Positions 1 to 64,000 of a DNA stretch of 64,000 nt are shown piece by piece. Position 1 is the first letter of the stretch. Each line of letters begins with the position of its first letter. This DNA is from Acidithiobacillus sulfuriphilus (GTDB lineage: Bacteria; Pseudomonadota; Gammaproteobacteria; Acidithiobacillales; Acidithiobacillaceae). Below the pieces are notes generated by a model. That model had not been told where the DNA came from, ran no database searches, and saw nothing but the letters and a program-made list of their open reading frames with translations. Where the stretch lies: contig NZ_RIZI01000194.1 of NCBI RefSeq assembly GCF_003721225.1, positions 1-64,000 on the forward strand, read 5' to 3'. A program made the position numbers and the translations under genes.

Positions 1-266
1 ACCACCAGACGCAGGTTGCTCTCGATCATGGTGGTGCGAGCGGCGGCCTCGCCCGCCTGTACCCTCTGGCCCAGGGCAATTTCCTCTGCAGCCGTCAAGA
101 GCGGGCTATGGCCGATCTCGCGCAGATAACAGCGAGTCGCATCCCAATCCTGGTTATCGGCAGGAATGCTCATCAAGGCCTCGTCATCCGGTCCGCCGCC
201 CAAGGCCTCCATGGCCTCCTCCGGGATCACCGCGTCGTCATCTTCTGCTTCTGCTCGATTCACCAT
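1..266 (-). CDS. rpoS: RNA polymerase sigma factor RpoS, N-terminal part (cut by window start)
   Basis: The first about 88 codons of a sigma-70 family factor. After an acidic, low-complexity leader of about 40 residues, the sequence CYLREIGHSPLLTAAEE matches sigma region 1.2, and MIESNLRLVV matches the start of region 2 that binds core polymerase. The ATG is preceded by AGGAGATC and overlaps the end of pcm. Sitting directly behind surE-pcm points to the stationary-phase/general-stress factor RpoS rather than another group 2 sigma. In many gammaproteobacteria nlpD lies between pcm and rpoS; here it is absent. Regions 2.4 and 4, which decide promoter choice, lie outside the window, so the RpoS assignment rests on context and on the N-terminal motifs. 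Confidence 0.85.
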   Translation of the reverse strand, partial: MVNRAEAEDDDAVIPEEAMEALGGGPDDEALMSIPADNQDWDATRCYLREIGHSPLLTAAEEIALGQRVQAGEAAARTTMIESNLRLV

Positions 267-958
267 CCGTGATCTCCTGAAGCTACAGCAACCGTTCCCG
301 CCAGCAGAGGCACAAAATGGCAAGGTCCCAGATCCCTTTCGTGGGCCGTGTGCCCATCCCAGCGCAAATCACGCAAGCGCTGCCCTCTTCCATCAGCCAC
401 CGGCATGATCAAGCGACCACCCGGCCGGAGTTGGGCAAAGAGCGAGGGCAGGGACCAAGGCGCCGCCGCCGTGATCACCATGGCATCGAAAGGCCCCGCC
501 TCCGCCCAGCCCGCGGCGCCGTCACCATGACGCAGGTGGACGTTGCCCACGCCCAGTTGCGCGAGTTTTTCCCGGGCACGGAGCAGGAGGGGCTCAATCC
601 GTTCGATGCTATATACCTCGTCCGCCAGGGCGGCCAGGATCGCCGTCTGATAGGCCGAACCCGTACCCACCTCCAGCACTCGCTGCAACGGCTCTGCGGC
701 GACGGCGGCCGCGGTCATGCGCGCCACGGTCCACGGCTGGGAAATGGTCTGTCCATAGCCAATGGGCAGGGAAACCGGCTCATAGGCGCGGCCAGCCAGG
801 GCCTGGGCCACAAAGCGATGGCGGGGGATCCGCCCCATCGCGGCCAAAACCCGCGCATCGTCGATCCCCTCGGCCTGCAGCCGCTGCACCATGCGCGCAC
901 GGGTACGCGGCGAGATCATCCCCACTTCGGGGCTCAGGAGCGCGGACGGGTGAGCCAT
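260..958 (-). CDS. pcm: Protein-L-isoaspartate O-methyltransferase
   Basis: Repairs damaged proteins by transferring a methyl group from S-adenosylmethionine to isoaspartyl residues in the cytoplasm. The 232-residue product has the family signature GYGQTISQP (about residues 67-75) and the SAM-binding motif [14 protein letters not shown] (about 94-107), followed by the acidic loop EVYSIERIE. Length is normal for the family (about 205-230), and an internal start at residue 14 (position 919) would also give a complete enzyme. The gene overlaps surE upstream by 25 bases and its stop overlaps the rpoS start, so the three are very probably co-transcribed and translationally coupled. Confidence 0.93.
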
Positions 959-1692
959 TGGCTCAGATCCTCCAGAAAGGCATAACGGGTCATATCCAGG
1001 TCCAGCGGAGTGATGGACACACAGGAACGGCGCACGGCATCGAAGTCGGTGCCCGGACCGGCGTCGGCCTCCCGGCCCGAAGGACCAATCCAGTACACGC
1101 GCTCGCCCCGCGGATCCTGGGCCGGAATTACGGCCTCGCTCTTATGGCGGCGGCCCAGGCGGGTCACTTCGGTACCCTGCAAGCGGGCAAAGGGCAGATC
1201 CGGCACATTGACATTGAGGATGGTATCGGCAGGCAAAGGGCTATGCAACAGTCTTTCCACCAGCCCGACCAGCACCTGGGCCGCCGTCGCATAATGGGTG
1301 CAGTCCTTGCCGGCCAGGGAAACGGCAAGGGCCGGGAGACCAAGGAAGCGGCCCTCCATGGCCGCCGCCACGGTCCCCGAATAAAGCACGTCATCGCCCA
1401 TGTTGGCACCCCGATTGACGCCGGAAATGACCATGTCGGGCGCCTCGGCGAAAAGCCCCGTCACCGCCAGATGAACGCAATCGGTGGGGGTTCCGCCCAC
1501 CAGATAATGAAAGCCATTGAAACCGCGCCGCAAGCGCAGGGGGCGGTCGAGGGTGAGGGAGTTGCTCGCGCCGCTGCGGTCCTGCTCGGGGGCTACCACC
1601 ACCACTTCCCCCAATGGGGCCATGGCCTCGGCAAGGACCGCAAGGCCCGGCGCCAGATACCCGTCATCGTTGCTCAGCAGAAAACGGGGCAT
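934..1692 (-). CDS. surE: 5'-nucleotidase / stationary-phase survival protein SurE
   Basis: SurE is a metal-dependent nucleoside monophosphatase, usually found next to pcm and rpoS. The 252-residue product begins [17 protein letters not shown], where the NDDG at residues 8-11 supplies the two metal-binding aspartates. The conserved serine lies in SGASNSLTL (about 40-48) and the substrate asparagine in [12 protein letters not shown] (about 90-101). The frame is open 17 codons further upstream, but the ATG at 1692 gives the canonical N-terminus and has GGGAG about 12 bases before it. Length is normal for the family. It is the first gene of surE-pcm-rpoS. Confidence 0.93.
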
Positions 1693-1872
1693 TCCTGGGT
1701 CTCCCTGGGTCAATACCAATCGGCGCAACCCATGGTAAGCCATCCGCGTGGAGTCGGTCCATCACTTCACTCTCCGGCCGTTCCGTCCATCCAAGGGGCT
1801 GATGGATGGGCGGTGGCCTCCTGCTGGCGCGCTGCTAGAAATGCTGCTCGCCCTGAACGTGGTCGGGATATC

Positions 1873-2418
1873 CTAATGCGCCGCAGCGCCCGCCTGATCC
1901 GCACCGGGCACACTGACCATTTGCTGCATCTGGCGCTGCAGCAGGATCACCCGCAACTGCGCGGCATCCATCTGATTTTTTAGACCATTGACCCTTTCCT
2001 GATAACGGACATAGTTTCTTTCGTTACCCAGGCGCACGGCCTTTCCTTCCTCATAGGCCTTGGTGGCCTGGAGCAGTTGCAGGCGGGCGGCGGCGAGCTG
2101 CGCTTCCATCTGCTGCAGGGCGGGATTCACCGCCGGTTTTGGAGCGGAAATGGCTGGGGCCGTTGCGGCGGGCGCGGCAGCCGAACTGGCCGGAGTACTC
2201 ACCTCCTCCGTGGGCGCGCCGGACACCACTTGTACATCCTTGGCACCCGGTGGCGGCGTGTTGCCATAGTTGACCACCCCCTGCGCCACCACCCAGCGAT
2301 AAATGGTATCGGCACCACTTGCGGCACTGCCCAGCAAGCCCGCCAAGGCGATGGCGAACCCCAGTCCAGCGCGGGCCGCCCCTGCAGTAGTCCTCACCTT
2401 GGCCCTTTTCCCCATCAT
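1873..2418 (-). CDS. DUF4124-type exported protein with C-terminal coiled coil
   Basis: A probable periplasmic protein of unknown function. The N-terminus has a basic stretch and a hydrophobic core ending at AASGAD, typical of a Sec signal peptide. Directly after it, YRWVVAQGVVNYGNTPPPGA fits the short DUF4124 pattern (YrW.d..G.v.ys..pp.ga). An Ala/Pro-rich linker follows and then a long Gln/Leu/Ala-rich helix, probably a coiled coil. The start is uncertain. ATG at 2418 is chosen because the signal peptide begins there, but a TTG about 21 bases further upstream has a better ribosome site (AGGGAGGG), and an ATG at 2460 is also open. It lies between glnA and surE on the same strand. No catalytic motif is visible. 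Confidence 0.7.
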   Translation of the reverse strand: MMGKRAKVRTTAGAARAGLGFAIALAGLLGSAASGADTIYRWVVAQGVVNYGNTPPPGAKDVQVVSGAPTEEVSTPASSAAAPAATAPAISAPKPAVNPALQQMEAQLAAARLQLLQATKAYEEGKAVRLGNERNYVRYQERVNGLKNQMDAAQLRVILLQRQMQQMVSVPGADQAGAAAH

Positions 2419-2559
2419 GGATAACGATTTCGTGTGCAAGACAGCGCCCTCCCTCTGCATAGCGCACTATATGGGTGCCTTCCCGCCTGCTGTCAACCTG
2501 GATCCGGCGATTGGCGGAGGTGCTTTTAGGGTCAAGGCAGCAAAGCCTGCGGCCCGGAT

Positions 2560-2585
2560 AAAAAAAGCCCCGCCAAAGCGGGGCT
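2560..2585 (-). terminator. Rho-independent terminator of glnA
   Basis: On the minus strand an 8-bp perfect stem, AGCCCCGC/GCGGGGCT with a 4-base loop, is followed by a run of seven T. It starts about 40 bases after the glnA stop codon, so it separates glnA from the downstream DUF4124 gene. Confidence 0.9.
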
Positions 2586-2627
2586 GCGGGGCACGGGCCT
2601 CCCGCCAGGGGAGGCACAAAACAGGGC

Positions 2628-4043
2628 TTAGAGGCTGTAGTACATCTGAAACTCCACCGGATGGGTGGTCATGCGCAGGGTTTGCACCTCGGCCCACTTC
2701 ACATCCAGATACCCTTCCAGCCAGCTCTCGCTGAATACACCACCCTTCATCAGGAACTCATGGTCGGCTTCGAGGGCATGCAGGGCCTCCTCCAGAGAGG
2801 CGCAGACGCCGGGGATATCCTTGAGCTCTTCGGGCGGGAGGTCATAGAGGTTCTTGTCCATGGCGTCTCCCGGATGAATCTTGTTCTGGATGCCGTCCAG
2901 GCCGGCCATCAGCATAGCGGTAAATGCGAGGTAGGGGTTCGCAGTCGAATCCGGGAAACGCACCTCGATACGCCGACCCTTGGGGTTGGTCACAAAGGGG
3001 ATGCGAATGGAGGCGGAACGATTGCGCGCCGAATAGGCCAGCAGTACCGGCGCTTCAAAATGGGGCACGAGGCGCTTGTAGCTGTTGGTGCTGGGGTTGG
3101 TCAGGGCGTTGATGGCCTTGGCATGCTTGATGATGCCACCGATGTAATAGAGGGCCGTCTCCGAAAGACCACCGTAGAGGTCGCCGGCAAAGAGATTCTT
3201 GCCGTCCTTGCTCAGGGACATGTGCACATGCATGCCGCTGCCGTTGTCGCCGACGATGGGCTTGGGCATGAAGGTGGCGGTCTGACCATAGGCAGCGGCG
3301 ACATTGTGGATCACGTACTTGAGGATCTGCACCTCGTCGGCCTTGCGGGTCAGGGTGTTGGCGGCCACGCCAATCTCGTGCTGGCCGGCCGTGGCCACCT
3401 CATGGTGATGCACTTCGACAGACAGGCCCATTTCTTCCATGGCGAGGCACATGGCCGAGCGCAGGTCCTGGGCGGAATCTACCGGTGGTACGGGAAAGTA
3501 ACCACCCTTGACCCCGGGCCGGTGGCCCATGTTGCCGGATTCATACTCCTTGCCCGAGTTCCACGCGGCCTCTTCGGAGTCGACCTTGTAGCCGCAGCCG
3601 CTCATATCAATGTTCCAGGTCACGGAGTCGAAGACAAAGAACTCGTTTTCGGGCCCGAACAGGGCGCTATCGGCAATGCCGGTACTCTTGAGATAGGCCT
3701 CGGCGCGCTTGGCCACGGAGCGCGGGTCGCGCTCATAGCCCTGGCCGGTGGCCGGTTCAATGACATCGCAGCGGATGATCAGGGTCGTTTCATCGGTGAA
3801 GGGATCAAGAACGGCGCTGGCGGCTTCGGGGAGGAGGATCATGTCCGATTCGTTGATGCCTTTCCAGCCGGCGATGGAAGATCCGTCAAAGGCCTTGCCA
3901 TCGACAAAGGTCTTTTCCTCAATGGTGTGGCCGGGCACGGAGACATGCTGTTCCTTGCCTTTGGTATCGGTAAAGCGGAAATCAACAAATTTGATATCCT
4001 TGTCCTGAATCAGTTTGACCACATCCGCGGGATTGTAACCCAT
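2628..4043 (-). CDS. glnA: Glutamine synthetase, type I
   Basis: Makes glutamine from glutamate, ammonia and ATP; the central enzyme of nitrogen assimilation. The 471-residue product is full length for the GSI-beta class. Visible landmarks are NEFFVFD (metal/ATP site), [13 protein letters not shown], the Arg/His-rich substrate region [15 protein letters not shown], and [10 protein letters not shown], whose Tyr is the adenylylation site used by GlnE. The ATG is preceded by AGAGGAGATAGCA. Upstream lie a sigma-54 type promoter and two NtrC-type sites, so transcription is probably induced by nitrogen limitation, with enzyme activity tuned by adenylylation. A strong terminator follows, so it is probably monocistronic. 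Confidence 0.98.
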
Positions 4044-4094
4044 TGCTATCTCCTCTATGTTTGAAAACTATTCCGTTTCGTAGCCCATAATGTA

Positions 4095-4110
4095 AACAAA
4101 TATCATGCCA
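4095..4110 (-). promoter_or_regulatory. Probable sigma-54 (RpoN) promoter of glnA
   Basis: The minus strand reads TGGCATGATATTTGTT, close to the RpoN consensus TGGCAC-N5-TTGCW. The -24 GG is intact, and the -12 element reads TTGT instead of TTGC. It lies about 50 bases before the glnA start codon. The NtrC-type sites sit about 60-100 bases further upstream, the expected enhancer position. Confidence 0.75.
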
Positions 4111-4164
4111 TCCGCTATCCAGTCGGTATCTTGATCATGAAACATGCGATCCACTCCGGTGAGT

Positions 4165-4211
4165 TGCACCATTTTTGTGCAGACAATCTAGAATTGCACC
4201 ATCATGAGGCA
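4165..4211 (-). promoter_or_regulatory. Pair of NtrC-type enhancer sites upstream of glnA
   Basis: The proximal site 4165-4181 reads TGCACAAAAATGGTGCA on the minus strand, which keeps both half-sites of the enterobacterial NtrC box (TGCAC-N7-GTGCA type). A second, weaker copy lies at 4195-4211 (TGCCTCATGATGGTGCA on the minus strand), with its centre 30 bp away, about three helical turns. Such spacing suits cooperative NtrC binding. The distal site overlaps the last codons of the CDF gene. Confidence 0.75.
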
Positions 4212-5425
4212 AAACGCATCCGGTCTCCGTTATCGCCATGGCGCCACAATACGCCAATCCGGACGACACCGGGAATCCCGCCATCCAAGGCGCGATGAAT
4301 AGACCGCTCCTGTTGGTGAAGGCTATCCAAAGCCCCCGCCGACGGCAAGAGATACTGTAGGCGGGCCTCGACACTACCGCCGAGATAGTGCAGGGTCACC
4401 TGTTCTGGCAGAGGCAGTTGGGCGGCCAGGAGCGCCTGCCGGATGGCCGCCTCGATCTGGCTGCGCGCCGGCAAGACCGGCGAGCCCTGCTCATCATTCT
4501 CGCTGTCGATATGAATGGTGGCATCCATGAGGTCCGCCACCTGCCGCAATAGGGCCATGCGCACCCGCTCGGCGATCTGATGCCCTTCGGAAACGCTCAA
4601 GGTCGGCGCCACCTGCAGATGCACCTCGGCCAGGGCCTGGTGACCCATCTTGCGAGTCTTGAGCAGATGCAGGTCGCGCACCCCTTCACAGCCGAGGATG
4701 ATCGCGCGAATTTCCTGCAGGGTGGCATCGTCCAGGCCACGATCCGCCAACTCTTGAACGGCTTCCCAGGCCGTCACGGCGCCGATGCGCAGGACCATCA
4801 GCGCCACGACCAGGGCCACTACCGAATCCAGATAAGGGAAACCCAGCCGGCTGCCGCCAATACCGACAAAGACGATGATGCTGGAGATGGCGTCCGTGCG
4901 ATGATCCCAGGCATTGGCACGCAATGCGGCGGAACGGTTGCGCCGCGCCACGCGAATGGTGCGCTGGTACAGGGTTTCCTTGGCGACAATGGCAAAGGCG
5001 GCAATGTAGAGGGTCCAGCTAGCGGGGACGACAAAGTGTCCGGCTAGCAGGCGTTGCACCGCCTCCACCCCAATCCAGGCACCGTTGACCGCCAGCAGGG
5101 AACCGGTGGCCAGCGCGGCGAGGGTTTCGAAGCGCTCATGACCATAGGGATGCTCCAGATCCGGGGGCTGACTGCTGAAACGCATGGCCAGAATCAGGCC
5201 AAAATCCGAGAGGAGGTCCGACAGGGAATGGACGGCATCGGCCACCAGCGCCTGGGAGTGGCCGAAGATACCCCCCGCCAGCTTGGCAAAAAAGAGTACG
5301 ACATTGGTGGCCGCGCCCATCAGGGTGATGCGCAGATTCTGTCGCCCCCGCTCCTTGCGGCTCACCGGTTCCGCTGTCGCCACGCCCTTGCTCCGCCTCA
5401 TGGCAAACTCACGCCAAGCACTCAT
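4202..5425 (-). CDS. Cation diffusion facilitator (CDF) family metal exporter
   Basis: An inner-membrane metal/proton antiporter for divalent cations such as zinc, iron, cobalt or manganese. The roughly 407-residue protein has the CDF transmembrane bundle with the two metal-site signatures: ADAVHSLSDLLSD in helix 2 (DxxxD type) and DHRTDAISS in helix 5 (HxxxD). A cytoplasmic dimerisation domain with KTRKMGHQALAEVHLQV follows, and then an extra C-terminal region of about 100 residues beyond the usual family end. The start is ambiguous: ATG 5425 is chosen, a TTG at 5443 and an ATG at 5401 are also in frame, and none has a strong ribosome site. Metal specificity cannot be read from the sequence. 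Its end overlaps the distal glnA enhancer. Confidence 0.9.
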   Translation of the reverse strand: MSAWREFAMRRSKGVATAEPVSRKERGRQNLRITLMGAATNVVLFFAKLAGGIFGHSQALVADAVHSLSDLLSDFGLILAMRFSSQPPDLEHPYGHERFETLAALATGSLLAVNGAWIGVEAVQRLLAGHFVVPASWTLYIAAFAIVAKETLYQRTIRVARRNRSAALRANAWDHRTDAISSIIVFVGIGGSRLGFPYLDSVVALVVALMVLRIGAVTAWEAVQELADRGLDDATLQEIRAIILGCEGVRDLHLLKTRKMGHQALAEVHLQVAPTLSVSEGHQIAERVRMALLRQVADLMDATIHIDSENDEQGSPVLPARSQIEAAIRQALLAAQLPLPEQVTLHYLGGSVEARLQYLLPSAGALDSLHQQERSIHRALDGGIPGVVRIGVLWRHGDNGDRMRFAS

Positions 5426-5473
5426 GCCGATAAGTCGACCCAAAAAATGATTCCCGCCAGATACCGCCAGGGA

Positions 5474-5502
5474 TTCCTTCCCCCATGTAATTATTGTATA
5501 AT
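5474..5502 (+). promoter_or_regulatory. Possible sigma-70 promoter of the rhodanese gene
   Basis: TTCCTT, a 17-base spacer and a perfect TATAAT, in an AT-rich stretch between two divergent genes and about 80 bases before the rhodanese start. The -35 box is weak. Confidence 0.4.
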
Positions 5503-5583
5503 TTTCATTTGGTCTTGTTCACAGTGTAAAACAAGAAACAGGATCCTGCCATCAGGGGCGATTATCGCTAAACGAGGGTAAAA

Positions 5584-6039
5584 ATGCAGTCCACCATCGA
5601 TGAAATTTTGTCCCGCGCCCATGCGCGCACCCAGGCCGATGGCAAAATCCACGCGGGGGACCTGACCCCCGAGGAAGCACATGCCATCCTCCAGGCCAAC
5701 CCCAAGGCCCTGCTCATTGATGTGCGATCCCATCCGGAGCTGGATTTTGCCGGGCTCGTCCCCGGTTGTTGCCATGTGCCCTGGCAGCTCTACCCGGGCA
5801 TGACCCCCAACCCCCATTTCACCGCTGAAATCACCCAGCATGCCCAGCCCGACGACCTGCTGCTCCTGCTCTGCCGCACCGGCGGACGCTCCCTGGCGGC
5901 GGCCGAACACCTGGCTGCCCTCGGCTACCGGCACTGTTACAACATCCTGGGCGGGCTGGAAGGGCGTCCCAACGAGCAGGGTGTGCGGGGAATGGTGGAA
6001 GGCTGGAAGGCGGCAGGTCTGCCCTGGCGGCACAAGTAA
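5584..6039 (+). CDS. Rhodanese-like domain protein
   Basis: A single-domain sulfurtransferase-type protein of 151 residues without a signal peptide, so cytoplasmic. The domain carries the usual elements: ALLIDVRSHPELDFAGLVPG near the middle, and the active-site loop LLLCRTGGRSLAAAEHLAALG, whose Cys would carry the persulfide. The C-terminus GGLEGRPNEQGVRGMVEGWKAAGLPW is the common ending of this subgroup. The ATG at 5584 is preceded by GAGGG. Its sulfur donor and acceptor are unknown. A role in sulfane sulfur handling would suit a sulfur oxidiser but is inference. It stands alone, converging on the Fpg-like gene. Confidence 0.92.
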   Translation: MQSTIDEILSRAHARTQADGKIHAGDLTPEEAHAILQANPKALLIDVRSHPELDFAGLVPGCCHVPWQLYPGMTPNPHFTAEITQHAQPDDLLLLLCRTGGRSLAAAEHLAALGYRHCYNILGGLEGRPNEQGVRGMVEGWKAAGLPWRHK

Positions 6040-6092
6040 CCCTTGGGGGGACGGCTCAAGGAAACAAACGCCATCCCCCAATCCGGCCAGCC

Positions 6093-6893
6093 CTACTGCT
6101 GGCAGACCGGGCAAAAGAGGGCGTTTTTACCCCCCACCGCCAGCGTCTCCAGCGGCCCGCCGCAGCTCGGGCAATGCCCGTCCTGGTGATGGCGGGTGAG
6201 ATAGGTCTTGGGCAGGAGGCTGGGCTTGGCCTGGCAACGCACCGCCCGCTCCAGCACCCGAGGGATCTGCTCCAGGAGCCGGCTGCGTTCTTCCTCGCTG
6301 AGACTCGGGGCGGTCCGATCCGGGCGGACGCGGGCCTGGAAGAGGATCTCATCGGCCCAAGTGCCGCCAATCCCCGGCACAAAGGCATCATCCAGAAGGA
6401 TGTTCCGCACGGCGCTCCGCCGCCGCGCCAGGGCATCGCGCAAGACGCTGAGGCCGTCATGCACCAGCAGCGGATCGGGCCCCAGCTTGGTAAGAAAATC
6501 GACATCGGCGTTTTCGTCCAGGAGCCGCAGGCGATTATGCAACTGGGTCCCCTGCAGCCGCAGGCGGTTATGGCCGTTCAGATGAATCTCCAGCGCTCCC
6601 CGCTGGCCTTCTTCCCCCTCGCTCGCCGCCGGGCCGCGTTCCAGATCTCCCGCCAGCTCGCCGCCAAGGTTCATGGCCAGGATGTCCTGACGGTTCAACT
6701 CCAGAAAGAGGTAATGGCCGTAGCGGCGCACATCGGTGATTTCCCGCCCCTTGAGCGCCTCATCCTTCATGCCCGCACCGTCGGCAACCTGCTCACCCCG
6801 GGCATTGCTGACCTGCAGGGCGCCTATCCGCTTGTGCAGCATGGCCCGCTTGAGCCTCTCTTTCAGTAATTCGATCTCCGGCAATCCTGCCAT
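6093..6893 (-). CDS. Fpg/Nei-family DNA glycosylase homologue with altered active site
   Basis: The 266-residue product aligns by eye along the whole Fpg (MutM) fold. It has an N-terminal beta domain, LGPDPLLVHD, a helix-two-turn-helix region around ILLDDAFVPGIGGTWADE, and a C-terminal zinc finger with CPSC and CPVC. The normal N-terminus PELPEVE, whose Pro is the nucleophile, is replaced by AGLPEIE after the initiator Met. The loop Lys is His (RRYGHYLFLEL), the Asn of GIGN is Gly, and the Arg of the zinc-finger hairpin is not evident (GGKNALFCPVC). The ATG at 6893 has a modest AGGA site and no upstream start restores the Pro. It may act through a different N-terminal amine, as NEIL3 does with Val, or be a DNA-binding paralogue. 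Calling it MutM would overstate the evidence. Confidence 0.8.
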   Translation of the reverse strand: MAGLPEIELLKERLKRAMLHKRIGALQVSNARGEQVADGAGMKDEALKGREITDVRRYGHYLFLELNRQDILAMNLGGELAGDLERGPAASEGEEGQRGALEIHLNGHNRLRLQGTQLHNRLRLLDENADVDFLTKLGPDPLLVHDGLSVLRDALARRRSAVRNILLDDAFVPGIGGTWADEILFQARVRPDRTAPSLSEEERSRLLEQIPRVLERAVRCQAKPSLLPKTYLTRHHQDGHCPSCGGPLETLAVGGKNALFCPVCQQ

Positions 6894-7072
6894 ATCGTCC
6901 TATCCGCCCCCATTTTCGCGCAATTTTCCTGGGCCGTAGTCTAAACCCCTTTACGTAGCACGCCAATGGCCCGATTGGCGCAATGGGTCGCGCCGAACCG
7001 GGCCATTCCTTAGCCGCCGGTATCCGGGAGATACCGATACCGGATCCACACCGGCGAAACTCGGGGCCGGTT

Positions 7073-7528
7073 TTATGGATGGGCCTTGATGGCGGCCTCC
7101 ACCTGTTGCGCAAAGGCCGGATCGGTCTGTGCCTTATTCATGAGGGCACCGTAGTCCTGTACCGTGAGGTGATGGGCAGAAAGCACCGCCTGAACCTTGG
7201 CCCCATACTGCTTCATCAAGGTCTCCCGCTGCGCCGCAGACACGCTCTTTGCCCCCAGATCATGGTGGATCTGCTCATTCAAGGGTTTGATCTGGGTGAC
7301 GGCGGCAGAGAAACGACGGACCTCAGCCTGGCTCACCGCCGGCGAACTCTGGCCTTGTGCAGGACCCATGGGGGGCGGCACGGACGGACCCTGCCCAGCG
7401 CCCATTCCCATTGGTGACGATTGCTGCTGGGGGCTAGACATCGGCATCTCAGTATTGGCCATCGCCCAACCAGATCCAGTAACAAAAAAACCAAGACCAA
7501 CCATTACACCCCATAGTCGGAAATGCAT
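7073..7528 (-). CDS. DUF4168-type exported protein
   Basis: A small secreted protein of unknown function, about 151 residues. ATG 7528 is chosen because AGGAGG sits 7 bases upstream. It gives a clean Sec signal peptide (hydrophobic stretch GVMVGLGFFVTGSGWAMA) and an Ala-X-Ala type cleavage region. A Met/Gln/Pro/Ser-rich linker of about 40 residues follows. The C-terminal about 80 residues (SQAEVRRFSAAVTQIKPLNE... ALMNKAQTDPAFAQQV) match the helical DUF4168 pattern. No enzymatic motif is visible. It is monocistronic, with a gene-poor region upstream. Confidence 0.8.
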   Translation of the reverse strand: MHFRLWGVMVGLGFFVTGSGWAMANTEMPMSSPQQQSSPMGMGAGQGPSVPPPMGPAQGQSSPAVSQAEVRRFSAAVTQIKPLNEQIHHDLGAKSVSAAQRETLMKQYGAKVQAVLSAHHLTVQDYGALMNKAQTDPAFAQQVEAAIKAHP

Positions 7529-8226
7529 AATCTTCCTCCTCATATCAGCGATTGCAGCAAACAAGTGCAAGCATAACTTCCACCCAACCGGAATCTACAG
7601 ATCCAGTCTATTCCGCTTGCATTTTCACCGTAACGCATCATGACGGAGATGGCAAGCATTCTCCAAACATGGATTAACAATGATCTTAATCTGTTGTTAT
7701 TATTTGATAATATTTAATATTCCGGAAATAATTATTGCTCAGCGGAGCTGTCGGATACCAGTTATTCCGAACACAACAATCGTTGCAACAAACCCACAGC
7801 AAACCCCGGTCGAGCCGTCTCCTGACAGGAATGGAGGCGGGACTGAGCAGAGGATCCGGAAACGTTGTCCCGTGACACGGCGCTATCTGAAAATTTGCTC
7901 CGGCCTTGCGCCGGAAAAGATATCCAGCATGGTGCGGCAGTGGCCCACATTTTGTACGGATGCCGCCATCGCCATTACATTGGCAAGCGCCACACCGCAG
8001 AAAGGAACCAGCAGCGGCGGGCAGGGGCGGAGTTGAGTGCTCATCCCCTCCGCGCCCGGGGAACACCAGCCGGACCCGATCGCAAGGCCAGACCTTGCGA
8101 TCGAGTCCGGGGCTATGGCACCCTGCGGCCGACGCCCCCCCCCCACGAGGGCGTGCGTTTGCAGTTTTTCGAAGTGCCCTTATGATGTTCCCTTAATCCA
8201 CTTCTCCTTCGAGATCGCCGGGAGCC
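7529..8226. other. Gene-poor interval between the DUF4168 gene and leuS
   Basis: About 700 bases with no convincing gene on either strand. The first half (7640-7760) is AT-rich, unlike its surroundings, and could hold promoters. The second half holds a small GC hairpin TCCGGC/GCCGGA at 7899-7915 and a long inverted repeat at 8070-8110. A weak promoter candidate for leuS (TTGCAG, 16 bases, TATGAT at 8181-8186) lies just before the operon. A 53-codon minus-strand reading frame (7883-8044) exists but shows no family resemblance. The stretch could be decayed sequence. Confidence 0.6.
8070..8110. repeat. 41-base inverted repeat (long hairpin)
   Basis: Arms CCGGAC-C-CGATCGCAAGG and CCTTGCGATCG-A-GTCCGG flank a 5-base loop (CCAGA). 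That gives 17 paired bases interrupted by one C/A mismatch. No T-run follows on either strand, so it is not a classical terminator. It sits about 115 bases before leuS in non-coding DNA. It could be a transcript hairpin, a protein-binding palindrome or the relic of a mobile element end. Confidence 0.85.
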
Positions 8227-10701
8227 ATGACCAGCCAGGATACCCCCCCCTATTCCCCGCAGACATTGGAAAGCGAGGTGCAGCGCCGTTGGCAGGAAAA
8301 GCAGCTTTTCCGCGCCGTGGGCGATGCCTCGGGCGAAAAGTTCTACTGCCTGTCCATGTTCCCCTATCCTTCGGGCCAGTTGCACATGGGCCACGTGCGC
8401 AATTACAGCATTGGCGACGCCATTGCCCGCTACCAACGCATGCGCGGCAGGCAGGTGCTCCAGCCCATGGGCTGGGACGCCTTTGGCCTGCCGGCGGAAA
8501 ACGCCGCCCTGAAACACGGTCTGGCCCCGGCGCAGTGGACCCTCGACAACATCGCCCACATGCGCGGGCAGTTGCAGCGGCTGGGGCTGTCCTACGACTG
8601 GTCGCGGGAGTTTGCCACCTGCACACCGGAATATTATCGCTGGGAGCAATGGCTCTTTGTGCGGCTTTGGGAAAAGGGCCTGGTCTACCAGAAACTCAGC
8701 ACCGTCAACTGGGACCCGGTGGACCAGACCGTGCTCGCCAATGAACAGGTGGTGGACGGGCGCGGCTGGCGTTCCGGGGCCGCTGTGGAGCGGCGCGAGA
8801 TCCGCCAGTGGTTCCTGCGCATCACCGCCTATGCCGACGAACTCCTCAGCGGCCTGGAGCATCTGGCCGAAGGCTGGCCGGAGCAGGTCCTCAGCATGCA
8901 GCGCAACTGGATCGGCCGTTCGGAGGGCGCGGAGATCCGCTTCCCGCTGGCAACCGGCGAGGGCGTCGTCAAGGTCTTCACCACCCGTCCCGACACCCTC
9001 CTGGGGGCCACCTACCTGGCCATCGCCCCGGAACACCCGCTGGCCCTGGCCGCCGCCCGGACCCAGCCCGAACTGGCCGCCTTCCTCGAACGCTGCCGGC
9101 ATGTGGCCGTTTCCGAAGCGACGGTGGAAACCCAGGAAAAGGAGGGTTACCCCACCGGCATCACCGTGCGCCATCCCCTGACCGGCCAGCCCCTGCCCGT
9201 CTGGGTGGCCAATTTCGTCCTCATGGGCTACGGCGAGGGCGCGGTGATGAGTGTGCCCGCCCACGATCAGCGGGACTTCGAGTTTGCCCGGAAATACGGC
9301 CTGCCGATCCAGGTGGTCGTGGTCCCGGAGGGAGAGGAAATCCCGTCCGGCATCCTGGAACAGGCCTACACCGGCTCGGGCCGCCTCGTCCATTCCGGCA
9401 TCTACGACGGCCTGGATAACGAGACGGCCAAGGCCCGCATCACCGCCGCAGTAGCGGCAGCGGGCCTCGGGCGGAAAACGGTGAACTACCGCCTGCGCGA
9501 CTGGGGCATCTCCCGGCAGCGCTATTGGGGTACCCCCATCCCCATGATCCACTGTCCCCGCTGTGGCGCGGTACCGGTGCCCGAAAAAGACCTGCCCGTG
9601 GTCCTGCCCACCCATTACCACTTGGACAACCCCCGCTCCCCGCTCCTGGACGACCCCGAGTTTCACCAAGTACCCTGTCCCCAGTGCGGTGGCGGGGCGC
9701 GGCGGGAAACGGACACCATGGACACCTTCGTGGAGAGTTCCTGGTATTACGCCCGCTTCACCTGCCCCGACGCCGCCGCCATGTTGGATGAGCGCGCCGC
9801 CCGCTGGCTACCGGTGGATCAGTACATCGGCGGCGTCGAACACGCCGTGTTGCATCTGCTCTACGCGCGTTTTTTCAACAAGCTCCTGCGGGACGTAGGC
9901 CTGCTCCCCGCCGATGGCCGTCATGATGAGCCCTTCCGCCGCCTCCTCACCCAGGGCATGGTACTCAAGGACGGCGGCAAGATGAGCAAGTCCAAGGGCA
10001 ACACCGTGGATCCCCAGGGCCTCATCGACCGCTATGGCGCGGACACGGCCCGGCTCTTCATCCTCTTTGCCGCGCCGCCGGAGCAACACCTGGAGTGGTC
10101 CGACGCGGCGGTGGAGGGGGCCTATCGCTTCCTCCACCGGGTCTGGCGCCTGGTCCATGAATACGGCCAGACACCGCCGCCCTTGCCGGCGACCCTCTCG
10201 GCCGAGGCCCGGGATCTGCGCCGGCTCGTCCATCAGTGCATCGACCGGGTCAGCAGCAACATGGATGGACGCTACCATTTCAACGCAGCCATCGCCGCCA
10301 TCATGGAGCTCAACAACGCGCTGATGAAAGTGCCCGGCGAGGCCCAGGCGGATCTCCGCGCCGTACTCGGGGAGGGCTTGCGCTCCATGGCGCTGCTCCT
10401 CTCGCCCTTCGCACCGCACATTGCCGAGGCCCTTTGGCAACGGCTTGGGCAGGAGGGGGAACTGAGCTTCGCCCCCTGGCCCAATGCCGACCCGGAAGCC
10501 CTCCAAAGCAGCACCGTCACCCTCGTCATCCAGGTCAACGGCAAACTGCGGGAACGCCTGGAGGTGCCCGCCGATGCCGACGCCGGGAGCATCGAGGCCG
10601 TGGTCCTGGCCTACCCCCCGCTGCAGAAGCATCTTGCGGGACTGAGCGTGCGCAAGGTGGTGGTCGTACCGGGCCGCCTCGTGAATGTGGTGGCCCAATG
10701 A
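8227..10701 (+). CDS. leuS: Leucyl-tRNA synthetase
   Basis: A class I aminoacyl-tRNA synthetase that charges tRNA-Leu in the cytoplasm; essential. The 824-residue product is of normal length for bacterial LeuRS. HMGH lies at residues 53-56, the CP1 editing domain with [12 protein letters not shown] at about 250, a Cys-rich zinc-type insertion (CPRCGAV, CPQCGG) at about 445-490, and the KMSKS loop at 585-589. The end has the usual anticodon-binding helices and C-terminal domain. It is the first gene of a compact operon: its last codon overlaps the start of lptE by 4 bases (ATGA). The promoter is not clear. Confidence 0.98.
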
Positions 10702-11198
10702 AACGGCTGCTGCTGGCCATGGGCCTCGCCCTCAGCCTGAGCGCCTGCGGCTTTCACCTGCAGGGCGGAGCCGCCATCCCGCCAACCCTGGCAGGCCTGC
10801 GGGTGGAAGGCAACGGTCCGGCGGGAGGCAGTCTCGCCCAGGCAACGGCCAGGGCACTGGAGCGGGAGGGCAACTACCCGCAGAAAACCGGTCCGGTGCT
10901 GCGCATCGACAATGCCGGCATCAGCCAGCGCATCATCAGCATCAGCCCGACGAGCGGCGCCGCCGTGGAGTTCCTCAACACCCTGCGCGCCGAAATCAGC
11001 GTTGTCGGGGCGGACGGCAAGACCCTGCTTCCGCCGCAGCCGCTCCTGCTGGAAAACAGCTTCAGCTTCAACAGCGCCAATCCGCTGGCCACCAGCGAGC
11101 AACAAAACACCGCGCAACGAACGATGCTCCGCCAGGCGGCGCAGCAAATCCTGGCCCGCGTGCTCAACAGCCCCCGCTTCCGCGAGGCCCAGCCCTAA
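10698..11198 (+). CDS. lptE: LPS-assembly lipoprotein LptE
   Basis: The outer-membrane lipoprotein that plugs the LptD barrel during lipopolysaccharide export. The 166-residue product has a short lipoprotein signal with lipobox LSAC at about residues 15-18, then GFHLQGG, the characteristic start of the mature protein. The rest is a small alpha/beta domain ending in a helix ([15 protein letters not shown]), as in known LptE. Position between leuS and holA matches the common proteobacterial order leuS-lptE-holA. ATG overlaps the leuS stop. Sequence similarity in this family is low, so the order of genes carries weight. Confidence 0.92.
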
Positions 11199-11201
11199 GC
11201 C

Positions 11202-12224
11202 ATGCGCCTCAAGGCGGCCCAGTGGTCGGCTCATCTGCGCGGCACCCTGGCCCGTGCCTACGGTCTTTTCGCCGACGACCCCCTCCTCACCCAGGAGGCC
11301 GAAGACGCCCTCCTGGCCGCCGCCCGGCAACAGGGCTACGCCCAGCGCGAGCGCCTGAACGGTGGCAGCGCCGCGCCCTGGGAGCGCATGAAAGACGAGC
11401 GCGATGCCGGTTCCCTCTTTGCCGAGCGTCGCGTCCTGCTGCTGCGCCTGGATAGCCCCAAGCCCCCCCGGGAAGGGACGGCGGCGCTGGATTACTGGCT
11501 CGCATCGCCACCCGAGGATGCCATCCTCGTCATCAGCGGCGCCCGCCCCGATGCCAACACCCAGAAGAGCGCTTGGTTCAAGGCCCTGGAGAGCAAGGGC
11601 CATACCCTCATCCTCTACGCCCCGGAGGGGAAGGACTGGCCGCGCTGGGTCGAGGCGCGTCTCGCTCAGGCGGGTCTGCGCGCCGATGCCGAGGCCGTGC
11701 AAGTCCTCAGCAGTCTCAGCGAAGGCAATCTGCTGGCCTGCAGCCAGTCCATTGCCCGCCTGCAGCAACTGGCGGGCAACGGACAGGTGGATGCCGCGGC
11801 CGTGCGGGCGGTGCTGGCCGACAGCAGCCAGTTCAGCATCTACGATCTCGCCGACGCCGCCCTGCGCGGCGAGCCGCGCCATGCCCTGCGCGTCCTGGAC
11901 CGCCTGCGCCAGGGCGACGGCGAGCCGACCCTCTGCCTCTGGGCCCTGCACCGTGATTGCCGGCTGCTCCTGCAATTGCAGGACCCACAGATCCAAGCCG
12001 GCAGCCTTTTCAGCAAGGCGCGCATCTTCCCGCCGCGGCAGGACTGGCTGCGCAACGCCGCCCGCCGCCTGAGCACCGCCGGCCTGCTCACTGCCCTGAG
12101 GGATTGCGCCGCCATCGATGCCCGCATCAAGGGCCAGGATCCCACCCCCGTCTGGCCCGCCCTCGCGGATCTGGTCCTGCGCATTGCCGGCCCCGGCCCG
12201 AGCGGGCACAATAAGGCCCATTGA
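11202..12224 (+). CDS. holA: DNA polymerase III, delta subunit
   Basis: The clamp-loader subunit that opens the beta sliding clamp during replication. The 340-residue product has the usual three parts: an N-terminal AAA-like domain with the clamp-contacting region (ERRVLLLRL), a middle domain with [19 protein letters not shown], typical of the family, and a helical collar domain with [20 protein letters not shown]. Length matches E. coli HolA (343). It follows lptE by 3 bases in the leuS operon. No Walker motif is expected in delta and none is seen. Confidence 0.93.
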
Positions 12225-12258
12225 GCCCACGTCCCCCATGCCCGGCAAGGAGACCCCT

Positions 12259-13515
12259 GTGGATATCCATAGCGAAATGGACAAGATCGGCAAGCGCGCC
12301 CGCGCCGCCCAATATCAATTGCGGCGGGCCAAAACCGGTGCCAAGAATGAAGCCTTGGCCAGCATGGCCGAATTCCTGCGCCGCGACGCCGACGACCTTC
12401 AGCGCGCCAACCGCAAGGACCTGCGCGCCGCCGAAGAAACCGGGCGCGACGCCGCCTTCCTCGACCGTCTGCGCCTGGATGAGGGGCGCATCGAGGCCAT
12501 GGCCAAAGGTCTGGAGGAGATCGCCGCCCTGCCCGACCCCGTGGGCGAGATCACCGACCTGCGCTATCGCCCCAGCGGCATCCAGGTGGGCAAGATGCGC
12601 GGGCCCATCGGCGTCATCGCCATGATCTACGAATCCCGCCCCAACGTCACCGCCGACGCCGCCGGCCTCTGCCTCAAATCGGGCAACGCCGTCATCCTGC
12701 GCGGCGGCTCCGAGTCCCTGCACAGCAACATGGCCATCGCCGAACGCCTGCGCGCCGCCCTCGGCCGCGCCCGCCTGCCCCTGGACGCCGTGCAGTACGT
12801 GGGCACCGCCGACCGCGAGGCGGTGAGCGTGCTCGTCCGCATGGATGCCTTCGTGGACGTGGTCATCCCCCGGGGCGGCAAGGGCCTCATCGAACGCATC
12901 AGCCGGGAGGCCACCGTACCGGTCATCAAGCATCTCCATGGCAATTGCCACGTCTACGTGGACGCCAGCGCCGACCCGGACAAAGCCCTGCGCGTGGTGA
13001 TCAACGCCAAGACCCAGCGCCTGGGCACCTGCAACACCGCCGAGAGCCTCCTGGTCCATGCCGCGCGCGCCGGCGATCTCCTCCCCGCCATCGCCCAGGC
13101 CCTGCAAGAGAAAGGCATCGAGATCCGCGCCTGCCCCCGCAGCCTGCCCCTCATCCCCGGCGCCATCGCCGCCGGCGAAGACGATTATTACGCGGAATAC
13201 CTGGGCCCCATCATCTCGGTCAAGGTGGTGGACGACGTCGACGCCGCCATCGCCCACATCAACACCTACGGCTCCCAGCACACCGACGCCATCCTCACCG
13301 AGGACCTGGGCAGCGCCCAGCGCTTCCTGCGCGAGGTGGACTCCAGTTCCGTCATGGTCAACGCCTCCACCCGCTTCGCAGACGGCTTCGAATACGGCCT
13401 GGGCGCCGAAATCGGCATCTCCACCAACCGCCTGCACGTGCGCGGTCCCGTAGGCCTGGAAGGCCTCACCACCCAGAAATGGATCGTCCTGGGGGATGGC
13501 CATATCCGCGCCTGA
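12259..13515 (+). CDS. proA: Gamma-glutamyl phosphate reductase
   Basis: The second step of proline synthesis: NADPH-dependent reduction of glutamyl-5-phosphate to the semialdehyde. With the GTG start at 12259 (AAGGAG six bases before) the product is 418 residues, as in E. coli. An ATG at 12238 would add seven residues. The aldehyde dehydrogenase-like fold is evident from the nucleotide-binding region [20 protein letters not shown], the catalytic Cys in [13 protein letters not shown], and the C-terminal [17 protein letters not shown]. It lies in the leuS-coaX operon and overlaps birA by 20 bases. proB is not in the window. Confidence 0.96.
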
Positions 13516-14452
13516 ACAGGGGCCCTCGGCGGACCTGCTCGCCCTGCTGGCGACCCTCGCCGACGGCCTGCCCCGCCCACCCTGCGCCCTGCCCCTGGCC
13601 GCAGCGTCCCTGGAAAAAACGCTGGCCGAGGCCGAGCGCTGGGGCCTGCCCCTCCAAAGGGAAGAAGGCGGGCAACTGCGTCTGCACTATCCTTATCCCC
13701 CCCTGCGAGCCGCCGCCGTCGCCCAAGGGGCCGGCTGGGACACGGCCGATGTCGTCGTCCTGCCGTGGTGCGACTCCAGCAACGAGCGTCTGCGCCATGG
13801 CCCTCAGGGGCCGCGGGCCCTCCTCTGCGAAGGGCAATGGGCCGGCAGGGGGCGCCGCGGCCGGCACTGGTCCTCCCCCTTCGGCCGCCACCTCTACCTC
13901 AGCCTCTCCTGGCCCGTCGCCGCCCTCCCCGAACAGGGCAGCGCGGCCCTGGTGGCCGCCCTGAGCGTCCATCGGGTCCTGCATTCCCTCGGGATTCCCG
14001 GCCTGGGCGTCAAATGGCCCAACGATCTCTGGGTAAACGGGCGCAAGCTGGCGGGCATCCTCGTCGAGGCCATCCCCCAAATGGGCCAACCCCGCCTCAT
14101 CATCGGCCTAGGCCTCAACGTCCATGCGGACCCCGCCCTGCCCCATACGGCCATCAGCCTGCACGATGCCGGCGTGAGGACCGACCGCAACACCCTCGCC
14201 GGCAGCATCCTGCGGCAGTGGGAGTCCGACCTGCGCCGCTACGGAGAAGAAGGATTCACCGCCTTTCTCCCCCGCTGGCAAGAGGCCGATTGCCTGGCGG
14301 GACGCTGGGTGCAGGTCTCCGCACCGGACGGCATCCGGGAGGGCCGGGCGCAAGGGGTCGATGCGCACGGCCGGCTCATCCTGGCGGACGAGAGCGGTCT
14401 CCACGCCATCGCCATGGGCGAGGCGAGCCTGCGCCCCGCGGCCGCGCCATGA
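13496..14452 (+). CDS. birA: Biotin--[acetyl-CoA-carboxylase] ligase
   Basis: Attaches biotin to the carboxyl carrier protein of acetyl-CoA carboxylase. The 318-residue protein has the biotinyl-AMP loop GRGRRGRHW, the active-site segment [18 protein letters not shown], and the C-terminal SH3-like domain. The N-terminal about 80 residues occupy the place of the DNA-binding winged helix of BirA. They are Leu/Ala/Pro-rich with no obvious helix-turn-helix, so repressor function is doubtful. The start overlaps proA by 20 bases and the stop overlaps coaX (ATGA), which fits translational coupling. Confidence 0.93.
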
Positions 14453-15171
14453 TCCTCATCGCCATCGGCAATACCCACACCCTCCTGGCCGAAAGCAGTG
14501 ACGGAAAGCATTTCGCCACCCTGCGCCTGCCCACGGCAGTCCCAGATCTCAACCTGCTTCCCGCCCCCTGGCCGGAAAAGCTGCGCCAAGGACCGGTCTT
14601 CCTGGGCGGCGTCGTCCCCCACGCCGCCCAGGCCTGGGCACAGGCTCTCGGCCGCTGGGGCATCCCGATGCGCGAACCCGATCCCGCGGTCTTCCAGCGC
14701 CATGTGCCCCACGCCTACACCCCCGCCGCCAGCCTCGGCTTCGACCGCCGCTGCTGCCTCCTGGCCGCCGCCCTGGACTACCCCCATCAGGACAGCATCG
14801 TCATCGACGCCGGCACCGCCATCACCATCGACCTCTACGCCCAAGGCCGCTTCCAGGGCGGCCGCATCCTGCCTGGCTTGCGCATGAGCCTGCTCGCCCT
14901 CGCCCAGGGCACCGCGCTCCTGCCGGATCTGTCCCCAGAGGGAGATATCCCCCTCCTCGGCAACGACACCGCCGCCAGCATCCGCTCCGGGGTCTACCAC
15001 ATGCTCGCCAGCGCCCTACAGGGCGCCATCACCCAATACCGCCAGCGCGCACCCCAGGCCCAGATCATCCTCACCGGGGGCGACGCCCATCGCTTCCTTT
15101 CCGCCCTCCCCTCGGCACAGCACCTCCCGCAACTCCTGTTGCGCGGTTTTTATTTGTGGGCGAAAGGCTGA
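14449..15171 (+). CDS. coaX: Type III pantothenate kinase
   Basis: The first step of coenzyme A synthesis, phosphorylation of pantothenate. The 240-residue product has GFDRRCCLLAA (substrate loop) and SIVIDAGTAITIDLY (second acidic motif), followed by GGRILPGLRMSL and ILTGGDAHRF, all typical of CoaX. The first motif, normally DxGNT/S, reads AIGNT here, so the N-terminal Asp is replaced by Ala. The gene follows birA with an ATGA overlap, the usual birA-coaX pairing. A terminator-like hairpin lies within its last codons, and it appears to be the last gene of the operon. Confidence 0.92.
   Translation: MILIAIGNTHTLLAESSDGKHFATLRLPTAVPDLNLLPAPWPEKLRQGPVFLGGVVPHAAQAWAQALGRWGIPMREPDPAVFQRHVPHAYTPAASLGFDRRCCLLAAALDYPHQDSIVIDAGTAITIDLYAQGRFQGGRILPGLRMSLLALAQGTALLPDLSPEGDIPLLGNDTAASIRSGVYHMLASALQGAITQYRQRAPQAQIILTGGDAHRFLSALPSAQHLPQLLLRGFYLWAKG
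15128..15151 (+). terminator. Possible intrinsic terminator overlapping the end of coaX
   Basis: Stem CGCAAC/GTTGCG with a TCCT loop, then CGG and five T. It lies inside the last codons of coaX, just before the stop, and in front of convergent genes. The T-run is short and separated from the stem by three bases, so efficiency is uncertain. Confidence 0.4.
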
Positions 15172-15255
15172 GGCGCGTCGGCCTGCTCACGCACCTGAGA
15201 GATAATTTTTTCAAGCAGGGTCCAGGCACCGGCGGCACATGCAACCCCCTTGTGC

Positions 15256-15627
15256 TCATGCCGCAGCGCTCTTCGTGCCGATCGAAATCCATTCCAGCCG
15301 CTGGCCCTCGGCGATCCCCAAGCGCGCAATGCTGCCTGCGGCGACTTCGAGAGTGGCCCATGCTCCCCGGCAGGATTTCAGTCCATACGGCTTCACTCCC
15401 TCACGACAGGCCAAGACCATCTGTTCTCGATCCAGAAATACGATATCCAAAGGAAATCGCATACCCCAAGTATGCACACTGGCGCAGGGCATCAGCAGCA
15501 ATCCTTGTTCCTCATGAAGCGCTGACTTGCCTAAGAGCCCCTGCAATCGGTCCCAAAAACCGGCAGCCAGAACCACCTCGGACCAGAGAAGCTGCGTATT
15601 GCGCCGGATCGCGCCCACGACCTTCAA
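15256..15627 (-). CDS. DUF192 family protein
   Basis: A small protein (123 residues) of the DUF192 family, function unknown. Family features seen are the early GLLGKSAL segment, then MPCASVHTWGMRFPLDIVFLD with the conserved His-Thr-x-x-Met pattern, and a C-terminal LEVAAGSIARLGIAEGQRL. Unlike many relatives it lacks a clear signal peptide. Its start overlaps the tadC stop by 4 bases (ATGA), so it is translated from the tadB-tadC transcript. That pairing of DUF192 with Tad genes is seen in other bacteria and may mean a role in the apparatus, but this is inference. Confidence 0.85.
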   Translation of the reverse strand: MKVVGAIRRNTQLLWSEVVLAAGFWDRLQGLLGKSALHEEQGLLLMPCASVHTWGMRFPLDIVFLDREQMVLACREGVKPYGLKSCRGAWATLEVAAGSIARLGIAEGQRLEWISIGTKSAAA

Positions 15628-16505
15628 AATCCGCCTTCCTGAATGAACTTCATATAGATGACGAAGGCCAGCATCAGAAAGGTGATCGGGAAAATGAACA
15701 CCACTAGGGGGGCCAGAAGCTTCACCGGAGCTTCCAAGGCCAATTTCTCGGCGCGCAAGAAACGCTCTTCACGACGTTGTTCCGCCTGCGCCCGCAACAC
15801 CGGTCCGAGATCTCCGCCCCGTTCTTCGGACTGGATGAGCGCACTGACCAGGCTGCGTACCTCTGTCAATGTGACACGCTCGGCAAAGCGCCGAAACACC
15901 TCGATCTTCGGGGCGCCTGCCCGCAAATCGCGGATCGTGATCCGGAATTCGCTGCGCAAGGGCCCCGGCGGGCCCTTCTCCACCGCCACCTGCATGGCGC
16001 TGGTCAAGTTCAGGCCACCCTCAATCATCAGCGTGATAAAGTCCAGGTAGACGGGCAGCTCCTTCAGAATCAGCCGCCCGCGCCGCTTGGCCTGTTCTAC
16101 GAGCCATAGATCCGGGTAAAAACTCCCCATAAGCATGCTGAGAAACGCCAGCCAGACATTGAAAAAGCCGAATGCCGTGTAAAACAGCAGAACGAAGATC
16201 AACGGCGCAAGGGTGCCGATTATCTTCAGTGCCATGAACTCCCTGGCGCTCAAGAGATGATTCATCCCTGCCCGCTGCAAGCGCTGGTGTACCCGGACGA
16301 GGTGGCGATCGGGGATGAACACGATCAGACTGGATCTTATGAACTGGACCAATGGCCAGATGAGCCGCAACCCCTTCGGCAACGGATCCATGTAGTCGCG
16401 TGGCGAGGGCTCCATCTGCCGCGTCAGCATGCCCAGAGCGTACACGGCCAGCCCCACGGCCAGCCCGGCGAACAGTCCCAAAATCAATATCCATATCGCG
16501 CTCAT
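15624..16505 (-). CDS. tadC: Tad pilus inner-membrane platform protein TadC
   Basis: A 293-residue T2SS-F family membrane protein, partner of TadB in the platform that works with the TadA ATPase to assemble Flp-type pili. One transmembrane segment near the N-terminus (IWILILGLFAGLAVGLAVYA), a pair around 90-130, a cytoplasmic T2SSF domain with LDFITLMIEGGLNLTSAMQ and SEERGGDLGPVLRAQAEQRR, and a final hydrophobic helix. The ATG has GAGGG nine bases upstream. It lies 129 bases downstream of tadB and overlaps DUF192. No tadA, cpaB, cpaC or flp gene is present in the window. Confidence 0.9.
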   Translation of the reverse strand: MSAIWILILGLFAGLAVGLAVYALGMLTRQMEPSPRDYMDPLPKGLRLIWPLVQFIRSSLIVFIPDRHLVRVHQRLQRAGMNHLLSAREFMALKIIGTLAPLIFVLLFYTAFGFFNVWLAFLSMLMGSFYPDLWLVEQAKRRGRLILKELPVYLDFITLMIEGGLNLTSAMQVAVEKGPPGPLRSEFRITIRDLRAGAPKIEVFRRFAERVTLTEVRSLVSALIQSEERGGDLGPVLRAQAEQRREERFLRAEKLALEAPVKLLAPLVVFIFPITFLMLAFVIYMKFIQEGGF

Positions 16506-16634
16506 GGGAAAGACCCTCTTTGCCTGGTCAGTTCGCCTCTGACTTCCTTGGAATCATGCCACGCACGGCCAATGGCAGGATGCCTTGCCGCTCTGCGGAA
16601 TGGCCGAATGTTCCGCGACCCCGGCAGCGTGCAC

Positions 16635-17486
16635 TCATACCTCGATGCTCACGATTTTGCGGATCCAGAAATATCCCAGCACCTCGAAAAGAATGGCAAT
16701 GGCGAGCACCGCCCAGCCGCGCACGGTGTGGAAGAGCGCTCCCATGGCCTGCGGCTCGATCTGCAGAAGGGCAAGCACGATCAACGCCGGCAGGGCGGTC
16801 ATGACCATGCCCTGAAGGCGGCCCTGCGAGGTGAGAGCCTTGATCTTCTGCTCCATCAACAATCTCTTGCGAATGGTATCGCCCAGCCGCGCCACGGTGT
16901 CCGCGAGGTTTCCGCCCACCTCCCGACTGATCCGCAGCGCGGAGGACACGAGCTGCATGTCCTGGGATGGTATCCGCTGCGCCAAGTGGTCGATGGCATC
17001 CTCAAATGCGACACCCAAGCGTTGCTCCCGGACCACGAGCGCCAACTCCTGACTGATAGGCGGGCTCAGGTCGCGGGAAAGCCCCTCCATGGCCTGCTGC
17101 AGATTCGCCCCCCCGCGCAGGCCGCTGGCCAACATCAGCAGCGCGTCCGGGAGCTGCCCATGCAGTTGATCCAGGCGCCTTTTTTTTAGCCAGCGGAGGG
17201 CGAAACGAGGGAGCAGGGCAATCGCCACGACCATCGCGCCCCCCAACACGGGCGACCCCAGCACCAGCCAAACGATGACCGGCAGCACGATCACCGCCGC
17301 CAGGTTGAGCTTCCACAGAAGGTCTGTGTCCGCGAAGATGAAAAGCTCGGACAGTCTGGCGCGGCTCTCGCGCGAGAACGTGACCCGCCCACCCGCCAAA
17401 GCTCGCTGGGCCGCAAGAAATGCCATGAAAACGCCGCTGGCCACCGCCAGGAAAACCAGAATTCCCAGTAAAATTTGGTTCGTCAT
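16635..17486 (-). CDS. tadB: Tad pilus inner-membrane platform protein TadB
   Basis: A 283-residue T2SS-F family protein, homologous in layout to TadC. A transmembrane helix at the N-terminus (ILLGILVFLAVASGVFMAFL), a central hydrophobic pair, the cytoplasmic domain with LPDALLMLASGLRGGANLQQAME and RISREVGGNLADTVARLGDTIR, and a C-terminal pair of helices. ATG 17486 is chosen because of GAGGGAGCG just before it and because the hydrophobic segment starts there; the frame is open further upstream. It is the first gene of tadB-tadC-DUF192. It is an orphan in the sense that the usual upstream tadA is absent; the sequence upstream is AT-rich and non-coding. Confidence 0.9.
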   Translation of the reverse strand: MTNQILLGILVFLAVASGVFMAFLAAQRALAGGRVTFSRESRARLSELFIFADTDLLWKLNLAAVIVLPVIVWLVLGSPVLGGAMVVAIALLPRFALRWLKKRRLDQLHGQLPDALLMLASGLRGGANLQQAMEGLSRDLSPPISQELALVVREQRLGVAFEDAIDHLAQRIPSQDMQLVSSALRISREVGGNLADTVARLGDTIRKRLLMEQKIKALTSQGRLQGMVMTALPALIVLALLQIEPQAMGALFHTVRGWAVLAIAILFEVLGYFWIRKIVSIEV

Positions 17487-17816
17487 CGCTCCCTCAATTT
17501 TTGCGTGCCGCGCGACCAAGGTGTTGTCGGAACGCCTGTGTCGCGGCTCTCGCGGAATCAACGGCACCGCCACATACGCTTATGGACATTATTAAAGCAC
17601 AACCTGGAGACCGGCAACAGTTAGCCGAAAATCACATATCATAGTTCATATAATATTGTTTATACTTAATAAAATTTTGCATCTCTTACTGTCATAAAAC
17701 TGTCACACAAGGAGTGGAAAGACACAGCGCACCGCTGTATTGACATCGCCACATGCTGCGGTAACATTTGGTTTAGAAATTAAAAGCAGAAAATTCTCCG
17801 TTTGGAGGGAGCGCAC
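17487..17816. other. AT-rich divergent control region between tadB and the LuxR-type gene
   Basis: About 330 bases without a gene. 17590-17720 is markedly AT-rich compared with the surroundings and probably holds the tadB promoter, though no clear -35/-10 pair was found for that strand. A good promoter for the regulator lies at 17740-17767. Low GC here fits the idea that the island was acquired, but this is inference. Confidence 0.6.
17740..17767 (+). promoter_or_regulatory. Sigma-70 promoter of the LuxR-type regulator gene
   Basis: Perfect TTGACA, a 16-base spacer and TAACAT, about 50 bases before the ATG at 17817. It would drive the regulator and, with no terminator seen, possibly the prepilin/lysozyme genes downstream. 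Confidence 0.65.
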
Positions 17817-18494
17817 ATGTGGTCGAACCTGCCAGCGCAGCGCGCGGCGTTGGGACCGCGGTACCATGTCGTGGAAGCGGCACCATTTCGCATGGCGAGG
17901 GAATGGCGTGACCAAGGCTGGTTACGTCAAATCAAGGTGTACCGCCTGCGTCGCCAATGCAAAGGCTGGCAAGTGGCGCCTTGGTGGCGATTTCCGCCTG
18001 GACGCTGGCCGGCGCCGCCGCGAGAACTCATCGCTTGGGCACAGCGCCAGGCCGCCTCCAATGAGCAACATCCCTGTCACACCACCACCGCCCTGCGGCT
18101 CGCGGTCAGTTTCTTGTTATGTCCTTACCCGACCCAGATGGCGCTCTATTGCTTGGAGCTCTCCGAGGACTTGGAGACTCAGGTTGTTCCTATCCTCCAA
18201 GAAAGTTTGCGAACTTTTCACGCAATACTGGAAGCCGAGGAGCCTTTCCATCCCCAGCTCACCCCGGGCGATTTGCGCATCGCGCAGATGCTCCTGGAGG
18301 GTATTGGCCAAAGTGAGGTCGCCGCTCGACTCGGCCTGAGCGAAAGCACCGTGCGTTCGCGGATCGCGGTCCTGTGCCGACGCTATGGCGTCCCCAATCG
18401 TCGCGCGCTCCTCGCCTGCCTGTTCAAAACCATCGGACCCGACCAGCAAGGTTTGAGGCGATCCCCCCAATCGTTTCCGGCACAACAGGAATAA
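17817..18494 (+). CDS. LuxR/FixJ-type helix-turn-helix regulator
   Basis: A 225-residue DNA-binding protein. The C-terminal region (about residues 148-200) reads as a GerE/LuxR helix-turn-helix: LTPGDLRIAQMLLEG, then SEVAARLGLSESTVRSRIAVL and RRYGVPNRRALL. The N-terminal about 140 residues, Trp/Arg-rich early (WQVAPWWRFPPGRW), match no sensor domain that I recognise and have no receiver Asp pattern. ATG 17817 has GGAGG eight bases before it. A good TTGACA promoter precedes it. It stands divergent to tadBC and directly upstream of the prepilin-like gene, so it is the obvious candidate regulator of this island. The signal is unknown. Confidence 0.8.
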   Translation: MWSNLPAQRAALGPRYHVVEAAPFRMAREWRDQGWLRQIKVYRLRRQCKGWQVAPWWRFPPGRWPAPPRELIAWAQRQAASNEQHPCHTTTALRLAVSFLLCPYPTQMALYCLELSEDLETQVVPILQESLRTFHAILEAEEPFHPQLTPGDLRIAQMLLEGIGQSEVAARLGLSESTVRSRIAVLCRRYGVPNRRALLACLFKTIGPDQQGLRRSPQSFPAQQE

Positions 18495-18537
18495 GAGGCA
18501 CGTGCGTTTTTTCTTTGGGCGCCTCGAAAAACTCATC

Positions 18538-18578
18538 ATTCCCGCGAAAGTGGGAATCCAGTCCGGTGACGTCACCGG
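18538..18578. repeat. dRS3/REP-like repeat: ATTCCC-N8-GGGAAT plus 16-bp palindrome
   Basis: ATTCCC (18538-18543), eight bases, GGGAAT (18552-18557), then a perfect 16-bp palindrome CCGGTGACGTCACCGG (18563-18578). In one frame the first part reads FPRKWESSP, a peptide often seen where this dispersed repeat is translated. It lies between the regulator and the prepilin-like gene. Only one copy was found in the window. Confidence 0.7.
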
Positions 18579-18603
18579 TTCGCGTTTTCGTGATGGCGAT
18601 GTA

Positions 18604-19533
18604 ATGGAGGTTTTTGGAGGTGCCCTTGGAGGTATCCACCCGGAGCCGACAGCGAGTGCTTTGCGTTTCCGACATCCGGGGCGGCACTCCGAGGCGGGCG
18701 CCAGCGCCGTGGAGTTCGCCATCGCGGCACCCGCCCTGCTGCTGGCACTCTTGGGCACCTTCCAAACGGCACTGCTCTATCAGGCCCGCGCCCAACTGGA
18801 AGTGGCCACCCAGGAGGCGGTGCGGGCGGGGACCTTGCATGGGGCCGAACTCCAGTCTATCCGCGATGGCCTCGCCCGGGGATTGACGCCGCTCTATACC
18901 CACGGCCGGGACATGACGGCTCTGGCTAAGGGCTATGCCGCCGCGCAAGTAGCCGCCGGGCAGGCCGACATCCGCATCCTCAACCCCACCCGAGAGGCCT
19001 TTGCCGACTTCGCCGAACAGACCCGCGATCCCCCCCAGGGTCAGTGGGTCAGGGCCATCCCCGTGGACCATCTGGGCTATCGCCCGACCAGTGCCGGCAG
19101 CGGCCTCCATGTGCAGGACGCCACCCTCCTCAAGATCCAGGTCACCTATGTCCAGCCTCTCATCGTGCCCTTCATCAATCAGATCGGGCGGGGGGTCTAC
19201 CACATCCAGGAGGGTCTGGGCCAACTCGGCGTGCCCCAGTTCTTCGGCATCCCCTTGCGCCCTGTCATCGGCGCCGACGGACAGACCCGCTGGGGCATCT
19301 CCATGCAGGCCGAAGCCCTCATGCGTATGCAAAGTCCTGTGCTCTCTGATGCTCTGCCCCAAAGAGCGAGCCTGGAGCAACCCCAAGATGGCCCCGACGC
19401 GGGCAGCCCTGGCGATGGCGATCTCCAACCTATGCCTACCCCAGGGCAAACGCTGCCCACCATGCCCGATCCAGAAGCCCCGCCTCCGGACCATATCTGC
19501 AATGCAGGGACAGAAAACCGCCCCGCACCATAA
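18604..19533 (+). CDS. TadE-like prepilin/pseudopilin, first copy
   Basis: A roughly 309-residue envelope protein with a type IV prepilin-like N-terminus. After a basic leader, G32-ASAVEFAIAAPALLLALLG gives one hydrophobic helix with Glu at +5 after a Gly, the classic prepilin peptidase site, as in TadE/TadF pseudopilins. The remainder is periplasmic, with LKIQVTYVQPLIVPFINQIG (typical of TadE-like proteins) and a Pro-rich C-terminus with one Cys. The start is uncertain. ATG 18604 lacks a good ribosome site, though three GGAGGT motifs follow within 30 bases, and the frame is also open to a GTG at 18502. It is followed 18 bases later by the LprI-lysozyme gene. A broken second copy lies at 21838-22593. 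Confidence 0.75.
   Translation: MEVFGGALGGIHPEPTASALRFRHPGRHSEAGASAVEFAIAAPALLLALLGTFQTALLYQARAQLEVATQEAVRAGTLHGAELQSIRDGLARGLTPLYTHGRDMTALAKGYAAAQVAAGQADIRILNPTREAFADFAEQTRDPPQGQWVRAIPVDHLGYRPTSAGSGLHVQDATLLKIQVTYVQPLIVPFINQIGRGVYHIQEGLGQLGVPQFFGIPLRPVIGADGQTRWGISMQAEALMRMQSPVLSDALPQRASLEQPQDGPDAGSPGDGDLQPMPTPGQTLPTMPDPEAPPPDHICNAGTENRPAP
18967..19350 (+). repeat. Direct repeat copy 1 within the TadE-like gene
   Basis: About 380 bases are nearly identical to 22036-22415, with scattered silent changes and one short indel region. It covers the periplasmic core of the TadE-like protein. The flanks outside diverge rapidly. Confidence 0.9.
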
Positions 19534-19551
19534 CGACAGGAGAGAAGAAAC

Positions 19552-20775
19552 ATGCACTCCACCCCCGCCAGAAGCGACGCGGCCCCCATCGCCAGCCTTT
19601 TGTTCCTGACCCTGGGCGCCGCATCCCCGGCGGACGCCGCCTCCTTCGACTGCCGCAACCCCGGCAACCCCACCGAGAAAACCATCTGCGCCGACCCGCA
19701 ACTGGATAGGCTGGATCGCGAACACAACCGAATCGCCAAGGAATTGATCATGCGCATGCAACAGGCCGGAAACTACACCCAGGCCCTCCAATACGTGCAA
19801 GACTCGGAGGAAAAATGGAAGAATGAACGCAACGCCTGCCGGACCGATCCCTTCTGCATCACGGATGCCTACGCCCGCCGCCTCGCGGTGCTCAACACCT
19901 GCTTCTACCCCGACCGGCCCGCCAACACCGCGCCGGCGCAGTCGACCCCCGGAGCCACGGTCTGCGCCAAAGGCAACAAGGTGGACTTCGCTTTCATCAA
20001 GAAGAATGAGGGCGCAATGCTGGACTTCTATGTGCCGGGATATCATGCCACCGATATGGCCACCGGACGCAACCTGGGAAAGGCAAAGCCCAACAAGGCC
20101 AAAAACGGGAAAGAAACGGAACCCCAACCCATACAAAACAGCGGGGTAACGGTCGGGGTGGGGGTTGATCTGGGGCAACAAACGGAGGATTCCCTGAGGC
20201 GTGCCATGCATCAGGAGGCGAAGGACTATGGCAAACCCGACGATGTGAAAATTGATGATATCCTGGATAGGGTAAAACCTTTCCTCTCCCCCCTGCGGAG
20301 AATGGACGCCGCAAACGCCCTTGAGGATTACAAAAAGAATCGTGGCAAATATCCGAGTCTGACGTCAGCGGAAGCCCGGTTCCTCTCCTCAGCCGTGCAG
20401 CACGACTATACGCAGCAAGCCGCGGACGTCTTCAACAAGAGCCAAAGGCAGGAACCCCCGATGGATTTCTGGAGCCTTCCCGCCGAGGCGCAGACCGTCC
20501 TGACCGACATCACCTACCATCATGGCCGCGGGGGGCTCACGCGCGTCCGCTCCCTTCTCCACCAAGGGAAGTGGCAAGAGGCCGTCGACAAACTCAGACA
20601 GATCGCTCCATCCTCCGGCTTCAAGGAGCGCATGTTGAAAAGAGCCACGTTGCTCCAAAAAGCCATTGATGGCGATTCCCTGCCCAAGGACGGGAACCCG
20701 TGCGCACCCAAACAAGCCGCCGCCGACCGGCGCACGGCGCTGTGGGAGCGCGTGCGGCGTCTCTGGTGGGCGTGA
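19552..20775 (+). CDS. Exported LprI-type domain fused to a pesticin/T4-lysozyme-like domain, copy 1
   Basis: A 407-residue exported protein with two domains. After a signal peptide (ASLLFLTLGAASPADA), residues about 31-117 match LprI/DUF1311, the lysozyme-inhibitor domain: FDCRNPGNPTEKTICADPQL, a helical stretch, KWKNERNACRTDPFC, AYARRLAVL, with four Cys in the usual places. A Pro/Thr linker follows. Residues about 140-400 resemble the pesticin muramidase domain: FIKKNEGAMLDFYVPG and SGVTVGVGVDLGQQ place E153, T200 and D206 like the E/T/D triad of pesticin, with the same six-residue T-to-D spacing. The gene thus appears to encode a peptidoglycan hydrolase fused to its own inhibitor-like domain. 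AGGAG precedes ATG 19552. The lysozyme-like domain is inferred from motifs only. Confidence 0.75.
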   Translation: MHSTPARSDAAPIASLLFLTLGAASPADAASFDCRNPGNPTEKTICADPQLDRLDREHNRIAKELIMRMQQAGNYTQALQYVQDSEEKWKNERNACRTDPFCITDAYARRLAVLNTCFYPDRPANTAPAQSTPGATVCAKGNKVDFAFIKKNEGAMLDFYVPGYHATDMATGRNLGKAKPNKAKNGKETEPQPIQNSGVTVGVGVDLGQQTEDSLRRAMHQEAKDYGKPDDVKIDDILDRVKPFLSPLRRMDAANALEDYKKNRGKYPSLTSAEARFLSSAVQHDYTQQAADVFNKSQRQEPPMDFWSLPAEAQTVLTDITYHHGRGGLTRVRSLLHQGKWQEAVDKLRQIAPSSGFKERMLKRATLLQKAIDGDSLPKDGNPCAPKQAAADRRTALWERVRRLWWA

Positions 20776-20810
20776 TCCCTGGATTTCTCTTCAGAAAGGA
20801 GTACTTGATT

Positions 20811-21782
20811 ATGCATCGCACTCTCTTGGGTATTTTCTTCGCGGTCGCCTTCTGGCCCATCGGCCACGCCATGGCTGAGGATGGCACACCACTCAATTGC
20901 CCGGCCATCGCGGCAAAGATGACGTACCGGGAATGCGGAAACCCCCAAACCCCGGTAGGAAAGGCGATCTGCAACAGCAAACTCCGAGGGTTCGATTATT
21001 TGCCGCTCGCCGACGGAAGCATCATCGGTGCCTATGTCAAAGCGTTGAGGGCCGCCGGGATTGGGACTGCGGACTGCAAGGCCCTGTTGGAATGGCACGC
21101 TGGTTACGAAAAACAACTGGCGGCCTGCGGCACCAACGACCAATGTCTCCTTAAAAATATGGACACATATAGCCGCACCCTCACCAAGATCGAAGACCGC
21201 CTGCAGACCCCCCTGAGCGATGCGGCCCTGCAGCGCTTTGCCGGCGGGGCGTGGTTGCAAAGCCCGGGGGAGAAGCCGACCCTGCTGCTGGAGCGCATCC
21301 GCCGGGGGCTGTCCCTTTATCCCTTGCCCCGCATGGCCCTGCCCAACGGCAACACCCTGTACTGGGGCTTTCAACCCCACAACGCCACCCTGCAGTCCCT
21401 GGTGATCGTCGACCGCCAAGGCACAGTCCAACTCGTGGGCGCCGTGGATGGCATCTACCTGGGCTTACCGGAAGGTAAGGCTGTTCCCCAGCTCGAACCC
21501 GATGCCCAAATCGCCCTCTTCGTCCGGGATGCCCAGGCGCTGCAGCAAAACCTGCCCGCCATCCGGGGCTGGGCGGCGGCGAGCCTCCTCGGCTTCAACG
21601 TCGAGTGCAACAAACCCGGCGCAGCGGCCCGCTGCTTCGCCGCCGAGACCATCGCCCTGCCGTTGCGCGCCTACGACCTCCGATGCAGGCAAAAGGTGCA
21701 TGGCAAAGTCCTCGTCAACCGCTGCCCCCTGCCGCTGCCCAAGGTGAGCGGGATCCTCTCTCCGGGGATGTTCTGGCAATAA
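20811..21782 (+). CDS. Exported Cys-rich protein, LprI-like N-terminus and unknown C-terminal domain, copy 1
   Basis: A 323-residue protein of no family that I recognise as a whole. It begins with a signal peptide (LLGIFFAVAFWPIGHAMA). The next about 110 residues have a Cys pattern and helical spacing reminiscent of a divergent LprI domain (TPVGKAICNSKLRGFD, CKALLEWHAGYEKQLAACG). The C-terminal about 200 residues contain LPNGNTLYWGFQPHNATLQS, a run of beta-like VIVDRQGTVQLVGAVDGIYL, IRGWAAASLLGFN and the ending SPGMFWQ; these are shared with the second copy at 23878-24852. AGGAG stands nine bases before ATG 20811. It follows the LprI-lysozyme gene by 35 bases, so they are co-transcribed. It is a plausible accessory or immunity factor for the hydrolase, but no function can be read directly. 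Confidence 0.65.
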   Translation: MHRTLLGIFFAVAFWPIGHAMAEDGTPLNCPAIAAKMTYRECGNPQTPVGKAICNSKLRGFDYLPLADGSIIGAYVKALRAAGIGTADCKALLEWHAGYEKQLAACGTNDQCLLKNMDTYSRTLTKIEDRLQTPLSDAALQRFAGGAWLQSPGEKPTLLLERIRRGLSLYPLPRMALPNGNTLYWGFQPHNATLQSLVIVDRQGTVQLVGAVDGIYLGLPEGKAVPQLEPDAQIALFVRDAQALQQNLPAIRGWAAASLLGFNVECNKPGAAARCFAAETIALPLRAYDLRCRQKVHGKVLVNRCPLPLPKVSGILSPGMFWQ

Positions 21783-21837
21783 GCGGACGGGTGCGCCATG
21801 GCAGGGACACCAAACCCCTTATCGCCGGCCAGCGGGC

Positions 21838-22593
21838 GTGCTCAGTGGGCACATCAGGCATGGTCCGGGACAGCGTCATGGAGGATATGCGCAAAGGTTT
21901 GAGCCGGGGCTTCACACCCCTCTACACCACGGTCAGGACCTAGCGCCCTTGAATAAAGGATATTTCATGGCCCGGTGGGCGGCGGGACTACTACGGGTCC
22001 TGGGCTCCCCAGTGGTTCAGACTCTACCACAAACCGACATCCGCATCCTCAACCCCACCCAAGAGGCCTTTGCCGACTTCGCCGAGCAGACCCGCGATAC
22101 CTCCGGGGCCTGGGTCAGGGCCATCCCCGTGGACCATCTGGGCTATCGCCAGACCAGCCTGGGCAGTGGCAGCGGCCTCCATGTCCAGGACGCCACCCTC
22201 CTCAAGATCCAGGTCACCTACGTCCAGCCTCTCATCGTGCCCTTCATCAATCAGATCGGGCGGGGGGTCTACCACATCCAGGAGGGTCTGGGCCAACTCG
22301 GCGTGCCCCAGTTCTTCGGCATCCCCCTGCGCCCGGTCATCGGCGTCGACGGCCAGACCCGCTGGGGCATCTCCATGCAGGCCGAGGCGCTGATGCGCAT
22401 GCAGAGCCCCGTACTCGCTCAGGACCTGCCCAGCAGGGTGAGTGTGGAGCAGGGGCAGGACGGCGGTTCTGGGGCTAACGGCCCAGGGGCCGGAGATTGG
22501 GAACCCATCCCTCCACCGCCCAGCGACCTGCCCAGCATTCCCGATTCCGACACACCGCCACCGGAGCACATCTGCAATATCGGGCAGCAATAA
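21838..22593 (+). pseudogene. TadE-like gene, second copy, decapitated and frameshifted
   Basis: The region repeats the first TadE-like gene without its prepilin helix. 21878-21930 still encodes MRKGLSRGFTPLYTT in one frame (compare IRDGLARGLTPLYTH in copy 1), then hits a stop. The match continues in another frame as HHGQDLAPLNKGY and runs through the 380-base conserved core to a Pro-rich C-terminus ending at 22593. A shortened protein could still be made from ATG 21967 (AAAGGA six bases before; 208 residues), but it would be without a signal or membrane helix and so mislocalised. Most likely this is a remnant of tandem duplication that keeps the order prepilin, LprI-lysozyme, Cys-rich protein. 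Confidence 0.8.
22036..22415 (+). repeat. Direct repeat copy 2 within the broken TadE-like gene
   Basis: Counterpart of 18967-19350. Near identity at base level contrasts with the strong divergence of the following LprI-lysozyme and Cys-rich genes, which suggests recent gene conversion or a recombination joint. Confidence 0.9.
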
Positions 22594-22622
22594 CCAGCAC
22601 TAAAAAAACGGAGGAGCGAAGC

Positions 22623-23843
22623 ATGTCATACACCATGACCCAAAAGACGCAAGACGGGCTCGGTGGTCTGTTGCTTCTGGGCGTGATCCTCACGCAGGGA
22701 GCGGATGCAGCCACCTATGAAACCTCCTTCTATTGCGCAAAGGCCACTACTGCGACAGAAAACACGATATGCCATGACGAGCACTTGGCTGCACTAGACC
22801 GGCAAATGGCAAAAAGCTATGGTCAGTTGACCGTCACCATGAGGCAAGCAGGCAACTACACCGAAGCGCTCCAGTACGTGACCGAGTCCCAGAAAAAATG
22901 GCTCCAAGAACGCAACGCCTGCAGGGCAGACACCCTCTGCATCACCAATGCCTATGGACTCCGTCTAGCTATACTCAACGGCTGCTACCTCCCGGATAAG
23001 CCCGCTGCACAGCCCGCGCCCACTCCGCAGCCCAAACCATGCTCGCCAACTGATCGGGTGGACTACAATTTTATAAAAAAGAGTGAAGGCGCCATGCTTG
23101 ACTTCTATGTGCCGGGAGCATTTAAGGCCAATATCGAAACTGGCAAAAATCTAGGACCGCGATATCAAAAGAATAAAAAAACCGGCGATCTCGAGCAAAG
23201 AGCCATGGCGGCCAGTGGAGTCACGGTAGGGGAAGGTGTGGATCTTGGGCAGCAAACCATCGACAATCTAAGGCGCTACATGGAAATAGAGGAGAAGAAA
23301 TATGGGAAGCCTGATAGCGTCAAAATAGAAAATATACTATTCCAGGTAGAGCCATACATTGGCTTAAAAAAAGAAGCTGCAGTGAATGCACTAAATGACT
23401 ACTACGACAAAAATAATAAGATCTATCCGACCCTAAGAAAGGCAGATGCCGATTTTATTTCATCGGCAGTCAAACACGGTTATGCCGAAGACGCCGCGGC
23501 ACTATTCAACAAGAATGCCAATCCAAAAATGAATTTCTGGGCTTTACCTAGCGCCGTGCAGACCACCCTCACCGACATGAAATACCATTCCTATATCTCC
23601 AGCGTCGCCCAACATTACTATCGGGCGGACTGGGAGGGGGCCGCGGCTGAGTTCGAGACCCTTGCCACCGGGAAATATGCCCAATATAAAGCCCGTTTTC
23701 AGGCACGCGCCCAGATCCTGCGCGATGCCATCACGGATCAATCCCTACCAAAACAGGGTGATCCCTGTGCCCCGAAGAAAACACCTGTCGCCTTCAATCG
23801 TTCCCTATGGTGGGAAAGCCAGCGAGGACCCCGTTGGGCGTGA
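22623..23843 (+). CDS. Exported LprI-type domain fused to a pesticin/T4-lysozyme-like domain, copy 2
   Basis: A 406-residue paralogue of 19552-20775 with the same architecture: signal peptide (LLLLGVILTQGADA), an LprI/DUF1311 domain (FYCAKATTATENTICHDEHL, KWLQERNACRADTLC, YGLRLAILNGC), a Pro-rich linker, then the lysozyme-like domain. The putative catalytic triad is kept: E155 in IKKSEGAML, T201 and D207 in GVTVGEGVDLGQQ. Identity to copy 1 appears moderate (roughly half of residues by eye), and the DNA of 23050-23520 is clearly more AT-rich, with Lys/Asn/Ile-rich codons, so the two copies are old or of different origin. GGAGGAG precedes ATG 22623. Conservation of the triad in both copies supports enzyme function. 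Confidence 0.75.
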   Translation: MSYTMTQKTQDGLGGLLLLGVILTQGADAATYETSFYCAKATTATENTICHDEHLAALDRQMAKSYGQLTVTMRQAGNYTEALQYVTESQKKWLQERNACRADTLCITNAYGLRLAILNGCYLPDKPAAQPAPTPQPKPCSPTDRVDYNFIKKSEGAMLDFYVPGAFKANIETGKNLGPRYQKNKKTGDLEQRAMAASGVTVGEGVDLGQQTIDNLRRYMEIEEKKYGKPDSVKIENILFQVEPYIGLKKEAAVNALNDYYDKNNKIYPTLRKADADFISSAVKHGYAEDAAALFNKNANPKMNFWALPSAVQTTLTDMKYHSYISSVAQHYYRADWEGAAAEFETLATGKYAQYKARFQARAQILRDAITDQSLPKQGDPCAPKKTPVAFNRSLWWESQRGPRWA

Positions 23844-23877
23844 GTTTTTACCTCTACTGCAGTTCAGGAGATTCAGC

Positions 23878-24852
23878 ATGATACGACAACTTATTTCCGG
23901 CACAGCAACTTGCGTGGCCATAACCTTCAGTTGGAGCGCGGGCGCAGCAGACATGTCCCTCAACTGCCCGGCCGTCGCTGCCCAAACCCAAGACAGCTAT
24001 GCGCGCGGCTGCAACCCACCATTGACCCCGCTGCAGGATGCCATTTGCAATTATAAGCCCAAGGTATGGACCGACAGTCTCCTGACCTTGGATTCTACCG
24101 TAGGCGTCCACTACGTCCGCGATTTGCGTGCTGCCGGCGCAGGCACACCCCAATGCAAGGATTTGCTCGAAAGCCACAAGGCCTACGAGAAAGAACTCCA
24201 AGGCTGCGGCAGCAACGGAGACTGTGTTCTCAAGGTCATAAGGAATTGGGCTGGGATATTATCGCACGTTGAAGATCGCCTGCGCCCTCCTCTGAACGAG
24301 GCGGCCCTGAAGAAATTCGCCGGGGGGATGAAGTTCCTCGATGGTCAACAGACGATCTCCCTGCTGAAACGCCTGGAACAAGGCATGGATCTCTACCCTC
24401 TGCCACAGGTGGCGTTACCCAACGGTAACGTCCTGGTCTGGGGTTTCCAACCCCACAATGCGCAAGTGCAGTCGCTGGCCGTGGTCAATCGCCAGGGTGC
24501 GGTGCAGCTCCTCGGCATCGTGGATAGGCTTTATCTGGCTCTGCCCTCAGGAAAAACTCAATGGGAGCCTGGGAAAGACGCACGGATCGCCCTTTTCGTT
24601 CGCGATCCGGCTGTCCTGAACCAGAATTTGTCCGCCATCCGCGCCTGGGCGGCGGCCAGCATCCTGGGCTTCAATCAGGATTGTCCGGGCAAGGATCAGA
24701 CCCGCTGCCAGGCGGCTGCAAAGCTCCCCCTGCCTATCCAGGCTTATAACCTGAATTGCACGGCCGCCAAGGACAAAATCATCAACCAGCACTGCGCCAT
24801 TTCCTTGCCGCAAGTGCCGGATAACGTCTCTCCAGGATTATTCTGGCAGTGA
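23878..24852 (+). CDS. Exported Cys-rich protein, LprI-like N-terminus and unknown C-terminal domain, copy 2
   Basis: A 324-residue paralogue of 20811-21782. Signal peptide (ATCVAITFSWSAGAA), then the Cys-spaced N-terminal half (NCPAVAAQ, LQDAICNYKP, CKDLLESHKAYEKELQGCG), and the shared C-terminal domain with LPNGNVLVWGFQPHNAQVQS, IRAWAAASILGFN and the ending SPGLFWQ. All Cys in the N-terminal half appear conserved between the copies, as expected for periplasmic disulfides. AGGAG lies before ATG 23878. It follows the LprI-lysozyme gene by 34 bases, the same spacing as in the first cassette. Confidence 0.65.
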   Translation: MIRQLISGTATCVAITFSWSAGAADMSLNCPAVAAQTQDSYARGCNPPLTPLQDAICNYKPKVWTDSLLTLDSTVGVHYVRDLRAAGAGTPQCKDLLESHKAYEKELQGCGSNGDCVLKVIRNWAGILSHVEDRLRPPLNEAALKKFAGGMKFLDGQQTISLLKRLEQGMDLYPLPQVALPNGNVLVWGFQPHNAQVQSLAVVNRQGAVQLLGIVDRLYLALPSGKTQWEPGKDARIALFVRDPAVLNQNLSAIRAWAAASILGFNQDCPGKDQTRCQAAAKLPLPIQAYNLNCTAAKDKIINQHCAISLPQVPDNVSPGLFWQ

Positions 24853-24911
24853 GGCGGCGGATTTTTGATTTGTAACAGCACGCATGTTCCACTGATAGAA
24901 GGAGCGTATCC

Positions 24912-25619
24912 ATGTCCCTAAGCACCCTATTCCTAAACACCCCATCCCGTTTTGGCGCGTTGCTGATCCTGTCCACCGCGCTATGGAGCGCCCCCGCCCT
25001 GGCACAGACCGGCCTGCCCGCCGCCCAATGCAGCCGCGCGACCACTCCCACGGAAGGAGCCATCTGCGCCAACCAAGAACTCCGCGCCCTGGACACGGAA
25101 CTTGCCGAGGCCTATCACCATGCCTTGGCCGCTACTAAAAAGGATAGCAACGAGCGTCAAATACTCATTGCCGACCAGCGACAGTGGCTTGCCATGCGTG
25201 ATGCTTGTAAGGCGAATGTCGGGTGGTTGGCGGCGGCGTACCGCGAGCGTCTGGCGCAATTGCATCCAGGGGCTGTGCTGGAGCTATCTCCGATCGCGCT
25301 TCCCCAGTTCCTGGCGAAGCACCCAGACGCGGTCATTCAACTCACCAGTCAAAGTCCGGGCTGTAAATATTGTACGGACCAAGATCGCAGGATTTTCGCT
25401 GAGGTGGCGGCGCATCTGCCCGCGCATGTGGCCATCGCCCGGGTAGAGTGGACACCATGGTACCTTTTTCCCAAGGAAACTGCTTCGCTCACCGGATCCA
25501 TGCCGGGAATTCCAATGATCGCGATATTGCGTAATGGGAAGGTGGTCGATCGCATTACAGGTGCGCAGATAGACCCGGCATTGCTATCCCAAGCCATGGC
25601 CTCGGTGTTTCGGGAGTGA
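24912..25619 (+). CDS. Exported LprI-type domain fused to a thioredoxin-like domain
   Basis: A 235-residue periplasmic protein, third LprI-bearing gene type of the island. After the signal peptide (LILSTALWSAPALAQ), residues about 35-115 give a compact LprI domain (CSRATTPTEGAICANQEL, QRQWLAMRDACKANVGWL, YRERLAQL). The C-terminal half looks like a thioredoxin fold: VIQLTSQSPGCKYCTDQD with a CxxC active site (CKYC), then GSMPGIPMIAILRNGKVVDR with the cis-Pro loop and typical final strands. It could reduce or isomerise disulfides, perhaps in the Cys-rich LprI partners encoded just upstream. AGGAG stands before ATG 24912. It is the last gene of the array and converges on the Yip1 gene. Confidence 0.78.
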   Translation: MSLSTLFLNTPSRFGALLILSTALWSAPALAQTGLPAAQCSRATTPTEGAICANQELRALDTELAEAYHHALAATKKDSNERQILIADQRQWLAMRDACKANVGWLAAAYRERLAQLHPGAVLELSPIALPQFLAKHPDAVIQLTSQSPGCKYCTDQDRRIFAEVAAHLPAHVAIARVEWTPWYLFPKETASLTGSMPGIPMIAILRNGKVVDRITGAQIDPALLSQAMASVFRE

Positions 25620-25681
25620 TCGGGCTTAGGCAAAGACGCCCGCTCATCTCCCAAGAGACTGAACGGCGGCGCCCATGGGGC

Positions 25682-26299
25682 CTAGAAGGGCGTGCCGGCG
25701 CGTGAGGCCAGCCACATGCCTCCCATGATCATCCCGAGGAGGATGGCGACCACCACTCCGATGACGGCGATCACCGCAGTGTAGGCGCCCGCTTTTTGCG
25801 CCGGGCACCGCATGGTCAGGGGCAAGCCGAGGAAGAGCTGATAGATGGCGTACACCCATGCGGCGAGGCTCACCAGGGCGCCGAGAAAGGGCACGGGGAG
25901 CGCCTGAAAGACCCCCGCAAGCCAGACCGGCGTAAAGGCGTAGGCCACGGTCTTGGTGGCCTGGGCAAGATCGGGCTGGCCATCAAAGGACTTGGCCAGG
26001 GCCATGGTGGCCCAGGCCAGGACCGCCACCAGGGCGATTTGAAGAATATAGCCCATGACCAGGTTTTGGATGACAAAGGGACCGACACCTCCCATACCGA
26101 GCATGGTCGCAGGGCCCATCATCCGTGACCACATCAACGCAGCCCCTATGCTGGAGAATACGGCTGGAATGGCCGCCAGCCACAAGATCCAGCCCATGTA
26201 GAGGGCGCGGATGGAAGTCGTCTCGCCGGCAATCTGCGGCCAGATCTCTTTGGGCTTGGTCAGGATGGCCATGAGGCGCTGCACGGATGGTGTCTGCAT
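25682..26299 (-). CDS. Yip1-family integral membrane protein
   Basis: A 205-residue protein with about five hydrophobic segments and the bacterial Yip1 layout: an N-terminal amphipathic part ending in PKEIWPQIAGE (the common W..I..E), then membrane helices such as LVMGYILQIALVAVLAWATMAL, and a central FTPVWLAGVFQALPVPFLGAL. ATG 26299 has AGGAGGGAG just upstream; the frame is open further. Function in bacteria is unknown. It is single, converging with the LprI-thioredoxin gene. Confidence 0.8.
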   Translation of the reverse strand: MQTPSVQRLMAILTKPKEIWPQIAGETTSIRALYMGWILWLAAIPAVFSSIGAALMWSRMMGPATMLGMGGVGPFVIQNLVMGYILQIALVAVLAWATMALAKSFDGQPDLAQATKTVAYAFTPVWLAGVFQALPVPFLGALVSLAAWVYAIYQLFLGLPLTMRCPAQKAGAYTAVIAVIGVVVAILLGMIMGGMWLASRAGTPF

Positions 26300-26539
26300 G
26301 ACTGCTCCCTCCTCAGTTGAGCCTGTCGCAACAGTGTGGGTTATGGCGAAGCCGGGAGTCAAGCCGTCCGCTCCGGCTACCGCCATCCTCCGCAGTAGAG
26401 ACAGATTGGCCCGATCTATGGGAGAATTTCATCGCCATCCTCGCCGGCTGCCGGCCAAGCGCCCGCCTAGGCGCCATGCCGATCGGCAAGGGACGGAGAT
26501 TTTTGCTCCAACACATTGATCAAGAATACGGGACGAACC

Positions 26540-26839
26540 ATGAACCGTGACGACCAGGAAGCAGTGCAATCATTAATCCATGAGTTCAGACAGACGCAGC
26601 CGGACATTTCGGCGACGGAGTTCGAGGTCTTCGCACAAAGACAATATGTTGCCAAAATAGAACGAAACAGAAAGCTTTCCATAGCTGCGTCAGTGGTTAC
26701 TTTTCCAACGATAATCGTGGTATTTTTTATTCCTGCCGTGTTTATCTGGATGGGCTATCAGTTTGGAAGAAAGAAAATAATTGCCATCGAAGCCATTCGG
26801 CAATATGCGGACGAACTGAGGAGTCGTGAACACGGTTGA
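26540..26839 (+). CDS. Small membrane protein of unknown function
   Basis: A 99-residue product with a hydrophilic N-terminal half (NRDDQEAVQSLIHEFRQTQP), one strong hydrophobic segment of about 25 residues (VVTFPTIIVVFFIPAVFIWMGY) and a basic/acidic C-terminal helix. A single-pass inner-membrane protein seems likely. Not recognised as any family. ATG 26540 has only a weak GGGA before it; an in-frame TTG at 26516 is an alternative. The composition is more AT-rich than its neighbours. Confidence 0.55.
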   Translation: MNRDDQEAVQSLIHEFRQTQPDISATEFEVFAQRQYVAKIERNRKLSIAASVVTFPTIIVVFFIPAVFIWMGYQFGRKKIIAIEAIRQYADELRSREHG

Positions 26840-26912
26840 TCCCGGATTCGGCCGTTGGGAATGGCATTCGTATCAGCTCGAATCACCGCAATGACCGATA
26901 ACTGGAGGTACT

Positions 26913-27263
26913 ATGGCGGAAACGCAGAACCCCGTCCCTATCCTTACCATCAACGATTACCCGGGCATGCGGGTCGCGCGGGTCATCGGGCCGGTCTATG
27001 GCACCGGGGTCAGGTCCCGCAGCATCGTGGGCAACTTTCTGGGGAGCGTGCGCGCGGTCTTCGGCGGGAAGCAGGAAGGCTACCGCAAAATGATTGCCCA
27101 GACCCGCGACGATGCCTTGGCGCAACTCGCCGAACACGCACGGTCCCTTGGGGCCAACGCCGTCCTGGGCATGCGCTTCGATTCCGGCGAATTCGATGCG
27201 GGGCAGGGGCAGGCCATGAATGAGGTAACGGCCTACGGTACCGCCGTGGTGGTGTCCGAGTAG
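26913..27263 (+). CDS. YbjQ/UPF0145 family protein
   Basis: A 116-residue cytoplasmic protein. Family hallmarks are the glycine-rich middle (GNFLGSVRAVFGGKQEGY), the helix RDDALAQLAEHARSLGANAVLGMRF and the ending VTAYGTAVVV, as in E. coli YbjQ. These proteins form pentamers; their function is not established. GGAGGT stands close before the ATG. It is probably monocistronic. Confidence 0.88.
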   Translation: MAETQNPVPILTINDYPGMRVARVIGPVYGTGVRSRSIVGNFLGSVRAVFGGKQEGYRKMIAQTRDDALAQLAEHARSLGANAVLGMRFDSGEFDAGQGQAMNEVTAYGTAVVVSE

Positions 27264-27383
27264 GCTGGCAAAGCCGGCGCTGCCGATGAATTGTTACCCA
27301 GGGGGCATCCGACTAGCGATTGCGATAGCTTGAGGGGCTGGTCAATGGCAAAGCGATAACGGCTTTGCTATCTTCCCAGCCAA

Positions 27384-30272
27384 ATGGCTGAAAAAATGGA
27401 GCCGCGCCCGGTGATCCTGGAAACACAGCAGTCCCAGGAGCAATTTTATCGTAGCCTGCTGGCCATGGGGCGCATCCTGCGGGATAGTCTGGAAGACGCC
27501 GTTGATACCGTATTCCAGCGCGTGGCCGAACGACTGGCAGCGGATCTGGATCTGCCCGTGGTGTGGATCGGTCGCCTAGGACCCGGGGCTACCTGGGTGC
27601 AGGTGGTGGCGACCGCGGGCGCTGCGCGGGAGTACACGGAGGGCCTGCGCATCAGTAGCTTGGCAGACATCCCCGAAGGGCAGGGGCCGGGAGGGCGAGT
27701 CCTGCGTTCGGGCGGGGGAGTGACTGCCGGCGATGTGGTGAATGCGCCGGACTTCGCCCCGTGGCGAGAGCGGGCCATCCGCTTTGCGCTGGGTGGCAAT
27801 ATGACGGCCGCCGCGACCGTGGGGGACGGCGGCCAGGTGATCATCGGGCTTTTTCATCACATCGGTGGTGCTTTCCCCGGGGCTACGGCACCCTTGATGA
27901 CGGGTCTGGTCCAGGACTTGGCGGCCTTCCTCCGACAACAGGCCACGGCCAAGGATTATGTCCGCCTCCAGTCCTACCAGGAAGCGGCCATAGCCGCACA
28001 ACAGGAGCTCCTCCGCCAGGAAAACCCCCAGGCCATGTATCAACGGCTGGTGGACATCGTGGTGGCGCAGACCGCAGCCATCGGGGCGTATATCGTTACC
28101 CTGGTGGCCGACGGCGAGGGGCTCGGCATCGTGGCGATGGCGGCCGATGACCCGACGCTCTGTACTGCCATGGAACAAGTCTACATCGCGCAGGATCTCC
28201 GCAATGGCGCCCATAGAGATGTCCTGGCTAGCCTGGCCTTCCGCGAAAAATCCCCCCAAGGCCCGGTGGGCTCCCCCTTATCCCCCGACATGCAAGCCCT
28301 GCAGCGCCACTATCCGGCCTTGTTGCGGATCCGTGGTGCCATGGCTTTTCCGGTCTTTGCCGGTGATGCAGCGGAGCCGGCCGCGGTGTTATTGATCCAG
28401 GCTGACGATCCCGGGCATTTCACGCCCCCGCTGCAGCAATTGCTGGCCCAACTGGCCACTAGCCTGGGGCTGGCCCTGTCGCAGTGGCGGCAGCATTGCG
28501 CCCTCATAGAGGCCGAGGCAGCCATCCATCAAATGGCTTTCTATGACGACCTCACCGGTCTACCCAATCGCCGTCTCCTCGAAAACCAACTGGAACAGGA
28601 TATGGCCCGCTCCCAGCGGCACGGCAAGCTGCTGGCCGTATGCATGCTGGATCTGGATGGCTTCAAGCCCGTCAACGATAGCTACGGCCATGACGCCGGC
28701 GATGAGGTGCTGGCGGCCCTGGGACAACGCTTGCGCGCAGTCCTCCGCAAATCGGACTTCGTGGCCCGCCTGGGCGGGGATGAATTCGTACTGCTGGTGG
28801 AGGACATTTCCGACCTGGGCGATCTCACCCGGGTTCTGGACAAGGCACAGACGGCCGTTACCACCCCCATCCCCCTGAGCAATGGAGCAGCCGTCCGGCT
28901 CCAGGCGAGCATCGGGGTATGCCTCCAACCCTTCGGCGAAGGAGAAACCGGCGATCAACTCCTGCGCCGTGCCGATCAGGCCCTTTACGAAAGCAAGGCC
29001 CACAAGGCCGACCGGGACCGCTCCTGGGTGTTCTTTGGCGAGGAGGTGGCACGGGAACGGCAGCGCACGCCAGCCCAACGGCTATTGGACGAAGGCGCTC
29101 TGGAGGTCTGGTATCAACCCATCCTCGCGAACCACTCCCGCAAGGTGGTGGGAATGGAGGCCCTGGCGCGGCTGCGGGATCATGACGGGCGGATCCTCTA
29201 TCCGGGGGAATTCCTGCCCCAGCTCGCAACGGAAGATCTGACCGATCTCAGCAGGCTGGTTCTGACCCAGGCACTGGCCGATTTGGCTATTCTGGATACC
29301 CGGGGATGGTCTCTCTGGGTTTCTTTCAATGTGACCCCGGAGTCCTTCTGCGGGCAATGCGTGCCCTGCTTGCAGGGGGTCATTGCGGCGAGCGGGATCG
29401 ATCCGTCCCGCATCACCCTGGAGATCCTGGAGGGCAGCGATTTTCTGGAGCGCGACACCGCGTTGTCCGTCCTGCACGAAATCAAAGCGCTCGGCATCCG
29501 TCTGGCCCTGGACGACATTGGCAGCGCCTATGCCTCCCTGCTGCGCCTGAAGGAGTTGCCGGTCGATGAGATCAAGCTGGACCAGGGCTTCATCCGCACC
29601 CTGGAAGCGCGGCCCCAGGACCTGCACTTTGTGAGGACCATTCAGGACCTGGCCATGGAGTTGAAGGTGGATCTGGTGGTGGAAGGGGTGGAAACGGAGG
29701 ACATCCTGGACGCCATGATGACCACGGGAGCGCCCTATCTCCAGGGCTATGTCATATCCCGGCCCATTCCCTTTGCCCAACTGGAGCCGTTTCTTGCCGG
29801 GTATTCCTGTCCCGATCATGACCTGCCCAAGAGCCTTTTCGGATTCTATGCCGGCACGTTGAGCTCCCACAGCGCCATCAAGAAGATGCTCATGATCAAC
29901 CCCTCGGAAATGAATCCCGAGACCTTGGGGAATGCCAGGCACTGCCGCGGACACGGCGTGCTGCATCGCCTAGGATATGGCGATGACAGCCATTTGCTGC
30001 AATTGCATGACAATTATCATCGCGCCCTGGGCGACGCGGCCGAAAATGCCACAGAATCATTCAAAAACCATGGATGGGATGCGGTGGAGGAGTCGCTGGA
30101 ACTCTTTCTGGCGGCGGTCATGAGCGAGTGGCGGATGGCGACCGGCAACGCTAAAACACACGCTCATGATGCTGCCGTCATAACCCCACCATCCGCGCCT
30201 CCACGCCAAGTCCCTTCAACTTCTCCAGGATGGCGCGCGAGTCCACGCAACTCGGATCGTAGGCAACCTTGA
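27384..30272 (+). CDS. GAF-GAF-GGDEF-EAL-CZB cyclic-di-GMP signalling protein
   Basis: A 962-residue cytoplasmic protein with both diguanylate cyclase and phosphodiesterase modules. Two GAF-like sensor domains occupy about 25-170 and 200-365. The GGDEF domain has RLGGDEFVLL (motif 464-468) after DDLTGLPNRRLL. The EAL domain has the motif at 592-594, and metal/catalytic residues are kept in LEILEGSDF, LALDDIGSAY, EIKLDQGFI and VVEGVETED, although several surrounding residues are unusual. The C-terminal part (about 825-930) matches a CZB zinc-binding domain by an early His (about 829), Cys854 in RHCRGHG and H875/H879 in HDNYH. Zinc could therefore tune its activity. Both catalytic motifs look intact. 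The ATG has a poor ribosome site. Its 3' end overlaps the convergent small gene by 95 bases. Confidence 0.88.
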   Translation: MAEKMEPRPVILETQQSQEQFYRSLLAMGRILRDSLEDAVDTVFQRVAERLAADLDLPVVWIGRLGPGATWVQVVATAGAAREYTEGLRISSLADIPEGQGPGGRVLRSGGGVTAGDVVNAPDFAPWRERAIRFALGGNMTAAATVGDGGQVIIGLFHHIGGAFPGATAPLMTGLVQDLAAFLRQQATAKDYVRLQSYQEAAIAAQQELLRQENPQAMYQRLVDIVVAQTAAIGAYIVTLVADGEGLGIVAMAADDPTLCTAMEQVYIAQDLRNGAHRDVLASLAFREKSPQGPVGSPLSPDMQALQRHYPALLRIRGAMAFPVFAGDAAEPAAVLLIQADDPGHFTPPLQQLLAQLATSLGLALSQWRQHCALIEAEAAIHQMAFYDDLTGLPNRRLLENQLEQDMARSQRHGKLLAVCMLDLDGFKPVNDSYGHDAGDEVLAALGQRLRAVLRKSDFVARLGGDEFVLLVEDISDLGDLTRVLDKAQTAVTTPIPLSNGAAVRLQASIGVCLQPFGEGETGDQLLRRADQALYESKAHKADRDRSWVFFGEEVARERQRTPAQRLLDEGALEVWYQPILANHSRKVVGMEALARLRDHDGRILYPGEFLPQLATEDLTDLSRLVLTQALADLAILDTRGWSLWVSFNVTPESFCGQCVPCLQGVIAASGIDPSRITLEILEGSDFLERDTALSVLHEIKALGIRLALDDIGSAYASLLRLKELPVDEIKLDQGFIRTLEARPQDLHFVRTIQDLAMELKVDLVVEGVETEDILDAMMTTGAPYLQGYVISRPIPFAQLEPFLAGYSCPDHDLPKSLFGFYAGTLSSHSAIKKMLMINPSEMNPETLGNARHCRGHGVLHRLGYGDDSHLLQLHDNYHRALGDAAENATESFKNHGWDAVEESLELFLAAVMSEWRMATGNAKTHAHDAAVITPPSAPPRQVPSTSPGWRASPRNSDRRQP

Positions 30273-30417
30273 AAAAATGCCCCTCATCTCCTCCCGGATG
30301 GGAACTGACGACACATTCCATCACCCCGATGGCGACCGAAATTTCCTGCAATTCATCGGCGCTCAACCGCTGCACGCTGGCAAAAAGCATGTCGCTGATT
30401 TGATTCTGGTTGTGCAT
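30178..30417 (-). CDS. Small protein behind a Fur-box-like site
   Basis: A 79-residue acidic/amphipathic protein, no signal peptide, not recognised. Predicted pattern is helix (QISDMLFASVQRLSADELQEI), strand (VMECVVSS), HPGGDEGHFFKVAYDPSCVD, then a helix AILEKLKGLG and a strand; a small alpha/beta fold like metal-binding ferredoxin-fold domains is possible but there is no CxxC. GAGGTGATTT precedes the ATG. Its 3' end overlaps the end of the GGDEF-EAL gene by 95 bases, tail to tail. A Fur-box-like sequence 15-33 bases upstream suggests iron control. Confidence 0.7.
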   Translation of the reverse strand: MHNQNQISDMLFASVQRLSADELQEISVAIGVMECVVSSHPGGDEGHFFKVAYDPSCVDSRAILEKLKGLGVEARMVGL

Positions 30418-30431
30418 AAATCACCTCACTA

Positions 30432-30450
30432 CTGAATGATAATCATAAAC
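30432..30450 (-). promoter_or_regulatory. Fur-box-like operator
   Basis: The plus strand reads CTGAATGATAATCATAAAC. The core AATGATAATCAT is identical to the Fur consensus, and 14 of the 19 positions match. It lies immediately upstream of the small gene that starts at 30417. Confidence 0.6.
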
Positions 30451-30693
30451 AACAACCATTGCATAGTAAGTGTAGCCCTTAATCCGCACTTTGCAAGCAG
30501 GGTATTTCGCCTGCAACTTCCTCAAGGCGCAGATCGTCAGGCGATCCCCGGCGTCAGGGCGCAAGGCATGCGTGATCCCGATTCCCCTTGCCTGGGAGGG
30601 GCCACGCCCCACCACCGGCGAGAACGGGCTGCATCACTCTTCCGACCCCCAGGACCCCCATGGCAGGGGTCCTTTACCCCCCCGATCACTTTC

Positions 30694-31848
30694 TCAATCA
30701 GCCTGGCGGCGCAGGAAAGCGGGGATGTCCAGGTCGCTGTAATCCGGTTTGCCACGAACCGCCTGGGGATTGCTGGCGGGGTGATGGGACTCGGGGTGGC
30801 GCACCCAGGCAGGCTTGTCCAGCTCGCGCCAATCGCCGGTGGTACTGGGCGCGGGCTTGAGGCGCGGGGTTTCGGCAGCCAGACGGACGGGCTCCCGCTG
30901 CAGGCCCGTGGCGACCACCGTTACCCGCAGCTCGCCTTCCAGATTCTCATCCAGCACCGTCCCGACCTTGACGTTGGCGTCATCGGCGGCATAGCTGCGA
31001 ATCAGCTCGCCCACTTCCTCGAACTCACCCAGGGTCAGATCCAGGCCAGCGGTGATATTGACCAGGATGCCGCGGGCTCCGGCGAGATTGATGTCGTCCA
31101 GGAGGGGGCTGGAGGCAGCGCGGGTGGCGGCTTCCTTGGCGCGGTTTTCGCCACGCCCGGAGGCCGTGCCCATCATGGCCAGACCCATGCCGGACATGAC
31201 CGTGCGCACGTCGGCAAAATCCAGGTTCATCAGGCCGGGACGGGTCACCAGTTCGGCGATGCCCTGCACGGCGCCCAGGAGGATATGGTCGGCCGCCTTG
31301 TAGGCATCGCGCAGGCTGATGCTCTTGCCCAGTACCGAAAGGAGTTTTTCGTTGGGAATGATGACCAGGGAATCGACGTGCTGGGAGAGTTCATCGATGC
31401 CGGCGAGGGCGTGTTGCTGGCGCTTTTTCCCCTCGAAATTGAAGGGCTTGGTGACCACACCCACGGTAAGGATGCCCATGTCCCGGGCGATGGCGGCGAC
31501 CACCGGAGCGGCGCCGGTGCCCGTGCCACCGCCCATGCCGGTGGTGATGAACACCATGTCGGCGGATTCCAGGGCCGCGCGGATCTCGTCCCGGCCTTCT
31601 TCCGCCGCCTTGCGGCCCACTTCCGGATCGGCGCCCGCACCGAGTCCGCGGGTGATCTGGGCGCCCAACTGGATGGTGTAGTTGGCCTGGGAAAAACGCA
31701 GGGCCTGGGCATCGGTATTGGCGGCAATGAACTGCACCCCATCCAGGCCCGCCTCGCACATGTTGTTGATGGCGTTGCCGCCGCCGCCGCCGACACCAAT
31801 CACCTTGATGACGGCACCTTCCTGTTCGCATTCCGTTAGATCGTACAT
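30694..31848 (-). CDS. ftsZ: Cell division GTPase FtsZ
   Basis: The tubulin homologue that forms the cytokinetic ring. The 384-residue protein has the N-terminal GVGGGGGNAINNM, the GTP signature GGGTGTGAAPV, and DFADVRTVMSGMGLAMMG with the T7 synergy region. A variable linker leads to the conserved C-terminal peptide DYSDLDIPAFLRRQAD, which binds FtsA and ZipA. GAGGAAAAGG stands before the ATG. It is the last gene of the dcw cluster, 57 bases after ftsA. No clear terminator follows. Confidence 0.99.
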   Translation of the reverse strand: MYDLTECEQEGAVIKVIGVGGGGGNAINNMCEAGLDGVQFIAANTDAQALRFSQANYTIQLGAQITRGLGAGADPEVGRKAAEEGRDEIRAALESADMVFITTGMGGGTGTGAAPVVAAIARDMGILTVGVVTKPFNFEGKKRQQHALAGIDELSQHVDSLVIIPNEKLLSVLGKSISLRDAYKAADHILLGAVQGIAELVTRPGLMNLDFADVRTVMSGMGLAMMGTASGRGENRAKEAATRAASSPLLDDINLAGARGILVNITAGLDLTLGEFEEVGELIRSYAADDANVKVGTVLDENLEGELRVTVVATGLQREPVRLAAETPRLKPAPSTTGDWRELDKPAWVRHPESHHPASNPQAVRGKPDYSDLDIPAFLRRQAD

Positions 31849-31905
31849 GGCCTTTTCCTCTTCGTTAATCCGGTGAATGTTGCTGCATCATTGCGTCAAA
31901 ATCGG

Positions 31906-33168
31906 TCAGCCGAAGCTGGTCTGCACCCAGGAACGCATCTTCTTGAAAATACCGCCGAAACTGGTATCCATGTTGGCCGCCGCCGTGGGTAAACGCAGGG
32001 GCTCGGCCTGGGTCACCACTTGGTTGTGCAAACCATACATGACCAGACCGACGCCGGTGGCGTGGATGGGATTGCGCACCACCTGCTCCATGCCGCCGAT
32101 ATGCATGGGTTCGCCCACGCGCACGGGCAGGTGCAGGATTTCCTCGGCCAATTCGGCCATGCCTTCGAGCTTGCTGGAACCGCCGGTAATGACCACGCCC
32201 GCGGCCACCATGTCCTCGTAACCCGTGCGGCGCAGTTCCGCCTGGATGAGTTCAAAGAGCTCCTTGATGCGCGGCTCGATGATGTCGCCGAGGATGCGCC
32301 GGGAGATGGTGCGGGGCGGACGGGTGCCGACGCTGGGGACGGGGATCTCGTCGTCCTGCTCGATCAGGTCGCCCAAGGCGCAACCGTAGAGCTTTTTGAT
32401 CTGCTCCGCCTCCACCGGCGGGGTGCGCAGACCCAAGGCGATATCGTTGGTGACTTGGTCACCGGCAATGGGAATCACCGCTGTATGGCGAATGGCGCCG
32501 TCGCGGAAGATGGCGATGTCGGTGGTGCCGCCGCCGATATCCACCAGGCAAACGCCGAGTTCCTTTTCATCCTGGGTAAGGACGGCGTCGGCCGAGGCCA
32601 GTTGTTCCAGAACCAGGTCCTGCACCTGCAGGCCACAGCGCTCTACGCACTTGGCAATGTTCTGGGCGGCGCTCACCGCGCCGGTGACGATATGCACCCG
32701 TGCCTCCAGGCGCACTCCCGACATGCCGATGGGCTCCCGCACCCCTTCCTGGCTGTCGATCATGAATTCCTGGGGCAGGATGTGAATGACGTTCTGGTCC
32801 TGGGGGATGACGATGGCCCGGGCGGCATCCATGACCCGGCCCACGTCCTCGCTACTGACTTCCTTGTTCTTGATGGCGACGATGCCATGGCTGTTGTAGC
32901 CGCGGATATGGCCGCCGGCGATGCCCACCACGGCACCGTGGATCTGGACGCCGGCCATGAGCTCGGCCTCCTGCACGGCGCGGGTGATGGCCTGGACCGT
33001 GGACTCGATGTCCACTACCACGCCCTTTTTCAGCCCCCGCGAAGGATGCTGGCCAACACCGATGATCTCCGCCTCCCGCCCGCCGCCGCGGGTCTGGGCG
33101 ACGATGCACGCCACCTTGGAGGTACCGATATCCAAACCGACGATGAGTTCCTGATTGCCGTGTTTCAT
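31906..33168 (-). CDS. ftsA: Cell division protein FtsA
   Basis: An actin-like ATPase that anchors FtsZ to the inner membrane and recruits later division proteins. The 420-residue product starts with the phosphate-1 motif VGLDIGTSKVACIVA. It carries VDIGGGTTDIAIF (phosphate 2) and VVITGGSSKLEGM (adenosine), plus the 1C domain typical of FtsA. The C-terminal amphipathic helix FKKMRSWVQTSF would bind the membrane. AAGGAGAGAGAC lies before the ATG. It follows ftsQ by 27 bases. Confidence 0.98.
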   Translation of the reverse strand: MKHGNQELIVGLDIGTSKVACIVAQTRGGGREAEIIGVGQHPSRGLKKGVVVDIESTVQAITRAVQEAELMAGVQIHGAVVGIAGGHIRGYNSHGIVAIKNKEVSSEDVGRVMDAARAIVIPQDQNVIHILPQEFMIDSQEGVREPIGMSGVRLEARVHIVTGAVSAAQNIAKCVERCGLQVQDLVLEQLASADAVLTQDEKELGVCLVDIGGGTTDIAIFRDGAIRHTAVIPIAGDQVTNDIALGLRTPPVEAEQIKKLYGCALGDLIEQDDEIPVPSVGTRPPRTISRRILGDIIEPRIKELFELIQAELRRTGYEDMVAAGVVITGGSSKLEGMAELAEEILHLPVRVGEPMHIGGMEQVVRNPIHATGVGLVMYGLHNQVVTQAEPLRLPTAAANMDTSFGGIFKKMRSWVQTSFG

Positions 33169-33195
33169 GTCTCTCTCCTTGGGATCCGGATCCCG

Positions 33196-34041
33196 TCACT
33201 GACTGCTGGATGTGTTGGCCGCCGTGGGCATGGCAACCGCTAAGCCGTTGGTGTAACGCAGGTCCATGGTGGCCCCTGGCACGAGGTATTCCTTGATCTG
33301 CGGCGCAATGGCGACCCAGCGCTGCAGGGCGGGCAAGACATCGTCGCGGCCCAGCAAGAGCCGCACGCCGTTGCTCAGGATGCAGCGCCAGGCCCCCCGC
33401 TGATCTTCCTGCAAATCCGCCACCTGCAGGCCAAGGGGGGCAAGGATGCGGTTGAAAATGGCCAACTGCTGGAGCAGTTGCATGCCGCTGTTGGCCGGCC
33501 CCTCCAGATTGGGCAAACCCGCGGGCACCTGGGTCGCGGGCACCTGAAAGACCTGCCCCTGGGTATCGAGCATCTGTCCGGCGCCTCCCAGCCAGCGGGC
33601 CGCAGGGGTTTCCTGCTGAATTTGGACCTGGAGCTTGTCCGGCCATACCCGGCGCACCTCGGCGTCGGCGACCCAGGGAAGCGCGGCCAGGGCATGCCGC
33701 ACTTGGTCGGGATTCACCCAAAGGAATCCTTTGGCAGCAAAGGGTTTGACCGTAGTCAGGATGACCCCCGCCGGGATTCGCGGCGATTGTCCCTGGACCA
33801 CCAGCGACTGGATGGGCATGAGTTGGGGATTGCGCAGCCAAACCCAGCCCTGCCAAGCGGCCACGGTGAGGCCCGCCAATCCCAGGCCGACGCCCAGACC
33901 CACGCCATAGCGACGCCAGGGAATGGGCTTGCGCGGCGTCGCCGCTGGGGCTGGGCGCGGACGCGCCGTTGCGGCCGATGCCGTCTCCCGGCGCGCTCCC
34001 CCATGGGTATGGTCTCGCAGGTCCCGCATGACGCTAACCAT
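33196..34041 (-). CDS. ftsQ: Cell division protein FtsQ
   Basis: A bitopic inner-membrane divisome protein that links FtsL/FtsB to FtsA. The 281-residue product has a Pro/Arg-rich cytoplasmic tail, one transmembrane helix (VGLGVGLGLAGLTVAAWQGWVWL), a POTRA domain beginning IQSLVVQGQSPRIPAGVI, and the beta domain with ALPWVADAEVRRVWPDKLQVQIQQ, which is diagnostic. ATG 34041 is chosen for GAGGAGGGTGG just before it. It overlaps ddl by 8 bases. Confidence 0.93.
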   Translation of the reverse strand: MVSVMRDLRDHTHGGARRETASAATARPRPAPAATPRKPIPWRRYGVGLGVGLGLAGLTVAAWQGWVWLRNPQLMPIQSLVVQGQSPRIPAGVILTTVKPFAAKGFLWVNPDQVRHALAALPWVADAEVRRVWPDKLQVQIQQETPAARWLGGAGQMLDTQGQVFQVPATQVPAGLPNLEGPANSGMQLLQQLAIFNRILAPLGLQVADLQEDQRGAWRCILSNGVRLLLGRDDVLPALQRWVAIAPQIKEYLVPGATMDLRYTNGLAVAMPTAANTSSSQ

Positions 34042-34960
34042 TTTCCACCCTCCTCTGCGCCGCGCGCAGGATAGTGCTGCATAAGGCATTGAAATCCTGG
34101 CCGGCCGCGGCTGCCGCCATGGGCACCAGACTATGGCTGGTCATGCCCGGTACGCTGTTCATTTCCAACAAGAACGGCTGGCCGGCGGCATCGATCATGA
34201 AATCCACCCGACCCCAGTCGCGGCCATCCAGGGCGGCAAAGGCCCGCAGGGCCAAGGCCTGCAACTGCCTGTCCGTGTGTTCCCCAAGGCCCGAAGGGAG
34301 GAGATAGCGGGTGTCATCGGCGAGATATTTGGCGGTGTAATCGTAAAACTCCCGCGGCGTTTCAATGACAATGGGCGGCAGGGCCTGGCCGTCCAGCACG
34401 GCCACGGTAGCCTCCCGGCCCAGGATGGCGCCTTCGCAGATCACCTCGCTATCCTGGGCAAAGGCCGCCGCGAGGGCGGCGGCGATGTCCCCGGCGGCCT
34501 TGATCTTGCTCACCCCCAGGCTGGAGCCGGCGCGGTTGGGCTTGATGTAAAAGGGCAGACCCAACATGGCGCAGAGATCCGGCACGGCTGCGGCGCGCCG
34601 GAGGAGGACGCCCTCGGGCACCGGCAGACCCTCGGCACGCCACAACTGCTTGGAACGCCATTTGTCCATGGACAGGGCGGCGGCCAGCACGGCGCTACCC
34701 GTATAAGGGATACCCTGGGCTTCCAGACAACCCTGCAGAACCCCATCTTCGCCAAAACTGCCATGAGTCACGTTGAAAGCCATTCCCGCGCCGCTGGCGT
34801 GCAACTGTGCGCCGATGCGGCGCGCCTCCACATCGATGCCCACCGCATCCAGACCCAGTTGCAACAAGGCCTGCAGAACATTGCGGCCGCTCTCCAGCGA
34901 TACCTCCCGCTCCCCCGAAGGCCCTCCGTAAAGCACGGCCACCCGCGGCATCTCAGACAT
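34034..34960 (-). CDS. ddl: D-alanine--D-alanine ligase
   Basis: Makes the D-Ala-D-Ala dipeptide for MurF. The 308-residue ATP-grasp enzyme shows VAVLYGGPSGEREVSLESG, FYIKPNRAGSSLGVSKIK (nucleotide loop), the omega loop with EFYDYTAKYL, and the metal-binding end FLLEMNSVPGMTSHSL. The usual GGxSxEREVSL is intact, with Tyr in the omega loop, which fits D-Ala specificity. ATG 34960 has GGGAG seven bases upstream; an alternative ATG lies at 34951. It overlaps murB by 8 bases and ftsQ by 8. Confidence 0.97.
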   Translation of the reverse strand: MSEMPRVAVLYGGPSGEREVSLESGRNVLQALLQLGLDAVGIDVEARRIGAQLHASGAGMAFNVTHGSFGEDGVLQGCLEAQGIPYTGSAVLAAALSMDKWRSKQLWRAEGLPVPEGVLLRRAAAVPDLCAMLGLPFYIKPNRAGSSLGVSKIKAAGDIAAALAAAFAQDSEVICEGAILGREATVAVLDGQALPPIVIETPREFYDYTAKYLADDTRYLLPSGLGEHTDRQLQALALRAFAALDGRDWGRVDFMIDAAGQPFLLEMNSVPGMTSHSLVPMAAAAAGQDFNALCSTILRAAQRRVENG

Positions 34961-35858
34961 CGGCCGTCTCCCCCAGGATGCGCATCTCGGTCTCCAGCCA
35001 TACGCCAAAATGTTTTTGCACCGTCTCCTGCACCTCGCTGACCAAGGCCTCGATCTCGGCCGCTTGGGCCTGATTCCGGTTGATGATGAAATTGGCATGT
35101 TGCCGGCTGATCTCGGCATCGCCATAACGCAGGCCTTTCAAGCCCGCCGCCTCGATGAGCCGTGCCGCATGATCCCCCGGCGGGTTGCGGAAAACCGAGC
35201 CGCAACTGGGCCATTCCAGGGGCTGGGTCGCGGCGCGACGCTCCTGCCAGGCGCGCAGGCGGGCCATGACCTCCACGGGCTCACCCGCTTGGAGGCGCAG
35301 TCCGGCGGCTACGAAGCAGGCATCCTCCTGGCCTAGAACCGAGCGGTAACCCACCTGGAAATGCGCGCGTTCCCGCCGCTCCAGGCGGCCATCGGGGAAA
35401 AGCAGGTCCACCCACTCCACCAGGCTCCAGGTATCGCCGCCATGGGCGCCGGCATTCATGGCCAGACAACCGCCCAGGGTGCCGGGAATGCCGGCCAGGA
35501 ACTCGCCTCCCGCCAGACCATTTTTGGCGAGGAAGTGCGCCAGCTTGACGGCGCTGACCCCGGCCCCCGCCAGCACCAGGCCGTCACTGCGGCACTCCAG
35601 AGTGTCCAGCGTATTGGCGAGGCAGACCACGGTGCCGCGGATGCCGCCGTCGCGCACCAGCAGATTGCTCCCCATCCCGACCCAGGCCACCGGCGGGATG
35701 GCGAAATGACGGAGGAAGTGCAGCAGATCCTGCTGGTCCGCCGGACGGTAAAAACGTTCGGCCGGGCCGCCCACCCGCCAACTGGTGTGGCGGGCCATGG
35801 CTTCCCCCAGGCGCAAACGGCCGCGGCCGGCGTCCGGGCGTTGCGGGCAGGCGCTCAT
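34953..35858 (-). CDS. murB: UDP-N-acetylenolpyruvoylglucosamine reductase
   Basis: The FAD enzyme that makes UDP-MurNAc. The 301-residue product has WVGMGSNLLVRDGGIRG for FAD, GIPGTLGGCLAMNAGAHGG, YRSVL and WPSCGSVFRNPPGDHAARLIEAAGLKG, with the catalytic Ser in CGSVFRNP, and a late QHANFIINRNQA. It is type IIa-like by the lack of an extra insertion. GAGGAGCGGCC stands before the ATG. It overlaps murC by 4 bases and ddl by 8. Confidence 0.97.
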   Translation of the reverse strand: MSACPQRPDAGRGRLRLGEAMARHTSWRVGGPAERFYRPADQQDLLHFLRHFAIPPVAWVGMGSNLLVRDGGIRGTVVCLANTLDTLECRSDGLVLAGAGVSAVKLAHFLAKNGLAGGEFLAGIPGTLGGCLAMNAGAHGGDTWSLVEWVDLLFPDGRLERRERAHFQVGYRSVLGQEDACFVAAGLRLQAGEPVEVMARLRAWQERRAATQPLEWPSCGSVFRNPPGDHAARLIEAAGLKGLRYGDAEISRQHANFIINRNQAQAAEIEALVSEVQETVQKHFGVWLETEMRILGETADV

Positions 35859-37249
35859 GGCCGCTCCTCGGCAAACACCGCCGGCCAGCGACCGGCCAGC
35901 GTGGCGATACTGCCGGCGCCCATGGTCAACAAAACGGCGTTGGCAGGCAGGTCGGCCAGGATCTGCCGGGGTCGCTCCAGGAGATCGGGCGCATAGCTGC
36001 AGGGCGTACCCTGCACCGTCAACGCCTCGGCCAGCGCCCTGCCGGTGATCCCCGGCAGGGGTTTTTCACCGGCCCCATAGATCTCGGTGAGCACCACTTG
36101 ATCCGCGGCCGCCAGGGTTGCTACGAAATCGCCGAAAAGGGCCTGGGTGCGGGTATAGCGATGGGGCTGAAAGGCCAGCACCAGGGGCCGCTCGGGCCAG
36201 ACGGCGCGGGCGGCGGCAATGGTGGCCGCAATTTCCCGGGGGTGATGGCCGTAATCGTCCACCACGGTGACGCCGGCAAAGTCACCCAGCACTTCAAAAC
36301 GGCGGCCGACCCCGCGAAAATCGGCCAGGGCCTGGCGAATCACCGCCTCCGGCACGCCCACCTTGCTGGCGATGCCGATGGCCGCCATGGCGTTGAGGAC
36401 GTTGTGGCGGCCGGGGATGCCAAGATCGACATCCATCCAGTGTACATAGTCTCCGTCCACCAGACGCCAGAGGGAGAAATGCGCACCGATCCCCCGCACC
36501 ACGACATCACGGGCCTGGAGGTCCACACCCTCACCAAAGCCATAGCGCAGGACCGGTGTGCGCAGTTCGGAAATCAGTCCCGCCACCTGGGGGTCGTCCG
36601 TACACAAGACCGCCAAGCCGTAAAAAGGCAGGCGTTGCAGGAATTGGACAAAGGCGGCACGGAGGGTTTCGAGGCTGCCTCCATAGGTGTCCATGTGGTC
36701 GGCATCGATATTGGTGACGACTGCCATCACCGGCGCCAGATAGAGGAAAGAAGCGTCGGACTCATCGGCCTCGGCCACCAGATAATCGCCGCTGCCCAAG
36801 GCCGCGTGGGTGCCGGCGCTCTTCAGACGGCCGCCGATGACGAAGGTGGGGTCCAGACCCGCTTCGGCGAGGATGCTGGCCACCAGACTGGTGGTGGTGG
36901 TCTTGCCGTGGGTGCCGGCAATGGCGATGCCGTGCTTGAAACGCATGAGCTCGGCGAGCATCTCGGCGCGACGGATCACCGGGATGCGCATGGCGCGGGC
37001 CGCCTGGACCTCCGGATTCTCATCGGGCACTGCCGAAGAGATGACGACCACGTCGGCACCGCGCACATTGGCGGCCTCATGGCCGCTGTAGATCCGCGCC
37101 CCCAGGTCGGCCAGACGCAGGGTGGCTCCCCCCGGTTTGAGATCGGATCCGGAGACACCGTAACCGAGATTGAGCAGCACTTCGGCGATACCCCGCATGC
37201 CGCTGCCGCCGATGCCCACCATATGGATCTGCCGCACCCAGTTACGCAT
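35855..37249 (-). CDS. murC: UDP-N-acetylmuramate--L-alanine ligase
   Basis: Adds L-Ala to UDP-MurNAc, the first residue of the stem peptide. The 464-residue protein has the Rossmann start HMVGIGGSGMRGIAEVLLN, the ATP loop AGTHGKTTTTSLVASIL, and the central VVTNIDADHMDTYGG. The C-terminal domain carries VVDDYGHHPREIAATIAA and FQPHRYTRTQAL, both characteristic of MurC. Overlaps murG by 8 bases upstream and murB by 4 downstream. Confidence 0.98.
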   Translation of the reverse strand: MRNWVRQIHMVGIGGSGMRGIAEVLLNLGYGVSGSDLKPGGATLRLADLGARIYSGHEAANVRGADVVVISSAVPDENPEVQAARAMRIPVIRRAEMLAELMRFKHGIAIAGTHGKTTTTSLVASILAEAGLDPTFVIGGRLKSAGTHAALGSGDYLVAEADESDASFLYLAPVMAVVTNIDADHMDTYGGSLETLRAAFVQFLQRLPFYGLAVLCTDDPQVAGLISELRTPVLRYGFGEGVDLQARDVVVRGIGAHFSLWRLVDGDYVHWMDVDLGIPGRHNVLNAMAAIGIASKVGVPEAVIRQALADFRGVGRRFEVLGDFAGVTVVDDYGHHPREIAATIAAARAVWPERPLVLAFQPHRYTRTQALFGDFVATLAAADQVVLTEIYGAGEKPLPGITGRALAEALTVQGTPCSYAPDLLERPRQILADLPANAVLLTMGAGSIATLAGRWPAVFAEERP

Positions 37250-38321
37250 ACCGACACCCCGTCATCTCCGCACACGCTGCCGCCACCTGGGCGGCGGCAT
37301 CCACCTTGGCGCTGGCCCGCGCCGCCTCGGCCCAGGCCAGCCGCTTTTCCCCTTCCGCCAGGAGGGGCGTCAGGACCGCCAGGAGCCCGGCCCCATCCAG
37401 GCCGCCCTGGCGCAGCATCACGGCCGCCCCGGCCTTTTCCAGAAAGCGCGCATTGGCCGCCTGGTGGTCGTCCACGGCAAAGGGATAGGGAATGAGCACG
37501 GCCCCCAGACCCGCCGCCGCCAGTTCCGCCACCGTGGCCGCGCCGGCGCGGCAGACGGCCAGATCGGCCCAGGCCAAAGCCCCCGCCATATCGCCGATGA
37601 AGGCTTCCACCCGCGCCGGGATGCCGGCTTCGGCATAGCGCGTCGCCACTGTCTGGGTATGGTCCCGCCCCGCCTGATGCCAGATTTCCGGTCGCTCGGC
37701 CATCGGCAAGGCCTGCAGCGCAGCGATTACGATCTCGTTGAGCACCTTGGCTCCCTGACTGCCTCCCATGATGAGCAGCCGCACGGGGCCCCCATGCCCC
37801 ATGCGTTGCCGCGGTTCGGGGAGGGCGGCGATCTCCGCCCGCACGGGATTGCCCACCCATTCTCCCCGCCGCAGCCCGGCCTCGGGGAAGCCCAGGAAAA
37901 TGCGCCGGGCCAAGGGGGCCAGCAAACGGTTGCTGAGCCCCGCCACGGCATTCTGCTCATGCAGACACAGGGGCAGTCCCAAACTCCACGCCGCCAGGCC
38001 AACGGGGGCCGCCACATAACCGCCCATGCCCAAAACCGCTTGGGTCTGTTGCCGGCGCAGGATGCGCCGGGCCTGCAGGACCGCCCGCCACACCCGCCAC
38101 GGCGCCTGCAGCCAGCGGCCCAGGCCCTTACCGCGCAATCCCCGCATCTGCAAGGTATGGAGAGGGAACCCGTGCTCCGGCACGAGGGCTGCCTCCATGC
38201 CCGCCGCCGTTCCGATGAAGTCCACGGAGACTCCCCTCGCCCGCAGTTCCCCCGCCACCGCCAGGGCCGGAAAGACATGACCGCCGGTACCGCCGGCAGC
38301 GATGACCACCCGCTCAGCCAT
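37242..38321 (-). CDS. murG: UDP-N-acetylglucosamine--lipid I N-acetylglucosamine transferase
   Basis: A peripheral membrane GT28 enzyme that turns lipid I into lipid II on the inner face of the inner membrane. The 359-residue product shows the G-loops VIAAGGTGGHVFPALAVA and MGGYVAAPVGLAAW, then HEQNAVAGLSNRLL, the UDP-binding LLIMGGSQGAKVLNEIV, and CRAGAATVAELAAAGLGAVLIPYP. Length is usual. Overlaps ftsW and murC by 8 bases each. Confidence 0.98.
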   Translation of the reverse strand: MAERVVIAAGGTGGHVFPALAVAGELRARGVSVDFIGTAAGMEAALVPEHGFPLHTLQMRGLRGKGLGRWLQAPWRVWRAVLQARRILRRQQTQAVLGMGGYVAAPVGLAAWSLGLPLCLHEQNAVAGLSNRLLAPLARRIFLGFPEAGLRRGEWVGNPVRAEIAALPEPRQRMGHGGPVRLLIMGGSQGAKVLNEIVIAALQALPMAERPEIWHQAGRDHTQTVATRYAEAGIPARVEAFIGDMAGALAWADLAVCRAGAATVAELAAAGLGAVLIPYPFAVDDHQAANARFLEKAGAAVMLRQGGLDGAGLLAVLTPLLAEGEKRLAWAEAARASAKVDAAAQVAAACAEMTGCRYA

Positions 38322-39486
38322 GTTCCACCTCCGCCTTGCCGGCCACGGCCCGGGCGGATAGCGCCGGATAACGGCGGCTCACTCCCAGGACCACCCCCAG
38401 GGCCGCACAGAGAAAGACCAGACTGCTGCCGCCGTAACTAATCAGCGGCAGGGCAAAGCCCTTGGTCGGCAGGGCGCCGAGATTCACCCCCATGGACAGC
38501 ACCGCCTCCCCCCCGAACCAGGTCAGGGTTCCATAACAGAACAGGGCGGAGAAGGCATCGCCGGCCGCCGCGGCGCGCCGACCGATGCGATAGATGCGCC
38601 AACTCGCCACCGCGTAGAGCAAGGCCAGTGCCCAGACCCCCACCATGCCCAGTTCCTCGCCGATTACCGCGAGGATGAAGTCGGTGTAAGACTCCGGGAG
38701 GTAGAAATATTTCATCACCCCGTCACCCAATCCCACCCCGAAGACCCCGCCCCGGCCGAAGGCGATGAGCGATTGCACCAGTTGGAAACCGGCGCCGTAG
38801 GGATCGGCCCAGGGGTTCTGGAAGGCGGTGATACGGGCCAGACGATAGGGAGCGGAAACCGCCAAAGCGCCCAAGGCGGTTCCGGACACCGCCCCGGCCA
38901 GGAGCACATAGCCCATGGGCAGGCCGCCGAGGAAGAGCAATACCCCCGTCAGCAGGACGACCATGGCGTAGGAGCCGAAATCCGGCTGCAGCAGGAGGAG
39001 AACGCCGAGGATGCCGAGGACCACAAAGATGGGCCATAAGCCTTCCTTGAATTTTCCGAGCAATTCCCCTTTGCGCACCACGTAACGGGAGACGAAGAGC
39101 AGAAGGGCGAATTTCAGCAACTCCGAGGGCTGCAGGCGGATGACCAGGAAATTGATCCAGCGGTGGGAGCCGTTCACCGACACGCCGATGAAGGGAAAGA
39201 AGACCAGGAGCAGAAAGAGGAGGGAAAGCCCCATGAGGGGAAAGGACAGCCGCTCCCAGAAGTCCACATCGACGCGGCTGGCATAATACAGCACCGCTGC
39301 TGCCAAGGCGCCAAAGAGGGCTTGCCGTTGGGCAAAATAGAAGGCATTGCCGGTGGCGTGTTGGGCGATGGGGGCGCTGGCCGAATAGACCATCACCAGG
39401 CCGAAACCCAGCAGCACCAGAATGATCCACCACAGGACCGTATCCGCCGGACCATCCTCCGCCAGCCACCAGCTTGGGCGCTTCAT
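38314..39486 (-). CDS. ftsW: Peptidoglycan polymerase FtsW (SEDS family)
   Basis: A polytopic inner-membrane glycosyltransferase that builds septal glycan together with FtsI. The 390-residue protein has about ten hydrophobic helices. Landmarks include VNGSHRWINFLVIRLQPSELLK (SEDS signature), LQPDFGSYAMVVLLTG with the catalytic-site Asp, and the C-terminal LPTKGFALPLISYGGSSLV. Its position between murD and murG is the typical one. Overlaps murD by 4 bases and murG by 8. Confidence 0.97.
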   Translation of the reverse strand: MKRPSWWLAEDGPADTVLWWIILVLLGFGLVMVYSASAPIAQHATGNAFYFAQRQALFGALAAAVLYYASRVDVDFWERLSFPLMGLSLLFLLLVFFPFIGVSVNGSHRWINFLVIRLQPSELLKFALLLFVSRYVVRKGELLGKFKEGLWPIFVVLGILGVLLLLQPDFGSYAMVVLLTGVLLFLGGLPMGYVLLAGAVSGTALGALAVSAPYRLARITAFQNPWADPYGAGFQLVQSLIAFGRGGVFGVGLGDGVMKYFYLPESYTDFILAVIGEELGMVGVWALALLYAVASWRIYRIGRRAAAAGDAFSALFCYGTLTWFGGEAVLSMGVNLGALPTKGFALPLISYGGSSLVFLCAALGVVLGVSRRYPALSARAVAGKAEVEHG

Positions 39487-40847
39487 CCCTCACCTCCGGC
39501 AAGGTTGCGCACCGCTTGCTGAAACTGGTGGCCGCGATCCTGATAATCCGCGAACATATCGAGACTGGCGCAGGCCGGCGAGAGCAAGACCTGATCTCCG
39601 GGCCGGGCCATGGCCGCGGCGGCGCGCACCGCTTCTTCCATGCTCCCGACCCGCCGTAGGGGCAGCACTCCGGCAAGGATCTCCGCGAGCAGCGGCGCGT
39701 CCTTGCCCAGCAGCACTGCGGCCCGCTGACCGGCGCAGGCGGCCCGCAGGGGCGAGAGATCGGCGCCCTTGGCGTCCCCGCCCAGGATCAGCACCAGGGG
39801 ACCCGGCAGGCCGGCGATGGCCTTGAGGGTGGCGCCCAGGTTGGTCCCCTTGGAATCGTCGTAATAATCGACACCGGCGACCTGCCCCACCCGGCTCATG
39901 CGATGGGGCAAGCCGGCAAAGGTCGCCAGTGCCTGCGCCATGGCCGCCGCCGGCAGCCCCACGGCGCTGCCCAGGGCCAGGGCGGCCATGGCATTTTCCC
40001 GGTTATGGGCGCCCATGAGGCGCAACTGCGTCACCGCCATCAGACGCTCACTAGCTCCTTCACCCAAGCGCCAGAAATAGCCGTCCCGCTCCATCACGCT
40101 GCCTGGGGTATGCGCGTCGGGGGCGGCGAAGGTAACGATCCGCACACCCGTCGGCACCGTCGGCGCCAAGGCCATCACCGCCGCATCGCCGGCGTTGAGG
40201 ACCAGGGTGTCGCCCGTCCCCATGGCCTGGAAAATGCGCGCCTTGGCCGCCTGATACGCTGTGTAATCCCCATGCCAGTCGAGATGGTCGGGGCTGAAAT
40301 TGAGAATGGCCGCCGCGCGCGGGTGGAACTGCGTACAGGCCGCCAACTGAAAGCTGGACAGCTCCAGCACATAGAGCTCCGGCTCCGGGCCGTTGCTCGG
40401 CAGGAGTTCCAGGGCCGGCGTGCCGAGATTGCCCCCCACCGCCACCCGCCATCCTGCCGCCTTGGCCATCTCGCCCACTAGGGTGGTGACGGTGCTTTTG
40501 CCATTGGAGCCGGTGATGGCGACAATGGGTGCATGGGCCAGTTGGCCAAAGAGCTCCATATCGCCGAGGATTGGTACCCCCTGCTCCCGGGCCTGGCGCA
40601 AGGCCGGGATGTCCCAGGCCAGACCGGGGCTGACCAGCACGGCGTCGGCGCCCGAAAACTGCCCTGGGCGGAAGGCGCCAAAATGGAAATCCACGTCCGG
40701 GTAGCGGCTGCGCAGGGCGTCCGCGTCGGCCAGCAAACGGGTGTCGGCCGCCTGACAACGGGCGCCCAGACGCCGAGCCGTGTCCAGCAGGGAGCGGCCG
40801 CTTTTGCCCAGGCCCACGATCCAAACCTTTTTGCCGGAGATGTCCAT
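39483..40847 (-). CDS. murD: UDP-N-acetylmuramoyl-L-alanine--D-glutamate ligase
   Basis: Adds D-Glu to the UDP-MurNAc-L-Ala precursor. The 454-residue product has VWIVGLGKSGRSLLDTAR, the ATP-loop ITGSNGKSTVTTLVGEMA, the central LNFSPDHLDWHG, and VDYYDDSKGTNLGATLKAI, with the motif DDSKGTN that is typical of MurD. The end LSPACASLDMFADYQDRG is also typical. It follows mraY by 1 base and overlaps ftsW by 4. Confidence 0.98.
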   Translation of the reverse strand: MDISGKKVWIVGLGKSGRSLLDTARRLGARCQAADTRLLADADALRSRYPDVDFHFGAFRPGQFSGADAVLVSPGLAWDIPALRQAREQGVPILGDMELFGQLAHAPIVAITGSNGKSTVTTLVGEMAKAAGWRVAVGGNLGTPALELLPSNGPEPELYVLELSSFQLAACTQFHPRAAAILNFSPDHLDWHGDYTAYQAAKARIFQAMGTGDTLVLNAGDAAVMALAPTVPTGVRIVTFAAPDAHTPGSVMERDGYFWRLGEGASERLMAVTQLRLMGAHNRENAMAALALGSAVGLPAAAMAQALATFAGLPHRMSRVGQVAGVDYYDDSKGTNLGATLKAIAGLPGPLVLILGGDAKGADLSPLRAACAGQRAAVLLGKDAPLLAEILAGVLPLRRVGSMEEAVRAAAAMARPGDQVLLSPACASLDMFADYQDRGHQFQQAVRNLAGGEG

Positions 40848-40848
40848 G

Positions 40849-41931
40849 TCAGCGGATCTTCAAACTGGAGAGGCCAATGAGGACCAGGATCACGGTAATG
40901 ATCCAGAAACGCACGGCCACCCGCGGTTCGGGCCAGCCTTTTTTCTCATAATGATGATGCAGGGGCGCCATGCGAAAGACGCGCTTGCCGGTAAGCCGGA
41001 AGGAAGCCACCTGGATCATCACCGAAAGGGTCTCCACCACAAAGATCCCCCCCATAATGAACAGCACCAGTTCCTGCCGGGCAACGATGGCCACAATGGC
41101 CAGAGCCGCCCCCAGGGCCAGGGCGCCGGTGTCCCCCATGAAGACCTCGGCGGGATAGGTGTTGAACCAGAGAAAGCCCAGCCCTGCCCCCACCAGGGCG
41201 CCGCAAAAAATCAGCATCTGTCCGGCCCCCGGCACCCAGGGCACGTCCAGATACCGGGCAAAGACGGCATTGCCCGAGACATAGGCAAAAATCCCCAGGG
41301 CCCCGCCCACCATCACCGTGGGGACGATGGCCAAGCCATCGAGACCGTCGGTCAGGTTCACCGCATTGGAACTGCCGACAATGACAAAATAGCTGAAGAC
41401 GATGAAACCCAGTCCCAAAGGAATGGCCACATGGGGAATGAAGGGGAGAATCAGGCTTGTTTCCACAGGGCTTTGCGCGGTGAGATAGAGGGTCGCCGCC
41501 GCCCCGAGGGCCGCCACGGACTGCAGGCCATATTTGCCCCGCGCCGAGAGGCCTTTGCTGTTTTTGCGGCGCAACTTGCGCCAGTCGTCCACGAAACCGA
41601 TAGCCCCGAAGGCCAGCGTGGTGATCACCGCCACCCACACGAAGCGATTATTCAGGTCCGCCCAGAGCAGGGTAGTCAGGAGTACCACCAGCAGGATCAT
41701 GGCCCCGCCCATGGTCGGCGTGCCTTGTTTGCTGAGATGGGTCTCCGGTCCGTCATTGCGCACCTGCTGGCCGATCTTGTACCGGCGCAGGCGGGAAATG
41801 AAATAAGGCCCGATGAGAAAGGAGAGAATCAGGGCCGTCAGGATGGCCAGCACGCCGCGCAGGGTCAGGTACTGGAAGACATAAAAGCCGTGGTAGACTT
41901 CTCCGAGCCACATGAAGAGGGCATACAGCAT
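40849..41931 (-). CDS. mraY: Phospho-N-acetylmuramoyl-pentapeptide transferase
   Basis: An integral membrane enzyme that transfers phospho-MurNAc-pentapeptide to undecaprenyl phosphate, making lipid I. The ATG at 41931 gives 360 residues, exactly as in E. coli. Ten hydrophobic helices; motifs [31 protein letters not shown] (catalytic Asp pair), [14 protein letters not shown] and [14 protein letters not shown], then the [11 protein letters not shown] loop. The start overlaps the murF stop (TGATG). Confidence 0.99.
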
Positions 41932-43280
41932 CAGGCCACCTCCATGCGCAAGGCCGCCACCACCCGCTCCATGCGCGCCGCCCGGGAGCCTTTGACGAGC
42001 ACCACGCAATCCGGGTCCAGTAGGGGAGCAACGGCCTCCAGCAGGGCCTCCAGATCGTCAAAGGCGGCGGCGTCGGCCCCAAAGGCCGCAGCGGCTTCCG
42101 CCGCCAGAGGGCCCAGGGCAAGCAGGGCGTCAATGCCCAGGGCCCGCGCCCGCTGCCCCGCCTGCCGATGATAGGCCACGGCCGCAGGTCCCAACTCGCC
42201 CATGTCGCCGAGGATCAGGATGCGGCGGCCGGTCTGGGCGGCCAGGACCTGCATGGCCGCTTCCAGGGAGGCGGGGTTGGCGTTGTAGGTATCGTCCAGG
42301 AGGCGATAACCGGCCTTACCGCTACGCCACTGCAGACGGCCGGGAATGGGCCGCAACGTGGCCACGCCGCGCTGGATCGTGGCGATGGGGATACCGAGGG
42401 CCAGGGCCGCCGTAGCCGCCGCCAGGGCATTGGCGCCATTGTGGCGACCCGCCAGGGGCAGGGCGAGGCCAAACTCGCCCTGGGGCGCCCGCAGCTCCAG
42501 GTGGCCACCCTGCCCCATGGCCTCCCAGCGGCCGCGCACGCGCGCCGGCCGATCCTCCAGAGTGAAGCGCCAGACCTCGCCGGGAGCCTTTTCCGCCCAG
42601 TCCTCCACAAAGGGGTCATCGGCATTGAGCACCGCCGTGCCCTGCGGATCCAGACCCTCCAGGATCTCGCCTTTGGCCATCGCCACGGCGGCCACCGTCC
42701 CCAGGCCCTCCAGATGGGCGGCGGCCGCATTGGTGATCAATGCCAGCCGCGGCTGCGCCAGGCGCGTCAACAGCGCCAGTTCGCCGGCGTGATTCATTCC
42801 CATTTCCAGAACCGCATAACGGTGCTCCGGCCCCAGTCGCGCCAGGGTCAAGGGCACGCCGATGTGGTTGTTTTGATTACCGCGGCTCGCCAGGACCGGT
42901 CCCTCCTGGGCAAGAATGGCGGCGAGGATCTCCTTGACCGTGGTCTTGCCGCAGGAGCCGGTGACGGCCGCCACCGGCAAGGTGAACTGGCGGCGCCAGT
43001 GGGCGGCCAGGGCTTGCACGGCGACCAGGGTATCGGCCACGAGGACCCCCGGGGCCGCCACGGGGCGGGCCACCAGGACCGCAGCGGCCCCCTGCGCCAG
43101 GGCCGCTGCCACGTATTCGTGACCGTCGAAACGCTGACCCGGCAGCGCCACAAAGAGTTCACCTGCTAGCGGCTGACGGCTGTCCGTAGCCAGCCCTACA
43201 ATCTCCAGTCCGGCGTCGCTGCCGGGCAGGAGGCTGCCACCGGTAATGGCGGCGATCTGTTTTAAGGAAAGGCGGATCAT
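41931..43280 (-). CDS. murF: UDP-N-acetylmuramoyl-tripeptide--D-alanyl-D-alanine ligase
   Basis: Adds the D-Ala-D-Ala made by Ddl. The 449-residue product has the N-terminal domain with [22 protein letters not shown], the ATP loop [46 protein letters not shown], and [20 protein letters not shown] with the MurF-specific DDTYNANP. Overlaps murE by 4 bases and mraY by 1. Confidence 0.98.
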
Positions 43281-44731
43281 GGCTCCAGCACCTCGCGGGC
43301 GATGCCGATATCGGCAAAGGGCCGGCGCTGGCCGCCCCGCTCCTGATAGCTCTCGTGTCCCTTGCCGGCAATGAGCACCCAGTCGCCCTGACCCGCCTCC
43401 AGGATCCCCCGGCGGATGGCTTCGGCGCGATCGTGGATCACCGCCACGCCCGCGGGACGCTGCATGCCGGTAAGGATATCGGTCACGATCCGGGCCGGAT
43501 CCTCGCTGCGCGGATTATCGTCCGTCAGCACGATCCGGTCGGCGAGCATTTCCGCAATGCGCCCCATCTCCGGCCGCTTGCCCACATCCCGGTCGCCACC
43601 GCAACCGAAGATCACGGTGATCCGCCCCTTGGCCACCCGCCGCAGGTCCGTCAGCACCCGCGCCAGGGCGTCGGGGCTATGGGCATAGTCCACCATCACC
43701 TGGGGCTGGCCGGGACCGCCGGCGAGACGCTGATAACGGCCCTCGGGCAGGGAGACGGCGGCCACGGCCGCAGCCTCCGCCGGCCAGCCCAAGCCCTCCA
43801 CCACGGCCAATGCCGCCAACAGATTCATGACATTGGCGCTGCCCAGCAGGGGACTGCGCAGGGCGCGTTCGCCGGCGGGGGTGTGCATCTTTAGCAAGGT
43901 TCCGCTTGCCCCGGGATGAAATTCCGTACAGTGGTAATCGCCCGCACCCAGGCCATAACGCAGCACCCGCACCGTTGCGGGGAGCATCCGCGCCAGGCGC
44001 TCAGCCATGGGATCGTCGCCATTGAGCACCGCCAGGCGCAGACCTTCCTGGCGGAAGAGGGCGGCCTTGGCGGCGAAATAACGTTCCATATCTCCATGGA
44101 AATCCAGGTGGTCGCGGCTCAGGTTGGTAAATACCGCCGCCGCAAAAGGCACCTCTGCCACCCGTCCCAAATCAAGGGCATGGGAGGAGACCTCCACGGC
44201 GATCACCCGAGCCCCCGCCCCACGCATTTCGGCCAGGGCCCGCCACAGGGTGACGGCCTCCGGCGTGGTGTTGGCCAAGGGCGTCAGGGCGTCCGGACAG
44301 CCATAGCCCAAGGTACCCAGAACCATGCCCGGCTGGGGCGCCAGTTGGGCGATGAGGCGGGTCACGCTGCTCTTGCCATTGGTGCCCGTCACCCCCACCA
44401 GCAAGGGGGCGGCCTCCTCATCCCAGCGATACCAACGGCGCAGGGCCGTGCCCAGCAACTCCCGTGCCGCCGGATGGGACCACAGCGGCCGGCCCCCAAG
44501 CTCCGTGACGCCCTCGGTCCCTTCCACCAGGACCGCCACCGCGCCGGCATCCCAGGCCGCCTGGGCAAAGGCATGGCCATCCCCGTGGCGGGTCCGCAGG
44601 CCGACATAGAGCATCCCCGGCTGGAGGCGCCGGGTATCGCTTTCGATGCCAGTCACCCGCAGATCGGCCAAGGCCTCCGGACAGTCCGGCAAGAGCGTAT
44701 GCAGGGCGACACCCTCACTGGGCAGCATCAC
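43277..44731 (-). CDS. murE: UDP-N-acetylmuramoyl-dipeptide--meso-diaminopimelate ligase
   Basis: Adds the third residue of the stem peptide. The 484-residue product has TGIESDTRRLQPGMLYVGL, the ATP loop VTGTNGKSSVTRLIAQL, FTNLSRDHLDFHGDMERY and VDYAHSPDALARVL. LTDDNPRSEDPARI contains the DNPR motif that selects meso-diaminopimelate over lysine, so a Gram-negative type wall is expected. It overlaps ftsI by 17 bases and murF by 4. Confidence 0.98.
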   Translation of the reverse strand: MMLPSEGVALHTLLPDCPEALADLRVTGIESDTRRLQPGMLYVGLRTRHGDGHAFAQAAWDAGAVAVLVEGTEGVTELGGRPLWSHPAARELLGTALRRWYRWDEEAAPLLVGVTGTNGKSSVTRLIAQLAPQPGMVLGTLGYGCPDALTPLANTTPEAVTLWRALAEMRGAGARVIAVEVSSHALDLGRVAEVPFAAAVFTNLSRDHLDFHGDMERYFAAKAALFRQEGLRLAVLNGDDPMAERLARMLPATVRVLRYGLGAGDYHCTEFHPGASGTLLKMHTPAGERALRSPLLGSANVMNLLAALAVVEGLGWPAEAAAVAAVSLPEGRYQRLAGGPGQPQVMVDYAHSPDALARVLTDLRRVAKGRITVIFGCGGDRDVGKRPEMGRIAEMLADRIVLTDDNPRSEDPARIVTDILTGMQRPAGVAVIHDRAEAIRRGILEAGQGDWVLIAGKGHESYQERGGQRRPFADIGIAREVLEP

Positions 44732-46502
44732 CGGCTCCTTCCGCCCAGAGGCGCTCCTGGGCCGTCGTCATGCGCTTGGCCATCTGGGCGTTCCATTGGG
44801 CTGCAGGCATGTCCGGCGCCACATTCATCAGGCGCAGGGCCGCGCTCATGGTCACCCGAAAGACCGGCGCCGCCACCACGCCGCCGAAACGCCAGCCTTG
44901 GGTGGGATCCCGTACCACTACGGCCATGACGAGTTGGGGATGATCGGCTGGTGCAAAACCCACAAAGGTCGTGTTGACCCGATTTTTATAAAAACCGCCC
45001 TTGCCGTCGGCCATGCTGGAGGTGCCCGTCTTGCCCGCCACCGTATAACCGGGGATGGCGGCGAGGAAACCGGTGCCGCCGCGGCTGATCACCCCCGCCA
45101 GCCAACCCTGCAGGTCCCGGGCCACCTGCACGGGCATGACCCGGCTGCCCTGCACCTGAGTCCCGTCGTTCACGCGCTGCAAGCTGGGTTGCACATAGAC
45201 CCCATCATTGGCGATGGCGCCGTAGGCGGCGGCCAATTGCAAGGGCGTGACGGAGATGCCGTAGCCATAGGCCATGGCCGCCCGCCGCGCGATACTCCAG
45301 CCCTGCCAGGCCGGCACCGTCCCCGGCGCCTCCCCGGGCAAGCCGGCACCACTGACCTGGCCGAAGCCCACCGTGCGCAGCATATGATAGAGATCCGCTG
45401 GCGGGGTGCGCAGGGAGATCTGCGCCGCGCCGATGTTGCTGGAGTACTTGAGAACCTGGGCCAGGTTCAGCACACCGTGGCGCACATCGTCCTGAATGCA
45501 GTAATTGGCTACCCGAAAACAGTTGGTATTGACGTCGAAAGTGGAGTTGGGATCAATGCTACCGTCATCAAGGGCCGCCGCAATGGTAAAGGGCTTCATC
45601 ACCGAACCCGGTTCATAGGTATCGGCAACGGCCCGATTGCCATACAGGCCCGGCTCGTAATCCTGGCGGTTGTTGGGGTTGAAGGAAGGATAACTCACCA
45701 GGGCCAGGACCTCGCCGGTATGGACATTCATCACCACGGCCGACCCCGACTGCGCCTTGAACTGTTGCACGGCAGCGGCCAGGGCCGTGTAGGCGAAATA
45801 TTGGATATTGCGATCGATACTCAGGAGCAGCGGCCGGCCCTGCTCGGCGGGCGGGCCCATCTGGACCACCGAGAGGGCCTGGCCGCGATTGTCCTGCAAG
45901 CCCGTCTCCTTCCCCGGCGTCCCGCGCAACCATTGATTATATGCCAATTCCACGCCCTCGATGCCGCGACCATCGACGTTGGTAAAGCCCAGCAGCGGCG
46001 CCGCCACCGCACCCAGGGGATAATAACGGCGGCTCTCGGTCAGGGTATAAACGCCGGGGATGTGCAGGCCCATCACCGCAGCCGCCCGTTCGGGAGGCAA
46101 CTGACGGGCAATGAAGGCAAACTCCGCACCACCGCCGCGCGCCCGCCGTTCCAAGGTCGGCAACGGCAGTTCCAGGGCCTGGGCCAGTTGGGGCCAACGG
46201 GTCACCTGGTGGTTAAATAGTTGGGGGTCCACCCAGACGGCCTTGACGGGCACCGATATCGCCAAGGGGACGCCGTTGCGATCCAGCACCGCACCGCGCA
46301 TGGCCGGGAGCGGCAAGTGCCGGAGATAACGCTGCGCTCCCTGTTCGCGTAAAAATCCCGCGTTCTCCACTTGCAGGCGCCAGGCCTGAACCATGATCGC
46401 CACCAACCCGACGCCCACCAGACCCATCATGACGGCCGCCCGCCAAGCCGGTAGCACGGCCATGGCAGGGTGACGGTCGGGCATGGCGGCGTCTCGATTC
46501 AC
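44715..46502 (-). CDS. ftsI: Septal peptidoglycan transpeptidase FtsI (PBP3)
   Basis: Cross-links septal peptidoglycan in the periplasm, partner of FtsW. The 595-residue class B PBP has one N-terminal transmembrane helix (AAVMMGLVGVGLVAIMVQAW), a pedestal domain with RGAVLDRNGVPLAISVPVKAV, and the penicillin-binding domain with SxxK in YEPGSVMKPFTI, SxN in KYSSNIGAAQ and KTG in VAGKTGTSSMADG. All catalytic residues are present. It overlaps ftsL by 4 bases. Confidence 0.97.
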   Translation of the reverse strand: MNRDAAMPDRHPAMAVLPAWRAAVMMGLVGVGLVAIMVQAWRLQVENAGFLREQGAQRYLRHLPLPAMRGAVLDRNGVPLAISVPVKAVWVDPQLFNHQVTRWPQLAQALELPLPTLERRARGGGAEFAFIARQLPPERAAAVMGLHIPGVYTLTESRRYYPLGAVAAPLLGFTNVDGRGIEGVELAYNQWLRGTPGKETGLQDNRGQALSVVQMGPPAEQGRPLLLSIDRNIQYFAYTALAAAVQQFKAQSGSAVVMNVHTGEVLALVSYPSFNPNNRQDYEPGLYGNRAVADTYEPGSVMKPFTIAAALDDGSIDPNSTFDVNTNCFRVANYCIQDDVRHGVLNLAQVLKYSSNIGAAQISLRTPPADLYHMLRTVGFGQVSGAGLPGEAPGTVPAWQGWSIARRAAMAYGYGISVTPLQLAAAYGAIANDGVYVQPSLQRVNDGTQVQGSRVMPVQVARDLQGWLAGVISRGGTGFLAAIPGYTVAGKTGTSSMADGKGGFYKNRVNTTFVGFAPADHPQLVMAVVVRDPTQGWRFGGVVAAPVFRVTMSAALRLMNVAPDMPAAQWNAQMAKRMTTAQERLWAEGAGDAAQ

Positions 46503-46762
46503 GGCGTCTTGACCATGATGATCTGGCTATTCTTCGGCACCTCCAGCCCCAGACGCTGACGGGCAATGTCCCCCACCCGCGCGTTGGAGGCTAGGGTCGC
46601 CTGCTCCAACTGCAGTTGCCCCCAGCGGTTATCCAGGGCAAAGCGCTCCGACTGGGCCTGTTGCAAGGCAATGAACAGGCTCCTCGTCCCTTCCCGGGCG
46701 GCAACGATACCCACCAGGGTGGTCAAAATCAGCAAGGCCAGCACTATCGTCGCACTACGCAT
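46499..46762 (-). CDS. ftsL: Cell division protein FtsL
   Basis: A small bitopic divisome protein that forms a coiled-coil with FtsB and binds FtsQ. The 87-residue product has a short N-terminus, one transmembrane helix (TIVLALLILTTLVGIVAA), then a heptad-like periplasmic stretch (FIALQQAQSERFALDNRWGQLQLEQATL) and the family end GDIARQRLGLEVPKNSQIIMV. ATG 46762 has GGAGGGGG just upstream; it overlaps rsmH by 19 bases. Sequence conservation of FtsL is low, but topology and position are decisive. Confidence 0.92.
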   Translation of the reverse strand: MRSATIVLALLILTTLVGIVAAREGTRSLFIALQQAQSERFALDNRWGQLQLEQATLASNARVGDIARQRLGLEVPKNSQIIMVKTP

Positions 46763-47700
46763 GGAACCCCCTCCAAAGATTTCTCTGCCACCCGCAACAC
46801 CGCCGAGCGGGCGCGCGGATTTCGCCGGCTTTCCTCCTCTCCGGCCCGCTGCGCCTTGCCCACGGCATGCCAAGGCAAGGGCGGCAACTGGTCTTCCCGC
46901 AGGGGCAGGCCGGGTGCCGGGCGAAAGGCATCGGCGCGCATGAAACGCTTGACGATGCGATCCTCCAAGGAATGAAAGCTGATCACCGCCAGGCGTCCGC
47001 CGGGACGCAGGGCCGCCATGGCCTGGGGTAAAAAGCGTTCCAACTCCGCCAGCTCCTCATTGATATAAATGCGAATCCCCTGAAAACTACGGGTAGCCGG
47101 ATGCTGGCCAGGCTCGCGGCGGGGCAGGACCGTAGCAATGATCTCCGCCAGATCGCCCGTGCGCGTGATGGGCGCAACGGCGCGACGGCGGCAGATGGCA
47201 CGGGCGATGGGCCGGGCAAAACGCTCCTCGCCGTAATCACGCAGGACCGTGCTGATCTCCCGTTCCTCGGCAGCGGCGAGCCAAGTGGCCGCGCTCATCC
47301 CCGCCTCCGGGTCCATGCGCATGTCCAGGGGGCCATCGCGCAGGAAGCTGAAACCGCGCTGGGCCTCATCGAGCTGCGGGGAGGAAACGCCCAGATCGGC
47401 CAGGATGGCGTCCACTCCGTCCCAGCCTTCCCCGGCAAGGACCTCCGCCAAATGGCTGAAGGCCGCCCGCCGTACCGTAACCCGCGCATCATCCCCAAAG
47501 CGCTGCACCAGAAAGGCCACCGCCTGCGGATCGCGATCGAGAATGAGGAGCCTTCCAGTCGTCCCCAAGCGCGCCAGGAGGGTGGCGCTGTGACCGCCGC
47601 GCCCGCCGGTGACATCCACACACCAGGCACCGGGAGCCGGGGCGAGGGCCGCCAAAACGGCCTCAAGCAGGACGGGGACATGGGCGCTATCTTCATCCAC
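46744..47700 (-). CDS. rsmH: 16S rRNA (cytosine-1402-N4)-methyltransferase
   Basis: Methylates N4 of C1402 in the ribosomal P site. The GTG start at 47700 (AAGGA seven bases before) gives 318 residues, the usual size. Motifs are HVPVLLEAVLAAL, VDVTGGRGGHSATLLARL (SAM binding), ADLGVSSPQLDEAQRGFSF, FQGIRIYINEEL and LAVISFHSLEDRIVKRF, all diagnostic of RsmH (MraW). It lies 10 bases after mraZ. Confidence 0.98.
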   Translation of the reverse strand: MDEDSAHVPVLLEAVLAALAPAPGAWCVDVTGGRGGHSATLLARLGTTGRLLILDRDPQAVAFLVQRFGDDARVTVRRAAFSHLAEVLAGEGWDGVDAILADLGVSSPQLDEAQRGFSFLRDGPLDMRMDPEAGMSAATWLAAAEEREISTVLRDYGEERFARPIARAICRRRAVAPITRTGDLAEIIATVLPRREPGQHPATRSFQGIRIYINEELAELERFLPQAMAALRPGGRLAVISFHSLEDRIVKRFMRADAFRPAPGLPLREDQLPPLPWHAVGKAQRAGEEESRRNPRARSAVLRVAEKSLEGVPCVVRR

Positions 47701-47710
47701 AAAGGCTTCC

Positions 47711-48166
47711 TTATAAAACCAGATCGCCCAGGGCGGCAAAATCATCGGCGTCGGCCAGCCAGGATTCCTGACAGGCATCCCAGCGGGCCGCATCCCAAAT
47801 CTCAAACTTGTGGATCTGCCCCACCAGGACCAGATCCTTTTCCAGGCCGGCAAAGCGGCGCAGATTGGGGGAAAGCAGGATGCGCGACTGGCTGTCCAGA
47901 CGCAACTCTTCGGAATGCCCCACAAAAAGCCGCTGAAAACGGCGTGCCGTCGCGTTGGTGCTGGGCAAGGCGGCAATGGCCTGCTCCACGGTTTCCCAGT
48001 GGGGCAAGGGGTACGCCACCAAACATCGCTCGTTTTCCTGGTTCTGCACGTCGATGGTGACCACCAACTGCCCATCGCAATGGGCGCTCAGCCAGTCGCG
48101 GAAACGCGCTGGAATATTGAGCCGACCCTTGCTGTCCAGGCTATGCCGATGGGTTCCTCGAAACAT
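47711..48166 (-). CDS. mraZ: Transcriptional regulator MraZ
   Basis: An AbrB-like DNA-binding protein that represses the dcw operon, including itself. The 151-residue product carries two tandem MraZ repeats: FRGTHRHSLDSKGRLNIPARF and, later, HSEELRLDSQSRILLSPNLR, each with the conserved DxxGR/DxQxR core. ATG 48166 is chosen because it gives the canonical MFRG start; GGGGGGT lies upstream. Four TGGG repeats at 10-bp spacing lie just before the gene, its likely own operator. First gene of the cluster. Confidence 0.97.
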   Translation of the reverse strand: MFRGTHRHSLDSKGRLNIPARFRDWLSAHCDGQLVVTIDVQNQENERCLVAYPLPHWETVEQAIAALPSTNATARRFQRLFVGHSEELRLDSQSRILLSPNLRRFAGLEKDLVLVGQIHKFEIWDAARWDACQESWLADADDFAALGDLVL

Positions 48167-48178
48167 GGTAGCGCACCC

Positions 48179-48212
48179 CCCAGAATCTCCCACTTCCACC
48201 CACTTTTCCCCA
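48179..48212 (-). promoter_or_regulatory. MraZ operator: four TGGG repeats at 10-bp period
   Basis: On the minus strand TGGG starts at 48212, 48202, 48192 and 48182, exactly 10 bases apart. The known MraZ site is a set of TGGGN repeats separated by 5 bases. They lie between the -10 box and the mraZ start, so bound MraZ would block transcription of the dcw cluster. Confidence 0.85.
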
Positions 48213-48220
48213 CATCTGCA

Positions 48221-48249
48221 AGATTAGTGCGCCTTTCCCGACCTGTCAA
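48221..48249 (-). promoter_or_regulatory. Sigma-70 promoter of the dcw cluster
   Basis: Minus strand: perfect TTGACA (48244-48249), a 17-base spacer and TAATCT (48221-48226). It lies about 55 bases upstream of the mraZ ATG and directly ahead of the MraZ repeats. Confidence 0.8.
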
Positions 48250-48445
48250 GAGAAAACCCTGTAATTACGGCATGTTAGAAGGCGTTGATAGAGGTTGAAG
48301 AAAGGATATGAAGAAGACATTGCAACAAACGGATTGCAATGAATAAAAATACGAAGAGGCAGTTTTTGCGGAAGCTGACGCCATGATGGCGTAGCCATGC
48401 CAGGCCGAACCGGAGGCCTCGCCGTGATCCATTTTCGGAATAAAG

Positions 48446-48789
48446 AAGGAGTGAGCCGATAAGCCGGGTTCTGTCGTGGACGACCATTCCTCTAGGCCAG
48501 GGCTTACGCCCTGGCTCCAGCAACCTACCCGCGTGCGCCGCGGGCCACGGCATAGCACGCCTATTTGGTCTTGCTCCAGGCGGGGTTTTCCCTGCCACTT
48601 CCGTTACCGGAAGCGCGGTGCGCTCTTACCGCACCTTTTCACCCTTACCGGCGCTTGCGCGCTTAGGCGGTATATTTTCTGTGGCACTTTCCGTGGACTC
48701 GCGCCCCCCGGCCGTTAGCCGGCGCCTTGCCCTATGGAGCCCGGACTTTCCTCCCCGGATTGCTCCGCGGCGGTCGTCTGGCCCACTCC
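48446..48789 (-). ncRNA. rnpB: RNase P RNA, bacterial class A
   Basis: The catalytic RNA that matures tRNA 5' ends. On the minus strand the conserved core is clear: GGAGGAAAGTCCGGGCTCCA near the 5' side, GGTAAGGGTGAAAAGGTGCG and GTAAGAGCGCACC in the middle, CAAGACCAAATAG, and the 3' portion CGACAGAACCCGGCTTATCG. The terminal helix P1 pairs GAGTGGGCC with GGCTCACTC, fixing the ends to within a few bases (about 344 nt). A promoter lies right before the 5' end. It separates mraZ from the CCA-adding enzyme gene. No clear terminator with a T-run was found downstream. Confidence 0.97.
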
Positions 48790-48796
48790 GGGGCGG

Positions 48797-48825
48797 ATCA
48801 TACCCGTTTTCCGGCCTGCTGTCAG
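48797..48825 (-). promoter_or_regulatory. Promoter of rnpB
   Basis: Minus strand: CTGACA (48820-48825), a 17-base spacer and TATGAT (48797-48802). Transcription would start about 7 bases downstream, which coincides with the 5' end of P1 of RNase P RNA. Confidence 0.75.
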
Positions 48826-48899
48826 AGCGGCTTTGCGATGGGCAAAAATTTTTGCACTACACTTCAGATATGGAGAGTGGTTCAGAGGAGAAAGCAGCC

Positions 48900-49166
48900 A
48901 TGCTGAATGATCAGTTTTTGGATGAAGCGCGGGAAGCGCCGAGCATAGTACCCATGGCGCGCGTGGTGAACTGGTCCATCTTCCGCAGCCGCGAAGCGGC
49001 CGGACAGCATCTCCCCCATGTCCATCTCGGCGCGGGACAAGCACTGGTCGGCGGCCACGGTCAGGACAGCATCGGCCGCTATTGGTGGGTGGGCGTCCAG
49101 GTGGACGATATCGGTCGCTGGGGAGATGTGGCAGCGGTCAACAAGCATGGCCGTCAGGGCGACTAG
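48900..49166 (+). CDS. Doubtful 88-residue open frame between rnpB and the CCA-adding enzyme gene
   Basis: An ATG frame with a fair ribosome site (AGGAG nine bases before) and GC-rich third positions. The hydrophilic product (VVNWSIFRSREAAGQ, RYWWVGVQVDDIGRW) matches no family I know. Its 3' end overlaps the end of the convergent CCA gene by 29 bases. On the opposite strand 48882-49148 is also an 88-codon frame, whose ATG overlaps the CCA-enzyme stop and whose codon use looks equally coding-like (HISPATDIVHLDAHPPI). At most one of them is probably real, and sequence alone does not decide. Confidence 0.3.
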   Translation: MLNDQFLDEAREAPSIVPMARVVNWSIFRSREAAGQHLPHVHLGAGQALVGGHGQDSIGRYWWVGVQVDDIGRWGDVAAVNKHGRQGD

Positions 49167-50493
49167 ATCCCGCCCAGCGCCGCTGTAGGACGGCAAGGAT
49201 GGCGTCACCATCCGCATAGGCGCCGGAGATCTGCAGTTCCAAAGCGAGTTGCAAAGCCTTGCCCAGCACCGGGCCCGGCGGAATCCCCAACGCCATGAGA
49301 TCCCCGCCGCGCAACCAGGGGGCGGGCAAGGCGTCGAGCACGCCCAGTGCCGACCAGATCTCCCGAGCCTTCTGCAAGGCCGGGGGCATGCCTTCGGCGC
49401 CTGCCCCTTGGGCGTCGGCCAAGGCGAGATCCAGGAGCAAAGAGCGGTCGGGTACGCGCAAGGCCAAACGGCCATAGGCGGCGGTTCCCGCATCATCCCG
49501 GGCGAGGGCATGGGGCGCACCATGCCAGCGCAAGAGCGGCAGGACCTGGCGCGTCAGGGTCGGCCCCGGAAACCAGCGGTCCAGAAAGGATTGGGCGGGG
49601 ACCAGGCTTTGCTCATGCCCTAAGGCCCGCCAACGGCCTTGGGCATCGCGGCGGGTCACCACGGCCTTGCCCAGGTCATGGAGCAGGGCCGCGAGCATCA
49701 AGACCAGATCACGCTCCCGCTGGTCGCGCCGCAAGCGCCCCGCAGCGGCCAGGACCCGGCCGGTATGGATCCAGACATCGCCTTCGGGGTGGGCATCCGG
49801 GCGCTGGGGGACCCCCTGCAAGGCCCGCAACTCCGGAAAAAGCACAATGGCACCCGTTTCCTGCAGGGCATCCCAGGACCGGGGCAGATCCACCCCCCGC
49901 AGCAGGATGGCCTCCCACTCCTTGCGCACCCGCTCCCCGGCCACCTGCCCCAATTGCGGCCCCAGGCGGCGACAGCGACTGGCCGTAAGCGGATGGATGG
50001 CAAAGCCCAGTTGGCCAGCGAAGCGGGCGGCACGCAGCACCCGCAGGGGGTCATCAGCAAAGCTGCGCGCATCCACCATACGCAAGCGCCCGGCCCGCAA
50101 ATCCTCCTGGCCGCCCCAGGCGTCCAGCAGCGTTTCCGTGCGCGCATCCCAGGCCATGGCATTGACGGTAAAGTCCCGGCGGCGGGCCGCCTCGGCCCAG
50201 GGCAAATGCGGGTCCACCCCTTGCCCGCTCCCTTGGGGCAGGGCGAATTCCGCGCCGGCCGCGACAAAGACCGCCAGGCGCGCCCCCACCCGGTGGACCC
50301 CAAAGGGCGCCAGGCATTCCGCGAGACGCGTCTCGCTCAGCCCATAGACCTCCACATCCCAGTCCTCGGGCGGCCGTCCCAAAAGGGCATCCCGCACCGC
50401 GCCCCCCACCACCAGCGTCCGGCCGCCGGCGCGCTCCACCGCCTGCAGGACCGCCGCCAGGGCCGCCGGCAGCTTCAGCGCCGCCAGAGCCAC
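49138..50493 (-). CDS. cca: CCA-adding tRNA nucleotidyltransferase with HD domain
   Basis: Adds or repairs the 3' CCA of tRNAs. The class II nucleotidyltransferase head shows VVGGAVRDALLGRPPEDWDVEVYG (metal-binding DxD), RRRDFTVNAMAWD and DDPLRVLRAARFAGQLGF. A C-terminal HD motif, MLAALLHDLGKAVV, suggests the phosphohydrolase activity of the E. coli type. The start is not certain. GTG 50493, which overlaps the DUF2905 stop, gives about 451 residues and a natural N-terminus (VALAALKLPAALAAVLQAV), while the frame is open further upstream. A poly(A) polymerase cannot be excluded, but a CCA role fits best. Confidence 0.88.
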   Translation of the reverse strand: MALAALKLPAALAAVLQAVERAGGRTLVVGGAVRDALLGRPPEDWDVEVYGLSETRLAECLAPFGVHRVGARLAVFVAAGAEFALPQGSGQGVDPHLPWAEAARRRDFTVNAMAWDARTETLLDAWGGQEDLRAGRLRMVDARSFADDPLRVLRAARFAGQLGFAIHPLTASRCRRLGPQLGQVAGERVRKEWEAILLRGVDLPRSWDALQETGAIVLFPELRALQGVPQRPDAHPEGDVWIHTGRVLAAAGRLRRDQRERDLVLMLAALLHDLGKAVVTRRDAQGRWRALGHEQSLVPAQSFLDRWFPGPTLTRQVLPLLRWHGAPHALARDDAGTAAYGRLALRVPDRSLLLDLALADAQGAGAEGMPPALQKAREIWSALGVLDALPAPWLRGGDLMALGIPPGPVLGKALQLALELQISGAYADGDAILAVLQRRWAGSSRPDGHAC

Positions 50494-50693
50494 AGGATCA
50501 GGGTGAGCAGGAGGGACACCAGAATGGACAGCAACAGGCTGGTGCCCAGGGGGAAAAAGACCTGAAAACCGGGCCGGCCCAGGCGGATATCGCCAGGCAG
50601 ATGCCCCAGCCCCAGGCGTGCGAGGAAGGGCCACAGAAGGCCGAGGAGGACCATCAGCAGGCCCAGGGTGATCAGTATCTTCTGCACGCGCAC
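50475..50693 (-). CDS. DUF2905 family small membrane protein
   Basis: A 72-residue protein with two hydrophobic helices (ILITLGLLMVLLGLLWPFL and LGTSLLLSILVSLLLTLIL) around a conserved polar loop LGHLPGDIRLGRPGFQVFFPL. That loop (LPGDI) is the DUF2905 signature. The start is a GTG with GGGGGG upstream. Function unknown. It overlaps the CCA-enzyme gene and follows the acyl-CoA synthetase gene by 21 bases. Confidence 0.87.
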   Translation of the reverse strand: MRVQKILITLGLLMVLLGLLWPFLARLGLGHLPGDIRLGRPGFQVFFPLGTSLLLSILVSLLLTLILWLWRR

Positions 50694-50714
50694 CCCCCTA
50701 AGCCGCTGCGGCCC

Positions 50715-52460
50715 TCATCCCGCCCGCCCGCCACCCGCCGTGAGCGAGTCAAGCACAGCGGCATACTTTTCCTTGACCACGTTGCGTTTGACTTTCAGGG
50801 TGGGGGTGAGTTCACCCGCCGCCTCGCTGAGGGGATGATCCAGCAGGGCGAAACGCCGCACCTGCTCATAGGAAGGCAGGTCCGCCAGGGCATCCTGGAT
50901 CACCCCCCGCAGCAGCTCCCGTCGCGCCGCCGGCGAAGCAGTCGGGCCCAGGCGGGCGGTCAACAATTCGTCATTGGGAACGATCAAGGCCAGCAAATAG
51001 GGCAGGCGATCGCCAAACACCACCGCTTGGGCAATGAGGGGCTGAGCCATGAGCCGCATCTCGATTTTCTGGGGGGGGATGTTCTCCCCGGCCGAATTGA
51101 CGATGAGATCCTTCTTGCGGTCGGTAATCCGCACATAGCCATCCGCATCGAGGCTACCCACATCCCCCGTATGCAGCCAACCATCGGCAAGAGTCTCGCG
51201 GGTGGCGCTCTCGTTGTTCCAATAACCGGCCATGATGGAAGGGCCGCGCACCAGGATCTCGCCGTCGGCGGCAATGCGGCCTTCGAGATTGGGCAGGAAG
51301 CGGCCCACCGTTCCCGGGCGGATGGCCGCAAGCGGATTGGCGGCGATCACCGGGCTCGCCTCGGTCATCCCGTAGCCCTCCACGATGGGCAAGCCCAGGT
51401 CCAGGAAAAACCGGCCGATCTCCTCGGGCAGCGGGGCGCCGCCGGACACGAAAAAACGCAGACGTCCGCCCAGCTTGGCCCGCAGACTCCGGATCAGTAG
51501 TGCCCGGGCCAGATCATGTTGCCAGCCCCGCGGCGGCTGGGGCGCCCCCAGGCCAAGGCCGCGCCGCAGCAGGCGGCCGAAAAAACCCCGCCGCTCCTCC
51601 ACCCCCCGGCGCACCCGGCCATACAGCAATTGGAAAACCCGCGGCACGGCGATGAGGATATGGGGCCGCGCCAGGGCCATGTCCCGCAATACCGTATCGG
51701 GCCGTTCGGCATAGGCCACCTCCAGGCCCAGCAGATAGGCGCCAAAATGGCCGGTACCGCGCTCGAAGACATGGGACAGGGGCAAAATGGACAAGAGCCG
51801 TTGTCCACGGCGCAGCGGTACCAGCGGCAAAAAGCCGCTGATATTGCTCAGGATATTGCCATGGCTGAGCATCACCCCCTTGGGCCAGCCGGTGGTGCCC
51901 GAGGTGTAGACCAAGGTCGCCAGATCGTCCCGCCGCAGGGATCGCAGGCGCCCATCGAGTTCCGCATGGGGGACGTCTTCACCCAACTGCTCCAGCCCGG
52001 CCCAAGTGCCCAGTCCTGCGGTCCGGGCAGCGGCGCCATCGCGCAACAAAAGCCGATCGGCCGGCACTCCCCAAGCTACCCCGCCATCGCCAATGCGCTC
52101 CCGCTCGGCCATTCCCTCCAGCAGTACCAGTCCAGCACCACTATCCCCCAATACATAGTGAATCTCCCGCGCCCCAAAACTGGGGTAAAGGGGGACCGTC
52201 ACTGCCCCTACGCTGAGGATGGCGAAGTCCATGAGGGCCCAGTCCACGGAATTGGGTGCCATGAGGATCACCCGCTCGCCGGCCTTGACCCCCAAACGGA
52301 GCAAGCCGCGGGCCCGCCGCCGCACCTTTTCGGCAAAATCCGCCGCCCCCATGGGGACAAAGGCCCCTTCGCCCCGTTGCAAGGCAATCACCCCCTGGGG
52401 GCTGGCCGCGCAACGGGCAAAAAGCCCCTCGGGCAAACTGGACAACTGCGCCAAGGTCAT
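50715..52460 (-). CDS. Long-chain fatty acid--CoA ligase (AMP-forming)
   Basis: Activates fatty acids to acyl-CoA via an acyl-adenylate. The 581-residue protein has the P-loop LVYTSGTTGWPKGVMLSH, the N-motif IVEGYGMTEASPVI, the hinge WLHTGDVGSLDADGYVRITDR and the C-terminal Lys region TPTLKVKRNVV, as in long-chain (FadD15-like) synthetases. No signal peptide; probably attached to the membrane face. The chain-length preference cannot be read. It follows sspA by 10 bases and precedes DUF2905, probably as one transcript. Confidence 0.92.
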   Translation of the reverse strand: MTLAQLSSLPEGLFARCAASPQGVIALQRGEGAFVPMGAADFAEKVRRRARGLLRLGVKAGERVILMAPNSVDWALMDFAILSVGAVTVPLYPSFGAREIHYVLGDSGAGLVLLEGMAERERIGDGGVAWGVPADRLLLRDGAAARTAGLGTWAGLEQLGEDVPHAELDGRLRSLRRDDLATLVYTSGTTGWPKGVMLSHGNILSNISGFLPLVPLRRGQRLLSILPLSHVFERGTGHFGAYLLGLEVAYAERPDTVLRDMALARPHILIAVPRVFQLLYGRVRRGVEERRGFFGRLLRRGLGLGAPQPPRGWQHDLARALLIRSLRAKLGGRLRFFVSGGAPLPEEIGRFFLDLGLPIVEGYGMTEASPVIAANPLAAIRPGTVGRFLPNLEGRIAADGEILVRGPSIMAGYWNNESATRETLADGWLHTGDVGSLDADGYVRITDRKKDLIVNSAGENIPPQKIEMRLMAQPLIAQAVVFGDRLPYLLALIVPNDELLTARLGPTASPAARRELLRGVIQDALADLPSYEQVRRFALLDHPLSEAAGELTPTLKVKRNVVKEKYAAVLDSLTAGGGRAG

Positions 52461-52470
52461 GGGGCGCTCC

Positions 52471-53091
52471 TCAGCGCATGGCCTTTTCCACGCTGGTCAG
52501 GCTGCGCTGGAAGCTGTCCAGGGCAAACAAACGCTCCATATAGGCGGTAGTCGCCTGCGCCGCCGCCGGCAGGGTAATGCCCAGCATCGGCAAACGCCAC
52601 AGGAGGGGAGCCAGGGCGCAGTCGAGGATGGTCATCTCCTCGCCGAAGAGGAAGCGCTGCTGGGCAAAGATGGTGCTCAGGCTCGCAAAGCCGCTGCGTA
52701 CCACCTCCTTGGCCGCCTCCACCTGGGCCGGGGAGAAACCCGGCTGGAACAGGGGCGCAAACCAGTCCCGATCGAAGCGCAGCAAGGCCAGACGCACCTT
52801 GGCGCGGGAGATGGGATCCACCGGGATCAGGGGGGGGTGCGGAAAGCGCTCATCCAGGTACTCCATCACCAGCACCGACTCATAAATGGCCAGGTCCCGA
52901 TCCACCAGGGTCGGGACCTGATTGTAGGGATTGAGCTCGGCCAGGTCCTCCGGCTTCCTGGCCAGGTCCACATCAATGGTCTGGTACTCCATCGCCTTTT
53001 CTTCCAGGACAAAACGGACCCGATGGGCGTAGACACAGTCGCCGGTGGAATACAGGGTCATCAGGGTTTTTTTGCTGCTTGGGGTAGCCAT
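52471..53091 (-). CDS. sspA: Stringent starvation protein A (GST-like)
   Basis: A 206-residue glutathione S-transferase-fold protein that binds RNA polymerase during starvation. The N-terminal thioredoxin-like half, LYSTGDCVYAHRVRFVLEEK and NPYNQVPTLVDRDLAIYES, has the typical SspA wording and lacks a GSH-binding Cys/Tyr arrangement. The C-terminal helical half follows, with EVVRSGFASLSTIFAQQRFLFG. ATG 53091 with AAAGGA upstream is preferred. It starts a run with the acyl-CoA synthetase gene. The partner gene sspB is not adjacent. Confidence 0.88.
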   Translation of the reverse strand: MATPSSKKTLMTLYSTGDCVYAHRVRFVLEEKAMEYQTIDVDLARKPEDLAELNPYNQVPTLVDRDLAIYESVLVMEYLDERFPHPPLIPVDPISRAKVRLALLRFDRDWFAPLFQPGFSPAQVEAAKEVVRSGFASLSTIFAQQRFLFGEEMTILDCALAPLLWRLPMLGITLPAAAQATTAYMERLFALDSFQRSLTSVEKAMR

Positions 53092-53166
53092 GGTGCATTC
53101 CTTTCTCAGTGAGTTGCGTGCCCAGTCCATATCCGGCAGAGAGGCATGCCACAGGATAGAAGCATG

Positions 53167-53175
53167 ATTGTAACA
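53167..53175 (-). promoter_or_regulatory. Possible extended -10 promoter of sspA
   Basis: Minus strand TGTTACAAT fits an extended -10 element (TGnTATAAT with one change), about 75 bases before the sspA start. No good -35 box is seen. Confidence 0.35.
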
Positions 53176-53281
53176 TCCTCGGCATCATTTTGGGGCGCCC
53201 CCTGGTCTTGTTTTTTCGCGCCCCACCCCCATTTTAGGAATGGGACCGTTGGAGCAACGATCAATAGAAGGAGGCAAGGTC

Positions 53282-53524
53282 ATGAAAAAGAGTTCTTCTC
53301 TAATCCTCGGCGCCGCCCTGGTTGCCCTGGCCAGTGGCTGCGCCAATATGACCCCGACCCAGCAACGGGCGGTCAGCGGCGGCGCCATCGGGGCCACGGG
53401 CGGCGCGGTGCTGGGTGCCGTAGCCGGCGGCAATCCTGCGGTCGGGGCGGCGGTGGGCGGTGCCGTGGGTGCCGGTGTGGGCGCCGCCCTGCCGCAAATC
53501 AAAAACGCCATCAACGGCAATTAA
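53282..53524 (+). CDS. Glycine-zipper lipoprotein
   Basis: An 80-residue small lipoprotein. The signal (SSSLILGAALVALASGC) ends in the lipobox LASGC. The mature part is almost entirely a glycine-zipper repeat (GGAIGATGGAVLGAVAGGNP, VGGAVGAGVGAAL), as in YMGG-like or 2TM glycine-zipper proteins of the outer membrane. ATG 53282 has AGGAGG seven bases before it. It is monocistronic between sspA (divergent) and lpxC. Function unknown. Confidence 0.88.
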   Translation: MKKSSSLILGAALVALASGCANMTPTQQRAVSGGAIGATGGAVLGAVAGGNPAVGAAVGGAVGAGVGAALPQIKNAINGN

Positions 53525-53605
53525 GTATGGTCCCTCCCGTACCGGGCCGGCCCCATCCCGGGTTATGGGTACGCCATGAGGCTTGTCTGTGGGGACATGG
53601 ACACA

Positions 53606-53634
53606 TTGTCCGTGCGCGCGAATTCCTGTACACT
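53606..53634 (+). promoter_or_regulatory. Probable promoter of lpxC
   Basis: TTGTCC, a 17-base spacer and TACACT, about 100 bases before the lpxC start. No other good match was seen in the gap. Confidence 0.5.
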
Positions 53635-53731
53635 TCCGACCGGTTGGTCAGTTGTAACGAGGCAACAGACCGTTGTAGTATGAGCTACAGGTAGCCAGCG
53701 GGAGGGCGATCCGCGGAGATCGCGATAGCAC

Positions 53732-54646
53732 ATGATCCGACAGCGCACATTGAAAAACATGATCTGGGGAACAGGAATCGGCTTGCATACGGGCAAGAAG
53801 GTGTACATCGGCCTGCGCCCCGCCCCCGTCAATACGGGCATCGTATTCCATCGCAGCGACCTCGAAGGCGGGGCATGGATCAAGGCCGACCCCCTCCATG
53901 TGGTCGATACCTGCCTGTCCACCAACCTTGGCAAGGATGACGCACGGGTAGCCACTATCGAGCATCTCATGTCCGCTCTCGCCGGCCTGGGCATCGACAA
54001 TGCCTTTATCGACCTCGACGGCCCCGAGGTGCCCATCATGGATGGCAGTGCCGCCCCCTTCGTCTTCCTGATCCAGTGCGCCGGCATCGAGGAACAGAAC
54101 GCGCCAAAGCGCTTCATCCGCATCACCAAGACCCTGCGCGCCGAAGACGCCGACCGCTGGGTACAACTGGAGCCCTACGAAGGCTTCAAAGTCAGCTTCA
54201 CCATCGACTTCGATCACCCGGTCCTGAAAAACGGCGGCCAGGAAGTGACGGTGGATTTCGCCCGCACTTCGTACCTCAAGGAGGTTGCCAGGGCCCGCAC
54301 CTTCGGCTTCATGCGCGAGGTGGAAACTCTGCGGCGCATGGGATTGGCTTTGGGCGGCAATCTCGACAACGCCATCGTCGTCGACGATTACCGGGTGCTC
54401 AACGAAGAGGGCCTGCGCTACACCAACGAGTTCGTGCGCCACAAGGTGCTGGACTCCATCGGCGATCTCTATCTCCTCGGCCACCCCCTGGTGGGGCACT
54501 TCTCCGGCTACAAATCCGGTCATGCCCTCAACAACACCCTGCTGCGCGCCCTGCTGCAGCGTCAGGATGCTTGGGAATTTGTGGATTACTCCGCCAAGCG
54601 CGCGCCTTTTTCTTTCGTCGAGGCCACGGCGGCCGCCTCGGCCTGA
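53732..54646 (+). CDS. lpxC: UDP-3-O-acyl-N-acetylglucosamine deacetylase
   Basis: The committed step of lipid A synthesis, a zinc enzyme of the cytoplasm. The 304-residue product has [41 protein letters not shown] (zinc His in EHLMSA), [16 protein letters not shown], and [15 protein letters not shown] (zinc His and Asp). The conserved HxxxH-like end reads [10 protein letters not shown]. Length is normal. It sits upstream of secA as in many proteobacteria but is not next to ftsZ here. The 3' end overlaps a convergent gene by 61 bases. Confidence 0.98.
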
Positions 54647-55101
54647 AGCCCTTCGAGGGTATCCGCCAGGCGCCGCAAGGCGGCCGCTAGCTCGCCCGGC
54701 AGATCTTCGGCGGCCCCTCGCAGGGCAGGGGGGGCGCTCGGCGGCACCACCCAGGTCCGGCGCAGGGGGCGCGCCGCCTGTGCCGGCGGCAAGGGCCGCA
54801 CCAGCGCCTCGATGCGCCCCGCCGCCTCCGCGGGGAAGGCCGCATTCCATGCCTTGAGGACCTTTTTCTCATGGCGGCGCAGCCAGGGCACCCAAACCGG
54901 ACTCTGGCAGAGCACTCGCAACACGCCTCCGGACCAGGAAAACAGCCAGGTACGGTCCTGCGCCTCCAGGGGCAGCAGGCCATTCCAGGCGGGTTGGCGT
55001 TCGCGCAGACGCAGGCCCTCCCGGTAAATTGCGCCCACATTACCCGCCGCCTCACCGGAAATCGAGCGCCATGGAGACCGACTCTTACCATTCATGGTCA
55101 T
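54586..55101 (-). CDS. DUF721/DciA-like protein
   Basis: A 171-residue protein related by pattern to DUF721, the family that includes the DnaB helicase loader DciA. The N-terminal region ([21 protein letters not shown]), [22 protein letters not shown] and the following helical segment fit the family, and genes of this kind often stand between lpxC and secA, though usually on the other strand. The C-terminal part is Ala/Pro-rich and low complexity. The start is uncertain (ATG 55101 or 55095). Tail-to-tail overlap of 61 bases with lpxC. Confidence 0.65.
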
Positions 55102-55145
55102 TCATGCTACGTTAATGGGCAATTTTTGCCTAGGTTTATCCGCTC

Positions 55146-57851
55146 ATGCTTGGAACCATACTCCGTCGTGTCGTTGGCAGCCGTAACGACCGTCTGATCA
55201 AAAACGCCCGCGCGGTGGTGGCGCAAATCAACGACCTGGAACCCCAGATCACCGCCCTGGACGACATCGCCCTGGCGGCCCGGACAGAGGCATTCAAGGC
55301 GCGGCTGGCCCAAGGCGAAAACCTCGACCAGATCCTGCCCGAGGCCTTTGCCGTGGTCCGCGAGGCGGCGCGGCGGGTACTGGGGATGCGCCACTTCGAT
55401 GTGCAGCTCATCGGCGGGTATATGCTCCATAACGGCAAGATCGCCGAGATGCGCACCGGAGAGGGCAAGACCCTGGTGGCCACCCTGCCCGCTTATCTCA
55501 ACGCCCTGGCGGGCAAGGGGGTGCATGTCATCACGGTCAACGACTACCTGGCCAGCCGCGATGCCGAGTGGATGGGGCGGGTGCATCGCTTTCTGGGCCT
55601 TTCCGTAGGCACCATCATCTCCGATCTGGCCACGGAGGAGCGGCGCGCCGCCTATGCCGCCGACATCACCTACGGCACCAACAACGAATTCGGCTTCGAC
55701 TACCTGCGCGACAACATGGCCTTCTCCCCGGCCGATCGCGTCCAGCGCAGCCTGCACTATGCCATCATCGACGAAGTGGACTCCATCCTCATTGACGAGG
55801 CGCGCACCCCGCTCATCATCAGCGGTCCCACCGAGGAAAATACCGACCTCTATTATCAGGTCGATCGGCTGATTCAACACTTCCAGGCCGATGAAGACTA
55901 TACCGTGGATGAAAAGGCCCGCCAGGTGCTGCTCACCGAAGAGGGGATCGAAAAGGCCGAGCGGCTCATGGTCGAGAACGGCCTCCTCCGGGAGGGCAAC
56001 CTCTACGACGTCAGCAATGTCACCTTGGTCCACCATCTGAATCAGGCCTTGCGCGCCCATGCCATCTACCGGCGCGAAACGGACTACATCGTCCGCGATG
56101 GCGAGATTTGCATCATCGATGAATTCACCGGGCGCATGATGAGCGGCCGACGCTGGTCCGACGGTCTGCATCAGGCGGTGGAGGCCAAGGAAGGGGTGCA
56201 GGTCCAGAACGAGAACCAGACCCTCGCCTCCATCACCTTCCAGAATTATTTCCGCATGTATGAAAAGCTCTCGGGCATGACCGGCACCGCCGATACTGAA
56301 GCCTTTGAACTCAATCAGATTTATGGCCTGGAGGTGGTGGTCATCCCCACCCACCGCCCCGTTCAGCGCAAGGATTTCGCCGACCTGATCTACCGGACCA
56401 GCCGGGAAAAGTGGAACGCCATTGTCGCCGATATCCAGGACTGCCACGAACGCGGCCAATCCGTTCTGGTGGGTACCACCTCCATCGAGCATAATGAATT
56501 CCTCTCCGCGCTGCTGAAAAAGGCCAAGGTGCCCCACCAGGTCCTCAACGCCAAGCAGCACGAGCGGGAGGCGGAGATCATCGCCCAGGCGGGCAAGACC
56601 AAGGCGGTAACCATCGCCACCAACATGGCGGGCCGCGGCACCGATATCGTCCTCGGCGGCAATGTGGGGCATCAGGTGGACATGGTCCTGGCCAACCCCG
56701 ACCTGGACGAAGCGGAGCGAAGCCGCCAGGTGGAGGCATTGAAAGGCGGTTGGCAGGCCCTGCACGACGCCGCCATCGCCGCCGGCGGTCTGCATATCGT
56801 GGGCACGGAACGCCACGAGTCGCGGCGCATCGATAACCAGCTCCGTGGCCGTGCCGGTCGCCAGGGGGATCCCGGCAGCACCCGCTTCTACCTCTCCCTG
56901 GAAGACCCCCTCATGCGCATCTTCGGGAGTGACCGCCTGGGCACCCTCATGCAGCGTCTGGGCATGCAGGAGGGCGAGGCCATCGAGCATAGCTGGGTCA
57001 CCAAGGCCATCGAAAACGCCCAGCGCAAGGTGGAAAACCGCAATTTCGACATCCGCAAGCAATTGCTGGAATACGACGATGTGGCCAATGAACAGCGCAA
57101 GATCATCTATCAGCAGCGTAACGAGTTCATGGACGCCGGCGACATCAGCGCCACCATTGTCAACCTGCGCGAGGACGTGTTGGGGGCCATCCTGGAGGAT
57201 TACGCGCCGGCCGGAGTGATGGAAGAGCAGTGGGATCTGGAGGGCCTGGAACAGGCCATCGACCGGGCCTTTGGCCTGAAACTGCCGGTGCGGGAATGGC
57301 TGGCGGCGGATCATCGTCTGGGCTTCGAGGGCTTGCGCAGCCGCATCCTCGACGAGGCCCTGGGCAGCTATGGGGCCAAAGAGGCCCTCATCGGTGCCGA
57401 GGTCATGCGCCACTTTGAAAAGGCCATCATGCTGCAGGTCCTGGACAGCCAGTGGAAGGACCATCTAGCGAGCATGGACCACCTGCGGGAGGGCATTCAT
57501 CTGCGCGGTTACGCCCAGAAGAATCCCAAGCAGGAATACAAGCGCGAGGCCTTCGCCCTTTTCAACGCCATGCTGGAACGGGTGCGCATGGAGGTCATCG
57601 AGTCCCTCTCCAAGCTCCATGTGAGCACCGAGGCCGACTTCGCCGCCCTGGGAGAAGGCGGCCAGGAAGGGCAGACGCTGCTCTTTTCCCACCCCGATAT
57701 CGCCGCCGCCGATCCCTTGGCAGAGGCTGCAGATCCTGCGGATCCCATGAAGGCCATTCCCGTTACCGGCGGCTCCAAGATCGGCCGCAACCAGATCTGT
57801 CCCTGCGGCTCCGGCAAAAAATACAAGCACTGTTGCGGTCGCCTGGATTAG
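55146..57851 (+). CDS. secA: Preprotein translocase ATPase SecA
   Basis: The motor that drives proteins through SecYEG. The 901-residue product has the Walker A region [17 protein letters not shown], the DEAD-like [20 protein letters not shown], preprotein crosslinking and helical scaffold domains, and [33 protein letters not shown] and [19 protein letters not shown]. It ends in the zinc-binding [14 protein letters not shown], which binds SecB and phospholipids. Length matches E. coli (901). No secM-like arrest peptide is seen upstream. Confidence 0.99.
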
Positions 57852-57866
57852 GCAAAAGGACTCCCC

Positions 57867-59090
57867 ATGGCCATCGGCATCTCCGCCCCGCAGCACCTGG
57901 ACCCCATCTCCGGAATTCGGCTCGGCACCACTGCGGCGGGCATCCGCTACGCCGGCCGCCAGGACCTGACCCTCATCGCCCTGGAAGCGGGCACGGCGGT
58001 GGCCGGGGTCTTTACCCGCAACCGCTTCCGCGCGGCACCGGTCATTGTTGCCGAGCGGCATCTGGCCCGGGGCACCGTCCAGGCGCTGCTCATCAATACC
58101 GGCAATGCCAATGCCGGCACCGGTGCCGAGGGTATGGCGGCGGCCGAGGAGAGCTGCCGAATCGTCGCGGAAGCGCTGGGTTGCCGTCCCGAGGAGGTGC
58201 TCCCCTTTTCCACGGGGGTCATTGGCGAGGTCGCACCCCTGGCCGAGCGGATCGGCGCCGCTCTCCCCGCCTGCGCCGCCCGCCTGCGCCCCGATGCCTG
58301 GATCGATGCCGCCACAGCCATCATGACCACGGACACCGTAGCCAAGGGTTGTTCCGTCCGGGTTGCCCTGGACGGAGTGCACTTCACCGTTACCGGTATT
58401 GCCAAGGGTTCGGGCATGATCCGTCCGGACATGGCCACCATGCTGGCCTACATCGCCACCGACGCCCCCCTGCAGGGACTGGCCCTGGAGCGCTGCCTGC
58501 ATGATGCCGTGGAGCGCTCCTTCAATCGCATCACGGTGGATGGCGACACCTCCACCAATGACGCCTGTATCCTCATGGCCACGGGCAAGGCGGCCATGGA
58601 CCCCATCCGTACCCCCCAGGACCCCGCCTACGGCCGGGTGGCAGCGGCCGTGGAGGCGGTGGCCCTGCAGCTCGCCCAGGCCATCGTTCGCGACGGAGAG
58701 GGCGCGACGAAATTCATCCCCATTACCGTCACGGGCGGCCGCGATCCTCAAGAATGCCTGAAGGTGGCCTACCGGATGGCCCATTCGCCCCTCATCAAGA
58801 CCGCCTTTTTCGCTTCAGATCCCAACTGGGGACGATTGCTGGCCGCCATCGGTGCCGCCGGCATCGACGATCTGAATGTGGAAAAGGTGCAGATCTGGCT
58901 CGGGGAACTGCGCATCGTCCGGGACGGCGCCCGGGATCCCGACTACCGCGAAACGGCGGGTCAGGCGGTGATGGCCGCGACGGAAATCCCCATTCGGGTG
59001 GACCTGGGACGCGGTACGGCGGAGGAACGCATCTGGACCTGCGACCTTTCCCACGACTACGTGCGCATCAACGCCGATTATCGCAGTTGA
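57867..59090 (+). CDS. argJ: Bifunctional glutamate N-acetyltransferase / amino-acid N-acetyltransferase
   Basis: Recycles the acetyl group in arginine synthesis (ornithine acetyltransferase, often also N-acetylglutamate synthase). The 407-residue Ntn-type protein matures itself before the Thr in DMATMLAYIATDA (about residue 191), after the segment GIAKGSGMIRP. LLINTGNANAGTG, PFSTGVIGE and the ending TCDLSHDYVRINADYRS are family features. AAAAGGA lies before the ATG. It follows secA by 15 bases and overlaps the MutT-TenI gene (TGATG). Confidence 0.97.
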   Translation: MAIGISAPQHLDPISGIRLGTTAAGIRYAGRQDLTLIALEAGTAVAGVFTRNRFRAAPVIVAERHLARGTVQALLINTGNANAGTGAEGMAAAEESCRIVAEALGCRPEEVLPFSTGVIGEVAPLAERIGAALPACAARLRPDAWIDAATAIMTTDTVAKGCSVRVALDGVHFTVTGIAKGSGMIRPDMATMLAYIATDAPLQGLALERCLHDAVERSFNRITVDGDTSTNDACILMATGKAAMDPIRTPQDPAYGRVAAAVEAVALQLAQAIVRDGEGATKFIPITVTGGRDPQECLKVAYRMAHSPLIKTAFFASDPNWGRLLAAIGAAGIDDLNVEKVQIWLGELRIVRDGARDPDYRETAGQAVMAATEIPIRVDLGRGTAEERIWTCDLSHDYVRINADYRS

Positions 59091-60109
59091 TGCCGTCCAT
59101 CATTCCCGTCGCCACCGGCATCCTCCAGGCCCCCCAGGGCCGGGTGCTGGCGGATCTGCGTCCGGAAGGCAAGCCCTGGCCGGGCTACTGGGAATTTCCG
59201 GGCGGCAAGATCGAAGCCGGTGAAAGCCCCGCGGCGGCCCTGGTACGGGAGTTGCGCGAGGAACTGGGCATCGAGGTGCGCGCCGCCAGCCCCTGGCGGG
59301 TAATGGACTTCGCCTACAGCCAACGCACGGTGCGCCTGCACCTCTTCCGGGTGACCAACTGGGAGGGCGAGGCCCATGGCCGGGAGGGGCAGGAAATCCG
59401 CTGGCTAGACCCGGAAGACCTGGCCAGACTGCCCTTTTTACCTGCCAACCGCCCCATCATCGCCGGTTTATTGGCGGAAAAACTCCCGCAGCCGCCCCTC
59501 TGCCTCATTGCGGACCCCCAGCGGCTCCCCAGCGGTCAATTGCTCCCGGCGCTAACAGCGGCCATGGCTGGCGGTCTGAGATGGATCGTCCTGCGCCTCA
59601 AGGAACAGCCCGACCGGACCCTGCGCACCCAATTTCTGCGCCTGGGCGAAGTCGCCGCGGAACGCGGCGTGCAGGTCTTTCTCAACAGCCCGGAAGCCTT
59701 GCCCGAGCTCCGCAGCCATGGCCTGCATCTGACCCAAAGGGCCCTGGAGGAATGGGGCGAAGAGGGGGGCATACCCCGTCCCTTTGGCGTTTCCTGCCAC
59801 GATGCCGATTGCCTGGACAAAGCGGCCCGGCTAGGGGCAGGCTATGCTTTCCTGTCCCCCCTCTTTGCCACCGCCACCCATCCCGATGCCAGGCCTTTGG
59901 GAATGGATGCGTTTGCTGCGTTGGCGCAATCCAGCAGCCTCCCGCTCCTGGCCCTGGGGGGGATCACTCCGGAACGGGTGGCCGCGGCGCGGCGGGCCGG
60001 GGCGGCGGGCGTGGCGGTGCTGTCGGGCATCCTGGAGAGCCGGGACCCCGCCGCCAGCGCGCATGCCTATGGCGCGGCATGGATGACCAGTTCCGGCCCA
60101 TTAGGATAG
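59090..60109 (+). CDS. Fusion: MutT-type Nudix hydrolase with thiamine-phosphate-synthase-like (TenI/ThiE) domain
   Basis: A 339-residue two-domain protein. The N-terminal about 130 residues are MutT-like: WEFPGGKIEAGE followed by LVRELREELGIEV gives a perfect Nudix box (GX5EX7REUXEEXGU), the 8-oxo-dGTP sanitising site. The C-terminal about 200 residues form a TIM-barrel segment like ThiE/TenI (LCLIADPQRLPSGQ, LRWIVLRLKEQ, GVSCHDADCLDKAARLGAGY, LLALGGITPERVAAARRAGA). Such fusions occur in other gammaproteobacteria. What the second domain does is unknown. The start overlaps the argJ stop. A gene of mutT type downstream of secA is the E. coli order. Confidence 0.9.
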   Translation: MPSIIPVATGILQAPQGRVLADLRPEGKPWPGYWEFPGGKIEAGESPAAALVRELREELGIEVRAASPWRVMDFAYSQRTVRLHLFRVTNWEGEAHGREGQEIRWLDPEDLARLPFLPANRPIIAGLLAEKLPQPPLCLIADPQRLPSGQLLPALTAAMAGGLRWIVLRLKEQPDRTLRTQFLRLGEVAAERGVQVFLNSPEALPELRSHGLHLTQRALEEWGEEGGIPRPFGVSCHDADCLDKAARLGAGYAFLSPLFATATHPDARPLGMDAFAALAQSSSLPLLALGGITPERVAAARRAGAAGVAVLSGILESRDPAASAHAYGAAWMTSSGPLG

Positions 60110-60110
60110 A

Positions 60111-61100
60111 ATGGAGCAAATCCTGCCAGGAATGTCCATGCCGCAAATTTCCGTCGTGATCCCCCTCTACAACGAGATCGGCAATGTCGGTCCCCTCTGT
60201 GCGGCCCTCGCCGCTGCCCTGGGCAGTGCCGATGTCGAGATCATCATTGTCGATGACGGCAGCCGTGACGGCAGCTCGGCCGCCCTGGACCGGGAGGCGG
60301 AACAGCGCGGGGAACAGTTCAAGATCATCCATCTGCAGCGCAATTTTGGGCAAACTGCAGCCATGCAGGCCGGTATCGATGCCAGCCGGGGCGAGGTCAT
60401 CGTGACCCTGGACGGAGATCTGCAGAACGATCCCCAGGACATCCTCCCCCTGGCCCAGCGCCTCCTGGCCGAAGACCTGGACGTGGTGGCGGGCTGGCGC
60501 AAAAACCGTCAGGACGGACTCTTGCTGCGCAAGATCCCGTCGCGCGTCGCCAACCGCCTCATCCGCCGCATCACCGGCGTCTGGCTGCACGACTACGGCT
60601 GCACCCTCAAGGCCTATCGCGCCTCGGTCCTCAAGGGCGTGCGCCTCTATGGCGAGATGCACCGTTTCATCCCCGCCTGGCTGGCCACCCTGACCTATAC
60701 CGACCGCATCGTCGAAATGCCCGTGCGCCACCACCCGCGCCGGGCGGGGCAAAGCAAATACGGCATCACCCGCACCTTCCGGGTACTGGTGGATCTCATC
60801 TTCGTCAAATTCTTCCTGGGCTACAGCCAGCGGCCCATGCATTTCTTCGGCACCATCGGACTGGGCTTCCTCAGCCTGGGATCGCTGATGCTGCTCTACC
60901 TCTTCATCATCAAGTTTGCCCTGGGTGTGGAGATTGCCGACCGGCCCATGCTCATTGCCGGCGTGCTGTTCTTCCTGGCAGGCCTGCAGTTCCTCAACAC
61001 CGGCGTCCTGGGCGAGATGCTGGCGCGGATTTATCATGAATCCCAGGATAAAAAGACCTATGTCGTGCGCGGCACCGTCCATCTCGAACCCCCGGCGTGA
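60111..61100 (+). CDS. Family 2 glycosyltransferase, DPM1/ArnC-like, membrane-anchored
   Basis: A 329-residue enzyme (or 320 from ATG 60138, which has AGGA seven bases upstream). The GT-A core shows ISVVIPLYNEIGNVGPLC, IIIVDDGSRDGSS, HLQRNFGQTAAMQAGID and VTLDGDLQNDPQDI, the DxD type metal site. Near the C-terminus two hydrophobic helices anchor it in the inner membrane. Pattern and topology match transferases that put a sugar on undecaprenyl phosphate. Four-base overlap with the deacetylase gene shows that they work as a unit, probably for lipopolysaccharide or another surface glycan. Confidence 0.92.
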   Translation: MEQILPGMSMPQISVVIPLYNEIGNVGPLCAALAAALGSADVEIIIVDDGSRDGSSAALDREAEQRGEQFKIIHLQRNFGQTAAMQAGIDASRGEVIVTLDGDLQNDPQDILPLAQRLLAEDLDVVAGWRKNRQDGLLLRKIPSRVANRLIRRITGVWLHDYGCTLKAYRASVLKGVRLYGEMHRFIPAWLATLTYTDRIVEMPVRHHPRRAGQSKYGITRTFRVLVDLIFVKFFLGYSQRPMHFFGTIGLGFLSLGSLMLLYLFIIKFALGVEIADRPMLIAGVLFFLAGLQFLNTGVLGEMLARIYHESQDKKTYVVRGTVHLEPPA

Positions 61101-61813
61101 ATCCTATCCCCATCCTGATGTACCATAATATCGCGGCGGCGCCGAAGGGCGTGGGGCTGCGCGGGCTCTATGTATCTCCGCTGCGCTTTGCGCGGCAGAT
61201 GGCCTTGCTGCGCCTGCTGGGCTATCGCGGGCTGTCCATGTCTCATGCCATGCCCTACTTGCGTGGGGAACAGGAAGGCAAGATAGCCGTCATCACCCTG
61301 GATGACGGCTACCGGGACAATCTGGAAAATGCCTTACCTGTCCTGCAACGGTATGGTTTTACCGCCACTTGCTATGTCGTGAGCGGAGCCGTGGGCGCTC
61401 ATAACCATTGGGATGCGGAGCAACTGGGCCTGCGCAAGGCCCTCATGGATGCCGGCGAACTGCGGGAATGGCTGACCGGGGGCATGGAGATCGGCGCCCA
61501 CAGCCGGTATCACCCGCGCTTGCCGGAAGTGGATGCGCGAACCCTGGAGGACGAAGTGGCCGGCTCCCGGCAGGAACTGGAAGACCTCCTGGGGATTGCC
61601 GTCACGCAATTCTGCTATCCCTACGGGGCGGCCGGGGGGCGGGAGCGGGACGCGGTGCAGCGGGCCGGATTCCAGGGTGCCGTCACGGTGCGCCGGGGCC
61701 GCGCCCGGCCGGGCATGGATCTCTTCGATCTGCCTCGGGTCCTGGTAGGTGGCCATCACGCCCCCCATGTCTTCCCCTTGCAGATCCTGACTCCCCACGA
61801 GGACCGGCATTGA
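61097..61813 (+). CDS. Polysaccharide deacetylase (CE4 family)
   Basis: A 238-residue carbohydrate esterase 4 domain. It has the catalytic TLDDGYRDN (Asp-Asp pair), the metal-binding GAHSRYHPRLP (HxxxH-like), and FCYPYGAAGG near the end. No signal peptide, so it probably acts on a cytoplasmic or membrane-linked sugar rather than on peptidoglycan. GTG start within the GT2 stop (GTGA). The stop overlaps the GT4 start (TGATG). Confidence 0.9.
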   Translation: MNPIPILMYHNIAAAPKGVGLRGLYVSPLRFARQMALLRLLGYRGLSMSHAMPYLRGEQEGKIAVITLDDGYRDNLENALPVLQRYGFTATCYVVSGAVGAHNHWDAEQLGLRKALMDAGELREWLTGGMEIGAHSRYHPRLPEVDARTLEDEVAGSRQELEDLLGIAVTQFCYPYGAAGGRERDAVQRAGFQGAVTVRRGRARPGMDLFDLPRVLVGGHHAPHVFPLQILTPHEDRH

Positions 61814-62877
61814 TGCGCCTCCTCTGGGTGGGTACCAACCCCGGCGGCGGCGGTACGGAAACGCACATGATCACCTTGAGCCAAGCCCTGGTTGGTATCG
61901 GCGCCGAGGTCCATGCCGTCGCTCATCCCCAAGGCCGGATTGCCGCGGCCCTGCTCGGCACCGGTGTCGTGCTGCATCCGGGGCAATTTCGCAATAGTGC
62001 CGATCCCGGTGGCGTCCGTGCCGTGCAGTCCGCCCTGCGCCACACCCGCCCGGACTGGGTGGTGGGCAGTTTCAGCAAGGAATATTGGCCGCTGGCCCTC
62101 CTCAGCCGTGCCCAGGGCGTGCCCCTGGCGCTGTTTCGCCACATGGACCTGCGCCTTCGGCCCAGCACCCGTTGGCTCCTCTCCCGCTGGCCTTTACGCC
62201 TCTTCGCCATCTCCGCCTACCTGCGCGGGCGCCTCATCGCCCAAGGCCTGCCCGAGGGCCGGGTCGAGGTCCTGCCCAACCCCTTGCACCTTGCCGACTT
62301 TCAGCGCGACACCGGAGCACGGGCGGAGCGGCGCCAAGCCCTGGGGCTGCGGAAGGGAGACTTTCTCGTCGCTTTCGTGGGAGCCTGGCATCGCGGCAAG
62401 GGCGTTTTCCTTCTTGCCGACGCCATCGACGCAGCCCACGCCCAGGATGCGCGGGTACAAGGACTATGGATCGGTGGCGGCGCCCATGAAACGGAATTGC
62501 GCGCACGTCTGGCGGATCGCCCCTGGCAGCACGTCATGGGCTGGCAGGAAAGGGTCACCCCCTGGTACAGCGTCATGGACGCCCTGGCCCTGCCCTCCAT
62601 CGAGCCCGACACCTTCGGCCGTGTCTGCCTGGAGGCCCAGGCCTGCGCCACCCCCGTGCTCGGCGCCGCAATGGGCGGAATTCCGGAGAGTTTCGCGGAT
62701 GGCGTAACGGGCCTGCTGCTGCCCCCCGGCAACAGCGATGCCTGGCGCGATGCCCTCCTGCGTCTTGTCGGTGACCCTACGCTGCGCCAGCAACTCGCCG
62801 CCGCCGGGCCGGCCCACGCCGAGCGCTTCGACGCCGACGCCATCGCCCGCGACTTTCTCGCAGCCCTGGGACGATGA
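61813..62877 (+). CDS. Family 4 glycosyltransferase
   Basis: A 354-residue GT-B fold enzyme. The N-terminal domain opens LLWVGTNPGGGGTETHMITLSQAL, and the C-terminal domain has FVGAWHRGKGVFLLADAI and the GT4 signature SIEPDTFGRVCLEAQACATPV (Glu-x7-Glu), followed by GGIPESFADGVTGLLLPPG. Likely a cytoplasmic enzyme that extends a lipid-linked or LPS-core sugar chain. Translationally coupled to the preceding deacetylase gene. Confidence 0.92.
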   Translation: MRLLWVGTNPGGGGTETHMITLSQALVGIGAEVHAVAHPQGRIAAALLGTGVVLHPGQFRNSADPGGVRAVQSALRHTRPDWVVGSFSKEYWPLALLSRAQGVPLALFRHMDLRLRPSTRWLLSRWPLRLFAISAYLRGRLIAQGLPEGRVEVLPNPLHLADFQRDTGARAERRQALGLRKGDFLVAFVGAWHRGKGVFLLADAIDAAHAQDARVQGLWIGGGAHETELRARLADRPWQHVMGWQERVTPWYSVMDALALPSIEPDTFGRVCLEAQACATPVLGAAMGGIPESFADGVTGLLLPPGNSDAWRDALLRLVGDPTLRQQLAAAGPAHAERFDADAIARDFLAALGR

Positions 62878-62939
62878 CATGGCTGGCCTGGGGCCTTATG
62901 ATGGGCAAAATCGATTCTGCAAGGCGAGGAGTAAAGGTC

Positions 62940-63524
62940 ATGCAAGCAGCCATGTTACGGCCTTTGTCCATCAAGGAGTATCTGGATGGCGAGGAACACG
63001 CCGGGATCCGCCATGAGTATGTGGCCGGGCAGACTTATGCCATGGCCGGCGCAAAATTGCGTCACAACCTGATCGTGCAAAATCTCTCTTCTTCCCTCTG
63101 GCAGAAGACCCGTGGCGGTGACTGCCAGGTCTTGAGCAGCGATATGAAAGTGCGGGTAGCAACGGCGGATGTCTTTTATTACCCCGATATCGTACTGCGT
63201 TGCGGCGACACCTTGCCTGGAGACAGCCTCTATCTGGAAGATCCTTGCCTCATCATCGAGGTACTGTCGGCGAGCACCGCCAACATCGACCGCCGCGAGA
63301 AGCTCCATGCCTACCAGGCCCTCCCCAGTCTGCGTGAATATGTTCTCGTTGATTCCGACAGCCGCAGTATCGAGCTCTATCGTCGCCGCCCGGAGGGCTG
63401 GTGGTATGAACTCCTCAGCGAAGGGGAAGGCGACAGCTTGCGCTTCCACTGCGTGGATTTGACCCTCTCCCTGGCGGAGGTCTATGCCGGCGTGGACCTG
63501 CCCCAAGGGGAGGCGACGGCCTGA
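62940..63524 (+). CDS. Uma2 family (DUF820) endonuclease-like protein
   Basis: A 194-residue protein of the PD-(D/E)XK-like DUF820/Uma2 family. Typical elements are LSIKEYLDGEEHAGIRHEYVAG, SSDMKVRVATADVFYYPDIVL, YLEDPCLIIEVLSAST and LHAYQALPSLREYVLVDSDS. The Asp and Glu-x-x pairs are conserved, so nuclease activity is possible but unproved. ATG 62940 has GAGGAGTAAAGG before it. It sits as an odd member inside a glycan operon; members of this family are often mobile and multicopy. Confidence 0.88.
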   Translation: MQAAMLRPLSIKEYLDGEEHAGIRHEYVAGQTYAMAGAKLRHNLIVQNLSSSLWQKTRGGDCQVLSSDMKVRVATADVFYYPDIVLRCGDTLPGDSLYLEDPCLIIEVLSASTANIDRREKLHAYQALPSLREYVLVDSDSRSIELYRRRPEGWWYELLSEGEGDSLRFHCVDLTLSLAEVYAGVDLPQGEATA

Positions 63525-63533
63525 TTCTTTACC

Positions 63534-64000
63534 ATGCCCAGGCCTCTACCACTCCATCCCCGCCGCATCCTCCTCATAAAATCCCATAGCGCCGGCATTG
63601 GCGATATCCTGCGCAGTTCGGCGGCCTGGGCGGTGCTCAAAAAACGTTGGCCCGAGGCGGAACTGCACCTGCTCTTTCCCACCCGCTGGCCGGGCTACCC
63701 CAGCGAGGAGCTCATCCGCGACCATCACCTCCTCAGCAGCGCCCATTTCCTGCCCATGGCCGAAGGCCGCTTCCTCGGCATGCGCGGCGTGGGGCCCGCA
63801 AGCTGGCGGCGTTTTTTGCCCCAAGTAGGGGAAATCGCGGCGCGAATCCAGCCCGATCTCATCATCGATCATGAACCCTATGGCCTGGAAACGACCCTCG
63901 TGGCCCGCTGGGCCAAACGTTACAGCGGCGCACCCACCGTGGGCGTGGCGGAGGTGCCCGGACGCGGCCTGCTCTACGACCACGCCGCCCCGGGCCTGCG
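63534..64000 (+). CDS. Glycosyltransferase family 9 (heptosyltransferase-like), N-terminal part
   Basis: The first 155 codons of an ADP-heptose:LPS heptosyltransferase-like protein, cut by the window end. ILLIKSHSAGIGDILRSSAAW is the family start, with the Gly-Asp pair typical of GT9 (LGD.. type). AELHLLFPTRW and PDLIIDHEPYGLETTLVA follow. It would add heptose or another sugar to the LPS core, in line with the neighbouring GT2/CE4/GT4 genes. Only the N-terminal domain is visible, so the acceptor cannot be told. Confidence 0.85.
   Translation, partial: MPRPLPLHPRRILLIKSHSAGIGDILRSSAAWAVLKKRWPEAELHLLFPTRWPGYPSEELIRDHHLLSSAHFLPMAEGRFLGMRGVGPASWRRFLPQVGEIAARIQPDLIIDHEPYGLETTLVARWAKRYSGAPTVGVAEVPGRGLLYDHAAPGL

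Follow-up and report, generated by a model that had tools for sequence, protein, structure and literature searches.

Gene content of the locus

The window, that is, the whole stretch of 64,000 nucleotides of Acidithiobacillus sulfuriphilus DNA that was analysed, contains on its plus strand, in this order, a tadE-like gene, effector 1, a gene for a 323-aa exported protein, a second tadE copy, effector 2, a gene for an exported paralogue of the 323-aa protein and a gene for a protein combining LprI with a thioredoxin-like part. This locus is a duplicated cassette, and both tadE copies are 93–100% identical over residues 151–240 of copy 1. The features referred to below are the following.

15256..15627, minus strand, DUF192 gene (Pfam PF02643, E 2.5e-18)
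15624..16505, minus strand, TadC-like inner-membrane platform protein (Pfam T2SSF, E 6.7e-20)
16635..17573, minus strand, TadB-like inner-membrane platform protein (Pfam T2SSF, E 2e-16)
17802..18494, plus strand, LuxR-type regulator (Pfam GerE, E 5.6e-6; homologue at L033:1340-2044)
18613..19533 (open frame from 18502), plus strand, TadE-like minor pilin (Pfam TadE, E 4.5e-11)
19552..20775, plus strand, effector 1: signal peptide, LprI module, linker and pesticin-type muramidase domain
19651..19893, plus strand, LprI-like helical module of effector 1 (residues 34-114)
19969..20679, plus strand, pesticin/T4-lysozyme-fold domain of effector 1 (about residues 140-376)
20008..20010, plus strand, codon of E153, the putative catalytic acid (invariant in 23/23)
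20149..20169, plus strand, codons T200 to D206 (match pesticin T201/D207)
20811..21782, plus strand, immunity candidate 1: exported, LprI-like N domain and C domain with an Ivy-resembling fold
21838..22593, plus strand, second tadE copy without the pilin N terminus (duplication remnant)
22623..23843, plus strand, effector 2: LprI module and pesticin-type domain, 47% identical to effector 1
23878..24852, plus strand, immunity candidate 2, paralogue of 20811-21782
24912..25619, plus strand, exported LprI plus thioredoxin-like protein with a CxxC motif (LprI, E 3e-9)

The names TadB and TadC are our own assignment, the Pfam family being T2SSF. Homologues of the TadC-like protein adjoin TadE in the related Tad loci L032, L034, L044 and L045, where the DUF192 gene accompanies tadC in the same order. 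The protein at 24912-25619 matched the NCBIfam thioredoxin TrxC with an E value of 0.0012, far below the TrxC cut-off, and a homologue of it comes after an unpaired downstream-type gene in L048. Close to the locus, at 27384-30272, lies an ordinary GAF-GGDEF-EAL cyclic-di-GMP protein.

Effector 1 combines an LprI-type module with a pesticin-type domain

The C-terminal domain of effector 1 matched the pesticin family PF16754 with 49 bits against a curated cut-off of 25.8, and the structure model gave it the pesticin/T4-lysozyme fold. The LprI/DUF1311 match (PF07007) reached 19.1 bits against a cut-off of 22, and the copy in effector 2 reached 26.1. In the model a disordered linker joins the LprI module to the muramidase domain, and the two show no confident docking (pTM 0.57). 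Residues T200 and D206 align with T201 and D207 of pesticin, and E153 is the presumed counterpart of pesticin E178. The putative catalytic E, T and D are conserved in 23/23 proteins in one comparison and in 19/19 in another; sets A1 (23 proteins) and A2 (20 proteins) were hand-picked from those found. These profile searches and the predicted structure bear out what the first-pass annotation had read from the sequence, namely that an exported LprI-type domain and a pesticin-type muramidase share one chain and that E153, T200 and D206 repeat the pesticin pattern.

Six unnamed PHROGs families matched effector 1, two of which cover the pesticin domain and two others the LprI module; a phage origin was rejected, as no phage record matched. 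A PADLOC search for anti-phage defence with five proteins returned no match. Among plasmid records, the best 10 of 28 matches begin at query residue 144, and thus cover the muramidase part only.

The LprI module is joined to exchanged C-terminal domains

Compared in blocks of 30 residues, the first 120 residues of effector 1 share 22 to 30 residues per block (73–100%) with proteins that have unrelated C-terminal parts. In P0026 and P0027 this N-terminal stretch is joined to a T4-lysozyme domain (PF00959), and in P0025 and P0029 to a part that has no Pfam match beyond LprI. Likewise, the LprI region of effector 2 (residues 22-125) is 87–93% identical to that of P0038-P0041; P0038-P0040 carry a GH19 domain behind it, and P0041 seems to be a shortened form of the same GH19 type. 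LprI also occurs together with PF00959 in L044 and L045. The window's own genome holds a more distant carrier copy on contig C21 (L041:5997-7887), where LprI is joined to a lipase-like domain as in P0034; the next gene there encodes an ankyrin-repeat protein whose N terminus is hydrophobic.

The position of the exchange can be read from three genomes. The two effectors of genome G008 are identical at 86/92 residues in the carrier, at 70/252 in the toxin and at 40/189 in the next gene. Between G000 (effector 2), G008 and G022, the carriers are 38–41% identical, the toxins 83–88% and the next genes 75–81%, the next gene of G008 being truncated to 205 aa where its contig stops. Because these identities run in opposite ways, the breakpoint of exchange is placed at the junction of LprI and enzyme, and the enzyme is transferred together with the gene that follows it. 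A conserved N-terminal carrier with exchanged C-terminal toxin domains is the arrangement of polymorphic toxins, and on sequence grounds the LprI part is such a carrier.

Several further rearrangements were seen. In the A. sulfuriphilus protein P0004, the start of tadE is fused in frame to a pesticin domain, and most of the LprI module is gone. P0035 looks like a recombinant of an effector N terminus and an LprI/thioredoxin-like protein of the 24912-25619 type. Two proteins encoded at L032:7289-12557, one GH19-like (below cut-off) and the other with a pesticin domain but no LprI, have a 34-residue stretch in common, perhaps a second carrier module, and an M23 peptidase gene lies alongside.

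Linkage to Tad genes and loss of the Tad core

A complete Tad operon holding the cassette is present in relatives such as L033, in which LuxR is followed by OmpA-like, Flp-like (below cut-off) and TadG-like genes and two unassigned ones, and then by RcpC, secretin, TadA, TadE, the LprI effector and the downstream gene. The LprI effector comes next after tadE in 12 of the 15 TadE loci inspected that have 1.2 kb or more of readable sequence beyond tadE (G000, G002, G003, G004, G006, G008, G011, G012, G013, G015, G016, G017, G018, G022 and G026), a proportion that is not an unbiased estimate because a match to pesticin, LprI or RcpC was what led to each locus; for those of the 15 that also have an RcpC match at the same locus, the proportion is 10/13. 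In G003, tadE is followed by an SLT-like gene that scores 17.1 bits against a cut-off of 21.3, by an exported-looking neighbour and by a downstream-type gene without a partner; the gene behind tadE in G016 is unrelated and on the minus strand, and that in G017 is a transposase-like ORF. At L048:3219-5641 no LprI effector occupies the slot behind tadE; the plus strand there encodes an SLT-like protein of 452 aa and an exported-looking neighbour of 375 aa. The count excludes G005 and G025, where the contigs end, and G019, in which TadE was not found. In G001, 0.6 kb is left behind tadE and contains what looks by eye like a decayed carrier remnant.

LprI toxins were found in 15/20 RcpC-positive and 1/9 RcpC-negative genomes (p 0.003, or 0.014 to 0.041 once the interrupted copy in G017 and a possible cut-off lysozyme type at a contig start in G028 are counted), a weak co-occurrence because the toxins were found by Pfam pesticin and LprI only, so that weak copies are missed, and because the statistics ignore kinship. 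Near a second kind of RcpC locus, present in seven genomes, there was no pesticin or LprI match. The cassette also occurs apart from Tad genes in some relatives. In L035, L036, L038 and L040, a 150-aa LprI-only protein precedes the LprI-pesticin effector and a peptidyl-arginine-deiminase-type gene is nearby; no Tad gene was recognised within the stretch examined.

In the window's own genome, RcpC had no match, and the best TadA and secretin hits, 35% and 30% identical, probably are paralogues belonging to other machines. In L033 the Tad core genes lie between LuxR and tadE, but they are missing from the corresponding interval here (18494-18613), leaving at the locus the tadB-, tadC- and tadE-like genes and both cassettes. 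Judged from this gene content, the Tad core has been lost. At 18502-18613 the open frame of tadE runs upstream across a short inverted repeat (terminator-like site 18557-18538), a stretch that is possibly linked to the deletion. An origin in a type II or type VI secretion system was checked and rejected, as neither the T2SS marker GspG nor VipB, the single T6SS sheath marker searched, had a match in this genome. With the Tad core gone, the cassettes here would be relics, perhaps kept for immunity, or would use another exit.

Wall hydrolases are commonly found with envelope-spanning machines. It is conceivable that the muramidase is a housekeeping enzyme that clears the producer's own peptidoglycan for assembly of the Tad pilus, with the downstream protein limiting the damage, as the position directly behind tadE and the SLT-like gene in the G003 slot would suggest. 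Such a task does not sit well with an enzyme type that varies while the carrier stays constant, with a lipase-like version on the same kind of carrier, with several unpaired immunity-type genes, or with two cassettes that are intact despite the loss of the Tad core, and we consider it unlikely.

The downstream gene co-varies with the toxin domain

Across 19 pairs, divergence of the downstream gene follows that of the toxin domain with r 0.92–0.97, compared with r 0.35 for the LprI module and the toxin domain over 17 pairs, the carrier comparison omitting two pairs without an LprI part in frame. Genetic linkage alone accounts for part of the covariation with the downstream gene. Four rows were omitted from the pair test: L044, which is of the lysozyme type, could not be aligned and has a further gene in front of the downstream one; L045, which lacks downstream sequence; L040, which is interrupted; and L027, which has no downstream-type gene. 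A neighbouring partner gene that is inherited together with the toxin domain, as in these 19 pairs, is a second hallmark of polymorphic toxins.

The C domain of the downstream protein gave a tentative fold match to the periplasmic lysozyme inhibitor Ivy (1gpq, 1xs0), a match that leaves other known folds possible. The Ivy profile PF08816 gave no listed match at E<=10 for 20 members of the downstream family, and hhalign returned 0.1%; membership of the Ivy family was rejected on this basis, and only the likeness of fold is retained. By eye, a His-containing loop shows Pro-His in 14/19 downstream proteins; of the Ivy sequences compared, 4/6 have His at the loop position and 1/6 has Pro-His. The two cysteines that flank this loop in Ivy are absent from the downstream proteins, which also differ from Ivy in having an additional LprI-like N domain.

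LprI proteins also lie beside lysozyme-like genes elsewhere. In L088, a gammaproteobacterial MAG, a gene with peptidoglycan-binding and phage-lysozyme matches (and a weak pesticin match) is followed by two exported-looking proteins ending in LprI, the first of which was tested against Pfam and scored 20.3 bits, under the cut-off. In L091, a Burkholderiales MAG, an LprI protein adjoins an RTX protein whose phage-lysozyme match is under the cut-off. In both cases LprI looks like the immunity side, in agreement with the immunity role presumed for LprI/DUF1311 proteins next to T6SS effectors in the excerpts of PMC12135965 and PMC8867033. The scan of genome contigs for LprI carriers used one short peptide pattern and returned six loci, and for that reason says little about absence elsewhere.

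The first-pass annotation had proposed that effector 1 is a self-restrained hydrolase, in which LprI holds the muramidase on the same chain inactive until it is freed by cleavage, by binding of a partner or by a redox change. Lysozyme inhibition is reported for LprI-type proteins (cited in the excerpts of PMC12135965 and PMC8867033), their placement in L088 and L091 is inhibitor-like, and in the 10-locus subset with tadE the LprI module does track the toxin (r 0.76). Over all pairs, however, it does so far less closely than the separate downstream protein, whereas covariation with the enzyme would be expected of an inhibitor dedicated to it. The N-terminal part is also found on a T4-lysozyme domain, on GH19 and on a part without a Pfam match. 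Pesticin, GH24 and GH19 enzymes belong to one structural superfamily, which speaks for self-restraint, but an LprI module is carried on a lipase-like domain as well, and the model has a disordered linker and no confident docking. Self-restraint was thus not supported, and we regard it as improbable.

Discussion

We consider it likely that effector 1 acts as the toxin in a polymorphic antibacterial toxin-immunity cassette that is built on an LprI carrier and frequently linked to Tad genes. The carrier part would consist of the signal peptide and the LprI module, and the C-terminal domain would be an exchangeable toxin acting in the periplasm, in the present case a pesticin-type muramidase predicted to cut the glycan strands of peptidoglycan. 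The next gene would encode the exported cognate immunity protein, whose LprI-like domain and Ivy-like-fold C domain would shield the producer's own wall, and toxin domain and immunity gene would be swapped as a single unit behind the carrier. Delivery into neighbouring cells by the Tad pilus, or at its tip, would be the likely original route, because in many relatives the cassette sits directly behind tadE with Tad genes upstream; Tad delivery of the effectors is nevertheless a tentative proposal.

Pesticin is a diffusible bacteriocin. That the effector is likewise a bacteriocin or a scavenging exoenzyme, released independently of contact and with no functional tie to Tad, would accord with its Sec-type signal peptide, with the genes retained in the absence of a Tad core and with the cassettes away from Tad genes in some relatives, but Pfam recognises no receptor-binding domain, the own genome has neither the GspG nor the VipB marker, and Tad linkage recurs in relatives, so that we hold this to be improbable.

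A toxin-immunity cassette with an LprI carrier can be compared with several known systems, described here from excerpts of the papers cited. VgrG3cp/TsiV3cp (PMC9927483) likewise pairs a pesticin-like muramidase, its catalytic T and D six residues apart as in pesticin, with an immunity gene directly downstream; its carrier is the VgrG part, whereas the carrier here is a signal peptide plus LprI in a genome where no T6SS sheath gene was found. The WHIX T6SS effectors (PMC12135965) also join a constant module to many wall-cutting domains, including pesticin-like ones, and some have neighbours with DUF1311/LprI taken as immunity proteins; in the present cassettes LprI lies within both the toxin chain and the immunity candidate, with a signal peptide and with linkage to Tad instead of T6SS. 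LprI of Mycobacterium tuberculosis belongs to the same Pfam family (PF07007/DUF1311) and is exported too, but is a reported lysozyme-inhibiting lipoprotein (via PMC12135965 and PMC8867033), whereas the domain here is a carrier on an enzyme. In Myxococcus xanthus, contact-dependent killing requires the Tad-like Kil pilus, for which a secreted wall hydrolase was hypothesised and the toxin, in 2021, "remains to be discovered" (PMC8460266). TadEFG-like minor pilins are proposed to form variable tips (PMC12075869), and the Kil pilus has such variable proteins. Kil works with T3SS*, M. xanthus is distant, and the parts of PMC8460266 and PMC12075869 covered contain no comparable toxin-immunity cassette. 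Among the matches listed in open-licence literature (titles and abstract starts), neither LprI-carrier toxins nor Tad-linked toxin-immunity cassettes are described.

The wider proposal, which we put forward as possible only, is that Tad pili of the Acidithiobacillaceae carry, or load at a TadE tip, polymorphic enzymes that attack wall and membrane, mounted on an LprI carrier and each matched by a dedicated exported immunity protein, which for the pesticin type would combine LprI with an Ivy-like inhibitor domain. Since tadE is repeatedly followed by a polymorphic wall hydrolase and a likely immunity gene, toxin delivery by Tad can be tested in culturable, non-pathogenic acidophiles. The annotation "lysozyme inhibitor LprI family" can hide toxin carriers, and the downstream protein is a candidate for a new immunity fold against lysozyme-type toxins. 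If true, the proposal would make Tad the basis of a contact weapon whose toxins are identified, and the LprI "lysozyme inhibitor" domain would have to be seen as a docking module common to toxin and antidote. These cassettes thus hint at an undescribed weapon in acid-loving bacteria.
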